Part shown: piece by piece, positions 1 to 64,000 of the stretch
Position numbering within the stretch: the stretch's first letter is position 1
Layout of the letters: every line of letters starts with the position of its first letter
From: Desulfuromonas sp.
GTDB lineage: Bacteria > Desulfobacterota > Desulfuromonadia > Desulfuromonadales > Geopsychrobacteraceae
Direction: 5' to 3'
NCBI GenBank assembly: GCA_002869695.1
Contig: PKUD01000092.1
Location: forward strand, 1 to 64,000
DNA: 64,000 nt
Program-made: the position numbers and the translations under genes
Notes under the pieces: generated by a model
Databases searched by the model: none
Told to the model about the DNA's origin: nothing
The model's input: only the letters and a program-made list of their open reading frames with translations

Positions 1-974
1 GCTGCAGTCCCGTATTCCCAGCCGGTCGTCCCATAGTAGCTGGCGGCTTCCAGGGTCGTTAAATCCGAGTCGAACTTGGCGACGTAGATGTCCTGATTAT
101 CCAGTTCATCCATGAATTCTTTAAAAACCCCGGCCGTGACCGGGAAATCTGCGGAACTGGTATAGCCGGTGATATAGACACTGCCGGTCGTCTGATTAAC
201 CGCAATGCCACTGCCGGACTCGTAACCACTGCCGCCAAAAAAGGTAGTGCGGACCAGCGGATCGATAACGAGCGGATAATCCGTGTCGTACTGGCCAACC
301 TTGAATCCGTAATTCTTGTCATCGGCCAGATAGCTGACCTTGACCGGAACCCGTTGCTGATCGATCTCCTGGTAGGCGACCGGCGCACTATAAGACAGGT
401 CACCAAACGAACTGTGCAGTTCCAGACTACCATCGCCGCTAACCGTCAAGCTGTCGATCCCGTCGATCGAGAGCCGGATCATTCCGGGATCAGCGCCCGG
501 CTGAATGATAAATATTTTCTCCGCAGATTGGGCTAACGGGCGCAGCTGAAAATCGATACCGGGATAAACATCGTTGATGCCGACCTTCTGCCAACTGGCC
601 AGGTTCTGTTGCCATTTTGCAGGTTCATCCCCTTTGAAATGATGAATCCGGGTTGGGGCAGAATCGAGGCCGACTGGTTTTGTGTTGGTTGCGCCGACAA
701 AATTTTCATGGATCGCCAGGACCGATTCCGACTCCGCATCTCTCAACCGGATAACCTGCTTCCCCGACCGGGTGACAAACAATGTGCTTCGGGAGGTCGT
801 GGAATAGAACGCCACGTCCGCATCGACCTGCCCCTCATTCTGCACAAAAGGCATCTGCACTGTGGCCGGCCCGCCGGTCTCTGCGACGATGGCCGCCTGT
901 GCCATGGGGTGCTGTAAAAAGACGAAACAGCTTGGAACAAGGATAAATGCCCAGACTATTTTGGTGATTTTCAT
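1..974 (-). CDS. Exported SBBP-repeat beta-propeller protein (3'-truncated by window edge)
   Basis: An open frame runs from an ATG at 974 (SD GGGAGG just upstream) to the window edge without a stop, giving 324 complete codons. Residues 1-28 form a signal peptide (MKIT, a hydrophobic core, then cleavage near AQA-A). Next comes a domain with the PFVQNEGQ motif, typical of the N-terminal domain (DUF7948-like) that precedes SBBP repeats. From about residue 235 a Ser/Gly/Thr-rich repeat begins (TTFFGGSGYESGSGIAV, then VYITGYTSSADFPVT), which is the SBBP beta-propeller signature. Such proteins are usually very long, cell-surface or secreted. The ligand and function are unknown. The gene stands alone behind its own promoter and riboswitch, so expression is probably tied to a cyclic dinucleotide. 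Confidence 0.88.
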   Translation of the reverse strand, partial: MKITKIVWAFILVPSCFVFLQHPMAQAAIVAETGGPATVQMPFVQNEGQVDADVAFYSTTSRSTLFVTRSGKQVIRLRDAESESVLAIHENFVGATNTKPVGLDSAPTRIHHFKGDEPAKWQQNLASWQKVGINDVYPGIDFQLRPLAQSAEKIFIIQPGADPGMIRLSIDGIDSLTVSGDGSLELHSSFGDLSYSAPVAYQEIDQQRVPVKVSYLADDKNYGFKVGQYDTDYPLVIDPLVRTTFFGGSGYESGSGIAVNQTTGSVYITGYTSSADFPVTAGVFKEFMDELDNQDIYVAKFDSDLTTLEAASYYGTTGWEYGTA

Positions 975-1002
975 GGTCGCCTCCCGAATCAAGATCCTCT
1001 CC

Positions 1003-1058
1003 CAAATAAAAAACGGCCGAACGCGCTTTCAGGATTTCTCCTTCGGCAGTTCGGCCGT
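1003..1058 (-). terminator. Riboswitch-controlled intrinsic terminator
   Basis: A perfect 10-bp stem (ACGGCCGAAC at 1058-1049 pairing with GTTCGGCCGT at 1022-1013) is followed by a run of six U on the minus strand. Its 5' arm is the same sequence that forms the 3' part of the upstream aptamer. Folding of the aptamer and of the terminator should therefore exclude each other: a ligand-bound aptamer would allow read-through into the SBBP gene (an ON switch). The stem and U-run are seen directly; the switching logic is inferred. Confidence 0.85.
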
Positions 1059-1126
1059 CTTGAGGACAAAGACGAGAGACCCGGAACTTTCCGTCCCGCC
1101 CTTGCGGACGGTTTGGTTTTATCGGG
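1036..1126 (-). ncRNA. GEMM-I family cyclic-dinucleotide riboswitch
   Basis: On the minus strand the leader has the GEMM-I landmarks in order: CAAACC, a short GCAA-capped hairpin, GGGACGGAAAG, a second variable helix, and GGCCGAACTGCCGAAGGAG as the 3' receptor part. It lies between a TTGACA promoter and a terminator preceding an exported protein, the usual setting for this class. The segment before AAACC is A-rich, with no G at the position that matches G20 of the c-di-GMP aptamers. Known cGAMP-binding Geobacter variants carry A there, but alignment by eye is ambiguous by one base, so the ligand is undecided. Confidence 0.72.
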
Positions 1127-1150
1127 AGCAGACGTTTCAACTTTTCTTAA

Positions 1151-1178
1151 AAACTAACACCTCTTTCGAACCTGTCAA
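1151..1178 (-). promoter_or_regulatory. Sigma-70 promoter of the riboswitch/SBBP unit
   Basis: The minus strand shows TTGACA (1178-1173), a 16-bp spacer and TAGTTT (1156-1151). This places the transcript start near 1144, just upstream of the aptamer and downstream of the tpx terminator. Confidence 0.6.
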
Positions 1179-1227
1179 CTACACGTACAGAGTTTTCCCA
1201 ACAAAGAAAAACCCCTGATCTAGAACG

Positions 1228-1265
1228 TAAAAACGCCCTTTGAAGTAAATATTCGAAGGGCGTTT
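1228..1265 (-). terminator. tpx terminator
   Basis: A perfect 10-bp inverted repeat (AAACGCCCTT / AAGGGCGTTT) with a 15-nt loop and a T-rich 3' flank on the minus strand lies 24 bp after the tpx stop codon. Confidence 0.85.
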
Positions 1266-1288
1266 CAATACGACAGGGTTGGTGACTG

Positions 1289-1810
1289 TCAGACCAGCTT
1301 TTTCACCGCTTCCAGCGCGGCGGTGTAGTCCGGCTCGGCAGTCACTTCGGAGCAGACTTCGGCATAGGCGACCTTGTCGTTCTGGTCGATGACATAGACC
1401 GCCCGCGCCAGCAGCTTGAGATCCTTCAGCAGCAGGCCATAGTTGAGACCGAAGGAACGCTCCTGGTAATCGGACAGGGTCTGCACCTTGTCGATGCCGG
1501 CGCTGCCGCACCAGCGCTTCTGGGCGAAAGGCAGGTCAACGCTGATCGTGTAGACAACGACCGAATCGGGCAGATTTGCCGCGTCCAGGTTGAAGCGCCG
1601 GGTCATGGTGTCGCAGACCGGGGTATCGAGCGACGGCACCACAGTGATCAGCCGCACCTTACCGGCGTCGGTTGCCAGGGTCACTGGCTGCAGGCCGTTA
1701 TCGACAACCTTAAAATCGGGGGCGGCATCACCGGCCTTGACGTCCGGGCCGAGCAGGGTCGCCGGGTTTCCTTTGAACAGAACTGCACCTTCACGTTCTA
1801 CAGCACTCAT
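1289..1810 (-). CDS. tpx: Thiol peroxidase (atypical 2-Cys peroxiredoxin)
   Basis: This 173-residue Tpx reduces H2O2 and organic peroxides with electrons from thioredoxin. The peroxidatic cysteine lies in the TPVCDTM motif and the resolving cysteine in RWCGSAGIDKVQTLSDY, matching the Tpx pair C61/C95 of E. coli. Length is typical of the family. The start chosen is the ATG at 1810, because GGAGG at 1821-1817 is spaced 6 nt from it; a TTG two codons upstream lacks this spacing. It is a single-gene unit with its own terminator and a strong promoter covered by dyad elements, so redox-controlled repression is likely. Confidence 0.95.
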   Translation of the reverse strand: MSAVEREGAVLFKGNPATLLGPDVKAGDAAPDFKVVDNGLQPVTLATDAGKVRLITVVPSLDTPVCDTMTRRFNLDAANLPDSVVVYTISVDLPFAQKRWCGSAGIDKVQTLSDYQERSFGLNYGLLLKDLKLLARAVYVIDQNDKVAYAEVCSEVTAEPDYTAALEAVKKLV

Positions 1811-1839
1811 TATCAACCTCCATGAAATTGGTGGGAAGC

Positions 1840-1890
1840 AATACCTGACTTGATTGGTCAGTATTTTAGCGTGTCAGTCTGACCTGTCAA
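1840..1890 (-). promoter_or_regulatory. tpx promoter with two overlapping dyad operators
   Basis: The minus strand has TTGACA (1890-1885), a 16-bp spacer and TAAAAT (1868-1863), close to the sigma-70 consensus. The spacer contains a perfect 11-bp dyad GTCAGACTGAC (1883-1873). A second imperfect dyad with about 9-bp arms (AATACTGAC ... GTCAGGTATT, 1865-1840) covers the end of the -10 and the start site. Both share the GTCAG/CTGAC half-site, as expected for one dimeric repressor. The regulator is unknown; IscR/Rrf2-type sites look broadly similar. Confidence 0.6.
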
Positions 1891-1921
1891 CCACAATAAT
1901 AGCAGACCAGATGTCCGGCGC

Positions 1922-1960
1922 AAAAAAAAGCCCCGCCCTCCTGTAAAGGTGAGCGGGGCC
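1922..1960 (-). terminator. Terminator after the universal stress protein gene
   Basis: GCCCCGC/GCGGGGC arms (1930-1936, 1953-1959) are followed by eight T on the minus strand, 21 bp after the usp stop codon. Confidence 0.85.
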
Positions 1961-1980
1961 GGGATCGTTCCGGGTGAAAA

Positions 1981-2475
1981 CTAACGCCCGACCTGCGGCG
2001 GCACGATGGTCACCGCGCGGTGAGTTTTACGCAAAACCTTCTCGGCGACACTCCCGAGGAACGCATAGTGCAGCTTGCCCTTGCTGTGGCTGCCGAGCAC
2101 GATCATGTCCACATCCAGCCGATCGGCGACACTGAGGATCATCGGTGCCGCGTCGCCGTGATGCACTTCGACCTGCGGTGGGTGCTTGATCTCTTCCTTG
2201 ATCAGCTCTGACTCTTCCTGGATAAGCTTGTGCAGCTGCTGCCGCGTCTGATCGGCGAGTTCCGCCTCGTTCTGCGCATTCAGCTTGGCCAGCTTGTCCG
2301 CCCCCATGGTCAGGGCAACCATGTTCAACACCGACGCATCGACCGTCGGCATGACATGCAGCACATGAACCTGGGCGTGAAACTTGGCCCCTAGCTGCAG
2401 GGCATAGCGAATGACGTTGGATGACTCCTTGCTCAGATCCTTGGCAACGAGGATCTTTCTCAGATGGATACTCAT
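1981..2475 (-). CDS. Universal stress protein, UspA family
   Basis: A single-domain Usp of 164 residues. It opens with the typical first strand (RKILVAKDLSKESSNVIRYA) and ends with VDMIVLGSHSKGKLHYAFLGS and a final strand AVTIVPP, the nucleotide-binding C-terminal loop of the fold. The second glycine of the usual G-x2-G-x9-G-S/T loop is serine, so ATP binding is not certain. The ATG follows AGGAGGTCGCC. It sits 84 bp after the stop of the TRAP permease gene in the same direction and ends in its own terminator. Usp proteins are often next to TRAP or other transporters; a link to transport here is only contextual. Confidence 0.9.
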   Translation of the reverse strand: MSIHLRKILVAKDLSKESSNVIRYALQLGAKFHAQVHVLHVMPTVDASVLNMVALTMGADKLAKLNAQNEAELADQTRQQLHKLIQEESELIKEEIKHPPQVEVHHGDAAPMILSVADRLDVDMIVLGSHSKGKLHYAFLGSVAEKVLRKTHRAVTIVPPQVGR

Positions 2476-2559
2476 GGCGACCTCCTGTTCAGCTATCCGC
2501 CGGTAATAATCTTTTCTCTAGTTCAAGCATACCACTCCAATCGCGAGATGGCTGAAGCG

Positions 2560-5172
2560 TCAGACCTGAGCACTCGCCGGCACGTAAGGATGCTTTTTGC
2601 GTCTGCGGTATTGAACCCACCAGACAAGCAGATACAGCCCCGTCGCCGGGAAATACATCACCTCTTTCGCCAGGCGATGGGTCGGCACCTGGATGTTGAG
2701 AATCTCCTGGTCGAAGTCGACCCCGGCTTTTTCCGCCGCACTGGAGAACATCACGTTGTCGATCAGGACTTTGCCGTCTTCCTCGCGGGTCTCGAAACCG
2801 ACTCCCATCAGCCGCTCGGCCCCGGTCGGCTCATCACCGATGGTGAGCATAATCGTCTTGGTGAACTCTTTGCCGCTCATCTTTTCGCCTTTGAGCTCCA
2901 GACGCAGCGCGGTCCCGGGATCCATGTCGGCTACCCACTCCTCGAGCTGAGTCGGAGGCTCTTCGATGAGCGGCGGAAAGATTTCATCCCAGACAAGCCC
3001 CGGACGGAACAGGATCAGGGCCACAAGCAGCAGTGTAACGGTCTCCCAGACCCGGCTTTTGGTCAGGAAGTACCCCTGGGTTCCGGCAGCAAAAGCAATC
3101 ATGGCAAAGACCGCCGCGACAATCACCAGCAGCAGGTGATACCAGTGTTCGATACCGATCATCAGCAGCTGGGTATTGAAGATGAACATGAACGGCAGCA
3201 CCGCGGTGCGGATGTCGTAGACGAACCCCTGGATACCGGTCTTGATCGGATCGCCACCCGATATACCCGCGGCGGCAAACGCCGCAAGCCCCACTGGTGG
3301 CGTGTCATCGGCCAGTATCCCGAAATAGAAGACAAACAGGTGAACGGCAATCAGCGGAACGATCAGCCCGTTCTGCGCGCCCAGATCGACGATGACCGGA
3401 GCCATCAGGGTTGAGACGACGATGTAATTGGCTGTGGTCGGCAGCCCCATGCCGAGAATCAGGCTGATCACCGCAGTGAAGAGCAGGATCAGCATCAGGT
3501 TGCCACCGGAGATAAACTCGACGAACTCGGTCATGACCAGGCCGATCCCGGTCAGGGTGACGGTGCCGACGACGATCCCGGCGGCCGAGGTGGCGACCCC
3601 GATACCGATCATGTTACGCGCACCGGCCACCATGCCATCGATGAGGTCGGTAAAGCCGGTCTTGAAGGAGAAGTCGGCGCCATGCATTTTACGGAAAACG
3701 CCTTTCAGCGGCCGCTGGGTCAGCAGGATCACGATCATCAGAATCGTTGCCCAGTAGGCCGACAACGCAGGCGACAGGCGTTCTACCACCAGGCACCACA
3801 TAAGCACCACAATCGGCAGGAGGAAATAGTAGCCGGCCTGGGCCGTTTCCTTTAAGGGCGGCAATTCCTTGATTTCAGTGGTGAGCTCCAGTTCAGGAAC
3901 CTTGCAGGCCACCCAGAGCAGAAAGGTATAAGCCAGGGCCAGCAGAACCACGACGGCATAGATCGTCCCGGCTCCCGCGACTCCCTTGATCCAGCCCAGA
4001 CCGTAATAGGTGAACCCACCGACGATGATCAGGAACAGGATTGTAAAGACAAACGAGATCAGCCTCTGGCTCACGGTCCTGGTGATGGTTCGCTTCATCC
4101 CCTCCAGGCCCATCTTGCTGGCCTCGAGGTGAACGATATAGACCAGCGCGATATAGGAGATGATCGCCGGCAGAAACGCGTGTTTGATGACTTCGATGTA
4201 GGAAATACCTACATATTCGACCATCAGGAAGGCCGCCGCGCCCATGACCGGCGGCATCAGCTGTCCGTTGGTCGAGCAGGCAACCTCGATCGCCCCGGCT
4301 TTTTCCGCCTTGAAGCCGACCTTTTTCATCAGCGGGATGGTAAAGGTTCCGGTGGTGACAACGTTGGCGATGGACGATCCGGAGACCAGGCCGGTCAGAC
4401 CGGATGAAACGACCGCCGCCTTGGCCGGACCGCCGCGCAGGTGACCCAGGGCGGCGAATGATGTGCGGATGAAATAGTTTCCGGCCCCCGCCGCTTCAAG
4501 CAGCGCGCCGACCAGCACGAACATGAACACCATCCCGTTGGATACGCCCAGAGCGACGCCGAAAACCCCCTCGGTACCGAGCCAGTAATGGGACATCCCC
4601 TTGGACAGGCTGGCCCCCTTGTGGGCAATGACATCCGGCATGTACTGCCCGCCGAAGGTGTAGATAATAAAAATCGTCGCCACGACCATTAATGGCGGAC
4701 CCAATGCCCGACGGGTGGCTTCGAGCAACAGGATCAGACCGATCACCGCAACGACCAGGTCAGTCGTCGTCGGAGCCCCGGGACGATCGGCCAGCGCGGA
4801 ATAGAACAGGTAGAGGTAGGACGAGCAGAAGGCTCCGATCAATCCGACAATCCAGTCCTGGATCGGGATATAGGAGGTCGGTGATGACTTGCGCGTCGGG
4901 AATGCGGTAAACGACAGGAAGATCGCAAACGCAAGGTGGATCGCCCGCGCCTCGGTATCATTCAGGACAAAGATGTTGAACAAAAAGGGCAGAGGCGACG
5001 CATACCAGAGCTGGAATAATGTCCAGATCAGCGGAACGAAAAAAAGGACTTTTTTCGGAAAAGCGCCGGTCGGGTTACGGGCTCCGGACTCAGACTCAAC
5101 AAGTTTCTCTGCGACCGCAGTTTCAGGGGTCGACTCCTCCTCTGGCATCAGGTCATCGTTCATCTTGGTCAT
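2560..5172 (-). CDS. TRAP transporter fused permease (DctQM-type, TAXI class) with C-terminal DUF3394-like domain
   Basis: An integral membrane protein of about 870 residues forming the channel of a TAXI-type TRAP transporter, which takes up organic acids with a Na+ or H+ gradient. The first ~150 residues carry the small DctQ-like membrane segments. The large DctM part follows, with VSSGLTGLVSGSSIANVVTT-type loops and many membrane spans to about residue 690. The last ~170 residues are a soluble segment with a PDZ-like stretch (SSAAEKAGVDFDQEILNIQV) and a final membrane span, matching the DUF3394 extension of some TAXI permeases. The ATG at 5172 is preferred over the GTG at 5181 because GAAGGG lies just upstream. 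Its binding protein is encoded immediately upstream. Confidence 0.93.
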   Translation of the reverse strand: MTKMNDDLMPEEESTPETAVAEKLVESESGARNPTGAFPKKVLFFVPLIWTLFQLWYASPLPFLFNIFVLNDTEARAIHLAFAIFLSFTAFPTRKSSPTSYIPIQDWIVGLIGAFCSSYLYLFYSALADRPGAPTTTDLVVAVIGLILLLEATRRALGPPLMVVATIFIIYTFGGQYMPDVIAHKGASLSKGMSHYWLGTEGVFGVALGVSNGMVFMFVLVGALLEAAGAGNYFIRTSFAALGHLRGGPAKAAVVSSGLTGLVSGSSIANVVTTGTFTIPLMKKVGFKAEKAGAIEVACSTNGQLMPPVMGAAAFLMVEYVGISYIEVIKHAFLPAIISYIALVYIVHLEASKMGLEGMKRTITRTVSQRLISFVFTILFLIIVGGFTYYGLGWIKGVAGAGTIYAVVVLLALAYTFLLWVACKVPELELTTEIKELPPLKETAQAGYYFLLPIVVLMWCLVVERLSPALSAYWATILMIVILLTQRPLKGVFRKMHGADFSFKTGFTDLIDGMVAGARNMIGIGVATSAAGIVVGTVTLTGIGLVMTEFVEFISGGNLMLILLFTAVISLILGMGLPTTANYIVVSTLMAPVIVDLGAQNGLIVPLIAVHLFVFYFGILADDTPPVGLAAFAAAGISGGDPIKTGIQGFVYDIRTAVLPFMFIFNTQLLMIGIEHWYHLLLVIVAAVFAMIAFAAGTQGYFLTKSRVWETVTLLLVALILFRPGLVWDEIFPPLIEEPPTQLEEWVADMDPGTALRLELKGEKMSGKEFTKTIMLTIGDEPTGAERLMGVGFETREEDGKVLIDNVMFSSAAEKAGVDFDQEILNIQVPTHRLAKEVMYFPATGLYLLVWWVQYRRRKKHPYVPASAQV

Positions 5173-5275
5173 GGCAAACACCCTTCAACGTGGCAAATTG
5201 TTTCGATCCGGTGATTATATGCAAGATCTCCCTTGAACCAGGTTCAGAGGAGAGCATAACACACCGACCTGCTGA

Positions 5276-5314
5276 GAAAAAAAATGCACCGCGAGGGCGG
5301 TGCATTTTTTTCTC
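5276..5314 (-). terminator. Terminator/attenuator between TRAP binding protein and permease genes
   Basis: A long perfect inverted repeat, AAAAAATGCACCGC/GCGGTGCATTTTTT with a 4-nt loop, reads as an intrinsic terminator on both strands. It lies 19 bp after the binding-protein stop and 104 bp before the permease start. It probably cuts most transcripts after the abundant binding protein and lets a fraction continue into the permease. Confidence 0.85.
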
Positions 5315-5332
5315 ACGCATTGCTACATAAAA

Positions 5333-6307
5333 TTACATCAGTCCTGCTTCTTTGTAATACTTGGCTGCACCATCATGCAGAGGGGCGGACAGGCCGTCCT
5401 TGATCATTTCCTCTTTCTTCAGCACGACAAATGCCGGATGCAGCTTTTTAAAGTCCTCAAAGTTCTCGAAGACCGCCTTGACAACGTTGTAGATCACGTC
5501 CTCAGGAACCTTGGCAGAAGAGACAAAGGTCGCACCCACGCCGAAGGTCTTGGTGTCGGCATCGGTTCCACGGTACATGCCACCGGGGATCGTGGCGGTC
5601 CGATAGTAGGCGTTGTCATTGATCAGCTTGTCCACTGCGGGACCGGCAACGTTAACCAGAACGGCATCACAGGAGGTGGTCGCTTCCTTGATCGAACCGT
5701 TGGGGTGGCCAACGACATAAACCATGGCGTCAACCTTGTTGTCACACAGGGCGCCTGCCTGCTCAGCGGCCTTCAGCTCGGAAGCCAGCTTCAGATCAGA
5801 GACCTTGATGCCGGTCGCCTGCATCAGGACTTCCATGGTGCCACGCTGACCGGAACCGGGGTTACCGATGTTGACACGCTTGCCTTTGATGTCCGCAAAG
5901 TTCTTGATGCCGGAGTCGGCCCGGGCCACCATGGTGAAAGGCTCAGGGTGGACAGAGAAAACGGCGCGCAGATCCTTGTTCGGGCCCTGCTCTTCGAACT
6001 TGCTGGTACCGTTATAGGCATGATACTGCCAGTCAGACTGGGCAACACCCATGTCCAGCTCGCCTGCCGCGATGGTGTTCAGGTTATACACCGAGCCACC
6101 GGTACTTTCTACCGAGCAGCGGATACCATGCTCTTTACGGGTCTTGTTGACCAGCCGGCAGATCGCCCCACCGGTGGGGTAATAGACACCGGTAACACCA
6201 CCGGTCCCGATCGTCACAAACTGGTTGGCAGCTTGAGCTTCATAAACCGGAACAGCGAAGCTGATAGCAACGGCAAATGCCACCATGTACATAAAGAACT
6301 TTTTCAT
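5333..6307 (-). CDS. TAXI family TRAP transporter solute-binding protein
   Basis: A periplasmic binding protein of 324 residues. Residues 1-26 are a signal peptide ending AQA-A. The mature start ([25 protein letters not shown]) is the hallmark of TAXI proteins, followed by [18 protein letters not shown] and [17 protein letters not shown]. Substrates of the class include glutamate, glutamine and C4/C5 dicarboxylates; the substrate here cannot be told. The start has a GGAGGAG SD. It is the first gene of the transport unit and is read from a sigma-54 promoter about 75 bp upstream. Confidence 0.95.
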
Positions 6308-6393
6308 TGATTCTCCTCCTCGACATGAGATTTGTGAGAACTCGCCCCTTGCGAGCCCCGAAAGTTTAAAAGTCTAGCGTAGATAGACAGAAT

Positions 6394-6410
6394 AGCAAGT
6401 GTGGTGCCAA
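6394..6410 (-). promoter_or_regulatory. Sigma-54 promoter of the TAXI TRAP unit
   Basis: The minus strand reads TTGGCACCACACTTGCT. This has the invariant GG and GC dinucleotides 10 bp apart and matches the RpoN consensus TTGGCAC-N5-TTGCT. It lies in the only gap upstream of the binding-protein gene and would start a leader of about 75 nt. The rest of the 6308-6625 gap shows no gene. An activator encoded at 8214-9620 is a plausible partner. Confidence 0.75.
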
Positions 6411-6625
6411 ACTTTACCGGGTCAGCTAAGCTGCTGGTCTGCCGGCTTTTTTCGCTTTTATCACAGGAGGTACGCATGTCGTTGACTTATAACCTGACGC
6501 GGCCGCAAGCCACATAAAAAAGAATAACTCCTTTATTTACAGACTCTTAGAGCCGATATAACGGTCGCAATAATCATAACCAAAGTTATAGGGATACAAG
6601 AGAAAGAACCGGAACTGTTCTCTCT

Positions 6626-7078
6626 TCAGCGGAAAATTTCCTTCATCCGTTCGCTCCGGTAATCAAAAATCTCCTCGAGTCGCGACCGGACCATCCCGCC
6701 TGCAAAGGAGCGACCGAGCAGACCGAAGGGGACTAGGTAGTGGACCTGGTCCCGCATGCGGGATTGTTCCACTCCGGCATCCGACAGCTCATGCAGGTGA
6801 TACCAGAAGCCGTACGGTCCGGAACGCTGCTCATCGACGAAAGAAATCCCTTCGCGAACATGCTTGATTTCCGTCACCCATTTGCGCCGGCCGATAATCG
6901 GCAGGTTGATCTGGTAGACGATAATCAAACCGTTATAGATCGTCTTCGGCACATCCGAGATAATGCGAAAATCCAGATCAGGCGGGGTGATGTCGTTGAG
7001 ATTGACCGGCGTGGAAACAAAATCCCACAGCGTCTTGCGATCAACATTGAGGGTGAGGTCGCGTTCGATTTTTTCCAT
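6626..7078 (-). CDS. SRPBCC (START-like) ligand-binding protein
   Basis: A 150-residue protein with the polyketide-cyclase/COQ10-like SRPBCC pattern: an N-terminal strand followed by LWDFVSTPVNLNDITPP, a central strand DLDFRIISDVPKTIYNG, and a C-terminal helix SRLEEIFDYRSERMKEIF. Such proteins form a hydrophobic cavity for lipids or aromatic ligands. Several small stand-alone members are listed as cyclase/dehydrase without proven enzyme activity. It is monocistronic and divergent from the DUF523 gene, with about 136 bp between them. No partner gene indicates a ligand. Confidence 0.8.
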   Translation of the reverse strand: MEKIERDLTLNVDRKTLWDFVSTPVNLNDITPPDLDFRIISDVPKTIYNGLIIVYQINLPIIGRRKWVTEIKHVREGISFVDEQRSGPYGFWYHLHELSDAGVEQSRMRDQVHYLVPFGLLGRSFAGGMVRSRLEEIFDYRSERMKEIFR

Positions 7079-7214
7079 CGAAGAAAGCCTTAGTGCTAGC
7101 AGAACGGCAGATTCACTGTAGTATTATAACAGTTGCGGTGCCCAGCCGGGAAACAGAACAGGCCCTCCGCCGTAACGCCACATAGAAACCCCGAAGAGAG
7201 AAAGGGAGAAATTC

Positions 7215-8165
7215 ATGGAGAGTAAAATTCGCCTGGGTGTCAGCTCCTGCCTGCTCGGTGAGCCCGTCCGCTTTGACGGTGGGCACAAACACGACCGCTA
7301 CCTGACCGGAACCCTGGGCCGTTACGTTGAATTCGTTCCGGTCTGCCCCGAGGTCGAACTGGGCCTGCCAACTCCGCGCGAGACGCTGCGCCTGGTTGGC
7401 AGCAGCGAAGACCAGAGGCTGGTGTTCAGTAAAAGCGGCGAGGACATCACCGACCGGATGACGGCGTGGTCGGACATGAGGGTTCGCCAACTGGAGCAGG
7501 AAAACCTGAGCGGGTTCATCTTCAAGTCACGCTCGCCGAGCAGCGGCATGGCCAGGGTCAAACTCTATGATCAGAACGGCAGTCCGAATCCACGCGGAGT
7601 CGGGGTTTTCGCCCGCATCTTCATGGAGCACTTCCCGACCCTTCCGGTTGAAGAGGACGGCCGACTGCATGACCCGCGCCTGCGTGAATGTTTTATTGAA
7701 GCCATCTTCGTCTTCGGCCGCTGGCGCAAACTTCTGGAAGAAGGTTTGACCATCGGTCGCCTGGTGGATTTTCATACCCGCCACAAATTGCTGATCCTGT
7801 CTCACAGTGTCGAAACCTATCGCGAAATGGGCCGGCTGGTCGCAGCGGCAAAGACCCTTTCACTCAAGGACCTCGGCGAGCGCTATCAGACCCTGCTGAT
7901 GAAAGCGATGCGGCTGAAGTCAACCCCGGCCAAAAACATTAACGTGCTGATGCACGCCCTCGGCTACTTCAAGAAAGAATTGACTGCGGATGAGAAGCAG
8001 GAGGTTCTGGAACAGATTGAAAATTATCGGCAGGGACACTTTCCGCTGATCGTCGCTGTGACGTTATTGAATCACTTTATTCGCAAGTACGACAAGTCAT
8101 ACTTGCGCGATCAGTTCTACTTTGCTCCGCACCCGCTGGAGTTGCAACTGAGGAACCATGTCTAA
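7215..8165 (+). CDS. DUF523 and DUF1722 domain protein
   Basis: A 316-residue two-domain protein. Residues 1-150 are DUF523 (GVSSCLLGEPVRFDGGHKHD, then PVCPEVELGLPTPRETLRLV, and SPSSGMARVKLYDQNG). Residues 190-310 are DUF1722 (DFHTRHKLLILSHS...HALGYFKKELTADEK...PLIVAVTLLNHF), the YbgA fold. The domains occur fused in many proteobacteria, sometimes near photolyase genes; no photolyase is seen here. Conserved cysteines in DUF523 suggest metal binding, but the biochemical role is not established. The ATG follows AAGGGAG. Confidence 0.9.
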   Translation: MESKIRLGVSSCLLGEPVRFDGGHKHDRYLTGTLGRYVEFVPVCPEVELGLPTPRETLRLVGSSEDQRLVFSKSGEDITDRMTAWSDMRVRQLEQENLSGFIFKSRSPSSGMARVKLYDQNGSPNPRGVGVFARIFMEHFPTLPVEEDGRLHDPRLRECFIEAIFVFGRWRKLLEEGLTIGRLVDFHTRHKLLILSHSVETYREMGRLVAAAKTLSLKDLGERYQTLLMKAMRLKSTPAKNINVLMHALGYFKKELTADEKQEVLEQIENYRQGHFPLIVAVTLLNHFIRKYDKSYLRDQFYFAPHPLELQLRNHV

Positions 8166-8183
8166 CGTGTGACTCACCCCCAC

Positions 8184-8205
8184 GGCCCGGCTATCTGACC
8201 GGGCC
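8184..8205. terminator. GC-rich hairpin between convergent genes
   Basis: GGCCCGG/CCGGGCC arms with an 8-nt loop lie between the convergent DUF523 and response-regulator genes. No U-run follows, so termination is only likely from its position. Confidence 0.4.
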
Positions 8206-8213
8206 TGGACCGT

Positions 8214-9620
8214 TCAGCGCTTCAACCGCTTGCTCAGGGCAGGCTGAGAAATCCCCAGCAACCGCGAGGCGAGGCTCTGGTTCCCTTGCGCCCGGCGCAT
8301 GGCGTCTTCAACCAGCAAATACCCGGCCTGCTGCAGGGTGGGCAGTTCTTCCAGCGCGGCGAAAGGGTTGCAGGATGGGCTCGACGGCGGCTCGGCGACT
8401 GACACTTCCTGCTGACCGATCCGCTCCTGGAAACTTTTCATCGACAGAATCCGCGAACTGTGCACGCTGACCGCGTCGTAGATCATCGCCTCCAGCTCCC
8501 GGATATTGCCGGGAAAGCTGTAGGTGGAGAGCAGCACCGCCAGTTCCGGCGGCGGGGTCGGCGTCTTCTTCCCTAGCTTTTCCGCCGCCTGTTCGAGGAA
8601 GTGATTGAGCAGCAGAGGCAGATCATCCTTGCGTTCGCGTAGCGGCGGCAGATGCACGTGGTGAGCGAGCAAGCGATAGTAGAGATCGCGGCGAAAGTCG
8701 CCGGTCGACATCCGGGATCCCAGGTTCTGGTGGGTGGCAACGACCACCCGGGCCGTCATCTGCTTCGGGTAATCGCTCCCGAGAGGGTAATACTCACCCT
8801 CCTGCAGCAGCCGCAGCAACTTCACCTGAGACGCCTGAGAGAGATCACCGATCTCGTCGAGGAACAGGGTCCCTTCGGCAGCCTGCTCGACCAGTCCGCT
8901 GCGCTGGGAATCCGCTCCGGTATAGGCGCCCTTGACATGGCCGAAAAGAGTATCGGCAAAATAGGTGTCATCCAGACCGGAGACGTTGACATTGATCAAC
9001 GGCCCGTCCGGACGACTGAGCAGGTGGATGGCCCTGGCCATCAATTCCTTGCCGGTGCCACTCTCACCGGTAACCAGAATCGGCTGGCTGCTCGGCGCTA
9101 CCGCTTCAACATACTGGAACGTTGCCTGCATCACCGGGTTGCCGGTCACAAACGAGGAAAAGGCTTCAGGTGACTGGGGATGATTACAGAAAAACCGCTG
9201 GCGCATGGCGCGATTTTCATGTTCCAGTTCGACCATGCGGACGGCCCGTCGGACTCCATCCACCAACCGCTCCTCATCCACGGTCTTGACGAAGTAGTCG
9301 AAGGCTCCCAGCCGCATGCAGCGAACCGCCGTCTCCAGCTGGTTGAGCCCGCTGAGAATAATGACGCTGACCTGCGGGTGCTCGGCAACGATCTTTTCCA
9401 GCAGCTCTTCTCCGGAGATGTGGGGCATGGTCAGATCGAGCAGAACCAGGCCGACGTCCCGGCGCGCCAGGATATCCATCACCTTGCGGCTGTCCTGGCA
9501 CTGGATCAGGTTGTTCATCGCCGCCGGTCCTTCGAGGGCCATGCTCAGGCTGCGCAGCCAGGGCAGCTCATCATCGACCAGCAGCACGCTGAATGACGGG
9601 TAGAGTCGCTTCCGGGTCAT
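8214..9620 (-). CDS. Sigma-54-dependent response regulator, NtrC family
   Basis: A 468-residue activator in three parts. The receiver (residues 1-120) has its phospho-Asp in LLDLTMP. The AAA+ domain (about 160-390) has Walker A GESGTGKE and GAYTGA, the sigma-54 contact loop with Tyr in place of the usual Phe. A Fis-type HTH (about 425-468) ends ASRLLGISQPALSKRLKR. The ATG at 9620 overlaps the kinase stop as ATGA and has a strong AGGAGG upstream, so it is preferred to the GTG at 9641. It is the partner of the kinase encoded upstream and may drive the sigma-54 promoter at 6394-6410. Confidence 0.93.
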   Translation of the reverse strand: MTRKRLYPSFSVLLVDDELPWLRSLSMALEGPAAMNNLIQCQDSRKVMDILARRDVGLVLLDLTMPHISGEELLEKIVAEHPQVSVIILSGLNQLETAVRCMRLGAFDYFVKTVDEERLVDGVRRAVRMVELEHENRAMRQRFFCNHPQSPEAFSSFVTGNPVMQATFQYVEAVAPSSQPILVTGESGTGKELMARAIHLLSRPDGPLINVNVSGLDDTYFADTLFGHVKGAYTGADSQRSGLVEQAAEGTLFLDEIGDLSQASQVKLLRLLQEGEYYPLGSDYPKQMTARVVVATHQNLGSRMSTGDFRRDLYYRLLAHHVHLPPLRERKDDLPLLLNHFLEQAAEKLGKKTPTPPPELAVLLSTYSFPGNIRELEAMIYDAVSVHSSRILSMKSFQERIGQQEVSVAEPPSSPSCNPFAALEELPTLQQAGYLLVEDAMRRAQGNQSLASRLLGISQPALSKRLKR

Positions 9621-11374
9621 CCTTTTTCCTCCTCCTGACACTGCGGCAGGTAGAGACGCACCCGCATCCCTTCTCCCGCTGCCGATTCAAACTCCAGCCG
9701 CCCACCGTGGTCCTTGACGATCCCTTCGGAGATCGAAAGACCGAGTCCGGTTCCGCCACTCTCCCGCTTGGTGGTAAAGAAGGGGTCGGTGACATGTTCA
9801 AGCGCCTCAGTATCGATACCACTGCCCTGATCGCTGACCTCCAGCACCACCTGCCCGGCGGTCTTCTCGTGCCAGGTACGCAGTGCGATCTGCTGATCGG
9901 TTGCGGTCAACGCCTGGCAGGCGTTGAGCACCAGGTTAACCACCACCTGCTCGATGCGATGACCGTTCCCTTTGAAATGAGGCAGAGCCACAGCGTAATC
10001 GACCCGGAACCTGCTGGTCGATTTATCGATGGTGGTCTTCACCAGCCGTAACGCTGCCCGGACCACCTCGTTCAGGTCGACCGCATCGTCCAGTCCGGCG
10101 TCATTGCGCCGGGCAAAATCCTTAAGGTCCTCGACAATCCCCTTGATCCGGGTTGAGCCGTCGAGCATCTCCTGCAGCAAATGCGGAATTTCCTCGCGCA
10201 TCCGCGAGTAGTTGAGCCAACCAAGCTTGAAGTCGCCGTGGGTCTCGAAATGCGAATCGAGGATCGGTTCCGCGTCCTGATAGGCCTTTTTCAGTTGCGG
10301 CAGGTTAAGCTGGATCAGGCCATTGGGATTGTTGATTTCATGCGCCACCCCGGAGACCAGAATCCCCAGCGAGGTCATCTTGTCAGCATGCAGCAGCTGC
10401 TTCTGACGGATCTGCAGCTCCTCCACCGCCCGCTGCCGCTCCACGACTTCACGTTGCAGTTCTTCGGTCCGCACCGCCACCTGCTTCTGCAGGGTGCGCG
10501 ACCAGAGTACGGTCAGCACCAGCACCAGCAGCAGCGGCCCCAGGGCATAAACTCCGTAGCGGAACAGAACCTGCCAGGACCCCTCCTCGGCCTGGAGCAC
10601 CCCCAGCCACTGTTCGCGGATTTTGCGGTATTCACCGGACTTTTTCAGCAGTGCCAGACCTTCATTGAAGCGGTCGAGCAGCTCGCCGTTCCCTTCGGTT
10701 ACTGCGTACCCGTAGTCCTGCGCCACCAGCGGGCGGGCAATCGGGTGAATGTTGTCGAGGTCCAATTCGCTGAGCAGGTATTCTCCCGGCAGTTTCGCGA
10801 CCAGGGCACAGTCGTGCTGCCCGGATGCCAGCAGGGTCAAGGCGTCAGCCAGCGTCGGTACAAGGAAGAGCTGGGCGGGGATCGCCCGCTCGAGCATAAA
10901 ATCGTGCATCACGCTCCCCTTCATGACGATCACTTCCTTGTCAGCCAGGTCGCGGACTGTTTTGATCGTGGCATTGCCGTTACGCACCCAGATCGACTGG
11001 TGGACCTTGGCGTGGGGGATCGAGAAATCGACCTCTGCGACCCGCTCCTCGGTGTGCGCCATGCCCATCAGGATGTCGATCTCGCCGTCGGCCAGGGCCT
11101 TGCGCATCGTTCCCCAGGAACCGAGGCGAATTTCGATATCCATGCCCATCACCCGGGCGACAGCCTGTGACAGGTCGACATTATAACCCGCCGGGATTCC
11201 TGACTTGTCGAGGTATTCATAGGGGGGGTAGTTATGGTCGCCACCGATGACCACCGGCGGCTCCTGGATGACCTGGTCCTCCTCTGCCGCCGCCGGCCCG
11301 GGGACCAGTAGCATCCAGAGCAGAATCAATACAGCCAGTCCCCGCACCAGGGGAGAACGTTTAATAACGTGCAT
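9617..11374 (-). CDS. Histidine kinase with periplasmic SBP_bac_3 sensor domain
   Basis: A membrane sensor of about 585 residues. It has a signal sequence (1-31), then an extracytoplasmic bacterial-extracellular-solute-binding family 3 domain (about 40-260, GDHNYPPYEYLDKSGIPAGYNVDL...GSWGTMRKALADGEIDILMG), a membrane span near 275-295, a coiled segment, HisKA (VSGVAHEINNPNGLIQLN, phospho-His) and HATPase (QVVVNLVLNACQAL, SDQGSGID, GTGLGLSISEGIV). The domain resembles amino-acid-binding proteins, so a small polar solute is the likely signal. The start is placed at the ATG at 11374, which overlaps the asnS end by 14 bp; an upstream in-frame start would lie deeper inside asnS. Confidence 0.93.
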   Translation of the reverse strand: MHVIKRSPLVRGLAVLILLWMLLVPGPAAAEEDQVIQEPPVVIGGDHNYPPYEYLDKSGIPAGYNVDLSQAVARVMGMDIEIRLGSWGTMRKALADGEIDILMGMAHTEERVAEVDFSIPHAKVHQSIWVRNGNATIKTVRDLADKEVIVMKGSVMHDFMLERAIPAQLFLVPTLADALTLLASGQHDCALVAKLPGEYLLSELDLDNIHPIARPLVAQDYGYAVTEGNGELLDRFNEGLALLKKSGEYRKIREQWLGVLQAEEGSWQVLFRYGVYALGPLLLVLVLTVLWSRTLQKQVAVRTEELQREVVERQRAVEELQIRQKQLLHADKMTSLGILVSGVAHEINNPNGLIQLNLPQLKKAYQDAEPILDSHFETHGDFKLGWLNYSRMREEIPHLLQEMLDGSTRIKGIVEDLKDFARRNDAGLDDAVDLNEVVRAALRLVKTTIDKSTSRFRVDYAVALPHFKGNGHRIEQVVVNLVLNACQALTATDQQIALRTWHEKTAGQVVLEVSDQGSGIDTEALEHVTDPFFTTKRESGGTGLGLSISEGIVKDHGGRLEFESAAGEGMRVRLYLPQCQEEEKG

Positions 11375-12752
11375 GACCCGGGGTCCGCGGGAAGGGAATG
11401 ACATCGCGGATATTCTCCATCCCGGTCAGGTACATCAGCAACCGCTCGAAGCCCAGGCCAAAGCCGGCATGGGGACAGCTGCCCCAGCGGCGGATATCCA
11501 GGTACCAGTCAAGCGATTCCGGCTCTATCCCCTGCGCTTTCATCCGCGCCTGCAGAACGTCGAAACGCTCTTCCCGCTGACTGCCGCCGATAATTTCACC
11601 CACCCGCGGCACCAGCAGATCCATTGCCGCCACCGTCTTTTGGTCGTCGTTCAGGCGCATGTAAAACGCCTTGATCTGCTTCGGGTAATCGACCACAAAG
11701 ACCGGGCCGTTAAAAACCTGTTCGGTCAGGTAGCGTTCATGCTCGGACTGCAGGTCGTTGCCCCAGACCACGGGGAACTCGAATTCACGGCCGGATTTCT
11801 GCAGCAGATCGATCGCTTCGGTATAGCTGATTGTCTTGAATTCAGCGGCCGCCAGATCTTTTAGTTTATCGATCAGCCCTTTTTCGATCCGTTGGTCAAA
11901 GAAGTCGAGGTCCTCGTGACAATGCTCCAGTGCGTAGTTCACCAGATAACGCATGAAGTCTTCCGCCAGCTGACAGTTATCGGTCAGATCGGCAAAAGCG
12001 ATCTCCGGCTCGATCATCCAGAATTCGGAGGCATGACGGCTGGTGTTTGAGTTCTCAGCGCGGAAGGTCGGGCCGAAGGTGTAGATATCACTGAATGCGG
12101 TCGCAAACAGTTCGCCCTGCAGTTGACCGCTGACCGTCAACCCGGTTCTGTCGCCGAAGAAATCCTGCGACCAGTCGATCGCCCCGTTCTGCCTTGGGGG
12201 CGCTTCCGGATCGAGAGTGGTCACCCGGAACATCTCCCCCGCACCTTCGCAGTCGTTCGCAGTGATGATCGGGGTGTGCACATGAACAAAACCACGCTGC
12301 TGAAAAAAAGTATGCACGGCATAAGAGAGGGCGCTGCGCAGACGAAAGACCGCGCCGAACGAATTGGAACGGGGCCGTAAATGCGCAATGGAACGCAAAA
12401 ATTCGAAGCTGTGTCGCTTCTTCTGCAGCGGATAGCTGTCATCGGCACCACCGACTATGGTGACGGCTTTCGCCAGCAATTCCCAGCGCTGTCCGCTGGC
12501 GGGGGATTCCACCAGGTCTCCCTGCACCGCCAGGCAGGCTCCGGTGCCTGCCCGGGTCACCTCATCGTAATCAGGCAGGTCGGGATTGATCACCACCTGC
12601 AACGACGCGAAGCAGGAGCCGTCGTTGAGGGCGGCAAAAGAGACCTCTTTCCCCCGCCGGAGCGAGCGAACCCAACCGTTGATGGAGATATTCTCCCGGC
12701 CACTGCTGGCGGAAAGGGCCTGTTTGATCGCGGTGCGTTTCTGACCATTCAT
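11361..12752 (-). CDS. asnS: Asparaginyl-tRNA synthetase
   Basis: This 463-residue class IIb synthetase charges tRNA-Asn. The N-terminal OB-fold anticodon domain (about 20-110, ISINGWVRSLRRGKEVSFAALNDGSC) is followed by the catalytic core with motif 2 (FGPTFRAENSNTSRHASEFWMIEPE) and motif 3 (HAGFGLGFERLLMYLTG). These features mark AsnRS rather than AspRS. Length is normal. It overlaps the kinase gene downstream, so the two are probably cotranscribed. About 160 bp separate it from the divergent aldo/keto reductase gene; no clear regulatory element is visible there. Confidence 0.96.
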   Translation of the reverse strand: MNGQKRTAIKQALSASSGRENISINGWVRSLRRGKEVSFAALNDGSCFASLQVVINPDLPDYDEVTRAGTGACLAVQGDLVESPASGQRWELLAKAVTIVGGADDSYPLQKKRHSFEFLRSIAHLRPRSNSFGAVFRLRSALSYAVHTFFQQRGFVHVHTPIITANDCEGAGEMFRVTTLDPEAPPRQNGAIDWSQDFFGDRTGLTVSGQLQGELFATAFSDIYTFGPTFRAENSNTSRHASEFWMIEPEIAFADLTDNCQLAEDFMRYLVNYALEHCHEDLDFFDQRIEKGLIDKLKDLAAAEFKTISYTEAIDLLQKSGREFEFPVVWGNDLQSEHERYLTEQVFNGPVFVVDYPKQIKAFYMRLNDDQKTVAAMDLLVPRVGEIIGGSQREERFDVLQARMKAQGIEPESLDWYLDIRRWGSCPHAGFGLGFERLLMYLTGMENIRDVIPFPRTPGHARY

Positions 12753-12914
12753 ATTTAAATCCTCGCTCTACTAAAATTTTCTGGATCAAACCGTTCATCC
12801 GGATTATCGCCAGAATCGACCGCCAAGTGCAAGAACTACCTTCCCCGCTGCAACCTGATCAATTGTTGCGAAATGTAGAACAGAAGCATAAACTAAGCGG
12901 CAGGGAGGAGACGG

Positions 12915-14000
12915 ATGATATACAAAACCTACGGTGCGACCGGCAAAACCATTTCTGCCATCGGCTTCGGCGGGATGCGCTTCGCAAATCCCCAGGACAG
13001 GGAAGAGAGTGACGCCCTGGTGCGGTATGCGCACAGCAAGGGGATCAACTATTTTGACACCGCTCCCCTGTACTGTGACGATCAGAGTGAAGAGATCATG
13101 GGTTGCGCGTTGTCGCAGTTGCCTCGCGACAGCTATTACATTTCCAGCAAATGCAGCAAACACTCCGCCGATGAACTGCGCCAGAGCCTGGAACGCAGTC
13201 TGCAAAGGCTCCAGGTGGAGAGTATCGACTTCTTTCACGTCTGGCACCTGATGAACCCCGAGGATTGGCAGGGCCGACTGGCCGGCGGGGCGATCGAAGC
13301 GGCAATCCGGGCTCGGGAAGAAGGTCTGATCAAGCACCTGGTCTGCTCTTCCCATATGCAAGGGGATGATATTTCTGCGGTCCTGGCGGAAAATATCTTT
13401 GCAGGAGTGCTGCTCGGCTACAACGTACTCAACTTTCCCTACCGGAGCAGCGCCGTGGAATCGGCTGGCAACGCCGGCCTGGGAGTGGTCAGCATGAACC
13501 CTCTCGGCGGTGGATTGATTCCGCAGAATCCGCAGCGCTTTGCCTTCCTGGCGGACCATTATGCGACCGACGTCGTCACCGCGGCACTGCGCTTCAACGT
13601 CTCCAATCCTCATATCACCTCAGCCCTGGTCGGCTTTTCCAACAGCGAGGAGGTTGATCTGGCGGTTACCGCCATGGAAAATTTTTCCCCTGACAGCGTG
13701 CAACACCAGGAAGAACTGAAAAAAGAGATTGAGGCATCATTCGATGAACTCTGCACCGGCTGCGGCTATTGCCTGCCCTGCCCGGTGGATATTCCCATCC
13801 CCAAATATCTGGATGCCTACAATCAAATTCTGCTGAAAAACGGTGACCCGCAGGCCGCTCTTGATCGGCTCAAGTGGCACTGGAACCTGACCGGAGCGAA
13901 ATCACGTGACTGCACCCGCTGCGGTGCCTGCGAAGAACGCTGCACCCAGCATCTGCCCATCATCCAGAGGCTCACCGATCTGCCGGTGCGAAACCCGTAA
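12915..14000 (+). CDS. Aldo/keto reductase with C-terminal 4Fe-4S ferredoxin-like domain
   Basis: A 361-residue oxidoreductase. Residues 1-270 form the aldo/keto reductase barrel with the catalytic set visible as NYFDTAPLY (Asp, Tyr), ISSKCS (Lys) and DFFHVWHL (His). The C-terminus has cysteine groups CTGCGYCLPC and CTRCGACEERC, which can carry iron-sulfur clusters. This fused form is common in anaerobes, where it probably couples substrate reduction to ferredoxin-like electron carriers. The substrate is unknown. The ATG follows GGGAGGAG. It is likely monocistronic, since a promoter-like element follows it. Confidence 0.92.
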   Translation: MIYKTYGATGKTISAIGFGGMRFANPQDREESDALVRYAHSKGINYFDTAPLYCDDQSEEIMGCALSQLPRDSYYISSKCSKHSADELRQSLERSLQRLQVESIDFFHVWHLMNPEDWQGRLAGGAIEAAIRAREEGLIKHLVCSSHMQGDDISAVLAENIFAGVLLGYNVLNFPYRSSAVESAGNAGLGVVSMNPLGGGLIPQNPQRFAFLADHYATDVVTAALRFNVSNPHITSALVGFSNSEEVDLAVTAMENFSPDSVQHQEELKKEIEASFDELCTGCGYCLPCPVDIPIPKYLDAYNQILLKNGDPQAALDRLKWHWNLTGAKSRDCTRCGACEERCTQHLPIIQRLTDLPVRNP

Positions 14001-14033
14001 AATTTGTGGCTGTTATATTTTTTGTTAAAGCAA

Positions 14034-14039
14034 TATAAT
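14034..14039 (+). promoter_or_regulatory. Possible promoter (-10) of the binding-protein/kinase pair
   Basis: A perfect TATAAT lies 45 bp before the binding-protein ATG and just after the aldo/keto reductase stop. The region 17 bp upstream (TGTTAT) is a poor -35, so the promoter may need an activator. Confidence 0.4.
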
Positions 14040-14083
14040 GGGTGTATTATTCTATCTTATCCTTTAATCCGAAGTCTGCCTGC

Positions 14084-15205
14084 ATGCGTTACACGGCCAT
14101 AAAAACAGGACTGCTCGGTCTGCTGCTCTCTCTCGTTGTGGGGCTGAGCGGCTGTACGGAGAAGCAGCCGCTCAGCATCGGCTTCATCGGCGGACTCTCG
14201 GGCCGGGTTGCGGACCTGGGCACCGCAGGGCGAAATGGGGCAACGCTGGCGATCGAGCAGCAGAACCTCAAGGGTCCGGTCCAGGGCCGTATGCTCAAGC
14301 TGATTGCCGTCGATGATCAGCAGAATGTGCAGAGCGGGATCGCCGCAATCGAGTCACTCCTTGAAAAAAACGTCACTGCGATCATCGGCCCGATGACCAG
14401 CAGCATGGCGGTGGAGATGGTTCCACTGGCCAATCGGGCCGAAACAGTTATCGTCAGCCCGACCGCCAACACCGAGCAACTGGCGAACACCGATGATTAT
14501 TTCTTCCGCGTCATCTCCTCAACCAGTTACTATGCCCGCCACCTTGCCGATTTTTTGTACAACGACCGCCAGCTGCGGCGTGTCTCCATTATCTACGATC
14601 TCAATAACGCTGCGTTTACCGAGAGCTTTCAATCAAGCTTCCGTGATTATTTTGCCCAGCTGGGAGGTAAGGTCACCCGGACCAGAACCTTTCGCTCGGG
14701 AAGCGATATGTCGATCTTCTCCCTGAGCAGGGAAGCGATCGGCCCCGAGACAGAAGGCGTTTTCGTTCTCGCCAGCGCTCTCGATGCCGCGCTGATCTGC
14801 CTGCAGATTGAAAAAATAGCGCCGGACCTGATCATCGCCGGAACCGGATGGTCCGCGACGGAGAAGCTGGTGGAGCTGGGCGGTGCCGCGGTTGAAGGGA
14901 TCTTCCTGCAGCAATTTTTTGACCGCGACAACCAACAGCCCAGCTATCTTGCTTTCCGGGACGCCTATCAACAACGCTTCGGAACAACCCCGGGGTTTGC
15001 CTCGGTCGCAGCATACGATGCGACCAACGTGGTTATCGAAGCCCTCAAGCAAACGGATCCCAGCCGTTCGATTAAACAGGCCATCGTCCGGACCGCGAAT
15101 TTTCAGGGGGTTCAACAACCAATCCGGATTAACAGCTTCGGTGATGCCGATCGCACCCCCTATATTTCAACTGTCCGCAACGGCAGGTTTGTCGTTCAGC
15201 AATAG
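14084..15205 (+). CDS. Lipoprotein amino-acid-type periplasmic binding protein
   Basis: A protein of about 373 residues of the type I periplasmic binding family used by branched-chain amino-acid transporters (LivJ-like). The lipobox is LVVGLSGC, so the mature protein is a lipoprotein. The opening LSIGFIGGLSGRVADLGTAGRNGATLAIEQQN and the ligand-loop region ITAIIGPMTSSMAVE-like (VTAIIGPMTSSMAVEMV) are characteristic. The ATG at 14084 starts directly at the signal peptide; the GTG at 14042 would add 14 residues without an SD. No transporter genes adjoin. Instead a membrane kinase begins 8 bp downstream, so it probably serves as a ligand receptor for signalling. Confidence 0.88.
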   Translation: MRYTAIKTGLLGLLLSLVVGLSGCTEKQPLSIGFIGGLSGRVADLGTAGRNGATLAIEQQNLKGPVQGRMLKLIAVDDQQNVQSGIAAIESLLEKNVTAIIGPMTSSMAVEMVPLANRAETVIVSPTANTEQLANTDDYFFRVISSTSYYARHLADFLYNDRQLRRVSIIYDLNNAAFTESFQSSFRDYFAQLGGKVTRTRTFRSGSDMSIFSLSREAIGPETEGVFVLASALDAALICLQIEKIAPDLIIAGTGWSATEKLVELGGAAVEGIFLQQFFDRDNQQPSYLAFRDAYQQRFGTTPGFASVAAYDATNVVIEALKQTDPSRSIKQAIVRTANFQGVQQPIRINSFGDADRTPYISTVRNGRFVVQQ

Positions 15206-15213
15206 GGACCTGC

Positions 15214-17727
15214 ATGGCTTCAGCAAAGACCCTGAAAAGGTCCCTGATTCGATCCTTCGTCGTCGCGGCAATCCTCCCGCTACTGGTGGTCTCCGTTCTG
15301 GTCCTTTATGACCTCACCGGTGAACGGGCCCGGGACATCGATGAAAAAAACCTGCTTCTGGCGAAAGCCGCCAGCGGGCAGATCGAAGGGTTTCTGCGCG
15401 AACCCCAGGCCACCCTGCGAAGCATCGGTGACATTCTCCTGTCCCACCCGACCATGACTGTAGATGAGACCCAGGCCCTGCTCGACACGATAGTAAAAAA
15501 TTCTGAGCTGTTCGAATCGATCTACATCATCGACGCCACCGGCACCACGAGGCTGATTGGACTGGACCCCGAGCGGGTCAAGCAGAGAGATGATTTTCTC
15601 GGGGTCAGCTTTTCCCACCTGCCATTTTTCCAGCAAAGCCTCGAGTCCGGGGAACCTGCCTGGTCAGACACGTTCTTTTCAGTCATCTCCGGTGAAATGT
15701 CGCTGGCCGTCACCCAGCTGATTGGCGATGGCGTTCTGGTCGGAAATTTCAGTATCCGCCCACTGACCGAGTTCATCAAAAATCTTCACACCACCGAAAC
15801 CATCGCCATCTCCGTTGTCGACCGTAACGGCAATACCATCGCCCACCCCGATCCGGCCTTTGCCAGCCAGCAGATTCATGTCGGGCACCTCGCACCGGTC
15901 CGGGAGGCCCTGACTGGCGAAGAGAACACGCGCCACTACCAGTTCAATCAACAGGAATTTATCGGCAGTTCAGTTCTGATACCAGGGCCGAACTGGGCGA
16001 TCCTGGTCGCACAGACGACGGCCGATGCGTATCACCAGGTCCGCTTTACCGGCATCCTCCTCGCGGCCGGAGCCATGGGGGCCCTGCTCCTCTCGGTGCT
16101 GTTTTCACTCACCAAGGCGGGTAACATTGCGAAACCACTTTCTGCGCTGACCACCCAAACAGATATTATTGCCGGTGGCGGCTATGATATCTCGTTCGCC
16201 AATTCCGGCTATACCGAGTTCAACAATCTGGCCAGCAACTTTAACCACATGGCTTCGGCGATCCGCGATCGGGAAGAAGAATTGACCAAGAGCCGGGAAC
16301 GCTACCGGCTGCTGGTGGAAACAATGACCGATGGACTGGCCATTATTGACCCGAATGGCCTGATCACCTACGCCAATCCGGGGCTGTCCCGAATGACCAG
16401 ATATTCCTCGGCGGAGATCATCGGTCGCCATATTTTTGATTTTTTTGACAACCACCACCAGGCACTTGCCAAACAACAGCTGGAACTCTGTCAAAATGGG
16501 TACGAAACCCCCTATGATATTGAATGGATTTGTCAGAACGGTGAGACAATCATCACCACCATGTCGCCGAAAGGTCTCTTCGAGGAGGGAGATTATATCG
16601 GCAGCTTCGCCGTCATCAGCGATATCACCAGCCGCAAAAAAACAGAAATATTGATCAGGGAAGCTCTTAACGAAGCGGAGGAAGCAAGGGATAAGATTGA
16701 TGCAATCCTAAAATCGGTCCCGCTGGGTCTTATCGTTACCGATATGCAGGGCAGGATGATCCTCTACAACCGGTCCGCAGAGGAGACCCTTGGGCATAAA
16801 ATCGATGAGATGCAGCAGCAACCGGTTACTTCCATCCTGCAGGACACAACATTCCTCCACCACTTAAGGGCAGTGACCGACAAGCGGGACCAGGAGCAGC
16901 AGGTCGATCTGGAGCTTTTCGATCACGGCCGGGGAGAGGTCAGGACCGTTCAGGTCAGTATTTCTCGGGTCCAGAGTCAGGCCAACGTTCAAACAGGAAT
17001 TATCATTATTCTTAACGACGTGACCGGTGAACGGGAAAGCGATCGGATGAAGAGCGAGTTTATCGCCACCGCTGCCCACGAACTGAGTACCCCCCTTACC
17101 GCTATCATGGGGTACGCCGAACTGCTGCTCAAACAGGAGGAGTTGGGCACATTCCCGCCGGAGCAACTGCACGAGTTCTACACCACTATTCTCGATCGAG
17201 GTGAGGCCCTGAGCCGGATTACTGAAGACCTGCTCCACCTCAGCCACATGGAATCCGGCCGCAGCATCCAGCTCGACAAGAGAGGACAGATCATCGAGGA
17301 GACCATCTTCCATGTAGCCGGGCAGCATCGCAAGGAGTCCCCAGGACATAATTTTGAAATCGATCTCGATGAGCGGAACACCGTCGTCCCCTTTGATCGC
17401 GGCAGGATGATTCAGGTGCTGGAAAACCTGATCGGCAATGCGGTAAAATATACCCCCCCCGGAGGGAAAATTTCGATCGCGGGATCTGCCCAGCCAGGAT
17501 TCTATCAGTTCAGTGTCTGTGATAATGGAATCGGCATGACTGAGGAACAGACCCGCAGAATTTTTGAAAAATTCTACCGGGCGAACCCCCTGAATTCATC
17601 GATCAGCGGGCTGGGAATGGGGATGTCGATCGTGAAGAGCATTATCGATGCACATGATGGACAGATCGAGGTAGAGAGCGCCCCAGACCTGGGAACCAGG
17701 GTTCGGGTCAAACTGCCCCTAAAGTGA
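15214..17727 (+). CDS. Cache-HAMP-PAS-PAS sensor histidine kinase
   Basis: An 837-residue membrane kinase. A membrane span (about 12-33) precedes a double-Cache extracytoplasmic domain (about 40-270), followed by a second span (about 283-303), HAMP, two PAS domains (about 365-480 and 490-605), HisKA with phospho-His in ATAAHELSTPLTAIMGY, and HATPase (VLENLIGNAVKYTPPGG, CDNGIGM, GLGMGMSIVKSI). The ATG follows AGGGA. It is cotranscribed with the binding lipoprotein immediately upstream, which may present its ligand to the Cache domain. No response regulator is adjacent, so its output partner is unknown. Confidence 0.93.
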   Translation: MASAKTLKRSLIRSFVVAAILPLLVVSVLVLYDLTGERARDIDEKNLLLAKAASGQIEGFLREPQATLRSIGDILLSHPTMTVDETQALLDTIVKNSELFESIYIIDATGTTRLIGLDPERVKQRDDFLGVSFSHLPFFQQSLESGEPAWSDTFFSVISGEMSLAVTQLIGDGVLVGNFSIRPLTEFIKNLHTTETIAISVVDRNGNTIAHPDPAFASQQIHVGHLAPVREALTGEENTRHYQFNQQEFIGSSVLIPGPNWAILVAQTTADAYHQVRFTGILLAAGAMGALLLSVLFSLTKAGNIAKPLSALTTQTDIIAGGGYDISFANSGYTEFNNLASNFNHMASAIRDREEELTKSRERYRLLVETMTDGLAIIDPNGLITYANPGLSRMTRYSSAEIIGRHIFDFFDNHHQALAKQQLELCQNGYETPYDIEWICQNGETIITTMSPKGLFEEGDYIGSFAVISDITSRKKTEILIREALNEAEEARDKIDAILKSVPLGLIVTDMQGRMILYNRSAEETLGHKIDEMQQQPVTSILQDTTFLHHLRAVTDKRDQEQQVDLELFDHGRGEVRTVQVSISRVQSQANVQTGIIIILNDVTGERESDRMKSEFIATAAHELSTPLTAIMGYAELLLKQEELGTFPPEQLHEFYTTILDRGEALSRITEDLLHLSHMESGRSIQLDKRGQIIEETIFHVAGQHRKESPGHNFEIDLDERNTVVPFDRGRMIQVLENLIGNAVKYTPPGGKISIAGSAQPGFYQFSVCDNGIGMTEEQTRRIFEKFYRANPLNSSISGLGMGMSIVKSIIDAHDGQIEVESAPDLGTRVRVKLPLK

Positions 17728-17756
17728 CAGACAACCACAAGACGGAGGACAAAGGC

Positions 17757-17948
17757 ATGCCGCACATCAATGTAAGTGGGCCGAAGATCAACGAGCTGGA
17801 TAAAAAACGGGCACTGACCCGGGCACTGACCGACGCCGCAGCAGCAGCCTACGACATGCCCCGGGAGACCATCGTCGTTATCATCAACGAAAATTCCCCG
17901 GAGAATGTCAGTGTCGGCGGGCAGTTGATTGTCGACCGGACTAACTGA
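17757..17948 (+). CDS. 4-oxalocrotonate tautomerase family protein
   Basis: A 63-residue protein beginning Met-Pro-His-Ile-Asn-Val. After Met removal, Pro1 is the catalytic base of this family (enol-keto tautomerases and promiscuous relatives). The start at 17757 is fixed by both the Pro2 codon and GGAGG 8-9 nt upstream; a longer reading from 17724 overlapping the kinase would bury the catalytic proline. Family length is about 62. The usual second-site Arg11 position holds Asn/Glu (PKINELDKKR), so the substrate may differ. It follows the kinase gene by 29 bp, and a metabolic role is not evident. Confidence 0.85.
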   Translation: MPHINVSGPKINELDKKRALTRALTDAAAAAYDMPRETIVVIINENSPENVSVGGQLIVDRTN

Positions 17949-17996
17949 TCCGATCCTGGTCAGTCCGTAACCTTTTACTACGATCAGGGGAAAGTG

Positions 17997-18353
17997 ATGG
18001 GCAGAAACAACCATGGGCTGGTCTATTCCAGTGAGCAGGGCAGAATGTGCCCGGGCTGCAACCAGCCGGTCAAAAAGTGTCTCTGTCGGAAATCTCCCAA
18101 AACTGCTCCCGGCGATGGGATTGTCCGGGTCCAGCGGGAAACCAAGGGACGCAAAGGGAAAGGGGTCACCCTGATCAGCGGCGTCCCCTTAGCTGAGGCC
18201 GAGCTCAAAACCTTTGTCAAAAAACTTAAGCAACGCTGCGGAGCCGGCGGTGCCGTCAAAAACGGTCTGATCGAAATTCAAGGCGACCACCGGGACCTGC
18301 TGGTGGAAGAATTGAAGAAAGAGGGCTGGACGGTCAAAAAAGCCGGCGGTTGA
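17997..18353 (+). CDS. SUI1/eIF1-like translation factor (YciH family)
   Basis: A 118-residue protein. The N-terminal third has a small cysteine group (MCPGCNQPVKKCLC), a possible zinc knuckle. The C-terminal two-thirds is the SUI1 fold (GIVRVQRETKGRKGKGVTLISGVP ... FVKKLKQRCGAGGAVKNGLIEIQGDHRDLLVEELKKEGW). Bacterial YciH can affect start-site fidelity in vitro, and its cellular role is not settled. ATG 17997 is chosen, with AGGGGA as SD; a GTG directly before it is the alternative. Confidence 0.92.
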   Translation: MGRNNHGLVYSSEQGRMCPGCNQPVKKCLCRKSPKTAPGDGIVRVQRETKGRKGKGVTLISGVPLAEAELKTFVKKLKQRCGAGGAVKNGLIEIQGDHRDLLVEELKKEGWTVKKAGG

Positions 18354-18364
18354 GGCCGCTGCAA

Positions 18365-19474
18365 TCAGTGCAGAAGAATCGGAGCGAATCCCCCGCCTTC
18401 GGTCCTGAGATTGGTCACCTGACCCTGGTATAGTCGCGCTGCCAATCCGAGCAACCGGTCGCGATAGACGAATAATCGCAGATCGGTCTTAAAGGTCCCC
18501 CCCTCACCTTCGGTCAAACCTGCCGGGACCAGGTCCTGAACCAGGGTGGTCGCCGGATCCTGCTGGCCAAATCGGTTGCGGGTGATACTTTTACCCATCA
18601 GCACTCCGCGGCTACCGAAACGGGTGACCGGCTTGAAGACCAGATTTTTACGTTGCTGCCAGACCTGTTCCGGGTTGCAGTCGGCCAGCAAGCGGCTCGG
18701 CGGAACCACTTCAAGCAGCAGATCGCGGTCTTTCCCGACCACCCCAAGCGACGTCAAGACCTGCTCATCCGACCAAATGATCATCCGGCGCTTGTCTGCC
18801 AGCAGACCATAGGTAAAAGGGTTGGGTGAGAGGCAGACTGAGCCGGCAAGATATGCAGCCCGCACTCCGGCCAACGGCTCCGTTTCCAGAAAAAAGTAGC
18901 AATGCCGATTGTAGATCAGATCGACCGGCTGACCCTGGCAGTAAACTCCGTCGGCATCCGCCTGCAGGTCCTGCGGCGCGGCGATCTGCACGGCCAGCCC
19001 CTGCCCTTCCAGCCAGGTCCGAAAAGCCTGCATTTCTGGGTAGAGCGGCTGTTTTTCCGGCTCCTCATCGACAATCGCGACGGTCTTGAGTGGTCTGTCG
19101 GTCCCCGCAAAAGCCATCCATTCCTGATTAAAACTGTGCAGCAGGCGGCGGGTCAGACGGTGCGGCAGGGGATCAGGCGGCTGTTTGGTAAGGCGTGCCT
19201 GGGCCAACCATGCAAGGTAGCCGCCTCCCGCATTGGTGTTAACCTCGATGAGTCGGGGACCGGCATCGGTGAGGTGAAAGTCGTACCCCATCATCAGGCT
19301 GGCATGCCGGGGATCGAAACGTGCGACCTCCGGCAGTTGCGGCAGAACCAGTTGGCGATACTGCTCCTGCCGGCTGAGTGCATAGGTCAGCCGGACCAGT
19401 CGCAGCATGCTGCGCAGTTCAGCTTTTGACAATCGGACCGGGATATCTGAGAGGGGGGATTGATCGGCAGCCAT
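18365..19474 (-). CDS. ATP-grasp-like protein of unknown function
   Basis: A 369-residue protein with ATP-grasp features: an N-terminal region containing MMGYDFHLTDAGPRLIEVNTNAGGGY, a central segment ending LLADKRRMIIWSDEQVL, a lysine-bearing strand NLVFKPVTRFGSRGVLMGKSI, and a late acidic stretch TFKTDLRLFVYRDRLLGLAARLYQGQVTNLRTEGGGFAPI. The EVNTN/GGG pattern resembles glutathione-synthase-like or circularly ordered ATP-grasp proteins. Substrate and product are unknown. It lies 13 bp after a LOG-family gene and a cysteine-cluster gene in one operon. Confidence 0.7.
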   Translation of the reverse strand: MAADQSPLSDIPVRLSKAELRSMLRLVRLTYALSRQEQYRQLVLPQLPEVARFDPRHASLMMGYDFHLTDAGPRLIEVNTNAGGGYLAWLAQARLTKQPPDPLPHRLTRRLLHSFNQEWMAFAGTDRPLKTVAIVDEEPEKQPLYPEMQAFRTWLEGQGLAVQIAAPQDLQADADGVYCQGQPVDLIYNRHCYFFLETEPLAGVRAAYLAGSVCLSPNPFTYGLLADKRRMIIWSDEQVLTSLGVVGKDRDLLLEVVPPSRLLADCNPEQVWQQRKNLVFKPVTRFGSRGVLMGKSITRNRFGQQDPATTLVQDLVPAGLTEGEGGTFKTDLRLFVYRDRLLGLAARLYQGQVTNLRTEGGGFAPILLH

Positions 19475-19487
19475 AGTTCAGGAGTCC

Positions 19488-20513
19488 TTAAAAAGAATTT
19501 ATCCGCCGGATAAAAGCCTTAAGCAGGCCGTAGCTGCGACGGTTGAAATCCAGCGTCACCCTCGGAAGAGGCAGCAGGTCCGGCTGGTCTTTCTCTTCCG
19601 GCAACGGACCGGACAGTTCCATTGACCCATTCGGCCGGATTATTTCATTAAATTCTTCGTTCAATGTCTGCAGGTGACCGGAGTCAAGCGATTTATTGAG
19701 ACGGATGACCAGCTTGTCCCCCACAAACCGCAACGAGTGGTAGTTGCGATAAAAATCATCGATAAACTGGACCGCTTCGACCGGGTCTCTGGTGATCGAG
19801 AAGAGGCTGAAATCCTCGCCGGAAATCAGTCCACGCCGGAGCAGGCTGTCACGGGTGAACTCAAACCAGTCCTCCCAATATCCGCCATCATCATCCACCA
19901 TCACCAGCGGTATCGGAGGGTTCTTCCCGGTCTGCACCAGCGTCATGATCTCCATCGCCTCATCCAGAGTGCCGAATCCGCCAGGGAACAGGGTCACGGC
20001 CTGCGCTTCCTTGAGGAAAGCAACCTTGCGGTTGAAGAAATACTTATAGGTAATCGCCTTGTCGCTTTCCACCATCACCGGATTCGTATCCTGCTCGAAC
20101 GGCAGGCGGATATTGACAGCAAAGGAGTTTTCGGCGCCAGCCCCCTCGTTGCCGGCCTGCATGATCCCGGGTCCGCCACCGGTAATCACCATGTAATTTC
20201 GTTCGGCCAGCAACCTTGAGAATTCCACACATTTCTGATAGATCGGTTCGTCTGGCGCAGAGCGGGCGCTGCCGAAGATAGTGACCTTTTTCCGATCACG
20301 GTAGGGAGCAAAGATCTTGTTGGTATAGCGCATCTCCTTCATGGTCGTGCGCATCAGTTTCAGATCAGCCAGATAACTACTCTCTTGCCCCGCCTTCAAT
20401 GCGGTCAGAATCATCTGGCGGATCATCTCCGGATGGTTGACTTCGGTCTGCTGCAACAGGCCATCGATGATCAGGTCGATCTCGCCATTACTCCGGTCAA
20501 AACTTAACTTCAT
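19488..20513 (-). CDS. LOG family protein (Rossmann-fold nucleotide-binding)
   Basis: A 341-residue protein carrying the LOG/lysine-decarboxylase-like motifs GGGPGIMQAGNEGA and PGGFGTLDEAMEIMTLVQTGK. Members hydrolyse nucleoside 5'-monophosphates (cytokinin-activating LOG, bacterial PpnN). The longer N- and C-terminal regions resemble PpnN-type or other long forms. The ATG overlaps the stop of the upstream cysteine-cluster gene as ATGA, so the genes are translationally coupled. Confidence 0.9.
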   Translation of the reverse strand: MKLSFDRSNGEIDLIIDGLLQQTEVNHPEMIRQMILTALKAGQESSYLADLKLMRTTMKEMRYTNKIFAPYRDRKKVTIFGSARSAPDEPIYQKCVEFSRLLAERNYMVITGGGPGIMQAGNEGAGAENSFAVNIRLPFEQDTNPVMVESDKAITYKYFFNRKVAFLKEAQAVTLFPGGFGTLDEAMEIMTLVQTGKNPPIPLVMVDDDGGYWEDWFEFTRDSLLRRGLISGEDFSLFSITRDPVEAVQFIDDFYRNYHSLRFVGDKLVIRLNKSLDSGHLQTLNEEFNEIIRPNGSMELSGPLPEEKDQPDLLPLPRVTLDFNRRSYGLLKAFIRRINSF

Positions 20514-21109
20514 ATGGGCTCCTGTTGCGGTTGCCGGGAACGTGAAGGTGTCTCAAGGAAAGGCCTGCCGGCCAGCCGCTCAGCCTGAATCAGCAGGCCG
20601 CTCATACCACCTCCGGCGTAGTGCTCAGTAAAGGACAGATAGCAGAGGCGCAGTTCACGGTCGAGCCGATAAAACTCCTCAACGTCCTCACTGGACAGCC
20701 GTTCTTCCAGTGTAGCACAGAGAAACGTGACACAATTATAGGGGCGCAGAACAACGCCATGAAGACAGCCTTTCGCGCCGAGCCACGGACAAGTCTGACT
20801 GAAATCGGCCGTCGGGGGAAGCTGCCCCTGCTGCAGATAAGCCAGCAGGTTGGGCAACAGCATATGGTTGTGTCCTTTGGCGCAGCAGGCCCCTTCGCAG
20901 CCGGCGCAGGCCGTCTCCCCCCCCGCCTTGCGGAACAGGGAGTCCAGGGCCTGCTGCAAGCGTTCGAGTTCCTGCAGCCGAAGGGAAATCCACCCCTTCT
21001 CTGCCTGTGGCAAAGCCAGATATTCCTGCTGCAGCTGCATGACAAGTCGCTGCCAACGATGCTGTCTCGCGTGTGAAAGATCATCCATCCTGGTCAATAT
21101 CCGCGGCAT
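20510..21109 (-). CDS. Cysteine-cluster protein (YkgJ-like)
   Basis: A 199-residue soluble protein with a helical N-terminus and cysteines grouped as CAGCEGACC, CPWLGAKGC and CVTFLC, a pattern like the zinc- or iron-binding YkgJ/CxxCxxCC proteins. Function is unknown. An ATG at 21088 (MDDLSH) is an equally possible start; neither has a good SD. It starts just after the rnpB terminator and heads a three-gene operon with the LOG and ATP-grasp genes. Confidence 0.75.
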   Translation of the reverse strand: MPRILTRMDDLSHARQHRWQRLVMQLQQEYLALPQAEKGWISLRLQELERLQQALDSLFRKAGGETACAGCEGACCAKGHNHMLLPNLLAYLQQGQLPPTADFSQTCPWLGAKGCLHGVVLRPYNCVTFLCATLEERLSSEDVEEFYRLDRELRLCYLSFTEHYAGGGMSGLLIQAERLAGRPFLETPSRSRQPQQEPI

Positions 21110-21111
21110 GA

Positions 21112-21148
21112 AAGAACGGCAGCATCGTACTTGCTGACGATGCTGCCG
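21112..21148 (-). terminator. rnpB terminator
   Basis: A 12-bp stem (CGGCAGCATCGT/ACGATGCTGCCG) followed by TTCTTTC on the minus strand lies directly after the 3' end of the RNase P RNA. Confidence 0.8.
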
Positions 21149-21157
21149 CTAAAAGAG

Positions 21158-21560
21158 TGGTCGAAGAAGTCCGTAAGCCGGGTCCTGTTCCCCGTCGCGG
21201 TTACCCCCGCCGGGGTGATGATCATTCATCTAGGACCGCCGTTGCCGACGGCCTCAAGCAGCCTAACCCGGAAACCTCGGACGGACCGCCCTCGAACGTT
21301 TCCCTATTCGGCCTTGCTCCGGATGGGGTTTACCGAGCTTCCGCCGTCACCGACGGAACTGGTGAGCTCTTACCTCACCCTTTCACCCTTACCACGTCTC
21401 CGCCGTAGCGGGGACGGGCGGTCTCCTCTCTGTGGCACTTTCCCTGGGGTCACCCCCGGTCCCCGTTAGGGACCATCCTGTCCTGTGGAGCCCGGACTTT
21501 CCTCTCCCCGCAGGCGTCCAAGACACCGGCAGGCAGCGATCATCTGTCCTTCTTCAACCA
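21158..21560 (-). ncRNA. rnpB: RNase P RNA, bacterial class A
   Basis: The minus strand contains the universal core GAGGAAAGTCCGGGCTCC near the 5' end, the second P4 part as GAGAGGAGACCGCC, and the 3' AACCCGGCTTACGGACTTC. The ends are set by helix P1, where TGGTTGAAGAAG pairs with CTTCTTCGACCA. About 400 nt is normal. The RNA is the catalytic subunit that trims tRNA 5' leaders. Confidence 0.97.
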
Positions 21561-21575
21561 CATGCCTGGTCTGAT

Positions 21576-22286
21576 TTACGCTTCCGGCTCGACATAGAGC
21601 AGTCGGTTGCAGTGGGGACACGTCTGCAGGTCCGCCTGCCGGAACAGACTGTTGAATTGCTGCGGTGGCAGCTGCATGTTGCAACCGAGGCAGGCACCGT
21701 TGCGAGCCATGGCAACCGCCAGCCCCCCACGGCGCTTGAACAGGGTCTGGTATTTGCGCAACAGGGACGCCGGAACATCTTTGGCCACCGAGTCGCGCAC
21801 TTTCTTCTTTTCCTGCAGTTGCTTTTCAGCCTCATCAAGCAACTGGTCAAGTTCGCTGCGGCGGGCATCTGCCTTTTCCGCAACCGCATTCAACTCGTCC
21901 TGCTTCTCTTTCAGGTCCTCCGTGAGGGTTTCGACCTCCTGCTGCTTGCCCAGAACCTGATCCTCGATCTCCTTGTTGGCCTTTTTCGCCAGATCGATCT
22001 CTTTCAGAACAGCGACATATTCCTTCTGAGTCTGAATTTCCGGAAGTCGACTTTCAACCTTGACAATATTGTCCTGTTCCTTGACCAGCTCCTGCTGCAG
22101 TTGAGCTTCCTCTTTCTGCAGGTCTTCCATCTCTGCGGTCAGCTCGTCAACCATTCCCTGGATGCGTGATGTTGCAGCATCAAAGTCGGCCAGTTCATTC
22201 CGATATCCCAGGCGCGTTGACTCGATCGAGGAAACCTCCTGATCGATCTCCTGAAGTTCCCTGATCAGATTCATCTTTTCATGCAC
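21576..22286 (-). CDS. Coiled-coil protein with C-terminal C4 zinc ribbon
   Basis: A 236-residue protein. Residues 5-170 form a long antiparallel coiled coil rich in Glu, Gln, Lys and Leu. The C-terminus holds a zinc ribbon with CLGCNMQLPPQQFN and CPHCNRLLYVE. This is the DUF164/CdsZ architecture, linked in other bacteria to nucleic-acid or secretion functions that are not well defined. The GTG at 22286 is chosen because GGAGG lies 7 nt upstream; the ATG at 22274 is less well spaced. It ends 16 bp before the rnpB 5' end and follows the Nif3-like gene by 45 bp, as in many deltaproteobacteria. Confidence 0.9.
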   Translation of the reverse strand: MHEKMNLIRELQEIDQEVSSIESTRLGYRNELADFDAATSRIQGMVDELTAEMEDLQKEEAQLQQELVKEQDNIVKVESRLPEIQTQKEYVAVLKEIDLAKKANKEIEDQVLGKQQEVETLTEDLKEKQDELNAVAEKADARRSELDQLLDEAEKQLQEKKKVRDSVAKDVPASLLRKYQTLFKRRGGLAVAMARNGACLGCNMQLPPQQFNSLFRQADLQTCPHCNRLLYVEPEA

Positions 22287-22331
22287 GTTTCAGCCTCCAT
22301 TGCTGTTTGCAGCAGTACGTCATTACCCTGG

Positions 22332-23462
22332 TCAGACCAGTGTAAAAGGGTCCGACTCGGTTTTCATTTCGATTATTTCCAACGGCAACTGCCGGTCAGC
22401 AGCAACCACACGTAATTTTTCCGCCAATCCGGCCACCATCAGATGCTCGGTCCCGAAATGCCCGGCGTCAATCAGCAACAGTCCTTCAGAACGCGCCCGC
22501 TGGGCATCATGGTACTTGACATCACCGGTCACCAGGCAGTCCGCGCCCTGGCGCTGGGCTTCAGCAAACAGCGAGGCACCACTGCCGCCGCAGACGGCAA
22601 TTTTACTCACCTCACCCGCAACCGGTCCAGCCGAGCGCAGCGTCGTAAGCCCCAGTCGCTGCTTGAGCAGGGCAAAAAACTCTTCCACGGCAAGCGGCTG
22701 CGGCAAGCGGCCGATCCGCCCCAGACCGACATCATGGCGCGCGTTCTGCAGTGGGACCAGGTCGTAGGCAACTTCCTCGTAGGGATGCGCTTTGAGCATC
22801 CTGCCCACCACTTTGCCGACCAGGCCCTGCGGAAGAATTGTCTCCAACCGGTATTCTTCAACCTCCTCGGCCTCCCCCTGACGACCGATAAAGGGATCAG
22901 TGTCGCTGCCGGGACGAAAACTGCCCGTTCCGAAAACCCGGAAAGAGCAGCGGTCATAAGCCCCAATCTGCCCAGCTCCGGCTGCGAACAGGGCATCCAT
23001 AACCAAAGTTTCATGCCCTGCCGGAACAAAAACCACCAGCTTGATCAGGTCTCCGCCGGGCATCCGTTCGAGCGGGACGACTTGCTCAAGTCCGAGTCGT
23101 CCGGCCAGCCAGTCGTTCAGGCCGTCTGCGGCCCGATCAAGGTTGGTGTGTAAACTGACGATTGCGATATTCTTACGGATCGCGCGAAACAGAACGCGGC
23201 CGGTTTCATCTGCCGGGGTCAGTCTTCGCAGCGGACGATGAATCAAGGGATGATGGGAAATGACCAATTGGGCGGCGCATGCTTCAGCCTGGGCGAGCGC
23301 CGACTCCTCGGCATCAAGACAGATAAGAATTTTATCAATCAGGGTATCGCTGACACCGACCTGAAGACCGACATTGTCCCAGTCTTCAGCGAGGGCCGGC
23401 GGGTAGAGGCTGTTCAGCACTCCGATGACTTCATGCAGGCGCAGGCTCTTGTTGCGACTCAT
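22332..23462 (-). CDS. Nif3-like dinuclear metal centre protein
   Basis: A Nif3/YbgI family protein of about 376 residues. The opening LHEVIGVLNSLYPPALAEDWDNVGLQVG, VISHHPLIHRPLR and the C-terminal metal motif LLIDAGHFGTEH are the family's metal-binding signatures. Its length and the central segment (about 125-235, VVFVPAGHETLVMDALFAAGAGQIGAYDRCSFR) show the inserted PII-like domain of the YqfO type. It is annotated elsewhere as GTP cyclohydrolase I type 2, but a physiological activity is uncertain. The start at 23462 has GAGG upstream; the longer in-frame reading has no SD. Confidence 0.93.
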   Translation of the reverse strand: MSRNKSLRLHEVIGVLNSLYPPALAEDWDNVGLQVGVSDTLIDKILICLDAEESALAQAEACAAQLVISHHPLIHRPLRRLTPADETGRVLFRAIRKNIAIVSLHTNLDRAADGLNDWLAGRLGLEQVVPLERMPGGDLIKLVVFVPAGHETLVMDALFAAGAGQIGAYDRCSFRVFGTGSFRPGSDTDPFIGRQGEAEEVEEYRLETILPQGLVGKVVGRMLKAHPYEEVAYDLVPLQNARHDVGLGRIGRLPQPLAVEEFFALLKQRLGLTTLRSAGPVAGEVSKIAVCGGSGASLFAEAQRQGADCLVTGDVKYHDAQRARSEGLLLIDAGHFGTEHLMVAGLAEKLRVVAADRQLPLEIIEMKTESDPFTLV

Positions 23463-23676
23463 AAGAGCAGACCTCGCCAAAAAGAAAGAGTGCATCCGGT
23501 TCTCCCGGTGCACTCTTGTAATTCTTGGTTCTCCCCCCCTGATTTTTCTATTGCGGTATCGTCGTATCCCTCTCGGCGTGGTGCCGAAACATCGGGTAAT
23601 GTCAATAATCGATTTTCAGCAATCAACGCTATCTGCTCACGCAAAGGAAGAGAACAAGGCCGCCTGTAGGTTTTGC

Positions 23677-23753
23677 TGGTGGGCCCACCAGGACTCGAAC
23701 CTGGGACCGACCGGTTATGAGCCGGTGGCTCTAACCAACTGAGCTATAGGCCC
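23677..23753 (-). tRNA. tRNA with CAU anticodon (Ile2 likely; elongator Met possible)
   Basis: A full cloverleaf with encoded CCA. The acceptor stem is GGGCCTA/TGGGCCC, the D-arm is AGCTCAGTTGGTTAGAGC, the anticodon arm is CCGGCTCATAACCGG, and the T-arm has GGTTCGAGTCC. The anticodon is CAU and the start is not that of an initiator. The overall sequence resembles tRNA-Ile2 genes (C34 converted to lysidine by TilS) more than elongator Met, but this is judged from memory. Confidence 0.93.
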
Positions 23754-23856
23754 CACGCACAACAAAGGATGATATTAGGCAAAACAGGCAACAGATGTCA
23801 AGACTTAGCCGGAAAAAAACAACCTGACGGGAGAACTATCCCGCCCGGCCCTTTGC

Positions 23857-25614
23857 TTATGATCCCTGGTCGCCCTGGACAAAACCTTTCAGCCGTTTTG
23901 CGCGACTGGGGTGCCGCAGCTTCCTGAGGGCCTTCGCCTCAATCTGCCGGATCCGCTCCCGGGTAACATTAAAATCCTGGCCGACCTCTTCAAGGGTATG
24001 ATCCGACTTCTCTCCGATACCGAACCGCATCCGTAACACTTTCTCTTCGCGCGGAGTCAACGAGGAAAGCACCCGTGAGGTCTGGTCGGAAAGATTGCCC
24101 TTGATCACTGCTTCAAGAGGTGAAATCACCCCTTTATCCTCAATGAAGTCGCCCAGCGAGGAATCTTCCTCTTCACCGATCGGTGTTTCCAGACTGATCG
24201 GCTCCTTGGCGATCTTCAGCACCCTGCGGACCTTATCGAGCGGCAGGTCCATCCGCTCAGCGATCTCTTCGGGGGTCGGCTCGCGACCGAACTCCTGAAC
24301 CAATTGGCGGGTGGTTCGGATCAGCTTGTTAATGGTCTCGATCATATGCACCGGGATACGTATGGTCCGGGCCTGATCGGCAATCGCCCGGGTGATCGCC
24401 TGGCGAATCCACCAGGTGGCATAGGTTGAAAATTTATAGCCACGCTGATATTCGAACTTGTCGACGGCCTTCATCAGGCCGATATTCCCCTCCTGAATCA
24501 GGTCAAGGAACTGCAGCCCGCGGTTGGTGTATTTCTTGGCGATAGAGACGACCAGGCGCAGGTTGGCCTCCACCAGTTCGGACTTGGCCCGTTTGGCACG
24601 CCACTCTCCCTTGTGCACTTCCTTCAGATAATCGAGCAGTTCTTCCGGCTCGAACCCTGATTCTTCCTTGACCCGCTTGAACTTGCGTTTGGCCGCCTTG
24701 AGACGCTTTTCGACCATCAACAAAGTCTCACCGTCAACCCCTAGTTCCTCGGCAACGGCACAGGCTTCATTATCATCCTTGCGCATCCGGCGCAAAAAGC
24801 TGCGGATATCCGCATAAGGACGACCGACTTCTTTTTCACAGGCAGAAACTTCACTCTGGCCTTTCTTGACCTGCTCCCCCATGTCTTTGAGCCGATCAAC
24901 AATTTTGGCCACCTGGAAGTCCTTCAAGCGCACCTGGTGAAGCAGTTCAGTCATCTGCTCCAGAACTGCGGCCTGTTCCTTTTCCAACTTCTGGCGGGTC
25001 TTGGCCGGCGGCTCGGCCGCCAGTTCCTCATGGACCTTTTTCAGCTGCGCATCCACCGGACGCAATGACTCGAGAAGGGCCAGCAGGCGCTCCCGTTGCT
25101 TGACTTCAGCTTCTCCACCTTCCTCGTCATCATACTCCTTGGTGATCTCGGACACGTTGATCGATGTTTTTTCCAATTTTTCCAGCAACACCAGGACCTC
25201 GCGAAAAGCGATCGGAGTCCGCATCACCACCTTGGTAACCTGGGCCTCCCCTTCCTCGATCCGCTTGGCGATCTCCACCTCTCCCTCGCGGGTCAATAAT
25301 GCCACCTGTCCCATTTCACGCAGGTACATCCGCACCGGGTCACTGGTCCGGCCGAGGGCTCCGGCCTCAAGCTCGACCTCGGATTCTTCCGAATCGCTGT
25401 CATTGTCATCATCCTTGAGGTTTGACATCTTCGACTCGGAATCAACAACTTCAATATCCATATCACCGAACATGGCCATTACATCCTCGAGCTGCTCCGA
25501 TGAGACCATACTGGCCGGTAAAGTGTCATTGACCTCATCATAGGTCAGAAAACCCTTCTCCTTGCCTAGATCGATCAGTTGCTTAACTTCTTCCTGGTTG
25601 ACTTTTTTTGCCAT
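23857..25614 (-). CDS. rpoD: RNA polymerase primary sigma factor (sigma-70)
   Basis: A 585-residue RpoD. Region 1.1 lies at the N-terminus ([27 protein letters not shown]), an acidic linker around 60-80, region 1.2 with [21 protein letters not shown], a non-conserved insert, region 2 ([57 protein letters not shown] is the core and -10 binding part), region 3, and region 4 HTH ([22 protein letters not shown]). It follows dnaG by 52 bp in the macromolecular-synthesis arrangement. Confidence 0.98.
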
Positions 25615-25666
25615 TTCCGCCCCTTCTTGTCAGTGCCTTCCGACACAGAACTGTTTTCTGTCAATA

Positions 25667-27520
25667 CTAGTTTAACTGTTTCTTCAAGCGAGTAAACTCT
25701 TGCATCAATTCTATTTTGTCATCACCGTCGGCTCTGGCGATCAGCTCGCGCAATTCTGCCTTGCGGCGCTGCAATTTTTCCCGTGCCGCCGCCCGTCGAC
25801 AATCCTGCAACTGCCGTTCATAGTTATCGGCGAAAGCCTCCCGGTCCACTTTCAGCAAAGGCCGTAAGCGCTGCTGCACCTCTTCAGGCAACAGCATCAG
25901 GCACGCGTCTTCTTCACCCTCGGTGATACCGGCCGGCATCTCCAGCAGCTGGCTGGCGATGGCCTGGGCCTGCTCACTTTGAAAATATTCCGTCACCCCC
26001 TGAGTTCTGATCAGGTCACGGGCTTCGGGAACCAGCATCAGCAGACTGAACAGCTGTTCCTCCGCCTTCCCCCAGGATGGCTGCTGAGGTGTTTCCGTGA
26101 TCGATGCCGGCTCCTCCTCAGGCATCTCCGGCAACGGTATCTCAGGAGACGGATAATCAGGCTGAACATTGCTGCGCTCCGCCACGCGCCGGGAACTTTT
26201 CCGTTCCGCGCTGCGAACACGGTCGCGCGCAAGGTTCAATTTCTGCTGCAACAGCTCCAAGGCAATGCCGGTCTGTACTGCCAGGGCCTTCAGGTACAGA
26301 TCCTGTTCCAGTTCGCTCGGCAGCTGGGCCAGCATGGCGACAACGGCCTCGGCCGCCCGGGCTTTCCCCTCAACGCTCCCACCGGCTTCCGCCAGGGTTT
26401 CTTCGAGAAACAGCTCCATGGCCGGTCGGGCCTGTTCCATCCGCTGCCGGAACAGGTCGGCACCTTCCCGTTGCAGAAACGAGTCGGGGTCTTCCCCGGC
26501 AGCCAGGTCCACAACTGCAGTCGGCACGCCCTCGGACTGAAGTGCCTCCATCGCCTTGAAGGTCGCTTTGCGGCCAGCGGCATCCTGATCGAACAACAGC
26601 AGAACCCGCTGCACGTAACGCTTGAGCAGTGCTGCATGTTCTGCAGTCAGGGCGGTACCGCAGGTGGCCACCGCGTTTATGAACCCGGAGCGATTCAGCG
26701 CCAGCTGATCGAAATAACCCTCGACCAGAATCGCTTCGCCCGCCTGGCGCATCGCCTGCCGGGCCTGAAATAGCCCGAACAGGACATTCCCCTTGTGATA
26801 GATCGGTGATTCCGGAGAATTGATATATTTCGGCTTGCTGTCGTCCAGCACCCGCCCACCGAAAGCAACCACCCGTCCAGCGAGATTCACAATCGGGAAG
26901 ATCAGGCGCCGACGGAACAGATCGTAGTCCCCACGCCCCTCCTTGCCTGGCCGAATCAAGCCCAACGTCCTGGCGTCCTGCGGGTTCACACCCTCTGCCT
27001 CAAGGTAACGGGTCAGGCCCTCCCATCCCTCCGAAGCAAACCCGATCTGATACTCAGCGGCCGCCTTACGACCGTAACCCCTTTGTTTCAGGTATTGCCG
27101 GGCTGGCTCTCCAGCCCTATCCTCCATCAGCAGCCGATGAAAATAACCGGCCGCAATCTCGTTGACCCTGAACAGTCGGTCCCGCTCCTCGCGGAACCGT
27201 TGCTCCTCCGGAGAGAGACGCCGTTCCTCCAACTCGATCCCGACCCGCTCCGCCAGTCGTCGGACCGCATCAGGAAAGGAGAGGCCTTCCATCTTCATCA
27301 GGAAGGCAAAAACATCGCCGCCGACTCCGCAGCCGAAGCAATGAAAAAACTGGCGACCGGCATTCACACTGAACGACGGACTCTTCTCCGAATGAAAGGG
27401 ACAGAGTCCCATATGGTTGGCCCCGGAGCGTTTCAGCGAGACATAGCCGGAGACCAGTTCGACGATATCCATGCGCTCGCGAACTTCATGAATCTTGTCG
27501 TCTCCGATCTGACCGGTCAT
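25667..27520 (-). CDS. dnaG: DNA primase
   Basis: This 617-residue primase makes RNA primers for replication. It has an N-terminal CHC2 zinc finger (CPFHSEKSPSFSV ... FHCFGCGVGGDVF), a catalytic TOPRIM core (ILVEGYFDQLALNRSGF, then VLLLFDQDAAGRKAT), and a C-terminal DnaB-binding helical region from about residue 470. The ATG overlaps the mutS2 stop (ATGA), and rpoD follows directly, so the three genes are coupled. Confidence 0.98.
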   Translation of the reverse strand: MTGQIGDDKIHEVRERMDIVELVSGYVSLKRSGANHMGLCPFHSEKSPSFSVNAGRQFFHCFGCGVGGDVFAFLMKMEGLSFPDAVRRLAERVGIELEERRLSPEEQRFREERDRLFRVNEIAAGYFHRLLMEDRAGEPARQYLKQRGYGRKAAAEYQIGFASEGWEGLTRYLEAEGVNPQDARTLGLIRPGKEGRGDYDLFRRRLIFPIVNLAGRVVAFGGRVLDDSKPKYINSPESPIYHKGNVLFGLFQARQAMRQAGEAILVEGYFDQLALNRSGFINAVATCGTALTAEHAALLKRYVQRVLLLFDQDAAGRKATFKAMEALQSEGVPTAVVDLAAGEDPDSFLQREGADLFRQRMEQARPAMELFLEETLAEAGGSVEGKARAAEAVVAMLAQLPSELEQDLYLKALAVQTGIALELLQQKLNLARDRVRSAERKSSRRVAERSNVQPDYPSPEIPLPEMPEEEPASITETPQQPSWGKAEEQLFSLLMLVPEARDLIRTQGVTEYFQSEQAQAIASQLLEMPAGITEGEEDACLMLLPEEVQQRLRPLLKVDREAFADNYERQLQDCRRAAAREKLQRRKAELRELIARADGDDKIELMQEFTRLKKQLN

Positions 27521-29889
27521 CCGTCCCCCAGTTCGGCGATCGTGACATTCTCACCGCCCTGTTCCGCCGCCGCGGCATAAAAAGCCGTCACAGCTTTCTG
27601 TCCGGCCAGCGATTCTCGTACCGCGCGCCGCAGAATGCCTTCACCGCTGCCATGTACTATTTCCACCTGACGCAGGTTCCCCAGCAGTGCATCGTCCAGA
27701 AAACGTTCCAGTTCAGGCAAAGCATCATCAACCCGCTTGCCGATAAGCACCAGCCGATTCCGCAACTGCCGATCCGGTTGATCGGAACGGGGTTGCCGGT
27801 GCCCCATGCCTTTTCTATCCGGCTCACTGAAGCGGCGCGGCTCAAATTGCTCCAGGGCGATCAGCGGCTGACGCAGGCGCTTGCCCCCCACCGCCAATTC
27901 GACGGAACCATCGAATACCTGCTCAACCCGGGCCTCTATACCGAGCGCCGTTACCCGGACCAGTTCACCACTAACCAGCTGTTGCGGAACCGGGCCTTGA
28001 CGTTTACGTCTGGGCTTGAACGGCTGCAGTTCCTCCCGCACCTGCTTGAGTTCACCGCGCAGCTCAACACTCTCCTGGGGCTGTGATCCCTTCCTGCTCA
28101 ACCGCTTCAGACGCTGTTCGGTTGCTATGACCAGCTGCTCCCCCTGTCGAACGGCCCGGGCCAGAATTTCCTTCTTCCGGGCCTTGAGCTGCAGCAACTG
28201 ATCAAGCCGGCGCTGCTGGTGACGCACTGCGGCTTCTTTCTCGGTGGTCAGCGCAGCCAACTCCTCACCCAACTGCTGTTTCTGGCAGTTCAGTTGATAG
28301 ATCAGTTCGGCACTATCCAGGGCGCGTTCGCCCAGATAGTCTTCTGCCCGACGCAAAACGTCTGCAGGCAACCCCAGGCGCCGGGCGGTACTGATCGCAC
28401 TGCTCGCTCCCGGAATCCCGTAGTGCAGGGAATAGCGGGGTGCCAATGTCTGCGGATCGAAATCGACCGCAGCACTCTGGACCCCTTCCTGGCTTTGCGC
28501 ATAGGTCTTGATCTGCCCCAGATGAGTGGTCAACAGAACCTTTGCTCCCTGGTCGCGCAACCTGTCCAGAACCGCCAACGCCAATGCAGCACCTTCTGCG
28601 GGGTCGGTCCCGGTGCCTGCTTCATCAAGCAGAACCAGCGACCCGGCGTCGGCCTGCTGCAGAATATTCCGCACCCGGATCAGATGCCCGGAGAAGGTCG
28701 ACAAGCTCTCCGCGATACTCTGCTCGTCGCCAATATCCGCAAACAGCCGCTGGAACAGATAGAGCTGACTGTCCGGCTGGCAGGGAATATGCAGCCCGCT
28801 ACGCACCATCAGCAAGAGCAGTCCCAGCGTCTTCAACGCAACAGACTTCCCGCCGGTATTCGGACCGCTGATCACCAATGCGTGGCAATCGACACCCAAC
28901 CGCAAATCGATCGGTACTGCCCGCTCACAGTCAAAACTGCCGTCTGCGGCGGACATAAGCAGCGGATGTCTGGCCTGCTTCAGATCAACCAGCGGCCTGG
29001 ACACCAACTGCGGTCGGCATCCGCGACAACTGCGGGAGAAACGACCGGCGGCAAACCGCAGGTCGAGACATGCCAGAATATTCTGGTTGCTGCTCAGTGC
29101 GGACGTATTGCTACGGACCAGATCTGACAGGTGCAGGAGAATCCGGCGTTCTTCGCGCTGTTCCTCGCGAAGCAGTTGCTGAATCCGGTTGTTCCCGTCC
29201 AGGATCGTTTCCGGTTCCAGGTAGAGGGTCTGCCCGCTGGAAGATTCATCCTGAACGAAACCCTTGACCTGTCCGCGGTGATCCGCCTTGAGCTGAACGA
29301 CATACCGACCATTGCGGACCGTAACCAGCCGTTCCTGAAAACAGGCTGAAAGCTGGTCGCTGTTGAGTAACTGCTCCAGTTTCTGCTTGACCCGGTTGCG
29401 GGTCTGGCGCAGCTCACGACGCAGATCCGCCAACTCCGGGGACGCGGTATCGAGCAGCTCACCCAGACGACCGATCGAATCACGCAGGCGGCGCCCAAGC
29501 TCAGGCAACGCGTCCAGACGCAAAGCCCGCGCAGTCAGCTGTTCTGCTGTGCAACGTTGCCCAAACCAGTCTCGACATTTTCCCGCGACAGTAATTGATG
29601 CAGCGATATCAAGCAGCTGTTCGCCACCGAGAAAGCTCCCTTCCGCCTGAATGCGCTCCACCAGTGGCAGCAGATCACGGTTATCACCCAGCGGAGGGGC
29701 GCCCTCGGAATCCAGCACCAGTACAGCCTCGTCGACCTCGGTCAGGGCCTCTTCAACCTGTTGGATCTCATCGAGGGGCGCCAGCGTTTCGGCCAACAGC
29801 CGGCCGGGCAACGAGACCGTGCACCCCACAATTTGCCGACGCAACTCGGGGTACTCCAGCAGTTCAAGAGTACTTTCGCTACAGACCAT
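27517..29889 (-). CDS. mutS2: Endonuclease MutS2
   Basis: A protein of about 790 residues. The N-terminal MutS core/lever region is followed by the ATPase domain (Walker A ISGPNTGGKSVALKTLG, Walker B LVLLDEAGTGTDP) and a C-terminal Smr nuclease domain (LVLIGKRVDDALPELERFLDDALLG ... VEIVHGSGEGILRRAVRESL). MutS2 lacks the mismatch-recognition domain and is implicated in suppressing recombination and in rescue of collided ribosomes. The start is the ATG at 29889, overlapping the cvpA stop as TAATG. The much longer open frame upstream lies inside cvpA and is rejected. Confidence 0.96.
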   Translation of the reverse strand: MVCSESTLELLEYPELRRQIVGCTVSLPGRLLAETLAPLDEIQQVEEALTEVDEAVLVLDSEGAPPLGDNRDLLPLVERIQAEGSFLGGEQLLDIAASITVAGKCRDWFGQRCTAEQLTARALRLDALPELGRRLRDSIGRLGELLDTASPELADLRRELRQTRNRVKQKLEQLLNSDQLSACFQERLVTVRNGRYVVQLKADHRGQVKGFVQDESSSGQTLYLEPETILDGNNRIQQLLREEQREERRILLHLSDLVRSNTSALSSNQNILACLDLRFAAGRFSRSCRGCRPQLVSRPLVDLKQARHPLLMSAADGSFDCERAVPIDLRLGVDCHALVISGPNTGGKSVALKTLGLLLLMVRSGLHIPCQPDSQLYLFQRLFADIGDEQSIAESLSTFSGHLIRVRNILQQADAGSLVLLDEAGTGTDPAEGAALALAVLDRLRDQGAKVLLTTHLGQIKTYAQSQEGVQSAAVDFDPQTLAPRYSLHYGIPGASSAISTARRLGLPADVLRRAEDYLGERALDSAELIYQLNCQKQQLGEELAALTTEKEAAVRHQQRRLDQLLQLKARKKEILARAVRQGEQLVIATEQRLKRLSRKGSQPQESVELRGELKQVREELQPFKPRRKRQGPVPQQLVSGELVRVTALGIEARVEQVFDGSVELAVGGKRLRQPLIALEQFEPRRFSEPDRKGMGHRQPRSDQPDRQLRNRLVLIGKRVDDALPELERFLDDALLGNLRQVEIVHGSGEGILRRAVRESLAGQKAVTAFYAAAAEQGGENVTIAELGDG

Positions 29890-30380
29890 TAATCCAGAGC
29901 CAGATCCCGGCTGGTGGTAAAAATAGTTTTCCCCAGGGTTGCAAACGGCGGCGTCAGTTCCGAAGTTTGTAACTCCTGCTGCACGACTTTCGGTACCGAT
30001 GCCGAGTGCAATGCAAAGAGAATCAGCGCCAGCAGCAGCACACCCTGCAACACCCCGAACAAGGCCCCGGCCAGACGGTTCAAGCCACCCAACAGGGGCA
30101 GCTTGACAAACCGATCGAGAACATAACCGAAAGCCCCGAAGATCAGGATTGTGGTGACGAACAGAATCAGAAACGCCAGAGTAATACAGAGCTGGGCCGG
30201 CCAGTGAAACATGCCCATAATCCACTGGGCCAGGGGCAGATGCAGATAGAACGCCAGTAGCCCGCCACAGACCAGACCGAGCAGCGAGCATATTTCTTTC
30301 AGCAGGCCCCGCAATATCCCCTTAAGCAGGAATATTGCCAAAACCACCAGAATGCCGATATCAACCAGATTCAAAGCCAC
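29889..30380 (-). CDS. cvpA: CvpA family membrane protein
   Basis: A 163-residue protein with four predicted membrane spans. It opens MALNLVDIGILVVLAIFLLKGILRGLLKEICSLLGLVCGGLLA and has the GALFGVLQGVLLLALILFAL span, the colicin V production family pattern. The role is not firmly known; in several bacteria it supports envelope integrity. It is the second gene in yqeY-cvpA-mutS2-dnaG-rpoD. Confidence 0.9.
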   Translation of the reverse strand: MALNLVDIGILVVLAIFLLKGILRGLLKEICSLLGLVCGGLLAFYLHLPLAQWIMGMFHWPAQLCITLAFLILFVTTILIFGAFGYVLDRFVKLPLLGGLNRLAGALFGVLQGVLLLALILFALHSASVPKVVQQELQTSELTPPFATLGKTIFTTSRDLALD

Positions 30381-30395
30381 TCCGTGCCAACTGTT

Positions 30396-30842
30396 CTAGC
30401 CGGCAAGCAGATCCCTGACCAGCTGATTGACCAGCTTGCCGTCAGCTGCCCCTTTGGTCCTGGCCATCACGACCGGCATGACCTTGCCAATTTCTTTAAC
30501 GGATGTCGCACCGACCTCGGCAATAACGGCAGCGATAATCCCTTTGAGGTCATCTTCGCCCAGTTGAGCGGGAAGATAACCCTGCAGGATTTTCAACTCC
30601 GTCTCTTCTTTATCCGCCAGTTCCGGGCGCTGATTATCCCGATACATCTGCGCAGCTTCCCGGCGCTGTTTTACCTGGGTAGAAATGACACTGATCACCG
30701 CCGAATCATCAAGCTGCTGACCCAGCTCAATCTCTTTATTTTTTATTGCACTGCGTAATTGACGAATCGTACCCAAGCGTTCTACCTGCCTGGCTTTCAT
30801 CGCCTCTTTCATATCGGCAGTCAATTGCTCCTGTAAGCTCAT
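30396..30842 (-). CDS. GatB/YqeY domain protein
   Basis: A 148-residue YqeY-like protein (SLQEQLTADMKEAMKARQVERLGTIRQLRSAIKNKEIE, ending GAADGKLVNQLVRDLL), similar to the C-terminal tRNA-binding tail of GatB. It is usually encoded next to rpsU and dnaG. rpsU is not present upstream here; the 205 bp to the next gene hold only a terminator and an A/T-rich region that probably contains the operon promoter. Confidence 0.94.
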   Translation of the reverse strand: MSLQEQLTADMKEAMKARQVERLGTIRQLRSAIKNKEIELGQQLDDSAVISVISTQVKQRREAAQMYRDNQRPELADKEETELKILQGYLPAQLGEDDLKGIIAAVIAEVGATSVKEIGKVMPVVMARTKGAADGKLVNQLVRDLLAG

Positions 30843-30965
30843 GAATTATCTCTTTTTTCTGAAAGAACCTGGCGATCATACCTTGCCGTCGATATTTAAA
30901 CGAATTTGGCAGTTTACTTGTTTTCCGAAACCCAGGCAAGAAAACATTACAGCTTTTTCGCAAAT

Positions 30966-30988
30966 AAAAAAGCGGTCCTGAAACCACT
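30966..30988 (-). terminator. Terminator after the diguanylate cyclase gene
   Basis: AGTGGT/ACCGCT arms (one G-U pair) are followed by TTTTTTATTT on the minus strand, about 60 bp after the cyclase stop codon. Confidence 0.7.
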
Positions 30989-31047
30989 CTTCTATTACTG
31001 TTTATTGATTCCCGCCCTGTGCCGGGGCACCGAGACCGACCGCCGGC

Positions 31048-32487
31048 TCAGCCAAACGTCCGATCAAGCTGAATACAATTTCGACCTTTTCGTTTTGCCT
31101 GATAAAGCGCCCGATCAGCACGCCTGAGGGTGTCCTTGAAGTCAGCCTCACTGGCATGCCACTGGGCGACACCAAAGCTTGCTGTCACCCGGGGAATTCC
31201 TGCAAAATCGCCGTGCACATCCTCGTCAAGCGCTTTTCTGATTTTTTCCGAACTGGCCTCCGCCCCGCGCAGATCGGTACCGGAAAGAATGACCAGAAAT
31301 TCCTCCCCCCCAAACCGACTGACAATATCAGTCTGGCGACAGAGTTGCCTCAAGGCAGAGGCGACCTGCTGCAAAACCAGATCACCCTTCTCATGGCCGT
31401 AGGAATCGTTGATCTCTTTGAAGTGGTCAAGATCCATTAGAACAAAAGAGAGGGGCAGTCCCTGTCGTTGCGCTTTCTTTATTTCGAGGTTGGCACTCTC
31501 AACGGCATGACGACGATTCGCCAGCTGCGTGAGGGAATCGGTCACCGCAAGTCGTTGCAACAACTCCCGGCTCAATCGCTGCTGTTGCTGTGCCCGGGCG
31601 GTCATAAAGGTCAGCAGCAAAAAGAGCCCCACAGCCGCTGCACCTGAGGCTGCAATCAGGGCCGAACTCTTGCGCCACTTAGCAAGAACAATATCTTCGT
31701 TGTAGGTCGCTGCCATCACCAGTGGATAGCCTTTGACCCGGAGCAGACTGATCCCGCGCATTTTGTCATCCAGCTCAGAAACAACCCGCATGAACGAATA
31801 TGATTCGACAGGGTCATTTATGAATCTGCCAATCTGCTTGCCCATCATCATCTGGTGGCCCGGCATGCGTGCATAAACTTCCCCCTCCGGGGACAGCATT
31901 GCGATTGTCTCACCCGGGGCGAGCCTCAGACCGGAGTAGTTTGAACGGAAATATTCCAGGTCGATGATGGCCACAATGACATGTTTCAGAGTTGCATCAC
32001 TCTCGCGAAAGGCATTGCTGGCTGCAAAGATCCACTGCCCCTTATTCACGCGCGAGGCAAGCGGTTTGCCGACAAACAGTCCCGGGACCTGTTCCAACTT
32101 GTGAACTCTGTAATAATCACGATCCTGAATTGAAGGAGGGGTCCCATCACCGGTCCAGTGGTCGATACGCCCGGCGGAATCTAGCACAAGCAGTGCAGTA
32201 ATAAAGGGATTTGAATCCAGAACGCCCTCTAAGACATGTCTGATCTGGATGGCATGAGGTTCGTATTCCTCTTTACAGTGACTATCCAGGACATTGTGTA
32301 TACCGAGAAAGATCTGGTTGAGACCGAACAGATACCTGTCCATATCCATGGCAAGGAAGTGGGTGAGGTCATCGACCCCGGAACGGGCCTCCCCCAACAC
32401 TGCGGTACGTCGGAGTGAAATTGAGTACCCGGTAAAAAATATCGTCACCAGGATACAGAATATTCCAAACGTCCAGATACGTTTCAC
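31048..32487 (-). CDS. Membrane diguanylate cyclase with Cache-type sensor
   Basis: A 479-residue protein. It has a membrane span (5-24), an extracytoplasmic PDC/Cache sensor (about 35-270, IQDRDYYRVHKLEQVPGLFVGKP), a second span (about 278-300) and a GGDEF domain (about 315-475). The active site is FGGEEF. An RQTD inhibitory site lies five residues before it, and the guanine-binding Asn and Asp are present in FKEINDSYGHEKGD. The retained Asp argues for ordinary c-di-GMP synthesis rather than a Hypr-type cGAMP enzyme. It is monocistronic with its own terminator and may supply the ligand pool for the riboswitch at 1036-1126. Confidence 0.94.
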   Translation of the reverse strand: MKRIWTFGIFCILVTIFFTGYSISLRRTAVLGEARSGVDDLTHFLAMDMDRYLFGLNQIFLGIHNVLDSHCKEEYEPHAIQIRHVLEGVLDSNPFITALLVLDSAGRIDHWTGDGTPPSIQDRDYYRVHKLEQVPGLFVGKPLASRVNKGQWIFAASNAFRESDATLKHVIVAIIDLEYFRSNYSGLRLAPGETIAMLSPEGEVYARMPGHQMMMGKQIGRFINDPVESYSFMRVVSELDDKMRGISLLRVKGYPLVMAATYNEDIVLAKWRKSSALIAASGAAAVGLFLLLTFMTARAQQQQRLSRELLQRLAVTDSLTQLANRRHAVESANLEIKKAQRQGLPLSFVLMDLDHFKEINDSYGHEKGDLVLQQVASALRQLCRQTDIVSRFGGEEFLVILSGTDLRGAEASSEKIRKALDEDVHGDFAGIPRVTASFGVAQWHASEADFKDTLRRADRALYQAKRKGRNCIQLDRTFG

Positions 32488-32639
32488 GTAGCAACAACCT
32501 TCACACGACGGTTAGCGAGGCACTCAGCAGTAGAACAAACAAATCAGAATATAGAGATCTGCAGCGAGAAGGTGTCAACCCAGAGAAAACAAAGACAGGT
32601 GCTGCCAGGGAGTTCATGGCCACGAATCACCCCCCCCTG

Positions 32640-32993
32640 TTAACTGCCGCGTGACGCCTTCTCCTCCAGCCCGGAAAGACCAAAGCGGCGGCGCAGCTCA
32701 TCATATACGCGCGCAGGGGGCAGATCATAGTAACCGAGCAGCACCAGCACATGAAAAAAAAGGTCAGCGACTTCAGCAATCACCTCATCGGGATCGCCCC
32801 CTTTTCCGGCAACCGCTGTCTCGGTCGCTTCCTCGCCGATCTTACCGAGGATCTTGTCCAGTCCCTTGTCGTAGAGAGACTTAACGTAAGACTTTTCACC
32901 CTCTGCGAGTTGCTTGCGCTCCAGGATAACCTGGTAAAGGGTCGCGAGAATATCATCTGCGGCGGCGGGAGGATCTGATTCGAAAGCGGCCAT
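32640..32993 (-). CDS. hisE: Phosphoribosyl-ATP pyrophosphatase
   Basis: A 117-residue all-alpha MazG-like enzyme for the second step of histidine synthesis (PR-ATP to PR-AMP). Motifs: SYVKSLYDKGLDKILGKIGEEATE and VIAEVADLFFHVLVLL. The start at 32993 has GGAG 6 nt upstream; a longer frame from 33056 overlaps hisF. It is the last gene of the his operon. The 152 bp after it, up to the cyclase start, show no recognisable element. Confidence 0.95.
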   Translation of the reverse strand: MAAFESDPPAAADDILATLYQVILERKQLAEGEKSYVKSLYDKGLDKILGKIGEEATETAVAGKGGDPDEVIAEVADLFFHVLVLLGYYDLPPARVYDELRRRFGLSGLEEKASRGS

Positions 32994-33010
32994 ACGTATC
33001 TCCGTCGTAG

Positions 33011-33778
33011 CTATATGCGTGCAGGAACACCGTGTTGCCGCAGGTATTCCTTGCATTCACCGATTGTATATTCCTTGAAGTGGAAGATCGATGCAGCCAG
33101 CGCGGCGCTCGCCCCGCCTTCGACCAACCCCTCGCGAATATGCTCCAGATTACCGACCCCGCCCGAGGCAATCACCGGAATCTCGACGGTATCACTGATG
33201 GCCCGGGTCAGCGCGATATCGTATCCATCCTTGGTCCCGTCACAATCCATGGAGGTCAGCAGAATTTCGCCGCAGCCATATTCCTCCATCTTCCGCGCCC
33301 ATTCAATCGCGTCGATACCGGTTGGGTTGCGGCCACCATGGGTATAGACCTCCCAGGCCGGGGGATCTGAATCAGGTACCCGGCGCGCATCTATCGCGAC
33401 GACAATACACTGGCTGCCGAACCGCTCGGCCGCCTCACGAACGAACTCGGGATGGTGCACCGCGGCGGTGTTGATGGAAACCTTATCGGCGCCGGCGTTG
33501 AGCAGATTGCGGATATCAGCGACGTCGCGCACCCCGCCGCCAACAGTCAGTGGCATGAAGACCCGCTCGGCGGTCTCACGGACCACGTCGAGAATAATAT
33601 TTCGCCTGTCACTGGAGGCGGTGATATCGAGAAAGGTCAGTTCATCGGCACCCTGATCACAGTACGCCTCGGCCGCTTCAACCGGATCACCGGCATCACG
33701 CAGCCCGACGAAATTCACCCCCTTGACAACCCGCCCGTCTTTGACGTCGAGACAGGGGATAATACGCTTGGTCAGCAT
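33011..33778 (-). CDS. hisF: Imidazole glycerol phosphate synthase, cyclase subunit
   Basis: A 255-residue beta/alpha barrel that joins the HisH glutaminase to form IGP and AICAR. Catalytic Asp residues lie in [18 protein letters not shown] and [15 protein letters not shown]. Length is normal. It follows hisA by 2 bp. Confidence 0.97.
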
Positions 33779-33780
33779 CT

Positions 33781-34515
33781 TTACCTGATCTCCCCTCTGG
33801 TCAGCGCAACGGCCTCACGCAGATCGATAGCGCCGGAGTAAATTGCCTTGCCGGTGATGACACCGGTGACACCGGAGGCTTCGATCTCGATCAGCCGGCG
33901 GATGTCGTCCAAAGTCGAAAGACCGCCGGACGCAATCACCGGGATATTGATCGATTCGGCGAGTGCCCTGGTCGCAGTGATATTGGGACCCTGCATCATA
34001 CCGTCGCGGGCGATGTCGGTATAGATGATCGCCTCGACGCCGAAACCTTCCATCTCTTTCGCCATTTCGGTCGCCAGCTTTTCGGTCACATCGGCCCAGC
34101 CTCGTACCGCAACCAGCCCATCCTTGGCATCAATGCCGACCACGATACGGCCGGGAAATAGTCGGCACGCTTCCCCGACCAGTTCGGGATTCTCCTTGGC
34201 CACCGTACCGAGAATCACCCGATCGACCCCCAGGGCCAGATAGGCCTCAATGGTGGCGAGGTCACGGATGCCACCACCCAGTTCCGAAGGGATATCGATC
34301 GCATCGACGATCGCCTGGATGGCTGCCCTGTTCTTCGGCACCCCGGCAAACGCTCCGTCGAGATCGACGATATGCAGCAGCTAGCCCCCCTGCTCCTGCC
34401 AGGTTCGCGCCTGGGCTGCTGGATCATCGTTGTAGATAGTGTCTTTCTCCATCAGCCCCTGCTCCAGACGGACACAGCGACCTTCCTTCAAATCGATTGC
34501 AGGCAGTATAATCAC
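33781..34515 (-). pseudogene. hisA: hisA interrupted by an in-frame amber codon
   Basis: The frame from the GTG at 34515 (GGAG upstream; begins immediately after the hisH stop) encodes a complete HisA of 244 residues, the normal length. It starts [20 protein letters not shown] and continues through [34 protein letters not shown] and [16 protein letters not shown]. Codon 45 (34383-34381) is TAG, between EQGG and LLHIVDLDG, where homologues usually have Glu or Ala. A single G-to-T change from GAG explains it. HisA isomerises ProFAR in histidine synthesis. Re-initiation downstream would lose strand 1 and its catalytic Asp. It may be a real null allele, a sequencing error, or read through by a suppressor tRNA. 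Confidence 0.85.
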
Positions 34516-35139
34516 TTATAATTCTCCGAAGTTTCTGAAAATATTCAGGCCGATAGTCTGACTCTTCTCGGGGTGAAACTGGGTGGCCAGAATATTGCCG
34601 TGCCAGACGGAGGCACAGAACTCAATATCACCGTAGCGACAACTGGCAGCGACGTCCTCCAGATTTTCAGCCTTGCAGTAATAAGAATGGACAAAGTAGA
34701 CGAAACTTTGATCCTCAATCCCGGTCAGCAGCGGTGAGTTTTGCCGCAGCTGAATATTGTTCCAGCCCATATGGGGGACCTTGAGCCGCTCCCCACCTTC
34801 GCGCATCCCGGAAGGGAAACGAACCACCTTGCCGGGTATCAGCCCGAGCCCCTGATGATGACCGAATTCCTCGCTCTCAGTAAACAGCATCTGCATGCCG
34901 ACACAAATACCCAGCAGCGGTTTGCCAGCCTTGACATGAGCCAGCAACGGGTCGACAAAACCGCCGGCCCGCAGATTGTTGATACAATCGCGGAAAGCGC
35001 CGACACCGGGCAGCACAACTTTCTCGGCAGTCGTGATATCTTCGGGTTTAGCACTGACGCGCGCAGAAAAACCGAGCCGTTGGAAGGCCTTTTCAACGCT
35101 ACGCAGGTTCCCCATTTCATAGTCGATGATGTTAATCAT
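34516..35139 (-). CDS. hisH: Imidazole glycerol phosphate synthase, glutaminase subunit
   Basis: A 207-residue class I glutamine amidotransferase. The nucleophile Cys lies in LLGICVGMQMLF, and the His/Glu of the triad in ATQFHPEKSQ. It feeds ammonia to HisF. Its stop codon abuts the hisA start, and it begins 61 bp after hisB. Confidence 0.97.
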   Translation of the reverse strand: MINIIDYEMGNLRSVEKAFQRLGFSARVSAKPEDITTAEKVVLPGVGAFRDCINNLRAGGFVDPLLAHVKAGKPLLGICVGMQMLFTESEEFGHHQGLGLIPGKVVRFPSGMREGGERLKVPHMGWNNIQLRQNSPLLTGIEDQSFVYFVHSYYCKAENLEDVAASCRYGDIEFCASVWHGNILATQFHPEKSQTIGLNIFRNFGEL

Positions 35140-35200
35140 ATCTGTTTAACTCCGGCAGCATCACGAACTGCTTGACCCGCCTCCAGTGGTCTCTGTTTCT

Positions 35201-35791
35201 CTACTCTAGCGACCCTTTGGTCGAAAGCACACCTTCAATCCGTGGATCTATGGAGGTGGCCTCATCGAGGGCGCGACCGAAAGCCTTGAAGATCCCCTCG
35301 ATGATGTGATGCAGGTTGTCTCCGTAAGCCAGGTTGACGTGAAGGTTGGCTCCGGAATGATTGCAGAAGGCGACAAAGAATTCCTCGACCAGTTCGGTAT
35401 CGAACTCACCCACCTTTGCTTTCGGCAGATCGACGTTGAAGACCAGAAAGGGCCGTCCGGAAAAATCGATAATCACCGAAGCCAGCGCTTCATGCATCGG
35501 CATGGTTCCGCGGCCGAACCGGCGGAGCCCCTGTTTGTCCCCCAGTGCCTGCTTGAACGCTTCCCCGAGAACGATGCCGATATCCTCAACCGTATGGTGA
35601 GCGTCGATTTCAATATCCCCGGTCGCCCGGACGGTCAGGTTTAAGAAACCATGCCGTGCCACCGCCGAGAGCATGTGGTTAAAAAAAGGCACCGGTGTTT
35701 CCAGATGGTGCTGCCCGGAACCATCCAGATCCAGTTCGATGCTGATATTGGTCTCGTTGGTTTTGCGATCGATCTTGGCGATACGTGACAT
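35201..35791 (-). CDS. hisB: Imidazoleglycerol-phosphate dehydratase
   Basis: A 196-residue monofunctional dehydratase. Two metal-binding repeats are visible, [10 protein letters not shown] and [15 protein letters not shown]. It has no phosphatase domain, so histidinol-phosphate phosphatase must be encoded elsewhere. It lies 93 bp downstream of hisD. Confidence 0.97.
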
Positions 35792-35884
35792 TGAAAATCT
35801 CCCCTAGTCTTGAGCCACAAAAACGCCGTGGCGCAGAGAAAACAAAAGAAATGTCTCAGGAACGGCTATGCCCGGCTGTTCAAA

Positions 35885-37174
35885 TCACTTGCTGAGTCGC
35901 ATCGACACCGACTTGGCGTGTGCTTCCAGCCCTTCCAACTCGGCAATATGCACAATCTCGTTCCCGAGCCGCTGCAGCCCCGCTTCAGAGAAGGAGACGA
36001 TGCTCGACTTCTTAACGAAATCATCCAGTGACAGCGGCGAGAAGAAGCGGGCGGTACCACCGGTTGGCAGAGTGTGGTTCGGCCCGGCCAGATAGTCTCC
36101 GGCGGCTTCCGGAGTATGGTGACCCATAAAAATCGCCCCGGCATGACGAATCTGCGGCAGGACGGCGAACGGGTTATCCAGCGCAAGCTCCAGATGCTCG
36201 GGGGCAATCCGGTTGGAAAAGGAGATCGCCTCATCGAGGTTCTGCGCCAGGATGATTGCGCCGTAGTTTTCGATCGATTGACGGGCGATCTGCTCGCGAC
36301 TGAGTTCGGCGAGTTGCTTTTCAACTTCAGCCGCGACTGCCAGGGCCATCTTCTCACAGCTGGTCACCAGAACCGAGGAAGCCAGTTCATCATGCTCTGC
36401 CTGCGAGAGCAGGTCGGCAGCGATATGAGCGGCGGTGCCACTGCCATCATTGATGACCAGAATTTCGCTCGGGCCCGCAATCATGTCGATATCGACCTGG
36501 CCGAAGACCAGCTGCTTGGCTGTCGCCACGTAGATGTTTCCCGGCCCGGTGATCTTGTCGACCCGGGGCACACTGACGGTCCCGTAAGCCAGGGCGGCAA
36601 CCGCCTGCGCACCACCGATCTTAAAAATCCGATCAACCCCGGCAATCCTGGCAGCGGCGAGCACATGGGGACTCACCTCACCATTTGGCATCGGCACCGT
36701 CATAATAACTTCACGGACGCCCGCAACTTTAGCCGGCACGGCATTCATCAGCACCGAGGAGGGGTAAGTTGCCTTGCCCCCCGGGACATAGATACCGACC
36801 CGATCGAGGGGGCGCACCATCTGCCCGAGAAGAATGTCATCCTCATCGGTGGAAAGCCAGGTCTCCTGCTTCTGTTTGGCATGATAATCGGCAATTCTCT
36901 CCGCGGCCAACTGCAGGGCCGCCATCGACTCACCTTTGACCTGAGCGATAGCCGCATCGATCTCTGCCGCTGAAACCTCCAGGGTGTCGGCCGTCAACTG
37001 CAGACGGTCGAACTGCCTCGTCAATTCAATCAGGGCGAGATCGCCGCGTTGGCGCACATCAGCGATAATTGCTTTAACCGTTTCTTCAATCGCGGCAGGA
37101 ATCGCTTCTGCCCGTTGCTCGATACGGCTGAACTCAACCTCAAATCCGGGGTCGGAAAATTTAAGAAAGCGCAT
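35885..37174 (-). CDS. hisD: Histidinol dehydrogenase
   Basis: A 429-residue zinc NAD+ enzyme for the last two oxidations in histidine synthesis. Motifs: VYVATAKQLVFGQVDIDMIAGPSEILV, QAEHDELASSVLVT, and the catalytic/zinc region RIAPEHLEL plus MGHHTPEAAGDYLAGPNHTLPT. It lies 74 bp after hisG. Confidence 0.97.
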   Translation of the reverse strand: MRFLKFSDPGFEVEFSRIEQRAEAIPAAIEETVKAIIADVRQRGDLALIELTRQFDRLQLTADTLEVSAAEIDAAIAQVKGESMAALQLAAERIADYHAKQKQETWLSTDEDDILLGQMVRPLDRVGIYVPGGKATYPSSVLMNAVPAKVAGVREVIMTVPMPNGEVSPHVLAAARIAGVDRIFKIGGAQAVAALAYGTVSVPRVDKITGPGNIYVATAKQLVFGQVDIDMIAGPSEILVINDGSGTAAHIAADLLSQAEHDELASSVLVTSCEKMALAVAAEVEKQLAELSREQIARQSIENYGAIILAQNLDEAISFSNRIAPEHLELALDNPFAVLPQIRHAGAIFMGHHTPEAAGDYLAGPNHTLPTGGTARFFSPLSLDDFVKKSSIVSFSEAGLQRLGNEIVHIAELEGLEAHAKSVSMRLSK

Positions 37175-37248
37175 GATGCAACCTTTTCAGGCCAAAAGAC
37201 AAAAGTTCAAGGAAAAGGACTTCGTTTACTCAATGGTCCCCTCAGTCT

Positions 37249-37914
37249 CTACTGGGAGATTTTTACCTCATCGCCAATCAACGGCTCCAGGCCATCGAGA
37301 ATCTCGCTGATCCGTGCATGCTTGGTCTTCAGGCTGGCCCGGTTGACGATCAGGCGGCTGGTAATTTCAGCGATGGTCTCGACCTCGACCATACCGTTGG
37401 CCTTCAGTGTACCGCCCGTTGAGACCAGATCGACAATCCGCTCCGAAAGACCGACCAGCGGCGCCAGTTCGATTGAACCGTACAACTTGATCAATTCCAC
37501 CTGCACCCCCTTGGCGGCGAAGTAACGCTCCGTGACGTTGGGATACTTGGTTGCGACCCGGATATTCGACCAGTTGAGGGGATCATCTGCCTCCTGCAAC
37601 TCCTTCGGTTCGGCCACCACCAGACGACAGTAACCAAACTTGAGATCGAGTGGTTCGTACAGGTCCTTGCCCTGCTCCAGCAGCGTATCCTTACCGACCA
37701 CGCCGAGATCGGCACAACCGTACTCAACATAAGTTGGCACGTCGGTGGCGCGCACGGCCATGAATCGAAACTTCTGCTCTGGATTTTCAAAGACCAGCTT
37801 GCGGCTGCCTTTTTCATCCATCTCCGGGCAGGTAATGCCAATCCTGCCGAACAGCTCCATCGAATCCTGCATAATTCGGCCCTTGGGCAGGGCGAAGGTG
37901 ATCCAGTCGTTCAT
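37249..37914 (-). CDS. hisG: ATP phosphoribosyltransferase, short (HisZ-dependent) form
   Basis: A first enzyme of histidine synthesis of about 221 residues. Motifs: ITFALPKGRIMQDSMELFGRIG, YGCADLGVVGKDTLLEQ and ERIVDLVSTGGTLKANGMVEVE. It lacks the C-terminal regulatory domain of long HisG, so by family rule it should need a HisZ subunit; none is in this window. Two tandem ATGs (37917, 37914) follow GAGGGA; the second has better spacing. It starts 11 bp after murA. Confidence 0.94.
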   Translation of the reverse strand: MNDWITFALPKGRIMQDSMELFGRIGITCPEMDEKGSRKLVFENPEQKFRFMAVRATDVPTYVEYGCADLGVVGKDTLLEQGKDLYEPLDLKFGYCRLVVAEPKELQEADDPLNWSNIRVATKYPNVTERYFAAKGVQVELIKLYGSIELAPLVGLSERIVDLVSTGGTLKANGMVEVETIAEITSRLIVNRASLKTKHARISEILDGLEPLIGDEVKISQ

Positions 37915-37924
37915 CATTGTTCCC

Positions 37925-39178
37925 TCATTCCTGTTCGCGCCAGATACGGGCACCGAGCCCAGCCAGCTTTTCCTCTATCTTTTCGTAACCACGGTCGAGG
38001 TGATAAATCCGTGCGATCTCAGTGGTGTTCTCCGACGCCAGGCCGGCCAGAATCAGTGACGCGCTGGCACGCAGATCGGTGGCCATGACCGGGGCTCCGG
38101 TCATCTCCCGGACGCCGCGAACAATCGCACTGTGCCCGTCGATCTGAATTTCGGCGCCCATCCGCTGCAGTTCGCAGACGTGCATGAAGCGGTTTTCGAA
38201 AACCGTTTCTGATATCCGGCTGGTCCCGGAGGACCTGGTCATCAGCGCCATGAACTGGGCCTGCATGTCAGTGGGAAACCCGGGGAAGACACTGGTCCGG
38301 ATATCGACCGGCGACAAGATCTCAGGACCGATGACGCGCAGGCCATCCTCCTCCTTTTGGATCGTCACGCCAGCGTCCACCAGTTTACTGATCAACGCTT
38401 CCTGATGCTCTTCGACAGCACCGCGTACCAGCACATTGCCACCGGTAATCGCAGCGGCGATCATAAAGGTTCCCGCCTCGATCCGGTCAGGGATGACGCT
38501 GCAGTTCAGCGGCTGAAGCGTCTCAACGCCCTGAATCCGGATAATCGCCGTTCCGGCCCCCTGGATTTTCGCCCCCATACTGTTGAGCGCTTCGGCCAAC
38601 TGAACGATTTCCGGCTCGCGGGCAGCATTTTCCAGCACCGTCTCACCTTCGGCCAGCGCTGCAGCCATCAACAGGTTTTCCGTACCGCCGACGGTCGGCA
38701 TATCGAAATAGACCTTGGCCCCGCGCAATTGTGCTGCGGTCGCCTCGACGTAACCGTGATCGAGTTGAATCTCTGCGCCGAGCGCTTCGAAGCCTTTCAG
38801 GTGCAGATTGATCGGCCGGGCGCCGATAGCACAGCCGCCGGGAAGACTGACCCGCCCATGGCCACAACGGGCCAATAACGGGCCAAGCACCAGCACCGAG
38901 GCACGCATGGTTTTCACCAGGTCATAGGAGGCCTCAACACTCTGTATCTTGCGGGCGTCAACCCGGAGACAGTCCCCCTCGTGTGAGACCTCGGCACCCA
39001 GCTCACGCAGCAGCTTGACCGCCGTATTGATATCCCGCAAATGAGGCACGTTGCAGATTTCACTGACACCATCGGCCAGCAGGGTCGCGAACAACAGCGG
39101 CAAGGCCGAATTTTTGGCCCCGCTCACCTGAACGTCCCCCGCAAGCGGCACACCGCCTTTTATGACTATTTTATCCAC
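37925..39178 (-). CDS. murA: UDP-N-acetylglucosamine 1-carboxyvinyltransferase
   Basis: A 417-residue MurA, the first committed step of peptidoglycan synthesis (transfer of enolpyruvate from PEP). The catalytic Cys is in [18 protein letters not shown], so it is of the fosfomycin-sensitive type; the N-terminal sugar-binding Lys/Asn are in [14 protein letters not shown]. It lies between prmC and hisG in one operon. Confidence 0.97.
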
Positions 39179-39191
39179 TAATTTTAACTTT

Positions 39192-40040
39192 CTATTTCAA
39201 GCAGCCGCCAACCACTCGTGGTTGATCGGCATAATCCTGGCGCACAAAAATATCCTTCAACCCGGCAGCGGCAAACAGCGCCCTGACTGCCTCGGCCTGC
39301 TGATGTCCGATTTCAACCAGCAGCCACCCGCCGGGCCTGAGGTGAGCTACTGCCTGGGCTGCAAGTTTTTTGTAACAGGCAAGCCCATTCTCTGCCGTCA
39401 GCAACGCCGCTCGCGGCTCATAACAGCGCACTTCAGGCATCAATCCGTCCCACTCGGCTTGGGCAATGTAGGGCGGATTGGAGACGATCAGATCGTAGCG
39501 ACCAGCCGGCAGGTGCGCCAGATCTCCCTGCTGCAGGTCAACCTGTTCAGCGACATTGTGCCTAGCAACATTACGCGCCGCAACCACCAACGCCTCGGAA
39601 GAGATATCCAGGCCGGTCATCCGCCAGCCTGGCAGCTCTGCGGCCAGGCTGACCACGATAGCTCCGCTGCCGGTGCCGACGTCAAGCAGACAACCCTGCT
39701 CACCGGCGCGACTCAACGCCTCTTCGACCAAAATTTCCGTATCGGCCCGCGGAATCAGCACCGCCGGGGTCACCTCGAATTCGAGTGACCAGAATTCCGT
39801 CCTGCCGGTCAGATACTGCAACGGCTCGCGCTGCCCACGCCGCTGGACCAGTGGCCGGATAATATCCAGTTCGGCTGAGGTCAACGGTCGATCGAAATTC
39901 AGATAGAGACCAACCCGGTCGACCCTGAGCACATGCGCCAGCAAGAGTTGAGCATCGAGCCGCGGGTTATCGATTCCTTTGCCGGAGAAGTATTCGGTCG
40001 TCCAGTCCAGCAGTTTCAGCAGAGTCCAGGACTCACTCAA
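39192..40040 (-). CDS. prmC: Release factor glutamine N5-methyltransferase
   Basis: A 282-residue enzyme that methylates the GGQ glutamine of RF1/RF2. It has an N-terminal helical RF-binding domain, the SAM motif [16 protein letters not shown], and catalytic NPPY in [13 protein letters not shown]. Its ATG overlaps the prfA stop, coupling the methylase to its substrate. Confidence 0.96.
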
Positions 40041-41110
40041 CCTTGCGACTCCTGCTGGCTCATCTGTGCCGCCTGCTGGTCGGTAATCAACGCATTGATC
40101 ACCTCATCCACATCGCCCTGCATAATCGCATCCAGCTTATAGAGCGTCAGCCCGATCCGGTGATCGGTACAACGGCCCTGCGGGTAATTGTAGGTCCGGA
40201 TCCGTTCGCTGCGGTCACCGCTGCCGACCTGGTTCTTCCGATCTGCGGCCACCTCAGCCTGTTGCGCGGCCAGCATCTGATCATAGATCCGTGACTTGAG
40301 TACCTTCAGCGCCTTGGCCTTGTTCTTGTGCTGCGACGATTCGTCCTGACAGGCCACCACCACGCCGGTCGGAATATGGGTCAACCGCACTGCGGACTCG
40401 GTTTTGTTGACATGCTGGCCACCGGAACCTGAGGCACGGTAGAGGTCGATGCGCAGATCGGCGTTGTTGATTTCAATATCAACATCCTCGGCTTCGGGCA
40501 GCACCGCAACAGTGCAGGCAGAGGTGTGAATTCGACCCTGGGTTTCGGTGTCGGGAACCCGTTGGACACGATGGGTGCCGCTTTCAAACTTGAGCCGCGA
40601 ATAGACCCGCTCACCACTAATCAGGGCGACCACTTCCTTGAACCCGCCGCCATCGGTCTCGGAGGCGCTCATCATCTCCACTTTCCAGCGGTTACGATCT
40701 GCGTAGCGGGAATACATGCGAAACAGGTCGGCGGCAAACAGGGCTGCCTCATCGCCTCCGGTCCCGGCACGAATTTCAAGGATAATATTCTTGTCATCGT
40801 TGGGGTCTTTCGGCAGCAGCAGAACCTTCAGCTCCTCTTCCAACTCTGCCTTCTGTGTTTCCAGTTCCGCCAGCTCGGCCTTGGCCAGATCTTTCATTTC
40901 CGGGTCACTGTCCTGCAGCAATTCACGGTTCCCGTCGATATCGCTGCAGATCTGCTTGTATCTGGTATAAACCGAAACAATGCCGGTGAGATCCGCGTGT
41001 TCCTTGGTCAGGCCCCGATAACGTTTCTGGTCGGAAATTACCGCCGGGTCGGAGAGCAGGCCCTCGACTTCACGGAAACGATCAACGACATCTTCAAGAT
41101 TCTGAAACAT
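40037..41110 (-). CDS. prfA: Peptide chain release factor 1
   Basis: A 357-residue RF1 for UAA and UAG stops. The GGQ loop is in [25 protein letters not shown], and the stop-recognition segment lies in the preceding domain ([21 protein letters not shown]). It is relevant to the hisA amber codon: a normal RF1 should terminate there. Confidence 0.97.
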
Positions 41111-41137
41111 AAATGGCGATCTTATCCTGGATAAGGA

Positions 41138-41824
41138 TTAAAGTGAGAGAAATTCCCGCCGGACGTCGGACGCCTCGCCGCAGGTCATCTTCCCTTCCGG
41201 GCAGGCGCCGCGGACGCAGCCGGGACCGGCAGAAGCAAACAGGGTCGGTGCCAACGGCTTGATCAGAGTCAGCATTCTTTTGGCCATCTCCTGGATTTCC
41301 CACTGAGCCCGGCGACAACAACGCAACGAGAAAAAGTGCAGCAGCTCCCGGCCATTCATCGTAATGACGATTTTCGTGGTCGCCGCATTGGGCAGGACGA
41401 AGCGGGCATCCTCGGCCGGGACTCCGGCATCAAGCAGCTCACCGTAGAATTGATGAATCTCGTCGAGCAGTTGTTGATAACGCTGATTCAACTCCGGCTG
41501 CGCAGAAACACTCGCGGGAGTCACCGCAGCAAACCTCTGCTGATGGGACACGTAGCGCTGGCTCTGCTGGGAATAAGACGCCAGTCGATGACGGACCAGC
41601 TGGTGCGAACAGGCCCGACTGATCTCCTCGACACCGAAGGAGAAGCTGACATGTTCCAGCACCGACAGGTGTCCCAGCGAGGTAATCTTTTCCAGAAACG
41701 CCTGCCGGTCGGCGCGGCTCTTCTCTACCAGGTCACTGATCGAGGCATCGGAATAACAGAGCCGAGCCGCAGCCGCTACCACCTGTTCCGGTTCGGGCGT
41801 ATGGGTCAACAATTCGACATGCAT
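41138..41824 (-). CDS. thyX: Flavin-dependent thymidylate synthase
   Basis: A 228-residue ThyX that makes dTMP using FAD and NAD(P)H. The signature RHR-x7-S appears as RHRLASYSQQSQRY, and the N-terminal part has LGHLSVLEHVSFSF. The C-terminus has extra cysteines (SAGPGCVRGACPEGKMTCG), an extension found in some members. It lies between rpmE and prfA. Confidence 0.96.
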   Translation of the reverse strand: MHVELLTHTPEPEQVVAAAARLCYSDASISDLVEKSRADRQAFLEKITSLGHLSVLEHVSFSFGVEEISRACSHQLVRHRLASYSQQSQRYVSHQQRFAAVTPASVSAQPELNQRYQQLLDEIHQFYGELLDAGVPAEDARFVLPNAATTKIVITMNGRELLHFFSLRCCRRAQWEIQEMAKRMLTLIKPLAPTLFASAGPGCVRGACPEGKMTCGEASDVRREFLSL

Positions 41825-41915
41825 GGAGCTTCACCTAAACGAAAAGAAATCTGATGCCGATTCTGCCATAACGGCGACCGCAGACAAAGCAAAACTGCCG
41901 GGAGGTCAGGACAGA

Positions 41916-41944
41916 AAAAAAAAGGCGGCCCCTGTCGGGCCGCC
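41916..41944 (-). terminator. Terminator after rpmE
   Basis: GGCGGCCC/GGGCCGCC arms with a 5-nt loop are followed by nine T on the minus strand. It lies between rpmE and thyX, so downstream genes are read by partial read-through or another promoter. Confidence 0.85.
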
Positions 41945-41957
41945 TCGTCGGTGCGGG

Positions 41958-42161
41958 TTATTGCTGCCCGTACTTGCGACGGAAACGTTCGATCCGACCG
42001 GCGGTATCGATCAGCTTCTGCTTGCCCGTATAGAACGGATGGCAGGCGGAACAGATTTCCGTGTGGATTTCTTCTTTGAGAGTTGAGCACGTCTCAAACG
42101 TGTTGCCGCAATCACAACGCACGGTTACGGCATTGTATTGGGGGTGAATTCCTTCTTTCAT
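41958..42161 (-). CDS. rpmE: Ribosomal protein L31, zinc-binding form
   Basis: A 67-residue L31 ([20 protein letters not shown] ... [31 protein letters not shown]). Four cysteines (CDC and CSAC) mark the zinc-containing C+ type. The start is set by the conserved MKEGIHP; the 20-residue longer frame is not used. Confidence 0.97.
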
Positions 42162-42361
42162 TGCTTTTCTCCTTGTCGGCCTGGCGTGTACAGGCCCTGA
42201 AGTCATACAGCTGTCAAACAAACCGGTTACATAACATTTTACCCTGCCGCAGGCAAGCTTTTTCAGCAGTTGTTGATAGGAAGTTGCTTTTCCGGGGATT
42301 TCGCCTGCGGCGCTGAGAACCTCGCCTCCCCCGATTTCCGTTAGAAAACCGACCTAAATCT

Positions 42362-42390
42362 TTGTAAGATAAGCAGCGCGCCGCTGTCAA
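42362..42390 (-). promoter_or_regulatory. Probable promoter of the rpmE-thyX-prfA-his unit
   Basis: The minus strand has TTGACA (42390-42385), a 17-bp spacer and TTACAA (42367-42362), about 200 bp before the rpmE start. The rest of the 42222-42571 gap shows no gene and no clear terminator for kamA. Confidence 0.5.
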
Positions 42391-42571
42391 TCAATAATAC
42401 CTGACCGACCAGCCCCCCCCATTTCCCCATTTTTTCTCCGCACGAAGCCGATGACCTGAAATCAATTCAATGTATTTCTCAGCTCTTCTTAGTCACCCCG
42501 TCCCTCTTCTGGAAACATCCAGTTTCCCAAACAGAGTATGTAGTTTATCCGTTTCGCTATTTGAACGTTCC

Positions 42572-43660
42572 TCAGCCGTTCTCGTTGACCACCTTCTTGA
42601 TCAGCTCCTTCTCTGCCTTTGAGGCCGCATTCACATAAGAGTAGGTCTCTCCCAGGTAGTTTTTCAAAATCACTTCGCTGCCGAGAGATTGCAGATAATC
42701 AGGCAACAGCGGAATCTTGCCACCGCCACCGGGGGCGTCAATGACGAACGCCGGCACCGCCATCCCCGAGGTGTGGCCACGCAGCCCGCGGATCACGTCA
42801 AGCCCCTCTTCAACACTCGTGCGGAAGTGATCGGTCCCCTGAACTAGGTCGGCCTGGTAGATGTAGTAGGGGCGCACACGGATCGCCAGCAGTTTTTGCA
42901 TCAGCAGTTTCATTACCAGCGGATCATCATTGATGTCGCGCATCAGCACGGTCTGGTTGCCAAGCGGGATACCAGCATCGGCCAAACGGGCACACGCTTT
43001 CGCCGCTTGCTCGGTGATCTCGTCCGGATGGTTGAAGTGGGTATTCAGAAACAGCGGATGGTGCTTGCGCAGCACCCTCACCAGGGCTGAAGTGATGCGC
43101 ATCGGCAGGACCACCGGCACTCGCGAACCGATGCGGATGATCTGTACGTGTGGGATGGCGCGCAAGCGACTGAGGATCGAGTCGAGCTTTTCATCCGATA
43201 GCAGCAGCGGGTCGCCGCCGGAAACGATGACGTCGCGGATCTCCGGATGCTGGCTGATGTAATCAATGCCGGCGTCGATGGTTTCACCGGTGATCCGCAT
43301 GTCCTCCCCGCCGACCTTACGCTTACGGGTACAGAAGCGGCAGTACATGGCACATTCTGACGAAACCAGGAACAGTACGCGGTCCGGGTAGCGATGCACC
43401 AAGTTTGGTACCGGACTCTGGTTTTCTTCTTCGAGCGGATCATCAAGGCAGATACTGTCCTGAAGCTCGAGCAGATCCGGAACGGCTTGTTTCCAGATCG
43501 GGTCACCCACTTCTTTGATCAGGCCAAGATAGTAGGGGGGAACGCGCATCGGGTAACGTTCTGCAACCTCTTCGAGAGGGCCGGGGTCAACGCCAAAGGG
43601 GCGGGTGATTTTTCCAGGGCCGGTGATGCTAGCCTGCAGATGTCTTTGCCAGGTTTCCAT
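42572..43660 (-). CDS. kamA: Lysine 2,3-aminomutase (KamA family radical SAM enzyme)
   Basis: A 362-residue radical SAM, PLP-dependent enzyme converting L-lysine to beta-lysine. The iron-sulfur motif is C103-x3-C107-x2-C110 (CAMYCRFC). PLP Lys is K315 in GGGGKIPLLP. D271 (YQADLVQG) and D308 (VIDAPGGGG) match the two Asp that hold the lysine epsilon-amino group in clostridial LAM; the same 37- and 7-residue spacings occur. Glutamate mutases replace these Asp, so lysine is the supported substrate. It is shorter at the N-terminus than clostridial LAM. SD AAGGAG. It is the last gene of a four-gene operon. An EpmB-type role (EF-P modification) is possible, but no epmA or efp is nearby. Confidence 0.92.
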   Translation of the reverse strand: METWQRHLQASITGPGKITRPFGVDPGPLEEVAERYPMRVPPYYLGLIKEVGDPIWKQAVPDLLELQDSICLDDPLEEENQSPVPNLVHRYPDRVLFLVSSECAMYCRFCTRKRKVGGEDMRITGETIDAGIDYISQHPEIRDVIVSGGDPLLLSDEKLDSILSRLRAIPHVQIIRIGSRVPVVLPMRITSALVRVLRKHHPLFLNTHFNHPDEITEQAAKACARLADAGIPLGNQTVLMRDINDDPLVMKLLMQKLLAIRVRPYYIYQADLVQGTDHFRTSVEEGLDVIRGLRGHTSGMAVPAFVIDAPGGGGKIPLLPDYLQSLGSEVILKNYLGETYSYVNAASKAEKELIKKVVNENG

Positions 43661-43681
43661 GGTTCACTCACTCCTTGAGCA

Positions 43682-44152
43682 TCAGTGTCGAAAACGTTTG
43701 ACGTAGGTGATGCGGTCGTCACCAAGGCGGTAAAAATCGCGAATCCGCGATTCTTCCAGGTAGCCGGCCTGCTCGTAAAATTTGCGGGTTCGAGAGTAGT
43801 TGCCCTGCGAAGAAGTCTCCAGGCAGAGCAACCTTGCGCCTGCAACGCGCAGACGTCTTTCGGTTTCTTTCATCAGTTGTCGTCCGATTCCTTTGCCGTG
43901 CAGTTCGGGGTCGGTGGCAATCCAATAAAGATCAAAGTTCCCCTCGGTCAGTGGCACCGGCCCGTAGAGGACATAGCCGGCGACCACACCTTCATGCTCG
44001 GCGACGATGACCTGATAATCCTGTTGTGTTGGATCATTGAGGACGGTCTCGAGCAGTTCCATGGCACATTCAATTTCTGTGGGGGTAAAGGCTTCCGTGG
44101 CAACCAGAATCTGGCGCAACTGGAGCAGGTCGGAATCAAGCAGCTTACGCAT
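43682..44152 (-). CDS. GNAT family N-acetyltransferase
   Basis: A 156-residue single-domain acetyltransferase. The acetyl-CoA loop is DPELHGKGIGRQLMKETERRL, followed by NYSRTRKFYEQAGYLEESRIRDFY. The ATG at 44152 overlaps the stop of the upstream ATP-grasp gene by 8 bp. It is too short for the known beta-lysine acetyltransferase AblB, but its position between two ligases and kamA suggests an amino-group substrate from the same pathway, perhaps beta-lysine or a peptide made from it. Confidence 0.88.
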   Translation of the reverse strand: MRKLLDSDLLQLRQILVATEAFTPTEIECAMELLETVLNDPTQQDYQVIVAEHEGVVAGYVLYGPVPLTEGNFDLYWIATDPELHGKGIGRQLMKETERRLRVAGARLLCLETSSQGNYSRTRKFYEQAGYLEESRIRDFYRLGDDRITYVKRFRH

Positions 44153-45155
44153 CAGTCTTCTCCATACGGGCAAGGCAGAGGTCCAGAATCCTGCCGATCA
44201 GAGCCGGGTATTCAAGCCCGGCAGCGCGGGCGGCACGGGCCAGGCCGGCGTCCGGTGAGATGTCGGGATTGGCGTTGATTTCTAGAATATAGGGGATTCC
44301 ATCGCGCAGTCGGATATCGACCCGCGCGTAGTCACGACAGCCGAGCAGCCCACAAGCCTGCAACGCGACCTGTTGGATCGACTGCAGCTCGTGCTTTGAG
44401 AGCTCTGCCGGGCAGACAGGTTCGGTTGCTGCGTATTCGGGGGAATCTTCCAGCCACTTGCCGGCATAGCTGACAATCTGCAGGTTCAGTCCCTGGCGGA
44501 AACAGATCTCGGAAATCGGCAGCGACTCGAGAAAGCGGTCACCGATCACGGCGGCATTGAATTCGCGGCCGGCGATAAACTCTTCTACCAGCGCGCCCTG
44601 CCGGTAGCGATCATGGATGTAGCGGATTCGGCTGACCAGGGCGATATCATCGCTGACAATACTCTCTGCGGTAATCCCGAGGGAGGCATCTTCGAGACAA
44701 GGCTTGACGATCACCGGCCAGCGCAGGTCGAACCCTTCCGACAGGGGGTCGCCCGGCTGAATCAGCAGATAGTTCGGGGTTGGCAGCCCATGGCGGGCCA
44801 GCAGGTCCTTGCTCAACGCTTTGTTCTGCGTCAGGCCGAGGGTCAGGGCCGGTGAGCCGGTGTGCGGCAGACTGAGCAGCTCGAACAGCCCGGCGACATG
44901 CATTTCACGGCTGCTCTCTCCCCAGAAGCCTTCGCAGAGGTTGAAGACCAGTTCCGGTCGCTCTTTCTGCAAGGCGCTGATAAAGGGAGTTATATCGGCG
45001 GCCAGGGGGATAAGGCTTGGCGAGTGCCCGAGCAGCCGCAGCGCTGAGGCGATGGCCTGGGCTTCCGTTTCAGCGCCAGCTTCGGAAATCCGGTCCTGCT
45101 GCTCACCGCGCAGCGGCACGGCAGGTGCCTGGTTAAAGCAGACGGCGATTTTCAT
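44145..45155 (-). CDS. D-Ala-D-Ala-ligase-like ATP-grasp enzyme (second copy)
   Basis: An ATP-grasp ligase of about 336 residues (acyl phosphate plus amine giving an amide). It opens MKIAVCFNQAP, has the N-lobe loop LVFNLCEGFWGESSREMHVAGLFELL, the ATP-lid region PVIVKPCLEDASLGIT, VEEFIAGREFNAAVIGD, and the metal-binding end YARVDIRLRDGIPYILEINANPDISPDAGLARAARAAGL. The dipeptide-ligase fold is clear, but it is not a housekeeping Ddl by context. ATG 45155 (GGGGGA SD) overlaps the upstream ligase gene by 23 bp. The two ligases are diverged paralogues and may act in succession or as a pair. Confidence 0.88.
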   Translation of the reverse strand: MKIAVCFNQAPAVPLRGEQQDRISEAGAETEAQAIASALRLLGHSPSLIPLAADITPFISALQKERPELVFNLCEGFWGESSREMHVAGLFELLSLPHTGSPALTLGLTQNKALSKDLLARHGLPTPNYLLIQPGDPLSEGFDLRWPVIVKPCLEDASLGITAESIVSDDIALVSRIRYIHDRYRQGALVEEFIAGREFNAAVIGDRFLESLPISEICFRQGLNLQIVSYAGKWLEDSPEYAATEPVCPAELSKHELQSIQQVALQACGLLGCRDYARVDIRLRDGIPYILEINANPDISPDAGLARAARAAGLEYPALIGRILDLCLARMEKTDA

Positions 45156-46200
45156 TGACGTCCCCCTGGCTGAGTTGCAGGCGGGCGTAGGCGGTGTCCA
45201 CCACACTGAGAATCAGCTGGTCGTAGCTCAACCCGGCAGCGCGAGCGGCTTTTGGGAAGCAACTGTTCTGCTCCGGCCGCGGCAGAATACCGGGAAGGGG
45301 GTTGAGTTCGATAATCTGCGGATGGCCGGCGGCATCGAGGCGCACATCGATACGGCACCAGTCGCGGCAGCCGAGCGCAACGAAGGCGTTGCGGCAGACC
45401 TCTTCGATCTGACGCTGCAGCAGCGGCTCAAGCCTGGCCGGACAGCTGAAGATCTGCAGTGGCTCGGCTTCGGTGTCCCAGACCCACTTGGCTTCGTAGG
45501 AATAAATCGGGTTGCCCCCCTGCGGCAGGGTGCCGAAATCGATCTCGACGATCGGCAGTACTCGCAGATTGTCGCCGTTACCGAGCAGCGCCACAGTAAA
45601 TTCACGCCCGGGGAGAAACTCTTCCACCAGAGCGTTCTGCTGGTAAGTGGATACGACCCATTCAACCTGTTGCACCAGCTCTTTGCGATTCCGCACCAGC
45701 GCCTTGTCGGTGACCCCTTTGCTGGAGCCTTCCAGGGGCGGTTTGACCATCAGCGGGTAACTGAGCCGTTTCGGCAGCTCGGCGGGAGAATTGGCCACCC
45801 AGAAGCGGGGGGAAGGCACCCTGTGCTGGGCGAGGGTTTCCTTGGTACGGCGCTTGTCGAGGCAGATACCGAGGGTGACCGGATCGCTGCCTGTGTAACC
45901 CAGCTGGAGCATCTCGTAGATTGCCGGCATCTGCGCTTCACGGCTGGCGCCGTGCAGACCTTCGGCAATATTAAAGACCAGATCAGGTTTTATCTTGCGG
46001 AGTTTTTCGAAAGCGTCGAGATCAGCGTTGACCAGCGACACCTGGTGCCGAGACGCCAGAGCCGCTTCGACCGCCTTGATGGTGTGAATGTCATCCCATT
46101 CGGCGTAAATATCGTCGCTGCAATGGCCGGGAGGTTCCGCGGGAGGTTCGTCTGCTGAGACGGACTCCTCACGTAAATTGAAGACAAATGCAATATGCAT
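45133..46200 (-). CDS. D-Ala-D-Ala-ligase-like ATP-grasp enzyme (first copy)
   Basis: An ATP-grasp ligase of about 355 residues and first gene of the operon. Motifs: MHIAFVFNLREE, LVFNIAEGLHGASREAQMPAIYEML, LMVKPPLEGSSKGV, VEEFLPGREFTVALLG, and CRIDVRLDAAGHPQIIELNPLPGILPRPEQNS with paired Glu/Asn metal ligands. An extra early segment (SADEPPAEPPGHCSDDIYAEWDD) is not in its paralogue. The start at 46200 has AAGGGG 8 nt upstream; the frame extends further up without an SD. It lies behind a roughly 150-nt leader and a consensus-like promoter. Substrates are unknown. Confidence 0.88.
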   Translation of the reverse strand: MHIAFVFNLREESVSADEPPAEPPGHCSDDIYAEWDDIHTIKAVEAALASRHQVSLVNADLDAFEKLRKIKPDLVFNIAEGLHGASREAQMPAIYEMLQLGYTGSDPVTLGICLDKRRTKETLAQHRVPSPRFWVANSPAELPKRLSYPLMVKPPLEGSSKGVTDKALVRNRKELVQQVEWVVSTYQQNALVEEFLPGREFTVALLGNGDNLRVLPIVEIDFGTLPQGGNPIYSYEAKWVWDTEAEPLQIFSCPARLEPLLQRQIEEVCRNAFVALGCRDWCRIDVRLDAAGHPQIIELNPLPGILPRPEQNSCFPKAARAAGLSYDQLILSVVDTAYARLQLSQGDVNENRRLL

Positions 46201-46225
46201 CAGATAACCCCTTAAAAGCCGTGTT

Positions 46226-46327
46226 GCGTAATAACTCCCAGTGAGGGAGTTGCACATTCTTTCGGTCCGGGTGCCTGGCGGCTGTGGCTATAAAAAGGGG
46301 TCGCTTTTTATGCTGTGGTCGTTACGC
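46226..46327 (-). promoter_or_regulatory. Possible structured 5' leader of the ligase-kamA operon
   Basis: Three helices are possible in the minus-strand leader. A closing stem pairs GCGTAA (46326-46321) with TTACGC (46231-46226). An 8-bp hairpin ATAAAAAG/CTTTTTAT lies at 46311-46290, and a 7-bp hairpin AACTCCC/GGGAGTT at 46251-46233. They could make a three-way junction ending about 25 nt before the start codon. It does not match a riboswitch class I recognise. The pairing is by eye and could be fortuitous. Confidence 0.35.
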
Positions 46328-46358
46328 TTTTCCCGTGCCGGAATGCCATTTTCGCAAG

Positions 46359-46387
46359 CATATACGCCCCTGAAACTGGCTTGTCAA
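46359..46387 (-). promoter_or_regulatory. Promoter of the ATP-grasp/GNAT/kamA operon
   Basis: The minus strand has TTGACA (46387-46382), a 17-bp spacer and TATATG (46364-46359). It places the start about 150 nt before the first ATG. The shared inverted repeat begins 8 bp upstream of the -35. Confidence 0.65.
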
Positions 46388-46394
46388 TAAAATA

Positions 46395-46446
46395 ATATAA
46401 ATCAACTTTAGCTGGAAAAAATTGTTTCACTAAGGTTGATTTATAT
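46395..46446. repeat. 16-bp inverted repeat, candidate shared operator
   Basis: ATATAAATCAACTTTA (46395-46410) and TAAGGTTGATTTATAT (46431-46446) are inverted copies with one mismatch, separated by 20 bp. They sit between the back-to-back promoters of the ligase operon and the GNAT-HDAC gene. Half-site spacing is about 36 bp between centres, so two dimers could bind. It could also form an RNA hairpin if transcribed. Confidence 0.7.
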
Positions 46447-46469
46447 CTTCTGTGCGAAAGGTTTTTCCG

Positions 46470-46478
46470 TGCTAGAAT
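46470..46478 (+). promoter_or_regulatory. Extended -10 promoter of the GNAT-HDAC gene
   Basis: TGCTAGAAT combines a TG extension with a TAGAAT -10 element, about 33 bp before the ATG. There is no good -35 at the right distance. The upstream inverted repeat ends near -39, as an activator site would. Confidence 0.5.
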
Positions 46479-46510
46479 CAGACACCTTTTACCGAGCTTG
46501 AGGGTGCCCT

Positions 46511-48277
46511 ATGTTCCGTATCCGCCGGGTTTTTGATGACAGTTCTCCGGTTAACCGGGAAGCTGTTTCCCAGGTACAACAGATTCTGCGTGACCAGTTT
46601 CCGCAACTGGCCAAGTACGATGTCGACAAGATTCCTGAGCTGCTGATCAATCCGCTGAAGCACAAGTTCCGTTCGATCGTCTACGTGGCCGAAGATCCGC
46701 ATGGAGCGATCAAAGGCTTTGCGCTGGTGTCCCACGATGCGCAGCTGAAATTCTGCTATCTCGACTATATTTCCGCAGCGAAAAATATCACCGGTGGTGG
46801 GATCGGCGGCGCGCTCTACGAGCATATCCGCGAAGAGGCCCTGACCCTCGGTGTTTACGGGATCTTTTTTGAATGCCTGCCGGACGACCCGCAGCTCTGC
46901 AAAGATCCGGAGACCCTCAAGCAGAACCGGGCACGGCTGAGATTTTACGAAGGTTACCAGGCGTATCCGATTGTCGGCAGCGCGTATGAAACTCCGGTTA
47001 AACCGGAGGACGACAACCCCCCATACCTGGTGTTTGATGCCCTTGGCCAGCAGCAACCGCTGACGGCACCGGCCGCACAGGAGATCGTGCGGGCGATTCT
47101 CGAACGGCGCTACGGGCATCTCTGCCCCAAAGAGTACATCGAGCAGGTGGTGGCATCCTTTGTCGATGAACCGATTCGCCTGCGCGAACCTCGCTACCTT
47201 AAAGCGTTGCCGCCGGAAAAACTTCACCCGGTGACCGGCCGGCTGACACGTATCGCCCTAGCGGTCAATGATCGGCATGATATTCACCATGTACGGGAAC
47301 GGGGCTACGTTGAATCGCCGGTACGTATCCGTTCCATCCTCAAAGAGCTGGATAAGCTAAGTATTTTTGAGAAGGTCAAAGTTGAGAACTACCCGGAAAA
47401 GCATATCCGCGCCGTGCACTGCCCTGGCTACATCAACTATTTCAAGCGGATGTGCCAGACCCTGGAGCCAGGCAAGTCGGTCTACCCCTATGTCTTCCCG
47501 CTACGCAACGCGGCGCGGCCGCCGAAAGAGATGGCAGTGCGCGCCGGGTACTACTGTATCGACACCTTCACGCCACTCAACCAAAATGCCTGGAACGCCG
47601 CCAAGCGGGCGGTCGACTGTGCCCTGACCTGCGCCGATCAGCTGCTCGAAGGGATGAAGCTGGCCTACGCGCTGGTGCGCCCGCCCGGCCATCATGCCGA
47701 ATACAGTGCCTTTGGTGGCTTCTGCTATTTCAACAGCGCGGCGGTCGCCGCCAATTACCTGAGCCGCTACGGGCGGGTGGCGATCCTCGATATCTATTAT
47801 CATCATGGCAATGGTCAACAGACGATATTCTACCGGCGCAGCGACGTGCTGACCGTTTCGCTGCACGGCCACCCGCGATTCGCTTATCCCTATTTCTGTG
47901 GTTTCGATGATGAAGTCGGCGAAGCGGAAGGGGTCGGCTACAATCTGAACCTGCCGTTGCCGGAGCAACTGGAACCCGATCATTATCTCAAGGCGTTGAA
48001 AAAGGCCTTGAAAAAGATCCGTCAATATAAGCCGGTTTACTTGATTCTGTGCCTTGGACTGGATACCGCCAAAGGTGATCCGACCGGTACCTGGAGCCTA
48101 GTCGCGAAAGATTTTACTCTCCTCGGCCAGCAGATCGGCGCGTTAAAACTGCCGACGCTGGTAATGCAGGAGGGGGGATACAAGAACCGCTCGATCGGCG
48201 TCAATGCCCGACATTTCTTCAGCGGCCTGTGGGACGGCTGCTTTGCGGCCGGCAGTTCGAAAAAAACCGTCCCGTAA
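46511..48277 (+). CDS. GNAT-histone deacetylase family fusion protein
   Basis: A 588-residue two-domain protein. Residues 1-190 resemble a GNAT acetyltransferase (AAKNITGGGIGGALYEHI as acetyl-CoA loop). Residues about 245-575 are a class II HDAC/acetylpolyamine amidohydrolase domain with RPPGHHAE, GGFCYFNSAAVAA and LGLDTAKGDPTG. The metal motif reads LDIYYHHGNG: Y429 stands where the family has a zinc-ligand Asp (the Asp of D-x-H, D178 in HDAC8), while D427, H431 and the later Asp remain. Fusion of opposing acetylase and deacetylase domains suggests control of an N-acetylated amine, perhaps a product of the divergent kamA/ligase operon. SD GAGGG. Confidence 0.88.
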   Translation: MFRIRRVFDDSSPVNREAVSQVQQILRDQFPQLAKYDVDKIPELLINPLKHKFRSIVYVAEDPHGAIKGFALVSHDAQLKFCYLDYISAAKNITGGGIGGALYEHIREEALTLGVYGIFFECLPDDPQLCKDPETLKQNRARLRFYEGYQAYPIVGSAYETPVKPEDDNPPYLVFDALGQQQPLTAPAAQEIVRAILERRYGHLCPKEYIEQVVASFVDEPIRLREPRYLKALPPEKLHPVTGRLTRIALAVNDRHDIHHVRERGYVESPVRIRSILKELDKLSIFEKVKVENYPEKHIRAVHCPGYINYFKRMCQTLEPGKSVYPYVFPLRNAARPPKEMAVRAGYYCIDTFTPLNQNAWNAAKRAVDCALTCADQLLEGMKLAYALVRPPGHHAEYSAFGGFCYFNSAAVAANYLSRYGRVAILDIYYHHGNGQQTIFYRRSDVLTVSLHGHPRFAYPYFCGFDDEVGEAEGVGYNLNLPLPEQLEPDHYLKALKKALKKIRQYKPVYLILCLGLDTAKGDPTGTWSLVAKDFTLLGQQIGALKLPTLVMQEGGYKNRSIGVNARHFFSGLWDGCFAAGSSKKTVP

Positions 48278-48343
48278 TCCAGTCCGACTAAAGAAACAGG
48301 CCTAGCGGAGTTGTTTTGCCGGAACATATTCAAGGAAGCAACA

Positions 48344-48601
48344 ATGACTCTGCCCTGAGCGACCCTCGATTCCTTCGTCACCGAAGATGAATTTGCAGTG
48401 GAACTGCGCAAGCGCGGAGAGAATGCTTTTCTGATTACTGTCAAATCGCAGATCCTGATGTGCAGCAAGGCCCAGCGTTCGGAACGAGCGCTCGGTGTGC
48501 TCGCCTGCAAGAAGCGCAAGCGACGTCTCGCGCCGCGGGTGCTGGTTGGTGGCCTGGGGGTGGCAGTCACCCGGCGCGCAGTGGTTGACGAACTGCCGTA
48601 G
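48344..48601 (+). pseudogene. Decayed polyamine aminopropyltransferase-like gene (N-terminal remnant)
   Basis: From an ATG at 48344 with AAGGA upstream, the frame has a TGA at codon 5 (48356-48358), then reads on as TLDSFVTEDEFAVELRKRG...FLITVKSQILMCSKAQRSERALGVLACK...PRVLVGGLGVAVTRRAVVDELP to a TAG at 48599-48601. This matches, from memory, the start of spermine/spermidine-synthase family proteins, where the glycine loop GGLGMGFTLRAALDELP binds the aminopropyl donor. The loop is damaged (VAVTRRAV) and the rest of the catalytic domain is absent. It lies 66 bp after the GNAT-HDAC gene, so it may be a lost member of that pathway. Confidence 0.7.
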
Positions 48602-48667
48602 TGGCGATGTACGGCATCCCCCCTGCCATACAGGATGCGTTCTCGTCTTAACCAATTTTGTCAAAAG

Positions 48668-48705
48668 AAAAGCCGCGGGTTGCCGGATGGGCAGCCTGCG
48701 GCTTT
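48668..48705 (-). terminator. rho terminator
   Basis: A long imperfect stem, AAAGCCGCAGGCTGCC with GGCAACCCGCGGCTTT, 4-nt loop and a U-rich 3' flank on the minus strand, lies 27 bp after the rho stop codon. Confidence 0.8.
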
Positions 48706-48731
48706 ATTTCGTTACTTGTACAGATCAGCCG

Positions 48732-49979
48732 TTATCGATTCATCGAATCGAGAAACTCCTGATTGGTCTTGGTCTCCATCAGCTTATCGAGCATGAATTC
48801 CATACTGTCGACAACATTCATGCTCGAAAGAACCTTGCGCAGCAGCCAGATCCGCTGCAGGTTGATATCCTCGATCAGCAGATCCTCTTTACGGGTACCA
48901 GAACGGTTGATATCCATCGCCGGAAAGGTCCGCTTGTCAGCGAGGCGGCGATCAAGGTGCAGCTCCATGTTGCCAGTGCCCTTGAACTCCTCAAAGATGA
49001 CTTCGTCCATCTTGCTGCCGGTATCGATCAGGGCCGTTGCAATAATAGTCAGGCTGCCGCCCTCCTCTATATTGCGCGCCGCACCGAAGAACCGCTTCGG
49101 CTTGTGCAGGGCATGCGCGTCCACACCGCCGGAGAGGATCTTACCGCTTGAAGGGATGATGGTGTTGTAGGCGCGGGCCAGACGGGTGATCGAGTCGAGC
49201 AGAATAACCACGTCCCGCTTGTGCTCAACCAGACGCTTGGCTTTTTCGATCACCATTTCCGCCACCTGGACGTGACGATTGGCCGGCTCGTCAAAGGTCG
49301 ACGAGATCACTTCGCCATTGACGTTGCGCTGCATATCGGTGACTTCCTCAGGGCGCTCATCAATCAGCAGAACAATCAGGAAAGCCTCCGGATGATTTTC
49401 GGAAATTGAATTGGCGATATTCTGCAGCAGAACCGTTTTACCGGTCCGCGGCGGAGCGACAATCAGGCCGCGCTGCCCCTTGCCGATCGGCGACACCAGA
49501 TCCATCACCCGGGTTGCTTTGTTGTCGGGCGTGGTCTCCAACACCAACTGCTCTTCCGGATAGAGAGGCGTCAGGTTATCGAAGAAGGTTTTCTCTCGCA
49601 TCTTCGACGGATCTTCGAAGTTGACCTCCGCCACCTTGAGTAGGGCAAAGTAACGTTCACCCTCCTTGGGGGGACGGATCTGTCCAGCCACTGTATCCCC
49701 GGTCCGCAGCCCGAAACGGCGGATCTGCGATGGAGAAATATAGATATCATCAGGCCCCGGCAGGTAGTTGGCATCGGGAGCCCGCAGAAAACCGAACCCG
49801 TCCGGCAGAATTTCCAGGACCCCTTCGCCGAATATGGCTTTCTTTTTTGCCGCTGTGGCGTTCAGCATATTGAAGATCAGATCCTGGCGACGCTGTCCGC
49901 CGATCTCTTCCAGACCCATCTCTTTGGCCATCACAATCAGGTCGGCAATTTTTTTCTGCTTAAGTTCTTTGAGGTTCAT
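48732..49979 (-). CDS. rho: Transcription termination factor Rho
   Basis: A 415-residue hexameric RNA helicase. It has an N-terminal helical and cold-shock RNA-binding domain ([46 protein letters not shown]), the P-loop [25 protein letters not shown] and the R-loop [15 protein letters not shown]. Length is normal, with no inserted domain. It is monocistronic with its own terminator. Confidence 0.98.
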
Positions 49980-49992
49980 ACATTGATCTCCA

Positions 49993-50024
49993 CGCTATTG
50001 AAATAGCGGAATTGGGGCACCCCA
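49993..50024 (-). promoter_or_regulatory. Paired hairpins in the rho leader
   Basis: Two short perfect inverted repeats follow each other on the minus strand: TGGGGTGCCCCA (50024-50013) and CGCTATTTCAATAGCG (50008-49993), the latter directly before the SD TGGAG. They could affect translation or Rho autoregulation. The further upstream part of the gap (to 50351) is A/T-rich and shows no gene. Confidence 0.35.
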
Positions 50025-50351
50025 CAGAGAAAGCGGACGCCAGTCGGGAACGGATAGATATTTATCGTAAAAAGTATTATTAACAGTACGGTAAGTTTTT
50101 CTTTAGGTTGTTTTCGAGAGTATATAAATTGTACCGGATTCCTCCGGAAAATAAACAATACAGATCTGAGAAGATTATTTATCGAAGAAAATTTGAATTA
50201 AATATATTGGGATAATGACAGAAAAGAACGGAGACCAGTGGGTCCGGTGCCACCAGTCCTGTCGCTGCTTTTACCCCCTTTCCCCGGGCATGTCAACAGG
50301 AAAAGAGGGCAACAGGCGGAAATCTCAATAATTTCTCAAGGTCATGGGGAG

Positions 50352-51125
50352 TCAAAAAGACCCAAAAAGATTGGGACTGAGCCCCCCGACCAGTTTATCG
50401 ATCAGCTCCTTGTAGGGCACAGGCAACTGTGGCGGCTGATTCTCCTTCTGCTCAACCGTCAAGGTTCGCTCCAGTCCGCCCAGGGTAATCTCCTTCAGTG
50501 CTACGACCTCGGTCTTGTTGAAGTAGGCCTCATCAAAGTCAGGATACTGCATGGCGAGCAGAGGATAGGCCTCTTCACCGTTCATCTCCCAGAGCACTTT
50601 CCCCCGACTGTCAACGACTGCGGCGGTCGCGATAATGTCATTGTAGATCGTTGTCAGTGTCTCGAGCTTATTCCGGGAGCGCCGCTTCTCCGTATGCTCC
50701 ACTCCGGCCAGCACAACCACCAGCAGGGCATCGACAACTTTCTGTTCGGCCAGGCGCTTGGCGGCCGTGGCGGAATAATAATAACCGGAAGGAAGGCCGG
50801 TCTCAGCCATCGGCTGCATCGGTGCGACAATCAACTGCTGGAGAATTTGCTGCGGATCCTCTCCCACATAGCGCACATCAAAATAACCTTTCTTCTTTCT
50901 GAGGGTCTCGATGGCGGATTCCAGTTTTCCGACAGCTGTTCTGCGCAACAAAGAGACGACCTCGGCGCGCTGCGAATGGTTGATGGCGGAACCATCATCC
51001 ACAATAATCGGCAGAATTCCAAGAGTCTTGACCTGGGTGCGGTATTTCTCCTTGGGGACCTTATAGACTCCACTACTACACCCTATCAACAAAAGACCAA
51101 CCAGCAGGACACAAACCAGACGCAT
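50352..51125 (-). CDS. Lipoprotein of unknown function
   Basis: A protein of about 257 residues starting MRLVCVLLVGLLLIGCSSG, a clear lipobox with Cys near residue 16, so outer- or inner-membrane anchored. The mature part is mixed alpha/beta with VKTLGILPIIVDDGSAINHS, YYYSATAAKRLAEQKVVDALLVVVLAGVEH, and IIATAAVVDSRGKVLWEMNGEEAYPLL. This pattern resembles envelope-stress or GNA1162-like lipoproteins, but I cannot assign a family. The start 51125 is chosen for the signal peptide; the in-frame upstream region lacks one. It is monocistronic, convergent to nothing. Confidence 0.8.
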   Translation of the reverse strand: MRLVCVLLVGLLLIGCSSGVYKVPKEKYRTQVKTLGILPIIVDDGSAINHSQRAEVVSLLRRTAVGKLESAIETLRKKKGYFDVRYVGEDPQQILQQLIVAPMQPMAETGLPSGYYYSATAAKRLAEQKVVDALLVVVLAGVEHTEKRRSRNKLETLTTIYNDIIATAAVVDSRGKVLWEMNGEEAYPLLAMQYPDFDEAYFNKTEVVALKEITLGGLERTLTVEQKENQPPQLPVPYKELIDKLVGGLSPNLFGSF

Positions 51126-51207
51126 GATGGTACTCCCTGAAAAAGGTTCGCGCACAATCGAACTCGGCAAAGATAAAATATACCTGACCGGAACCTCGCT
51201 CGCAAAG

Positions 51208-52128
51208 CTAATCTATTTTCATTGCACGGTTCTCGAGCGGAATCCGCTCAACCTGAAAATGGCCAACCCCCCAGGCCAACAGCTCAGCACCATTTGCTGA
51301 CGCCAAATCCGTCGGCGGCTGCTGGCCGAGAAAAGCGAGGGCCTGCCAGATCGCGGCGGGACCGTTCCCGGCATCGATCACCACATCTCGGCCGTGCCTC
51401 TTGCTCATCTTTTCACCATCCCCCCCCAGAGCCAGAGGCAGATGGTAATAATGTGGCGGTGATTCGCCCAGACAACTATACAGATAAATCTGTCGCGGTG
51501 TCGAAGACAGCAGGTCCGCACCACGGACAACCTGATTCACGCCGCTGTCGATATCGTCCACCACCACCGCCAACTGATAGGCGAACAGTCCATCGGCACG
51601 GCGCAGGGCAAAATCACCCACCGCAGACAGCAAGTGCTGTTCCAGGGGACCATAAACGCCATCAGTAAAACAGACCGTCCGACCGGGCACTTTCAGGCGG
51701 ACAGCGAGCTGAGCCCGGACACCGACAGGGCCATTCCGACAGGTCCCGGGGTAGACCGGCCCCTCCTCACCAGGATGCGGGGCACTGGCTAAAATTTCTT
51801 TCCGGGTGCAGCTACAATCATAGAGCAGGCCCCGCTGGCGAAGGGTTTCGATAACCTGCCGATAGCGCTCGTAACGGTGACTTTGGTAAATGACCTCCCC
51901 ATCCCAGGCAAATCCAAGCTGCTCCAGCAGCGCCAGCATCTCATCTGCCGCACCTGGAACCACCCGCGGGGGGTCAAGGTCTTCCATCCGCAGCATCCAT
52001 CTTCCGCCCCCTTGGCGGGCCAGCAGATAACTGCCCACCGCAGCCACCAGCGAACCGAAATGGAGCGGCCCGGTGGGACTCGGCGCAAAACGTCCGATGG
52101 GGACTGTCGATGGGTCTGGCTGGGTCAT
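51208..52128 (-). CDS. gluQ: Glutamyl-Q tRNA(Asp) synthetase
   Basis: A 306-residue paralogue of the GluRS catalytic domain that attaches glutamate to queuosine in tRNA-Asp. Motifs: GRFAPSPTGPLHFGSLVAA (HIGH-like region), the zinc site CSCTRKEI ... YPGTC, and KMSKRHG as KMSK. It lacks the anticodon-binding domain of GluRS, which distinguishes it. It is monocistronic. Confidence 0.95.
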   Translation of the reverse strand: MTQPDPSTVPIGRFAPSPTGPLHFGSLVAAVGSYLLARQGGGRWMLRMEDLDPPRVVPGAADEMLALLEQLGFAWDGEVIYQSHRYERYRQVIETLRQRGLLYDCSCTRKEILASAPHPGEEGPVYPGTCRNGPVGVRAQLAVRLKVPGRTVCFTDGVYGPLEQHLLSAVGDFALRRADGLFAYQLAVVVDDIDSGVNQVVRGADLLSSTPRQIYLYSCLGESPPHYYHLPLALGGDGEKMSKRHGRDVVIDAGNGPAAIWQALAFLGQQPPTDLASANGAELLAWGVGHFQVERIPLENRAMKID

Positions 52129-52233
52129 CTTCTGCCTACCTGGATAAATAAGTCGTGGATTGACACTAAATGATGCCGTGCCCCCCTGAACCTGTCAAGC
52201 ACTCTCCAGAGACCTGATGAACCACGCAAATTG

Positions 52234-52262
52234 TTGACATTTCAAGCCACTCCGTGTATTGC
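52234..52262 (+). promoter_or_regulatory. Promoter of the Rrf2 regulator gene
   Basis: TTGACA (52234-52239), a 17-bp spacer and TATTGC (52257-52262), about 35 bp before the start codon. Autoregulation is common in the family, but no clear palindrome is seen over it. Confidence 0.5.
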
Positions 52263-52296
52263 TTACTGGTCAAGTTACGAATTAAGGAGGCAACCT

Positions 52297-52722
52297 TTGG
52301 TCATTACACGCGCAACTGAATATGCAATCCGCACTATTATTTATCTGGCAAAGCACCCGAAGGGCGACATTGTCCTGAAGAAAGACATCTGTCGGACTCA
52401 GGAAGTCACGCCAGCCTTTTTGACCAAAATACTGCAACCACTGATCAAAGCGGGAATTGTCAGTTCGCAGCGTGGTGTCGGCGGAGGCTTTCTGCTTAAC
52501 CGGGACGCCGAGGAGATCACCCTGCTCGACATCCTTGAAGCTGAAGAAGGGCCGCTGACGCTCAATCACTGCCTGGTTGAAAAAGGGCTCTGCCAGCGCG
52601 ACGCACTCTGCTCCGCTCACATCGTCTGGGAAGAGACGCAAAACAGTATGATTAGGGTGCTCAAGCGACATAATATTGCCGAACTGGTGCAGCAGGAGCT
52701 GGAGCGTCAGAAAACCGTCTGA
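52297..52722 (+). CDS. Rrf2 family transcriptional regulator with Fe-S-type cysteines
   Basis: A protein of about 141 residues. A winged helix occupies residues 1-75 (TRATEYAIRTIIYLAKHP, then VTPAFLTKILQPLIKAGIVSSQRGVGGGFLL). Three cysteines follow in NHCLVEKGLCQRDALCSAH, close to the cluster ligands of IscR and NsrR. The start is a TTG at 52297, fixed by AAGGAGG 7 nt upstream; the frame further up has no SD and overlaps the promoter. No cysteine-desulfurase or scaffold genes adjoin, so the regulon is unknown. It may sense iron-sulfur status, NO or redox. Confidence 0.92.
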   Translation: MVITRATEYAIRTIIYLAKHPKGDIVLKKDICRTQEVTPAFLTKILQPLIKAGIVSSQRGVGGGFLLNRDAEEITLLDILEAEEGPLTLNHCLVEKGLCQRDALCSAHIVWEETQNSMIRVLKRHNIAELVQQELERQKTV

Positions 52723-52741
52723 AAAGAACTGTCCTAATGTC

Positions 52742-52782
52742 AAAAAAGCAGCCATCCGTACTGATCGGATGGCTGCTTTTTT
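52742..52782. terminator. Strong bidirectional terminator
   Basis: A perfect 17-bp repeat (AAAAAAGCAGCCATCCG and its inverse) with a 7-nt loop gives U-runs in both directions. It ends the Rrf2 gene and can also stop transcripts from amtB. Confidence 0.9.
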
Positions 52783-52932
52783 ATCAGCGTAATGCCAAAA
52801 AACACCCTGGAGACCAGGAGGGCGGGTCGTCCAGGGCGAATCGGAAGGCTGCCACAGCCTTCCGGAATCTTCCTTGTTACCTGTCTACATAATACTACCC
52901 CGAATCTAGCACGTCAAACCAGCGGTGTCGTT

Positions 52933-54147
52933 TTATCCGACCCGCTCCTCAGGGTAAGCATGGATCTGATGGATACTGAGGTCAGGTCCGTTGAATTCAT
53001 CCTCTTGGCTCATCCGGAACCCGAAAATTTTGTCAATCAGGAAATAGACGATAAAACCGGTAGTCAGAGCATAAGCGACAGCCATCAGACTTCCCGCCAG
53101 CTGAGAGAGAAAGCTCACCCCCCCAAGACCGCCAAGCGATGTGCCGCCAAAGATCCCGGCAGAGATCCCTCCCCAGGTTCCGATCACTCCGTGCAACGGC
53201 CAGACACCGAGGACATCGTCAATTTTCAATTTCTCCTGCTCGAACTGGAACCCATAAACAAAAATCAGTGAACCTATCCCGCCGATAAAAAAAGCGCCGA
53301 TGGGGTGAACCAGGTCAGATCCGGCACAAATGGCAATCAGGCCAGCGAGGGCACCATTGTGCACAAAGCCGGGGTCATTTCTGCTCGCAACCAGGGCGAA
53401 CAGCACGCCACCAACCATCGCCAGCAATGAGTTGGCGGCGACCAGGCCGGAGATCCCTTCCAGCTTCTGTGCACTCATCACATTAAAGCCGAACCAGCCG
53501 ACAGCCAGAATCCAGCTGCCAAGAGCCAGAAAAGGGATGTTACTGATCGGAATCGCCTGACTGCGCCCCCGTACAAACCGACCCATACGCGGCCCGAGGA
53601 TGAGGACAGCAGGCAGGGCCAGCCAGCCACCTATTGAATGAACCACGACACTCCCTGCAAAATCATGAAACGGCGCCCCGAATGTCGACTCGAAGACTCT
53701 CTGCAGTCCGGCACTGTTCTGCCCCCAGATCAGCGACTCGAAAATCGGATAGGAGATCCCGGCAAACACGGCCCCGGCGATCACCTGAGGCCAGAACCTG
53801 GCCCGCTCGGCAATCCCGCCGGAGATAATAGCCGGGATACAAGCGGCAAAGCAGAGCAGGAAAAAGAAATGCACCAGATCATAACCCTTATTTTCGCCGA
53901 GCAGTTCAGCCGCAGGCATGAAGAAATGCACACCGTAGGAAATAGGGTAACCAATCAGAAAATAGACAACGGTTGACACCGACCAGTCGGAGAGGATTTT
54001 TACAAAAGCATTGACCTGACTTTTCTTACGAACCGTACCAACTTCCAGAAATGCAAAACCAGCATGCATGGCGAAAACCATGACTGCCCCGAGAAGCAGA
54101 AACAGCACATCACCACCGCGCTGCAAGGCAACGACGGAACCTTCCAT
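52933..54147 (-). CDS. amtB: Ammonium transporter
   Basis: A 404-residue Amt/Rh channel with 11 predicted spans. The pore histidines are in HDFAGSVVVHSIGGW and PLHGVIGTWGG, and the start GGDVLFLLLGAVMVFAMHAGFAFLEVG is typical. It begins without a cleavable signal. No glnK gene is adjacent, unlike the common glnK-amtB pair, so PII control must act in trans. No sigma-54 element was found upstream. Confidence 0.95.
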   Translation of the reverse strand: MEGSVVALQRGGDVLFLLLGAVMVFAMHAGFAFLEVGTVRKKSQVNAFVKILSDWSVSTVVYFLIGYPISYGVHFFMPAAELLGENKGYDLVHFFFLLCFAACIPAIISGGIAERARFWPQVIAGAVFAGISYPIFESLIWGQNSAGLQRVFESTFGAPFHDFAGSVVVHSIGGWLALPAVLILGPRMGRFVRGRSQAIPISNIPFLALGSWILAVGWFGFNVMSAQKLEGISGLVAANSLLAMVGGVLFALVASRNDPGFVHNGALAGLIAICAGSDLVHPIGAFFIGGIGSLIFVYGFQFEQEKLKIDDVLGVWPLHGVIGTWGGISAGIFGGTSLGGLGGVSFLSQLAGSLMAVAYALTTGFIVYFLIDKIFGFRMSQEDEFNGPDLSIHQIHAYPEERVG

Positions 54148-54478
54148 AACAGAGACCTCCTTGTCTATCGGAATTTGACAGCCAACGGCGCCATTGCCAC
54201 AGGCATAAACCAGGAGCCCTTACAAGTCCCATGCCTCAGATGGCACCCCTAGAAAAGCGTCTTCATGGTGAAAAGTGCGGACAATCTGCGTATTCCTTGT
54301 GCACCTGCTGTATTTTTTTTAGGCACCACTTCGACAGGTGATCTCCGAAAACATCTCATCATTATTTTTCTGTAATTCTTAATTTTTTACTGGCATAATT
54401 CGGCTAGCAAATCACCCCTTGATCACAACTGTTTTTTGCCGTGCCGCAGTCTGCCCGGATTCCAAAGGTTTATCTATA

Positions 54479-56869
54479 ATGCTCCGCTCCCTCAACAGCC
54501 TGCGCTGGAAAGTTCTGTTCGCCATGCTCAGCCTGTCACTGGCATCACTGGCGATCATTCTGGCCCTGCTCTCCAACATGCTTGAACAGCGACAGCGCGA
54601 GAAAAATGATCAGTTGACCGATCTGGGGGGGAAATTTGTCGTCCAGAGTCTGCTTGACTACGAACAGGTCCTGCGTACGCAACTGCTGGCCCAGAACGTT
54701 ACTCCACAGCTCATCGCCGCCATCGATGCCCTCAGCAGCGGGAATGACCCAGCCGATCTGCAGATCGTCCTGCAGCGATTATTGGAGCAACATGGTCTGG
54801 TGCGAAGCGAGTTGCGATTGCCCAACGGTCGCCTCTATCGACTGGAGAACAACACCGCCAATCCAACCCTGCAGAAACTCCAACTGAGCAAGGAGCAAGT
54901 TGAGCAGGAACCCCTGTCCGCCCATGCCTCAGGTGGGCTGCGACTGAATCGCGAGAATCCCGGTATTGACATTTCACTGCCGCTGGTGAAACAACGCCAG
55001 ATCGTCGGCCGCCTGACCCTGGGCCTGCAGTTAGATGATCAACTGGCAGAGCGACTGCGTAACCGCACAGGAATGGAATTGGCTTTTCATAATGGCCGGG
55101 AGATTGTTGCCGCATCCCGGCCCGGTTTGAAACGACTCTCCCTGCCAGCGATCAGCAAAGGTCAGGATTCGGTTCTGCTGGGAGAGACACCCTACTCGAT
55201 CCGTCCACTTGCCTACGATGCTGAAGGGCAAAGTGGACTGCTGCTGATTACAGATCAGACCCACGACCAGAGACTGAACAGCGCTTTCCGTAAATCAATG
55301 CTCTTCATCACCCTGTCGGTCTTGCTGCTGGCGACCGTTGTCGCCCTGATTCTCTCACGTCATATCTCCAGGCCACTGCGTGAGGTGGTGAACTCCCTGC
55401 AGGAGATCACTGCAAGCCAAGGCGATCGGAACCAGCCCCAGCCCGGGTCATCACACAGCGATATAGGTCTCCTCTCGGCGAATCTCGACGACCTGAGAGT
55501 ACGCCTCGATGAAGGCGCCCTGCGCACCAGAAATACAATCTCGAGCCTCCATCAGGCCATCGACCAAATGCGCTCCCATGCTGCGGATGTCAGCGTCAAC
55601 GCAGGCACCCAGGCGACAGCAATGGAGAATGCCCATCGGGCTATCAACGATATCGGTAAAGCATCCGCGGGAATCGCCGAACATGTTTCCGAGCTGGTCG
55701 CTTCTGTCCAGGAAAGCGCCGCGGCAACCCACCAGTTTGGCTCAACCACCCTGAGCATTGCTCAGCAGATGGAAAACCTTTTCGCCGCGGTCAGTGAAAT
55801 TTCCACCACAATTCATCAGCTCTCGACATCCAACGAGAAAATCGACCAGAACATCAACATTCTCCATGGCGGCGCCCAGGAGACCGTCATCGCCATCGAG
55901 CAACTGGAGCAAGCCACCGGCAGAATAGAGGCGGGGGCCGTCCAGAGCAGCGAACGTGCCGAAGAAGCTGCGGCCCAAGCCCTCGACGGCAAGGCGGCGA
56001 TGCAGGACACGATTCGCGGCATCAGCGGTCTGCAGCAATTGATCGAACAGGCCCACAGGTCGATTCTCGATCTGGGAACCCGTTCCGATGCCATCGGCAA
56101 CATTGTCAACGTGATTGCCGACGTAGCTGACCAGACCAACCTGCTGGCTCTCAATGCGGCGATTATCGCGGCTCAGGCGGGTGACCAGGGGCAGGGATTT
56201 GCTGTCGTCGCCGACGAAATTCGTAATCTGTCCGAACGGACCACGACATCTGCGGGAGAAATTACTGAGATCATAGCCAACCTCCAGTCCGGTACGCGCA
56301 ACGCCGTTGACGCCATCGAAGCGGGCAGCGAGCGAGCGAAGCAGGAAGTTGCGCACGCGCACGCCGCCGGCAAGATTCTCGAAAAGCTTCATCAGGGAGC
56401 CCTCGAGTCGACTGAACAGGTCCAGAGCATTGTTGACCAGACCCTTAAGCAGTCACTGGAGAGCCGCAAAATCACCAAGGCGGCCACCGGCATCAGCAAC
56501 ATGCTGGAGCAGATTGCCGGAGCGATGCGTGAGCAGACGGAAAGTACCCGGCAGATGGCCAATGCCGCACAGTCGATGACCAATATCGCCGCCCGGGTAA
56601 AGCTGAGTACGGATGAGCAGAGCCGTGGTGGCCAGCAGATCGCCCAGAGTATCGAGCACATTCAGCACATGATCGAGCAGATCGATAACGCGACCCAGGA
56701 ACTCAAGCTGCGCAGTAGCCAGGTCATTGAAGCGGTTTCGGCGGTCCACAGGATTGCTGAAACCAATTCCGCCCGAGCCGATGAGATGGGCGAGGTGGTC
56801 GAATCCCTCGCTGTACAGGCCGGCCAGCTACAGACCCCCTCGGAACGGGGCCAGCAGAACGACGCCTGA
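54479..56869 (+). CDS. Methyl-accepting chemotaxis protein
   Basis: A transducer of about 796 residues. TM1 lies at 10-32, a periplasmic sensor at about 33-275 with no family I recognise, TM2 at about 278-300, and HAMP at about 300-355 ([21 protein letters not shown]). A long cytoplasmic signalling domain has the hairpin tip [38 protein letters not shown]. Two alanine/isoleucine changes at the tip (usual EAARAGE) are mild. There is no C-terminal CheR-binding pentapeptide. The ATG 54479 starts directly at TM1; a TTG at 54419 would add 20 residues. It is monocistronic, with an extended -10 (TGGCATAAT) near 54393. Confidence 0.93.
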
Positions 56870-56911
56870 AGAGCCCTCCAGGCACAATTTCAGGCGGACG
56901 ACATCTGACAA

Positions 56912-56941
56912 TTGACAAGTATGGAACCGATAGGCTAGAGT
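56912..56941 (+). promoter_or_regulatory. Promoter of the SAM riboswitch-metX unit
   Basis: TTGACA (56912-56917), an 18-bp spacer and TAGAGT (56936-56941), starting transcription about 20 nt before the aptamer. Confidence 0.6.
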
Positions 56942-56965
56942 TCTCCAACAGAAAGAAAACAGCAC

Positions 56966-57090
56966 ATCGTCTTTATCATGAGTGGTGGAGGGAAAGGCCC
57001 TGCGAAGCCACGGCAGCCGGTCCGCGCAAGCGGACGTCCGGTGCCAATTCCTGCCCAGCCTTCATGTGAAGGCGGGACAGATGAGGACGG
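56966..57090 (+). ncRNA. SAM-I (S-box) riboswitch
   Basis: The S-box core is present in order: ATGAGTGGTGGAGGGAAAGG, CCCTGCGAAGCCACGGCAGCC, a P3 hairpin, GGTGCCAATTCCTGCCC and GGGACAGATGAGGACGG. P1 closes between CGTCTTTATC and GATGAGGACG with G-U pairs. It lies directly upstream of metX with a terminator between, so SAM binding should stop transcription. Confidence 0.92.
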
Positions 57091-57118
57091 AGCCGAGTAG
57101 ATACAGTGACAGTATCCC

Positions 57119-57160
57119 AAAGGCCCCTTCCCATCGTCCGGGAAGGGGCCTTTGTCATTT
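57119..57160 (+). terminator. SAM riboswitch expression-platform terminator
   Basis: A perfect 13-bp stem, AAAGGCCCCTTCC/GGAAGGGGCCTTT, is followed by GTCATTTT. It lies 29 bp after the aptamer and 29 bp before metX. Confidence 0.88.
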
Positions 57161-57188
57161 TATTCATGAGACATGACAAGGATACAAG

Positions 57189-58298
57189 GTGAACGACTCG
57201 GTCGGTATCGTCAAAACAGAATATGCCCAATTCGACACTCAACTTCGGCTGGAAAGTGGTCGCCTGCTCGGACCGCTGACGCTCGCCTATGAAACCTATG
57301 GCACGTTAAACACCGAGCGCGACAATGTGATTCTGGTCACGCACGCATGGACCGGCGACGCCCATGCAGCAGGTGTTCATTCGAAAGAGGATCGACGACC
57401 CGGCTGGTGGGACAACATGATCGGCCCCGGCAAAGTGCTCGACACCGATCGCTACTTCGTCATCTGCAGCAACACCATCGGCTCCTGTAAAGGTTCGACC
57501 GGACCGACCAGCATCAACCCACGTAACGGCCGCCCCTACCGACTGCAATTCCCGGTCGTGATGGTTCGCGACATGATCCATGCGCAAAAGCTGCTGATCG
57601 ACCGACTGGGCGTTACTTCGCTGCAGAGTGTCGTCGGTGGCTCAATGGGTGCCATGCAGGCGCTTGAGTGGGGCATCCATTACCCCGAGATGGTTCGTTC
57701 CATCGTCCCGATTGCCGGGACCGGACGGACCTCGCCGATGGCCATAGCCCTGAACAACCTGGCCAGGCAGGCTATCTACAACGATCCTCTGTGGAAAAAA
57801 GGGAACTACCGCCCCGAACACCCGCCAGCGGACGGACTGGCCCTGGCCCGCGCGGTTGGCCATATCTCTTTTCTCTCCGATGCCTCTATGCATCTCAAGT
57901 TCGGCCGCCGCTTTTCGGTTCGCGACGGTATGTTCGATCTGTTCGGCAAATTTGAGGTCGAACGCTATCTCGACTATAACGGCGGAAATTTTGTTGGTCT
58001 CTTCGATACCAATTCATTTATCTATCTGGCCAAGGCCCTCGACCTCTACGATGTCGCCTGGACCTTCGATTCCCTCCAGGAAGCATTGAGCTACCTGCGT
58101 TGTCCCTCGCTGTGGTTTGCGTTCAGCTCGGACTGGCTCTACCCCCCCAACCAGACCGAAGAGGTTGTTGAAGAGCTCGAAAAACAGAAAAAGCCTGTCG
58201 AATATCACCTGATCGAATCAGCTTACGGGCACGACTCCTTCCTGGTGGAACCGGAAAAGTTCATCCCGCTGCTCGATACGTTCCTGCGAAAAATCTGA
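57189..58298 (+). CDS. metX: Homoserine O-acetyltransferase
   Basis: A 369-residue alpha/beta hydrolase-fold enzyme acetylating homoserine from acetyl-CoA for methionine synthesis. The catalytic Ser is in [14 protein letters not shown], an Asp in FSSDWLYPP and His in YGHDSFL. The start is GTG with AAGGA upstream. Family members differ in acyl preference (acetyl or succinyl), which I cannot decide. It is read from the SAM riboswitch; a stable hairpin follows it. Confidence 0.95.
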
Positions 58299-58358
58299 AG
58301 CAAGGAAGTCCTGTAAAGCCTGGGGAATATTGAGAGACCTCCCCCGCAGATCAAATCA

Positions 58359-58394
58359 GAACGGACCAACCCAGAGGGCACGCTGGTCCGTTCT
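58359..58394. terminator. Hairpin after metX
   Basis: AGAACGGACCA/TGGTCCGTTCT arms of 11 bp with a 14-nt loop lie 61 bp after the metX stop, between convergent genes. There is only a weak U-run, so it is a terminator by position. Confidence 0.55.
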
Positions 58395-58441
58395 GTAATT
58401 CATCTGTCTGCACCTGCAGTACAGTCATTTTACGTGGAAAA

Positions 58442-58618
58442 TCACTTCTTTTTATTGTTGAAAAGGTCGAGCTGCTGAAAGCGGTGCTCTTCCATTTTGA
58501 AGGGACGCGGTTGAAACCGTGGGCAGTCAAGCATCAGGATTTGATCCGTCTGCTTGCAGGTGCGGACACATTTTCGACAGAACTTATTCGCCAGATCGCT
58601 TTTATCGCCGTTTTTCAT
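58442..58618 (-). CDS. Small cysteine-rich protein, function unknown
   Basis: A basic protein of about 58 residues with cysteines in FCRKCVRTCKQ and LDCPRFQPRPF, a C-x2-C-x3-C plus distal Cys pattern fit for zinc or an iron-sulfur cluster. The ATG 58618 has GGGAG upstream. It is not part of an operon and is convergent with metX. No family is recognised. Confidence 0.65.
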   Translation of the reverse strand: MKNGDKSDLANKFCRKCVRTCKQTDQILMLDCPRFQPRPFKMEEHRFQQLDLFNNKKK

Positions 58619-58744
58619 CCTCGCTCCCACGTTCCTGGCAGTTTAGCCAGTCCGCCCCCCTTTGACAAGTATGCTTGAAGGCTGAAAACGTGTTAATGCT
58701 TGTCTAAACAGTGGCCAGGATGTTAAATTGCCAAGATTATTACA

Positions 58745-59614
58745 ATGTTATCTTTCTCTGCGGACAAAATATTCTTCGACGTTTCTGCCATGAGCCCTGC
58801 ATCCCTCGACATGACTATCCTCGGTTCCGGTACCAGCACCGGCATTCCTGTCGTGGGCTGTGATTGCGATGTCTGCCGCTCTGACGACACGAAAAACCTG
58901 AGAACGCGTTGCAGCGCCCTGCTCAGCTTCGCCGGTCACAATATCCTCATCGACACATCAACCGACCTGCGCCAGCAGGCCCTGCGGGAAGATATTCGCA
59001 AAATCGACGCGGTTCTCTACACTCACTGCCATGCCGACCATGTTCACGGGATAGACGATTTGCGCAGTTTCAACCTGCGCAGCGGTGATGCGATTCCGAT
59101 TTACGGTACTCCGGAAACGTTGCGCCGGATCGCCTTTCTTTTCGAATACATATTCGCGGAACAAACCCCTTACGGCTATACCCCCCAGTTGGTAGCCCGA
59201 ACAGTGGAAGGGCCCTTTCAGTTATACGGGCTGACCTTCGAACCGATTCCGATGTTCCATGGCGGACTCAAAGTTTTCGGATATCGCTGCGGGCCCATGG
59301 CCTATCTCACCGATTGCAACGAAATCCCCGACAGCTCCATCTCCTTGCTGAATAACTTGCAGGTGCTGGTTTTAGACGGGCTTCGCTTCAAACCTCACCC
59401 CACCCATTTCAACATTGATCAGGCAATCGAAATGGCTGGCCGGATTGCTGCGAAACGGACCCTGCTCACCCATCTCAGCCATGATGTCGACCACACCCAA
59501 CATGGCGCAGAGCTGCCTGCCGGGATCGAGTTCGCCTATGATGGGCAACGCATCAGCTTACCACTTGAGTCGCCGACAGTGATGGCAACGGCCTCCGGGA
59601 GCAGTCAATCATGA
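58745..59614 (+). CDS. Metallo-beta-lactamase fold hydrolase (PhnP-like)
   Basis: A hydrolase of up to 289 residues with the metal motif THCHADHVHGIDDL (HxHxDH), an Asp-bearing YLTDCNEIPDSS, and C-terminal LLTHLSHDVDHTQHG. The opening ILGSGTSTGIPVVGCDCDVC has the paired cysteines of PhnP-like phosphodiesterases, which may hold a structural zinc. The substrate is unknown; cyclic phosphates or RNA fragments are typical of relatives. Starts at 58745, 58790 (MSPASL) or 58811 (MTILGSG) are possible, none with a strong SD; most homologues begin near MTILGSG. It is the first of three coupled genes. Confidence 0.88.
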   Translation: MLSFSADKIFFDVSAMSPASLDMTILGSGTSTGIPVVGCDCDVCRSDDTKNLRTRCSALLSFAGHNILIDTSTDLRQQALREDIRKIDAVLYTHCHADHVHGIDDLRSFNLRSGDAIPIYGTPETLRRIAFLFEYIFAEQTPYGYTPQLVARTVEGPFQLYGLTFEPIPMFHGGLKVFGYRCGPMAYLTDCNEIPDSSISLLNNLQVLVLDGLRFKPHPTHFNIDQAIEMAGRIAAKRTLLTHLSHDVDHTQHGAELPAGIEFAYDGQRISLPLESPTVMATASGSSQS

Positions 59615-61437
59615 CCATGGAATTACGCCTGCACGGCCATATCGACGAGAGCATTGAATATTACGCGACGGCAGCAAGCCGCCAGGCGGAACTCCATCAT
59701 TTCTACCAGGCCGATGACAACCGACTCCGCTTTTTTGCTCCCGGCAACGAATTTCTGCTCTCCGAAAAAGGGATCGATCACCGCGGCAATGGCGGCTCGT
59801 TCTGTGAATACATGTTCGGTGTCGACCAGCCGCACTCTGATCTGGCCAAGGCCGAGATCCGCAACCGGCTGGTCCTGTTCGGCACCAGCTACAACGAAAA
59901 TGGTCAGCTGTTTTTTTCCAAAAAAACCGATGGCCGGCAGAATTTTGAACAGATTTTTTTCGAGGGGAATGCGGTCCGCAACAATTTTTTCTTTCTCAGC
60001 GGAGAGATCAACGGAGCCCTCGAGCAACAGCAGGAGCAGTGCCTGAGATTGCTGGGCAAAGAGCTAAAACGGACGAGCCGGATTAATGACGCGGACGATG
60101 CCTGCCTCGTCGAAGAACTGCTCGAGCAATTGCCCGGCAACTGCACGCTGTTCATGTTCCGTCTTATCCACAAGCCGCATCGTCGCTATCAGGACATGTT
60201 TGCGGAGCTTTACTATCAGCACCGCTCCATCCCGGACGACAAATTTGCCGAGCTGCAGCAACTCGCCTCCGACCTCAATATTGACCAGTACCAGCAGGAA
60301 CGCATCCGGATTGATGTCATGTATCGACATCCGGACAACAATCCGATCGTCAACGAGTACAAAAAGGTCCTCATCGACTGCCACCGCCAGGGTTATGCCG
60401 ACAAGGAGCAGAAAACCCGGCTGACCAGACTGAAAACCCTTTCGGTCCGAAACAAGATCCCTTCAGCGCTATTTTACACGCTGGACGACATGCTCAAAAT
60501 CGACCAGCAAGAGGTGCAACCGGATAGCGACTATCTCGCCCGGGCTCGACAGATTCTGCAGACCCTGCTGGACGGTGAACTCCAAAACGAAACCGGAGTC
60601 GCGGCGGAAGAGATGATCCAGCTGCTGAGGGCCAAACAGCAGGCCAACCTGAATCGCGACCACAGTTTCGAAGAACTGCTTCTCGATACCGGAAAAACCT
60701 GCGATGAAAAGATCCGCGACGGCGCAGATCTGTCTCTGCTGGAAAACTTCTCCTATATCATCACCTTCTTCGATCGTTATGACAGTGCCTCAACCCAAGT
60801 GGGCCAACTCGCCTTCATGGAAAATTTTCAGTTGAGCGAAGAACTGGTCCGCAGCCTGCTCGGCAACCGTAACGTTTTTGACGAACTTCAGCCCGGCTTT
60901 TTTGATGAAATCTTTTTTCGCGACATACTCCAGAACAATTACCTGGGCCGTTTCGGCCGGCGGAAAGTGAACTGCCTCCGCAATGGGCTACGTCAGATCA
61001 GTGACGGCGACCTCAAAGTCGCCGAGCTGGTTGATCAGTTGGCAGAGGTCAGCCAAGTTGAACAGCTTTATCTGGTCGTATTCAATCAGGCCAAGGACCG
61101 GATCCGCAACTTTTATTCCGGCTACAATACCAAAGAGGAGCAAAGCAAGCTGTTGGAAGAAGTCAACAGCGAACTGCTCGGCAAAGGAGCGATCAGCAGC
61201 GACATTCCACGGCATCTGTTCCACGATGTGATCCTCAACATAAAAAAAGAAGCCGTTTACATGCACAACCTGTTGCCGAAAATTATTTTTACCCAGGATC
61301 GAACGCTGCGCGAAGACTTCCTCAGCAACAGCGGCCTCGACCGTTTCTATGTCGAGGAACTGGAACGGGAGTACTTCACGCTGAACAAGCTTGATCCGAA
61401 CGATCTGACTCAGCTCAGATCCGAACCCAACAACTGA
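59611..61437 (+). CDS. Uncharacterised roughly 600-residue protein (TIGR04442-like)
   Basis: A 608-residue soluble protein, rich in charged and aromatic residues, with no signal peptide or membrane span. The N-terminal 150 residues look alpha/beta (LRLHGHIDESIEYYATAASRQAELHHFYQADDN). The remainder is mostly helical. From memory it resembles a deltaproteobacterial family annotated as TIGR04442; I cannot verify this. Its ATG overlaps the stop of the hydrolase gene (ATGA), and an EF-G paralogue follows 20 bp later, so the three products probably act together, perhaps in RNA or ribosome handling. Confidence 0.7.
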   Translation: MTMELRLHGHIDESIEYYATAASRQAELHHFYQADDNRLRFFAPGNEFLLSEKGIDHRGNGGSFCEYMFGVDQPHSDLAKAEIRNRLVLFGTSYNENGQLFFSKKTDGRQNFEQIFFEGNAVRNNFFFLSGEINGALEQQQEQCLRLLGKELKRTSRINDADDACLVEELLEQLPGNCTLFMFRLIHKPHRRYQDMFAELYYQHRSIPDDKFAELQQLASDLNIDQYQQERIRIDVMYRHPDNNPIVNEYKKVLIDCHRQGYADKEQKTRLTRLKTLSVRNKIPSALFYTLDDMLKIDQQEVQPDSDYLARARQILQTLLDGELQNETGVAAEEMIQLLRAKQQANLNRDHSFEELLLDTGKTCDEKIRDGADLSLLENFSYIITFFDRYDSASTQVGQLAFMENFQLSEELVRSLLGNRNVFDELQPGFFDEIFFRDILQNNYLGRFGRRKVNCLRNGLRQISDGDLKVAELVDQLAEVSQVEQLYLVVFNQAKDRIRNFYSGYNTKEEQSKLLEEVNSELLGKGAISSDIPRHLFHDVILNIKKEAVYMHNLLPKIIFTQDRTLREDFLSNSGLDRFYVEELEREYFTLNKLDPNDLTQLRSEPNN

Positions 61438-61457
61438 TTTAGCAAACCGGGTGACCT

Positions 61458-63524
61458 ATGCCGCCAGCCACGACACCAGAGACGTTGCGCAACATCGGAA
61501 TCATTTCCCACATCGATGCCGGGAAAACGACGGTCTCGGAACGGATTCTTTTCTATACTGGTGAAATCCACAAGATGGGTGAGGTTCACGACGGCATGGC
61601 CGCCATGGACTGGATGAATCAGGAACAGGATCGCGGCATCACTATCACCGCCACGTCTAACCGCTGTTACTGGAATGCCTTTACCATCAACCTGATCGAC
61701 ACCCCCGGTCACATCGACTTCACCATTGAAGTGGAGCGGTCCCTGCGCGCCCTGGATGGAGCGGTAGCCATTTTCAGTGCTGTCGAAGGTGTTCAACCAC
61801 AGAGCGAGTCGGTCTGGCGTCAGGCGGACCGCTATCACGTGCCACGTTTCTGCCTGATCAATAAAATGGACCGGATTGGGGCAGATTTCCGCGCCACCCT
61901 CAGGGATATGGAAGTAAAATTACATGCCCGGCCAGTCCTGCTGCAACTTCCTCTCGGCGTGGAGGATCACTTCACCGGAGTAATCGACCTGCTCACCGAA
62001 CAGGTGCTCCGCTTCAGCGAGGGAGACCAGGGCAGGACCCTGCATTCTGAACCCATCCCCGCCGAAAGGCTGGAGGAAGTTCGCGAGGCCAGAGAAAAAA
62101 TCGTTGAAGCGGCGGCTGATTTTGATGACGGCATTCTCAATGATTTCCTCGACGGAAACACGATTGAGGGGTCCCGGCTGCTCGCGGCCCTGCGCAAAGG
62201 GACAATTGCCTGCCAAATCTACCCGGTGCTGCTCGGCTCTGCCCTGCGCAACAAGGGGATTCAACCGCTGCTGGATGCGGTTTGCAGCTTGCTCCCCTCG
62301 CCTCTCGACATCCCGGCGGCAGAAGCGGTGGATCCAACAAGCGGTGCTTCGCGCCAGGTCACAACAGATGACAAGGGGCCGCTCTGTGCCCTCGCATTCA
62401 AAGTTCTGGCGGATGAAGGTCGCAAACTGACCTACCTGCGTATTTACTCCGGCAGTCTCTCCCCCGGCGACACCGTCTGGAACAGCACAAGTCAGCAGAA
62501 CGAGAAAGTTGCCCGCCTGTTCCGGATGCATTCGCACAAGCGGGAACGGATTGATCGGGCCAGCGCCGGCGACATCGTTACCGCAACCGGGCTGAAGCAG
62601 GTCCTCACCGGTGACACCATCTGCCATGAGACGGAACCTTTGCAACTGGCCGGACTGGAATACCCGGAACCGGTGGTGTCACTGGCGGTTGAGCCGAAAA
62701 CCGTTGATGACCGTGACAAGCTTTTGCCGACCCTGGAAAAACTGCAATGGGAAGACCCCACCTTCCTGGTCAAGGAAGATACAGATACCGGGCAGACCCT
62801 GTTGACGGGTATGGGTGAGCTGCACCTGGAAGTTGTCATTGAGCGACTGCGCAGCGATTTCGGCGTGAACGTGATAACCGGACGGCCCCAAGTCGTTTAC
62901 CGGGAGACCATCTCGAGAAAAGTTACAATCGAGGAGCGCTTCGACAAAGAGATCGAGGGTAAGCTTCACCAAGCGGAGATTACTCTGTCCCTCAGCCCTC
63001 TGCCACGCAGGACCGGTCTGCAATTAAACCTGCCAGCCGACGTCATGGATCCGTTACCTGAGCATCTTCGACTACAGCTTGAAGAACAGTTGAGAAATGC
63101 CTGCCATTCAGGAGCAGTTTCCGGCTATCCGCTGACCGACATGCAGGTTGATGTTGCTGCCATCCCTTACGAGCCAGGACGGACCAGCGAACCCGGTTTG
63201 ATAGCCGCTGCGACCAAGGCACTCTCGGACGGAGTACGGAAAGCGTCACCAACCCTGCTTGAACCGATCATGTTGCTGGAATTGACCGCCCCGCCAGACT
63301 ATACCGGCCGGGTGATGGGAACACTGCAACAAAAGCGTGGGCAGATCGAAGGGGTCGAATCACGTCCCGGTCAGGACGTCATCCGCGGCACTATTCCCCT
63401 CTTTGAAATGTTCGGCTACATGACCGAACTGCGCAGCGCCACCAAGGGACAGGGCAGTTTCACCATGGAGTTTTCCCACTTCGATCAGGCCCCGACAGAA
63501 ACCCTGCAGCGCTTCGGTCTCTAG
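61458..63524 (+). CDS. Elongation factor G paralogue
   Basis: A 688-residue translational GTPase with the full EF-G layout: G1 [10 protein letters not shown]2 RGITITAT, G3 DTPGHIDF, G4 NKMD, domain II, then domains III-V with [22 protein letters not shown] and GQVEG-like [13 protein letters not shown]. It is not in a str operon (no rpsL, rpsG or tuf nearby) and is probably a second EF-G, such as the recycling or stress forms known from bacteria with two copies. Its partners are the upstream hydrolase and TIGR04442-like genes. Confidence 0.92.
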
Positions 63525-63557
63525 AGCAGGAGCTAACGCTCTTTGCCTCTCCAAGGT

Positions 63558-64000
63558 TCAGGCCGCCCGGTGGTCGCGATCGGCCTTGCGCAGGTAATAT
63601 TCGTAGTTCCCCTCGTAAGCCAGCATAGCCCCATGGTCGATCTCGAAGACCCGATCGACCAGCGAACGGAGGAAATGCCGGTCATGACTCACCAGCAGCA
63701 CGGTCCCAGTGAATTTCTGCAGGGCGTCCAGAAGCACTTCCCGTGAACTGATATCCAGGTGGTTGGTCGGTTCATCGAGGATCAGGAGATTGAGGGGTCG
63801 ACCGAGAATGGTCGCCAGCACCAGTCGCGACTTCTCTCCGCCGGACAGCTTGTCAACCCGCTTGTCGACATCATCTCCCTGAAACAGAAATGCCGCACAT
63901 AGATTGCGCAGGACTCCTACCGTCTGCTGTGGTAAAGCATCCTGCACTGTTTCAAAAACGGTTTTTTTCGGATCGAGCACTTCCATCGAGTGCTGGCTGA
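63558..64000 (-). CDS. ABC-F family ATPase (5' part beyond window)
   Basis: The last 147 or so residues of an ABC-F protein, open to the window edge. It contains the signature LSGGEKSRLVLATIL, Walker B LNLLILDEPTNHLD, and the switch His in LLVSHDRHFLRSLVDRVFEIDHG, ending AYEGNYEYYLRKADRDH. ABC-F ATPases bind the ribosomal E site and relieve stalling or confer antibiotic protection. The C-terminal coiled coil of Uup is absent. It is convergent with the EF-G paralogue. Confidence 0.93.
   Translation of the reverse strand, partial: SQHSMEVLDPKKTVFETVQDALPQQTVGVLRNLCAAFLFQGDDVDKRVDKLSGGEKSRLVLATILGRPLNLLILDEPTNHLDISSREVLLDALQKFTGTVLLVSHDRHFLRSLVDRVFEIDHGAMLAYEGNYEYYLRKADRDHRAA

Follow-up and report, generated by a model that had tools for sequence, protein, structure and literature searches.

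A probable cGAMP-responsive ON-riboswitch upstream of an exported SBBP-domain protein gene in a Desulfuromonas genome

Introduction

The closest described counterparts of the element reported here are cGAMP riboswitches of Geobacter. In G. metallireducens, the pilM riboswitch has been shown by experiment to be an ON-switch whose aptamer and terminator are mutually exclusive (PMC9262584). The cGAMP regulon of G. sulfurreducens includes multihaem cytochromes encoded behind tandem riboswitches (PMC6456294), and GSU1937, the second cGAMP synthase of this organism, carries a GGDDF motif (PMC8835794). A molecular-dynamics paper lists the ligand-contacting bases of the crystallised cGAMP riboswitch 4YAZ as G8, A9, A11, A12, A14, C15, G40, A41, A42 and C75 (PMC6274999). 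An A at position 20 biases the selectivity between cGAMP and c-di-GMP and is by itself no strict filter (PMC9262584); the OmcST riboswitch of Geobacter is promiscuous and responds to both ligands (PMC6456294).

Here we describe a leader in the genome of a Desulfuromonas sp., located in a 64,000-nucleotide stretch of contig PKUD01000092.1 (hereafter the window). We consider it very probable that this leader, placed before a gene for an exported DUF7948/SBBP/CFI-box protein, belongs to the GEMM-Ib (3',3'-cGAMP) riboswitches and works as a transcriptional ON-switch. Computation shows the aptamer, the identity of its pocket, the strand sharing and its covariation, the cyclase gene and the target domains.

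Results

Layout of the locus

The leader and its target gene, which starts at position 974, lie on the minus strand of the window and comprise the following features:

1151-1178, minus strand: probable promoter read from the sequence, with -35 box TTGACA (1178-1173), 16-nt spacer and -10 box TAGTTT (1156-1151)
1041-1127, minus strand: GEMM-I aptamer with helices P1, P2 (GCAA tetraloop) and P3; union of the RF03167 and RF01051 matches
1117, minus strand: A in place of the G20 that specifies c-di-GMP, equivalent to A14 in the crystallised cGAMP riboswitch; from sequence, numbering of PMC6274999
1116 and 1091, minus strand: C21, adjoining A20, and its pairing partner G46; from sequence, numbering of PMC6274999
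1089-1091, minus strand: pocket bases G46, A47 and A48 (G40, A41 and A42 in cGAMP riboswitch numbering); from sequence, the RF03167 alignment and PMC6274999
1046, minus strand: equivalent of C92 (C75), the expected partner of the ligand guanine; from sequence and PMC6274999
1048-1057, minus strand: shared strand, which is the 3' side of P3 in the aptamer and the 5' arm in the terminator; from folding, sequence and covariation
1009-1061, minus strand: intrinsic terminator with extended stem 1061-1010, inner hairpin GGAGAAAUCC, perfect 10-bp core and U6 tract; from folding, sequence and shuffles
980-985, minus strand: ribosome-binding site GGGAGG; from sequence
1-974, minus strand: first 324 codons of the target, encoding signal peptide, DUF7948 and first SBBP region; from sequence and domain searches, continuing on contigs C33 and C107

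The upstream neighbour on the same strand is an open reading frame (1816-1289) named peroxiredoxin-like from its sequence. It has a terminator-like inverted repeat of its own, read from the sequence near 1266-1226, and the leader therefore probably has its own promoter. A reading of the window made earlier from sequence alone (the sequence-only reading) had called this promoter complete. By consensus it is not complete and is the least well supported part of the leader: the TTGACA -35 box is perfect, the -10 box is weak, with three of six consensus matches, and a promoter scan of the window reported no promoter on the minus strand here. The weak -10 box would fit a decayed, non-functional leader, in which aptamer and terminator remain and the ligand response is gone. 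We consider such decay extremely improbable, given features of the pocket, helices and target described below.

Elsewhere, the window contains a SAM riboswitch (56970-57087, plus strand; RF00162, 71.8 bits), an RNase P RNA of class A (21159-21555, minus strand; RF00010, 292 bits) and a tRNA (23680-23753, minus strand).

Aptamer family

Covariance models agree with the sequence-only reading that the element is a GEMM riboswitch; the lack of any match, which that reading had named as a refutation, did not occur. In a cmscan of the window, RF03167 (c-di-GMP-I-GGC) was the best-scoring model, matching 1126-1041 on the minus strand with 64.7 bits (E 5e-13), above its gathering threshold of 59. RF01051 (c-di-GMP-I), which that reading had named as the model to search with, is alike in fold and was the second model to exceed its threshold, matching 1127-1042 on the minus strand with 59.2 bits against a gathering threshold of 35. 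All model pairs are standard in the RF03167 alignment of the window RNA, with zero non-standard pairs. Hallmarks of GEMM-I (c-di-GMP-I clan CL00126) are present, including the GCAA (GNRA) tetraloop of P2, the stacking A47 (A at 1090) and C92 (C at 1046). Relative to RF01051, the window RNA has A20 in place of G20, and C21-G46 in place of the commoner G21-C46.

We rejected the c-di-GMP-I-GGC label for this RNA, as positions 20 and 47 are G in the RF03167 consensus and A in the window. Judging from these bases, the higher RF03167 score must reflect the scaffold and not the pocket. That score (64.7 versus 59.2 bits) would otherwise speak for a true c-di-GMP-I-GGC variant with an altered ligand preference of its own, which the two A residues make very improbable. 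Because the window lacks the pocket G20 and G47 of RF03167, we treated the element as GEMM-Ib, the cGAMP riboswitch subclass known from Geobacter, a well-supported assignment by sequence.

Ligand pocket

Counted from the conserved CAAACC, Vc2 position 20 is an A in the window RNA (1117, minus strand), in line with the earlier suggestion that this base is as in cGAMP-sensing Geobacter variants. The RNA is identical to 4YAZ at 10 of 10 listed pocket positions, including the C15-G40 pair beside the ligand. The pocket suggests that the switch most likely senses cGAMP. Its full preservation also argues against a decayed leader.

Terminator and strand sharing

The terminator arms (1058-1049 and 1023-1014, minus strand) form 10 perfect pairs, followed by U6 (1014-1009), and the hairpin folded alone has an energy of -28.9 kcal/mol. 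None of 5000 dinucleotide shuffles of the leader yielded a perfect 10-bp arm with a T-run; the longest arm was 9, found once. A mechanical scan missed this terminator because it allows loops of 3-8 only. Aptamer and terminator both use strand 1057-1048, so the terminator does reuse the 3' strand of the aptamer, as proposed from the sequence together with an ON-switch design, and the layout is that of pilM.

When RNAs of growing length starting at 1135 were folded, the predicted minimum-energy structure was the aptamer for RNA ends between about 1044 and 1020, and the terminator once the end had reached 1016. The corresponding minimum energies were -34.4 kcal/mol for the aptamer (RNA end at 1020) and, for the terminator, -43.1 (end at 1016) and -49.3 kcal/mol (end at 1008); this folding was ligand-free and speaks to the competition between aptamer and terminator, not to a ligand response.

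Related leaders point the same way. In the 27 leaders with a C21-G46 pair, drawn from the source genome and from related ones, terminator arms fit the aptamer strand of their own leader more closely than they fit strands dealt from other leaders (score 197 versus 179.5 +/- 3.5 for re-fitted shuffles, with a maximum of 191 among 1000), and since the sequences are kin this score is to be read as support and not as a probability. The re-fitted control replaced an earlier one without re-fitting, since the arms had themselves been selected for their fit. Position 71 is an A in the window RNA only, and its partners in P3 (U51) and in the terminator arm are both U; one change has thus been compensated in both competing helices, which speaks against a decayed leader. 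Covariation in the 27 leaders thereby supports the predicted competition between aptamer and terminator.

GEMM-I elements and cGAMP synthesis in the source genome

We identified 20 GEMM-I elements in the source genome, 12 with G20 and 8 with A20 (the base of one, L015, was read by eye). The genome also contains one GacA-like receiver-GGDEF (Hypr GGDEF) gene, which adjoins hisS (C11:2373-3743). The best PDB match of the encoded protein is G. metallireducens GacA (6D9M), and the diagnostic Ser aligns to Ser. The source cell is thus predicted to encode a GacA-type cGAMP cyclase. A GacA orthologue is present in 40 of the 41 genomes searched, and each of the 27 that were parsed retains the Ser; co-occurrence of A20 aptamers and GacA was dropped as a test of the ligand, being uninformative when almost every sampled genome has GacA. 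A further GGDEF-like protein (C136:21566-21853; L037) has a GGDDY motif, and its Hypr position is occupied by GS; it resembles GSU1937 in outline and is a candidate second cGAMP synthase. The window itself contains a GGDEF domain gene (31078-31548, minus strand) with the canonical Asp at the Hypr position.

Two tandem A20 aptamers occur at each of C42:6604-6973 and C81:65100-65304 (L083, L085), each aptamer with its own overlapping terminator. Both tandem leaders precede MopE/multihaem cytochrome genes, whose products combine metal-binding motifs of MopE type with c-type cytochrome domains; these loci are likely core members of the cGAMP regulon and match the arrangement reported for G. sulfurreducens (PMC6456294). 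Another A20 leader of ON design precedes a gene for a DsrE-like protein.

These data bear on an alternative in which the window element is a GEMM-I ON-switch with c-di-GMP as its main ligand or as one equal to cGAMP, and in which A20 does no more than loosen specificity. With G20 in 12 of the 20 elements, c-di-GMP switches are common in this genome; a promiscuous switch of the same class exists in OmcST, and the Rfam model with the highest score describes a subfamily of c-di-GMP-I. We nevertheless find this alternative unlikely: all pocket bases, including the pair beside the ligand, are those of the crystallised cGAMP riboswitch, the GacA cyclase is present, and A20 members of ON design sit on Geobacter-like cGAMP targets. 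A cGAMP switch remains the preferred reading.

Two other leaders are of separate interest. An A20 aptamer with an OFF-like platform (C53:15060-15135; L011, L079) lies directly upstream of a gene for a receiver-GGDEF-EAL protein, through which cGAMP might act on c-di-GMP turnover. At C214:11191-11529 (L002, L003, L074), two G20 aptamers that are identical in sequence stand in tandem before a gene for a cadherin/Ig-repeat exported protein.

Pair orientation and platform type

We scored 117 leaders for platform type, the 20 GEMM-I leaders of the source genome and 97 of relatives; these were top-scoring matches and thus a biased sample. In the C21-G46 group (n=27), 24 leaders were called as having a terminator that overlaps the aptamer, and L019, among the rest, is a miscall caused by a tandem neighbour. 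In the G21-C46 group (n=90), 60 leaders have a separate downstream hairpin, 18 an overlapping one (some of them weak hairpins) and 12 are unclear. Position 20 varies between G and A within both groups, and a poorly supported aptamer tree scatters A20 members among G20 members. We did not find a link between 21-46 pair orientation and platform type stated in the cited literature, although it may be known to specialists.

A tentative interpretation, which we consider possible but rather less than probable, is that the order contains two GEMM-I lineages: C21-G46 elements with a shared strand (ON) and G21-C46 elements mostly with a separate terminator (OFF-like). With either ligand base found in both, a single cell could use cGAMP as well as c-di-GMP both to activate and to shut down genes, and the window would represent a lineage-specific surface protein plugged into a cGAMP ON circuit.

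Target protein

The target gene runs off the start of the window, where the contig ends, and its remainder lies on two further contigs, C33 and C107. Joined at the assembly level through exact 99-nt overlaps (window 1-99, C33 and C107), it would form an intact frame of 1526 codons encoding 1526 aa. The split over three contigs is probably a break in the assembly graph. An intact frame of this length is a further point against a decayed leader.

The protein contains a signal peptide (by inspection), DUF7948 (PF25778, E 7e-48), SBBP (PF06739, E 6e-9), choice-of-anchor U (NF041766, 76 bits) and CFI-box-CTERM (NF041770, 107.5 bits) domains, with a glycine run between the last two and a hydrophobic helix and basic tail at the C-terminus. 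The signal peptide and SBBP match confirm the proposed exported SBBP-repeat target; its description as a surface beta-propeller protein fits one part of what is, as a whole, a 1526-aa multidomain protein. These features suggest that the target is exported and probably anchored at the surface by its C-terminus, and we infer a role at the cell surface. An inverted repeat and then an apparent opposing gene follow the target gene, which is therefore probably monocistronic.

A search of 135 further genomes of the order for relatives of the target (E <= 1e-12) returned none, and these genomes gave no orthologous pair of leader and target either. Peptide patterns likewise found no target in a collection of named genomes that does not include the nearest ones. 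The lack of a relative in the 135 genomes implies that the target is lineage-specific or acquired. Its presence in the source genome alone within the order would also suit a decayed leader, the reading disfavoured above. The leader, for its part, belongs to the local GEMM-I family, though the gene is lineage-specific or acquired.

Discussion

We propose that transcription would start from the promoter near 1178-1151 and that the three-helix aptamer would fold first. If present, cGAMP, presumably made by the GacA-like Hypr GGDEF protein encoded elsewhere in the genome, would bind between A20, A47 and C92 and hold the P3 and P1 strands. The ligand-held strand 1057-1048 could then not pair with 1023-1014, no terminator would form and the target gene would be transcribed. 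In the ligand-free state, the terminator, being longer and more stable, would displace the aptamer once RNA polymerase had passed about 1016, and transcription would stop at the U tract. We infer from this design that the element works as an ON-switch in vivo.

The kinds of gene under probable cGAMP control would thereby come to include one for an exported SBBP protein with a probable C-terminal anchor, in a genome outside the Geobacter species that served to establish the GacA-riboswitch circuit. With 8 A20 and 12 G20 elements side by side, this genome is a good system for studying how two closely related second messengers stay apart and how a single base sets the choice between them.

Characterised cGAMP riboswitches are the nearest points of comparison. 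With the Gs1761 (pgcA) riboswitch of G. sulfurreducens and the cGAMP riboswitch of 4YAZ, the window RNA shares the base at every pocket position listed for the 4YAZ structure, a comparison that covers the pocket only, and a transcription terminator downstream (PMC6456294, PMC6274999). The target of Gs1761 is an extracellular cytochrome, unlike that of the window. The pilM riboswitch of G. metallireducens (PMC9262584) shares the GEMM-I scaffold of the cGAMP class. It controls a pilus operon, whereas the window switch precedes the gene for a DUF7948/SBBP CFI-box protein, and the two loci are not orthologous as far as tested. In both, the terminator is built from the aptamer-stabilising strand and downstream strands and excludes the aptamer, and pilM is an ON-switch.
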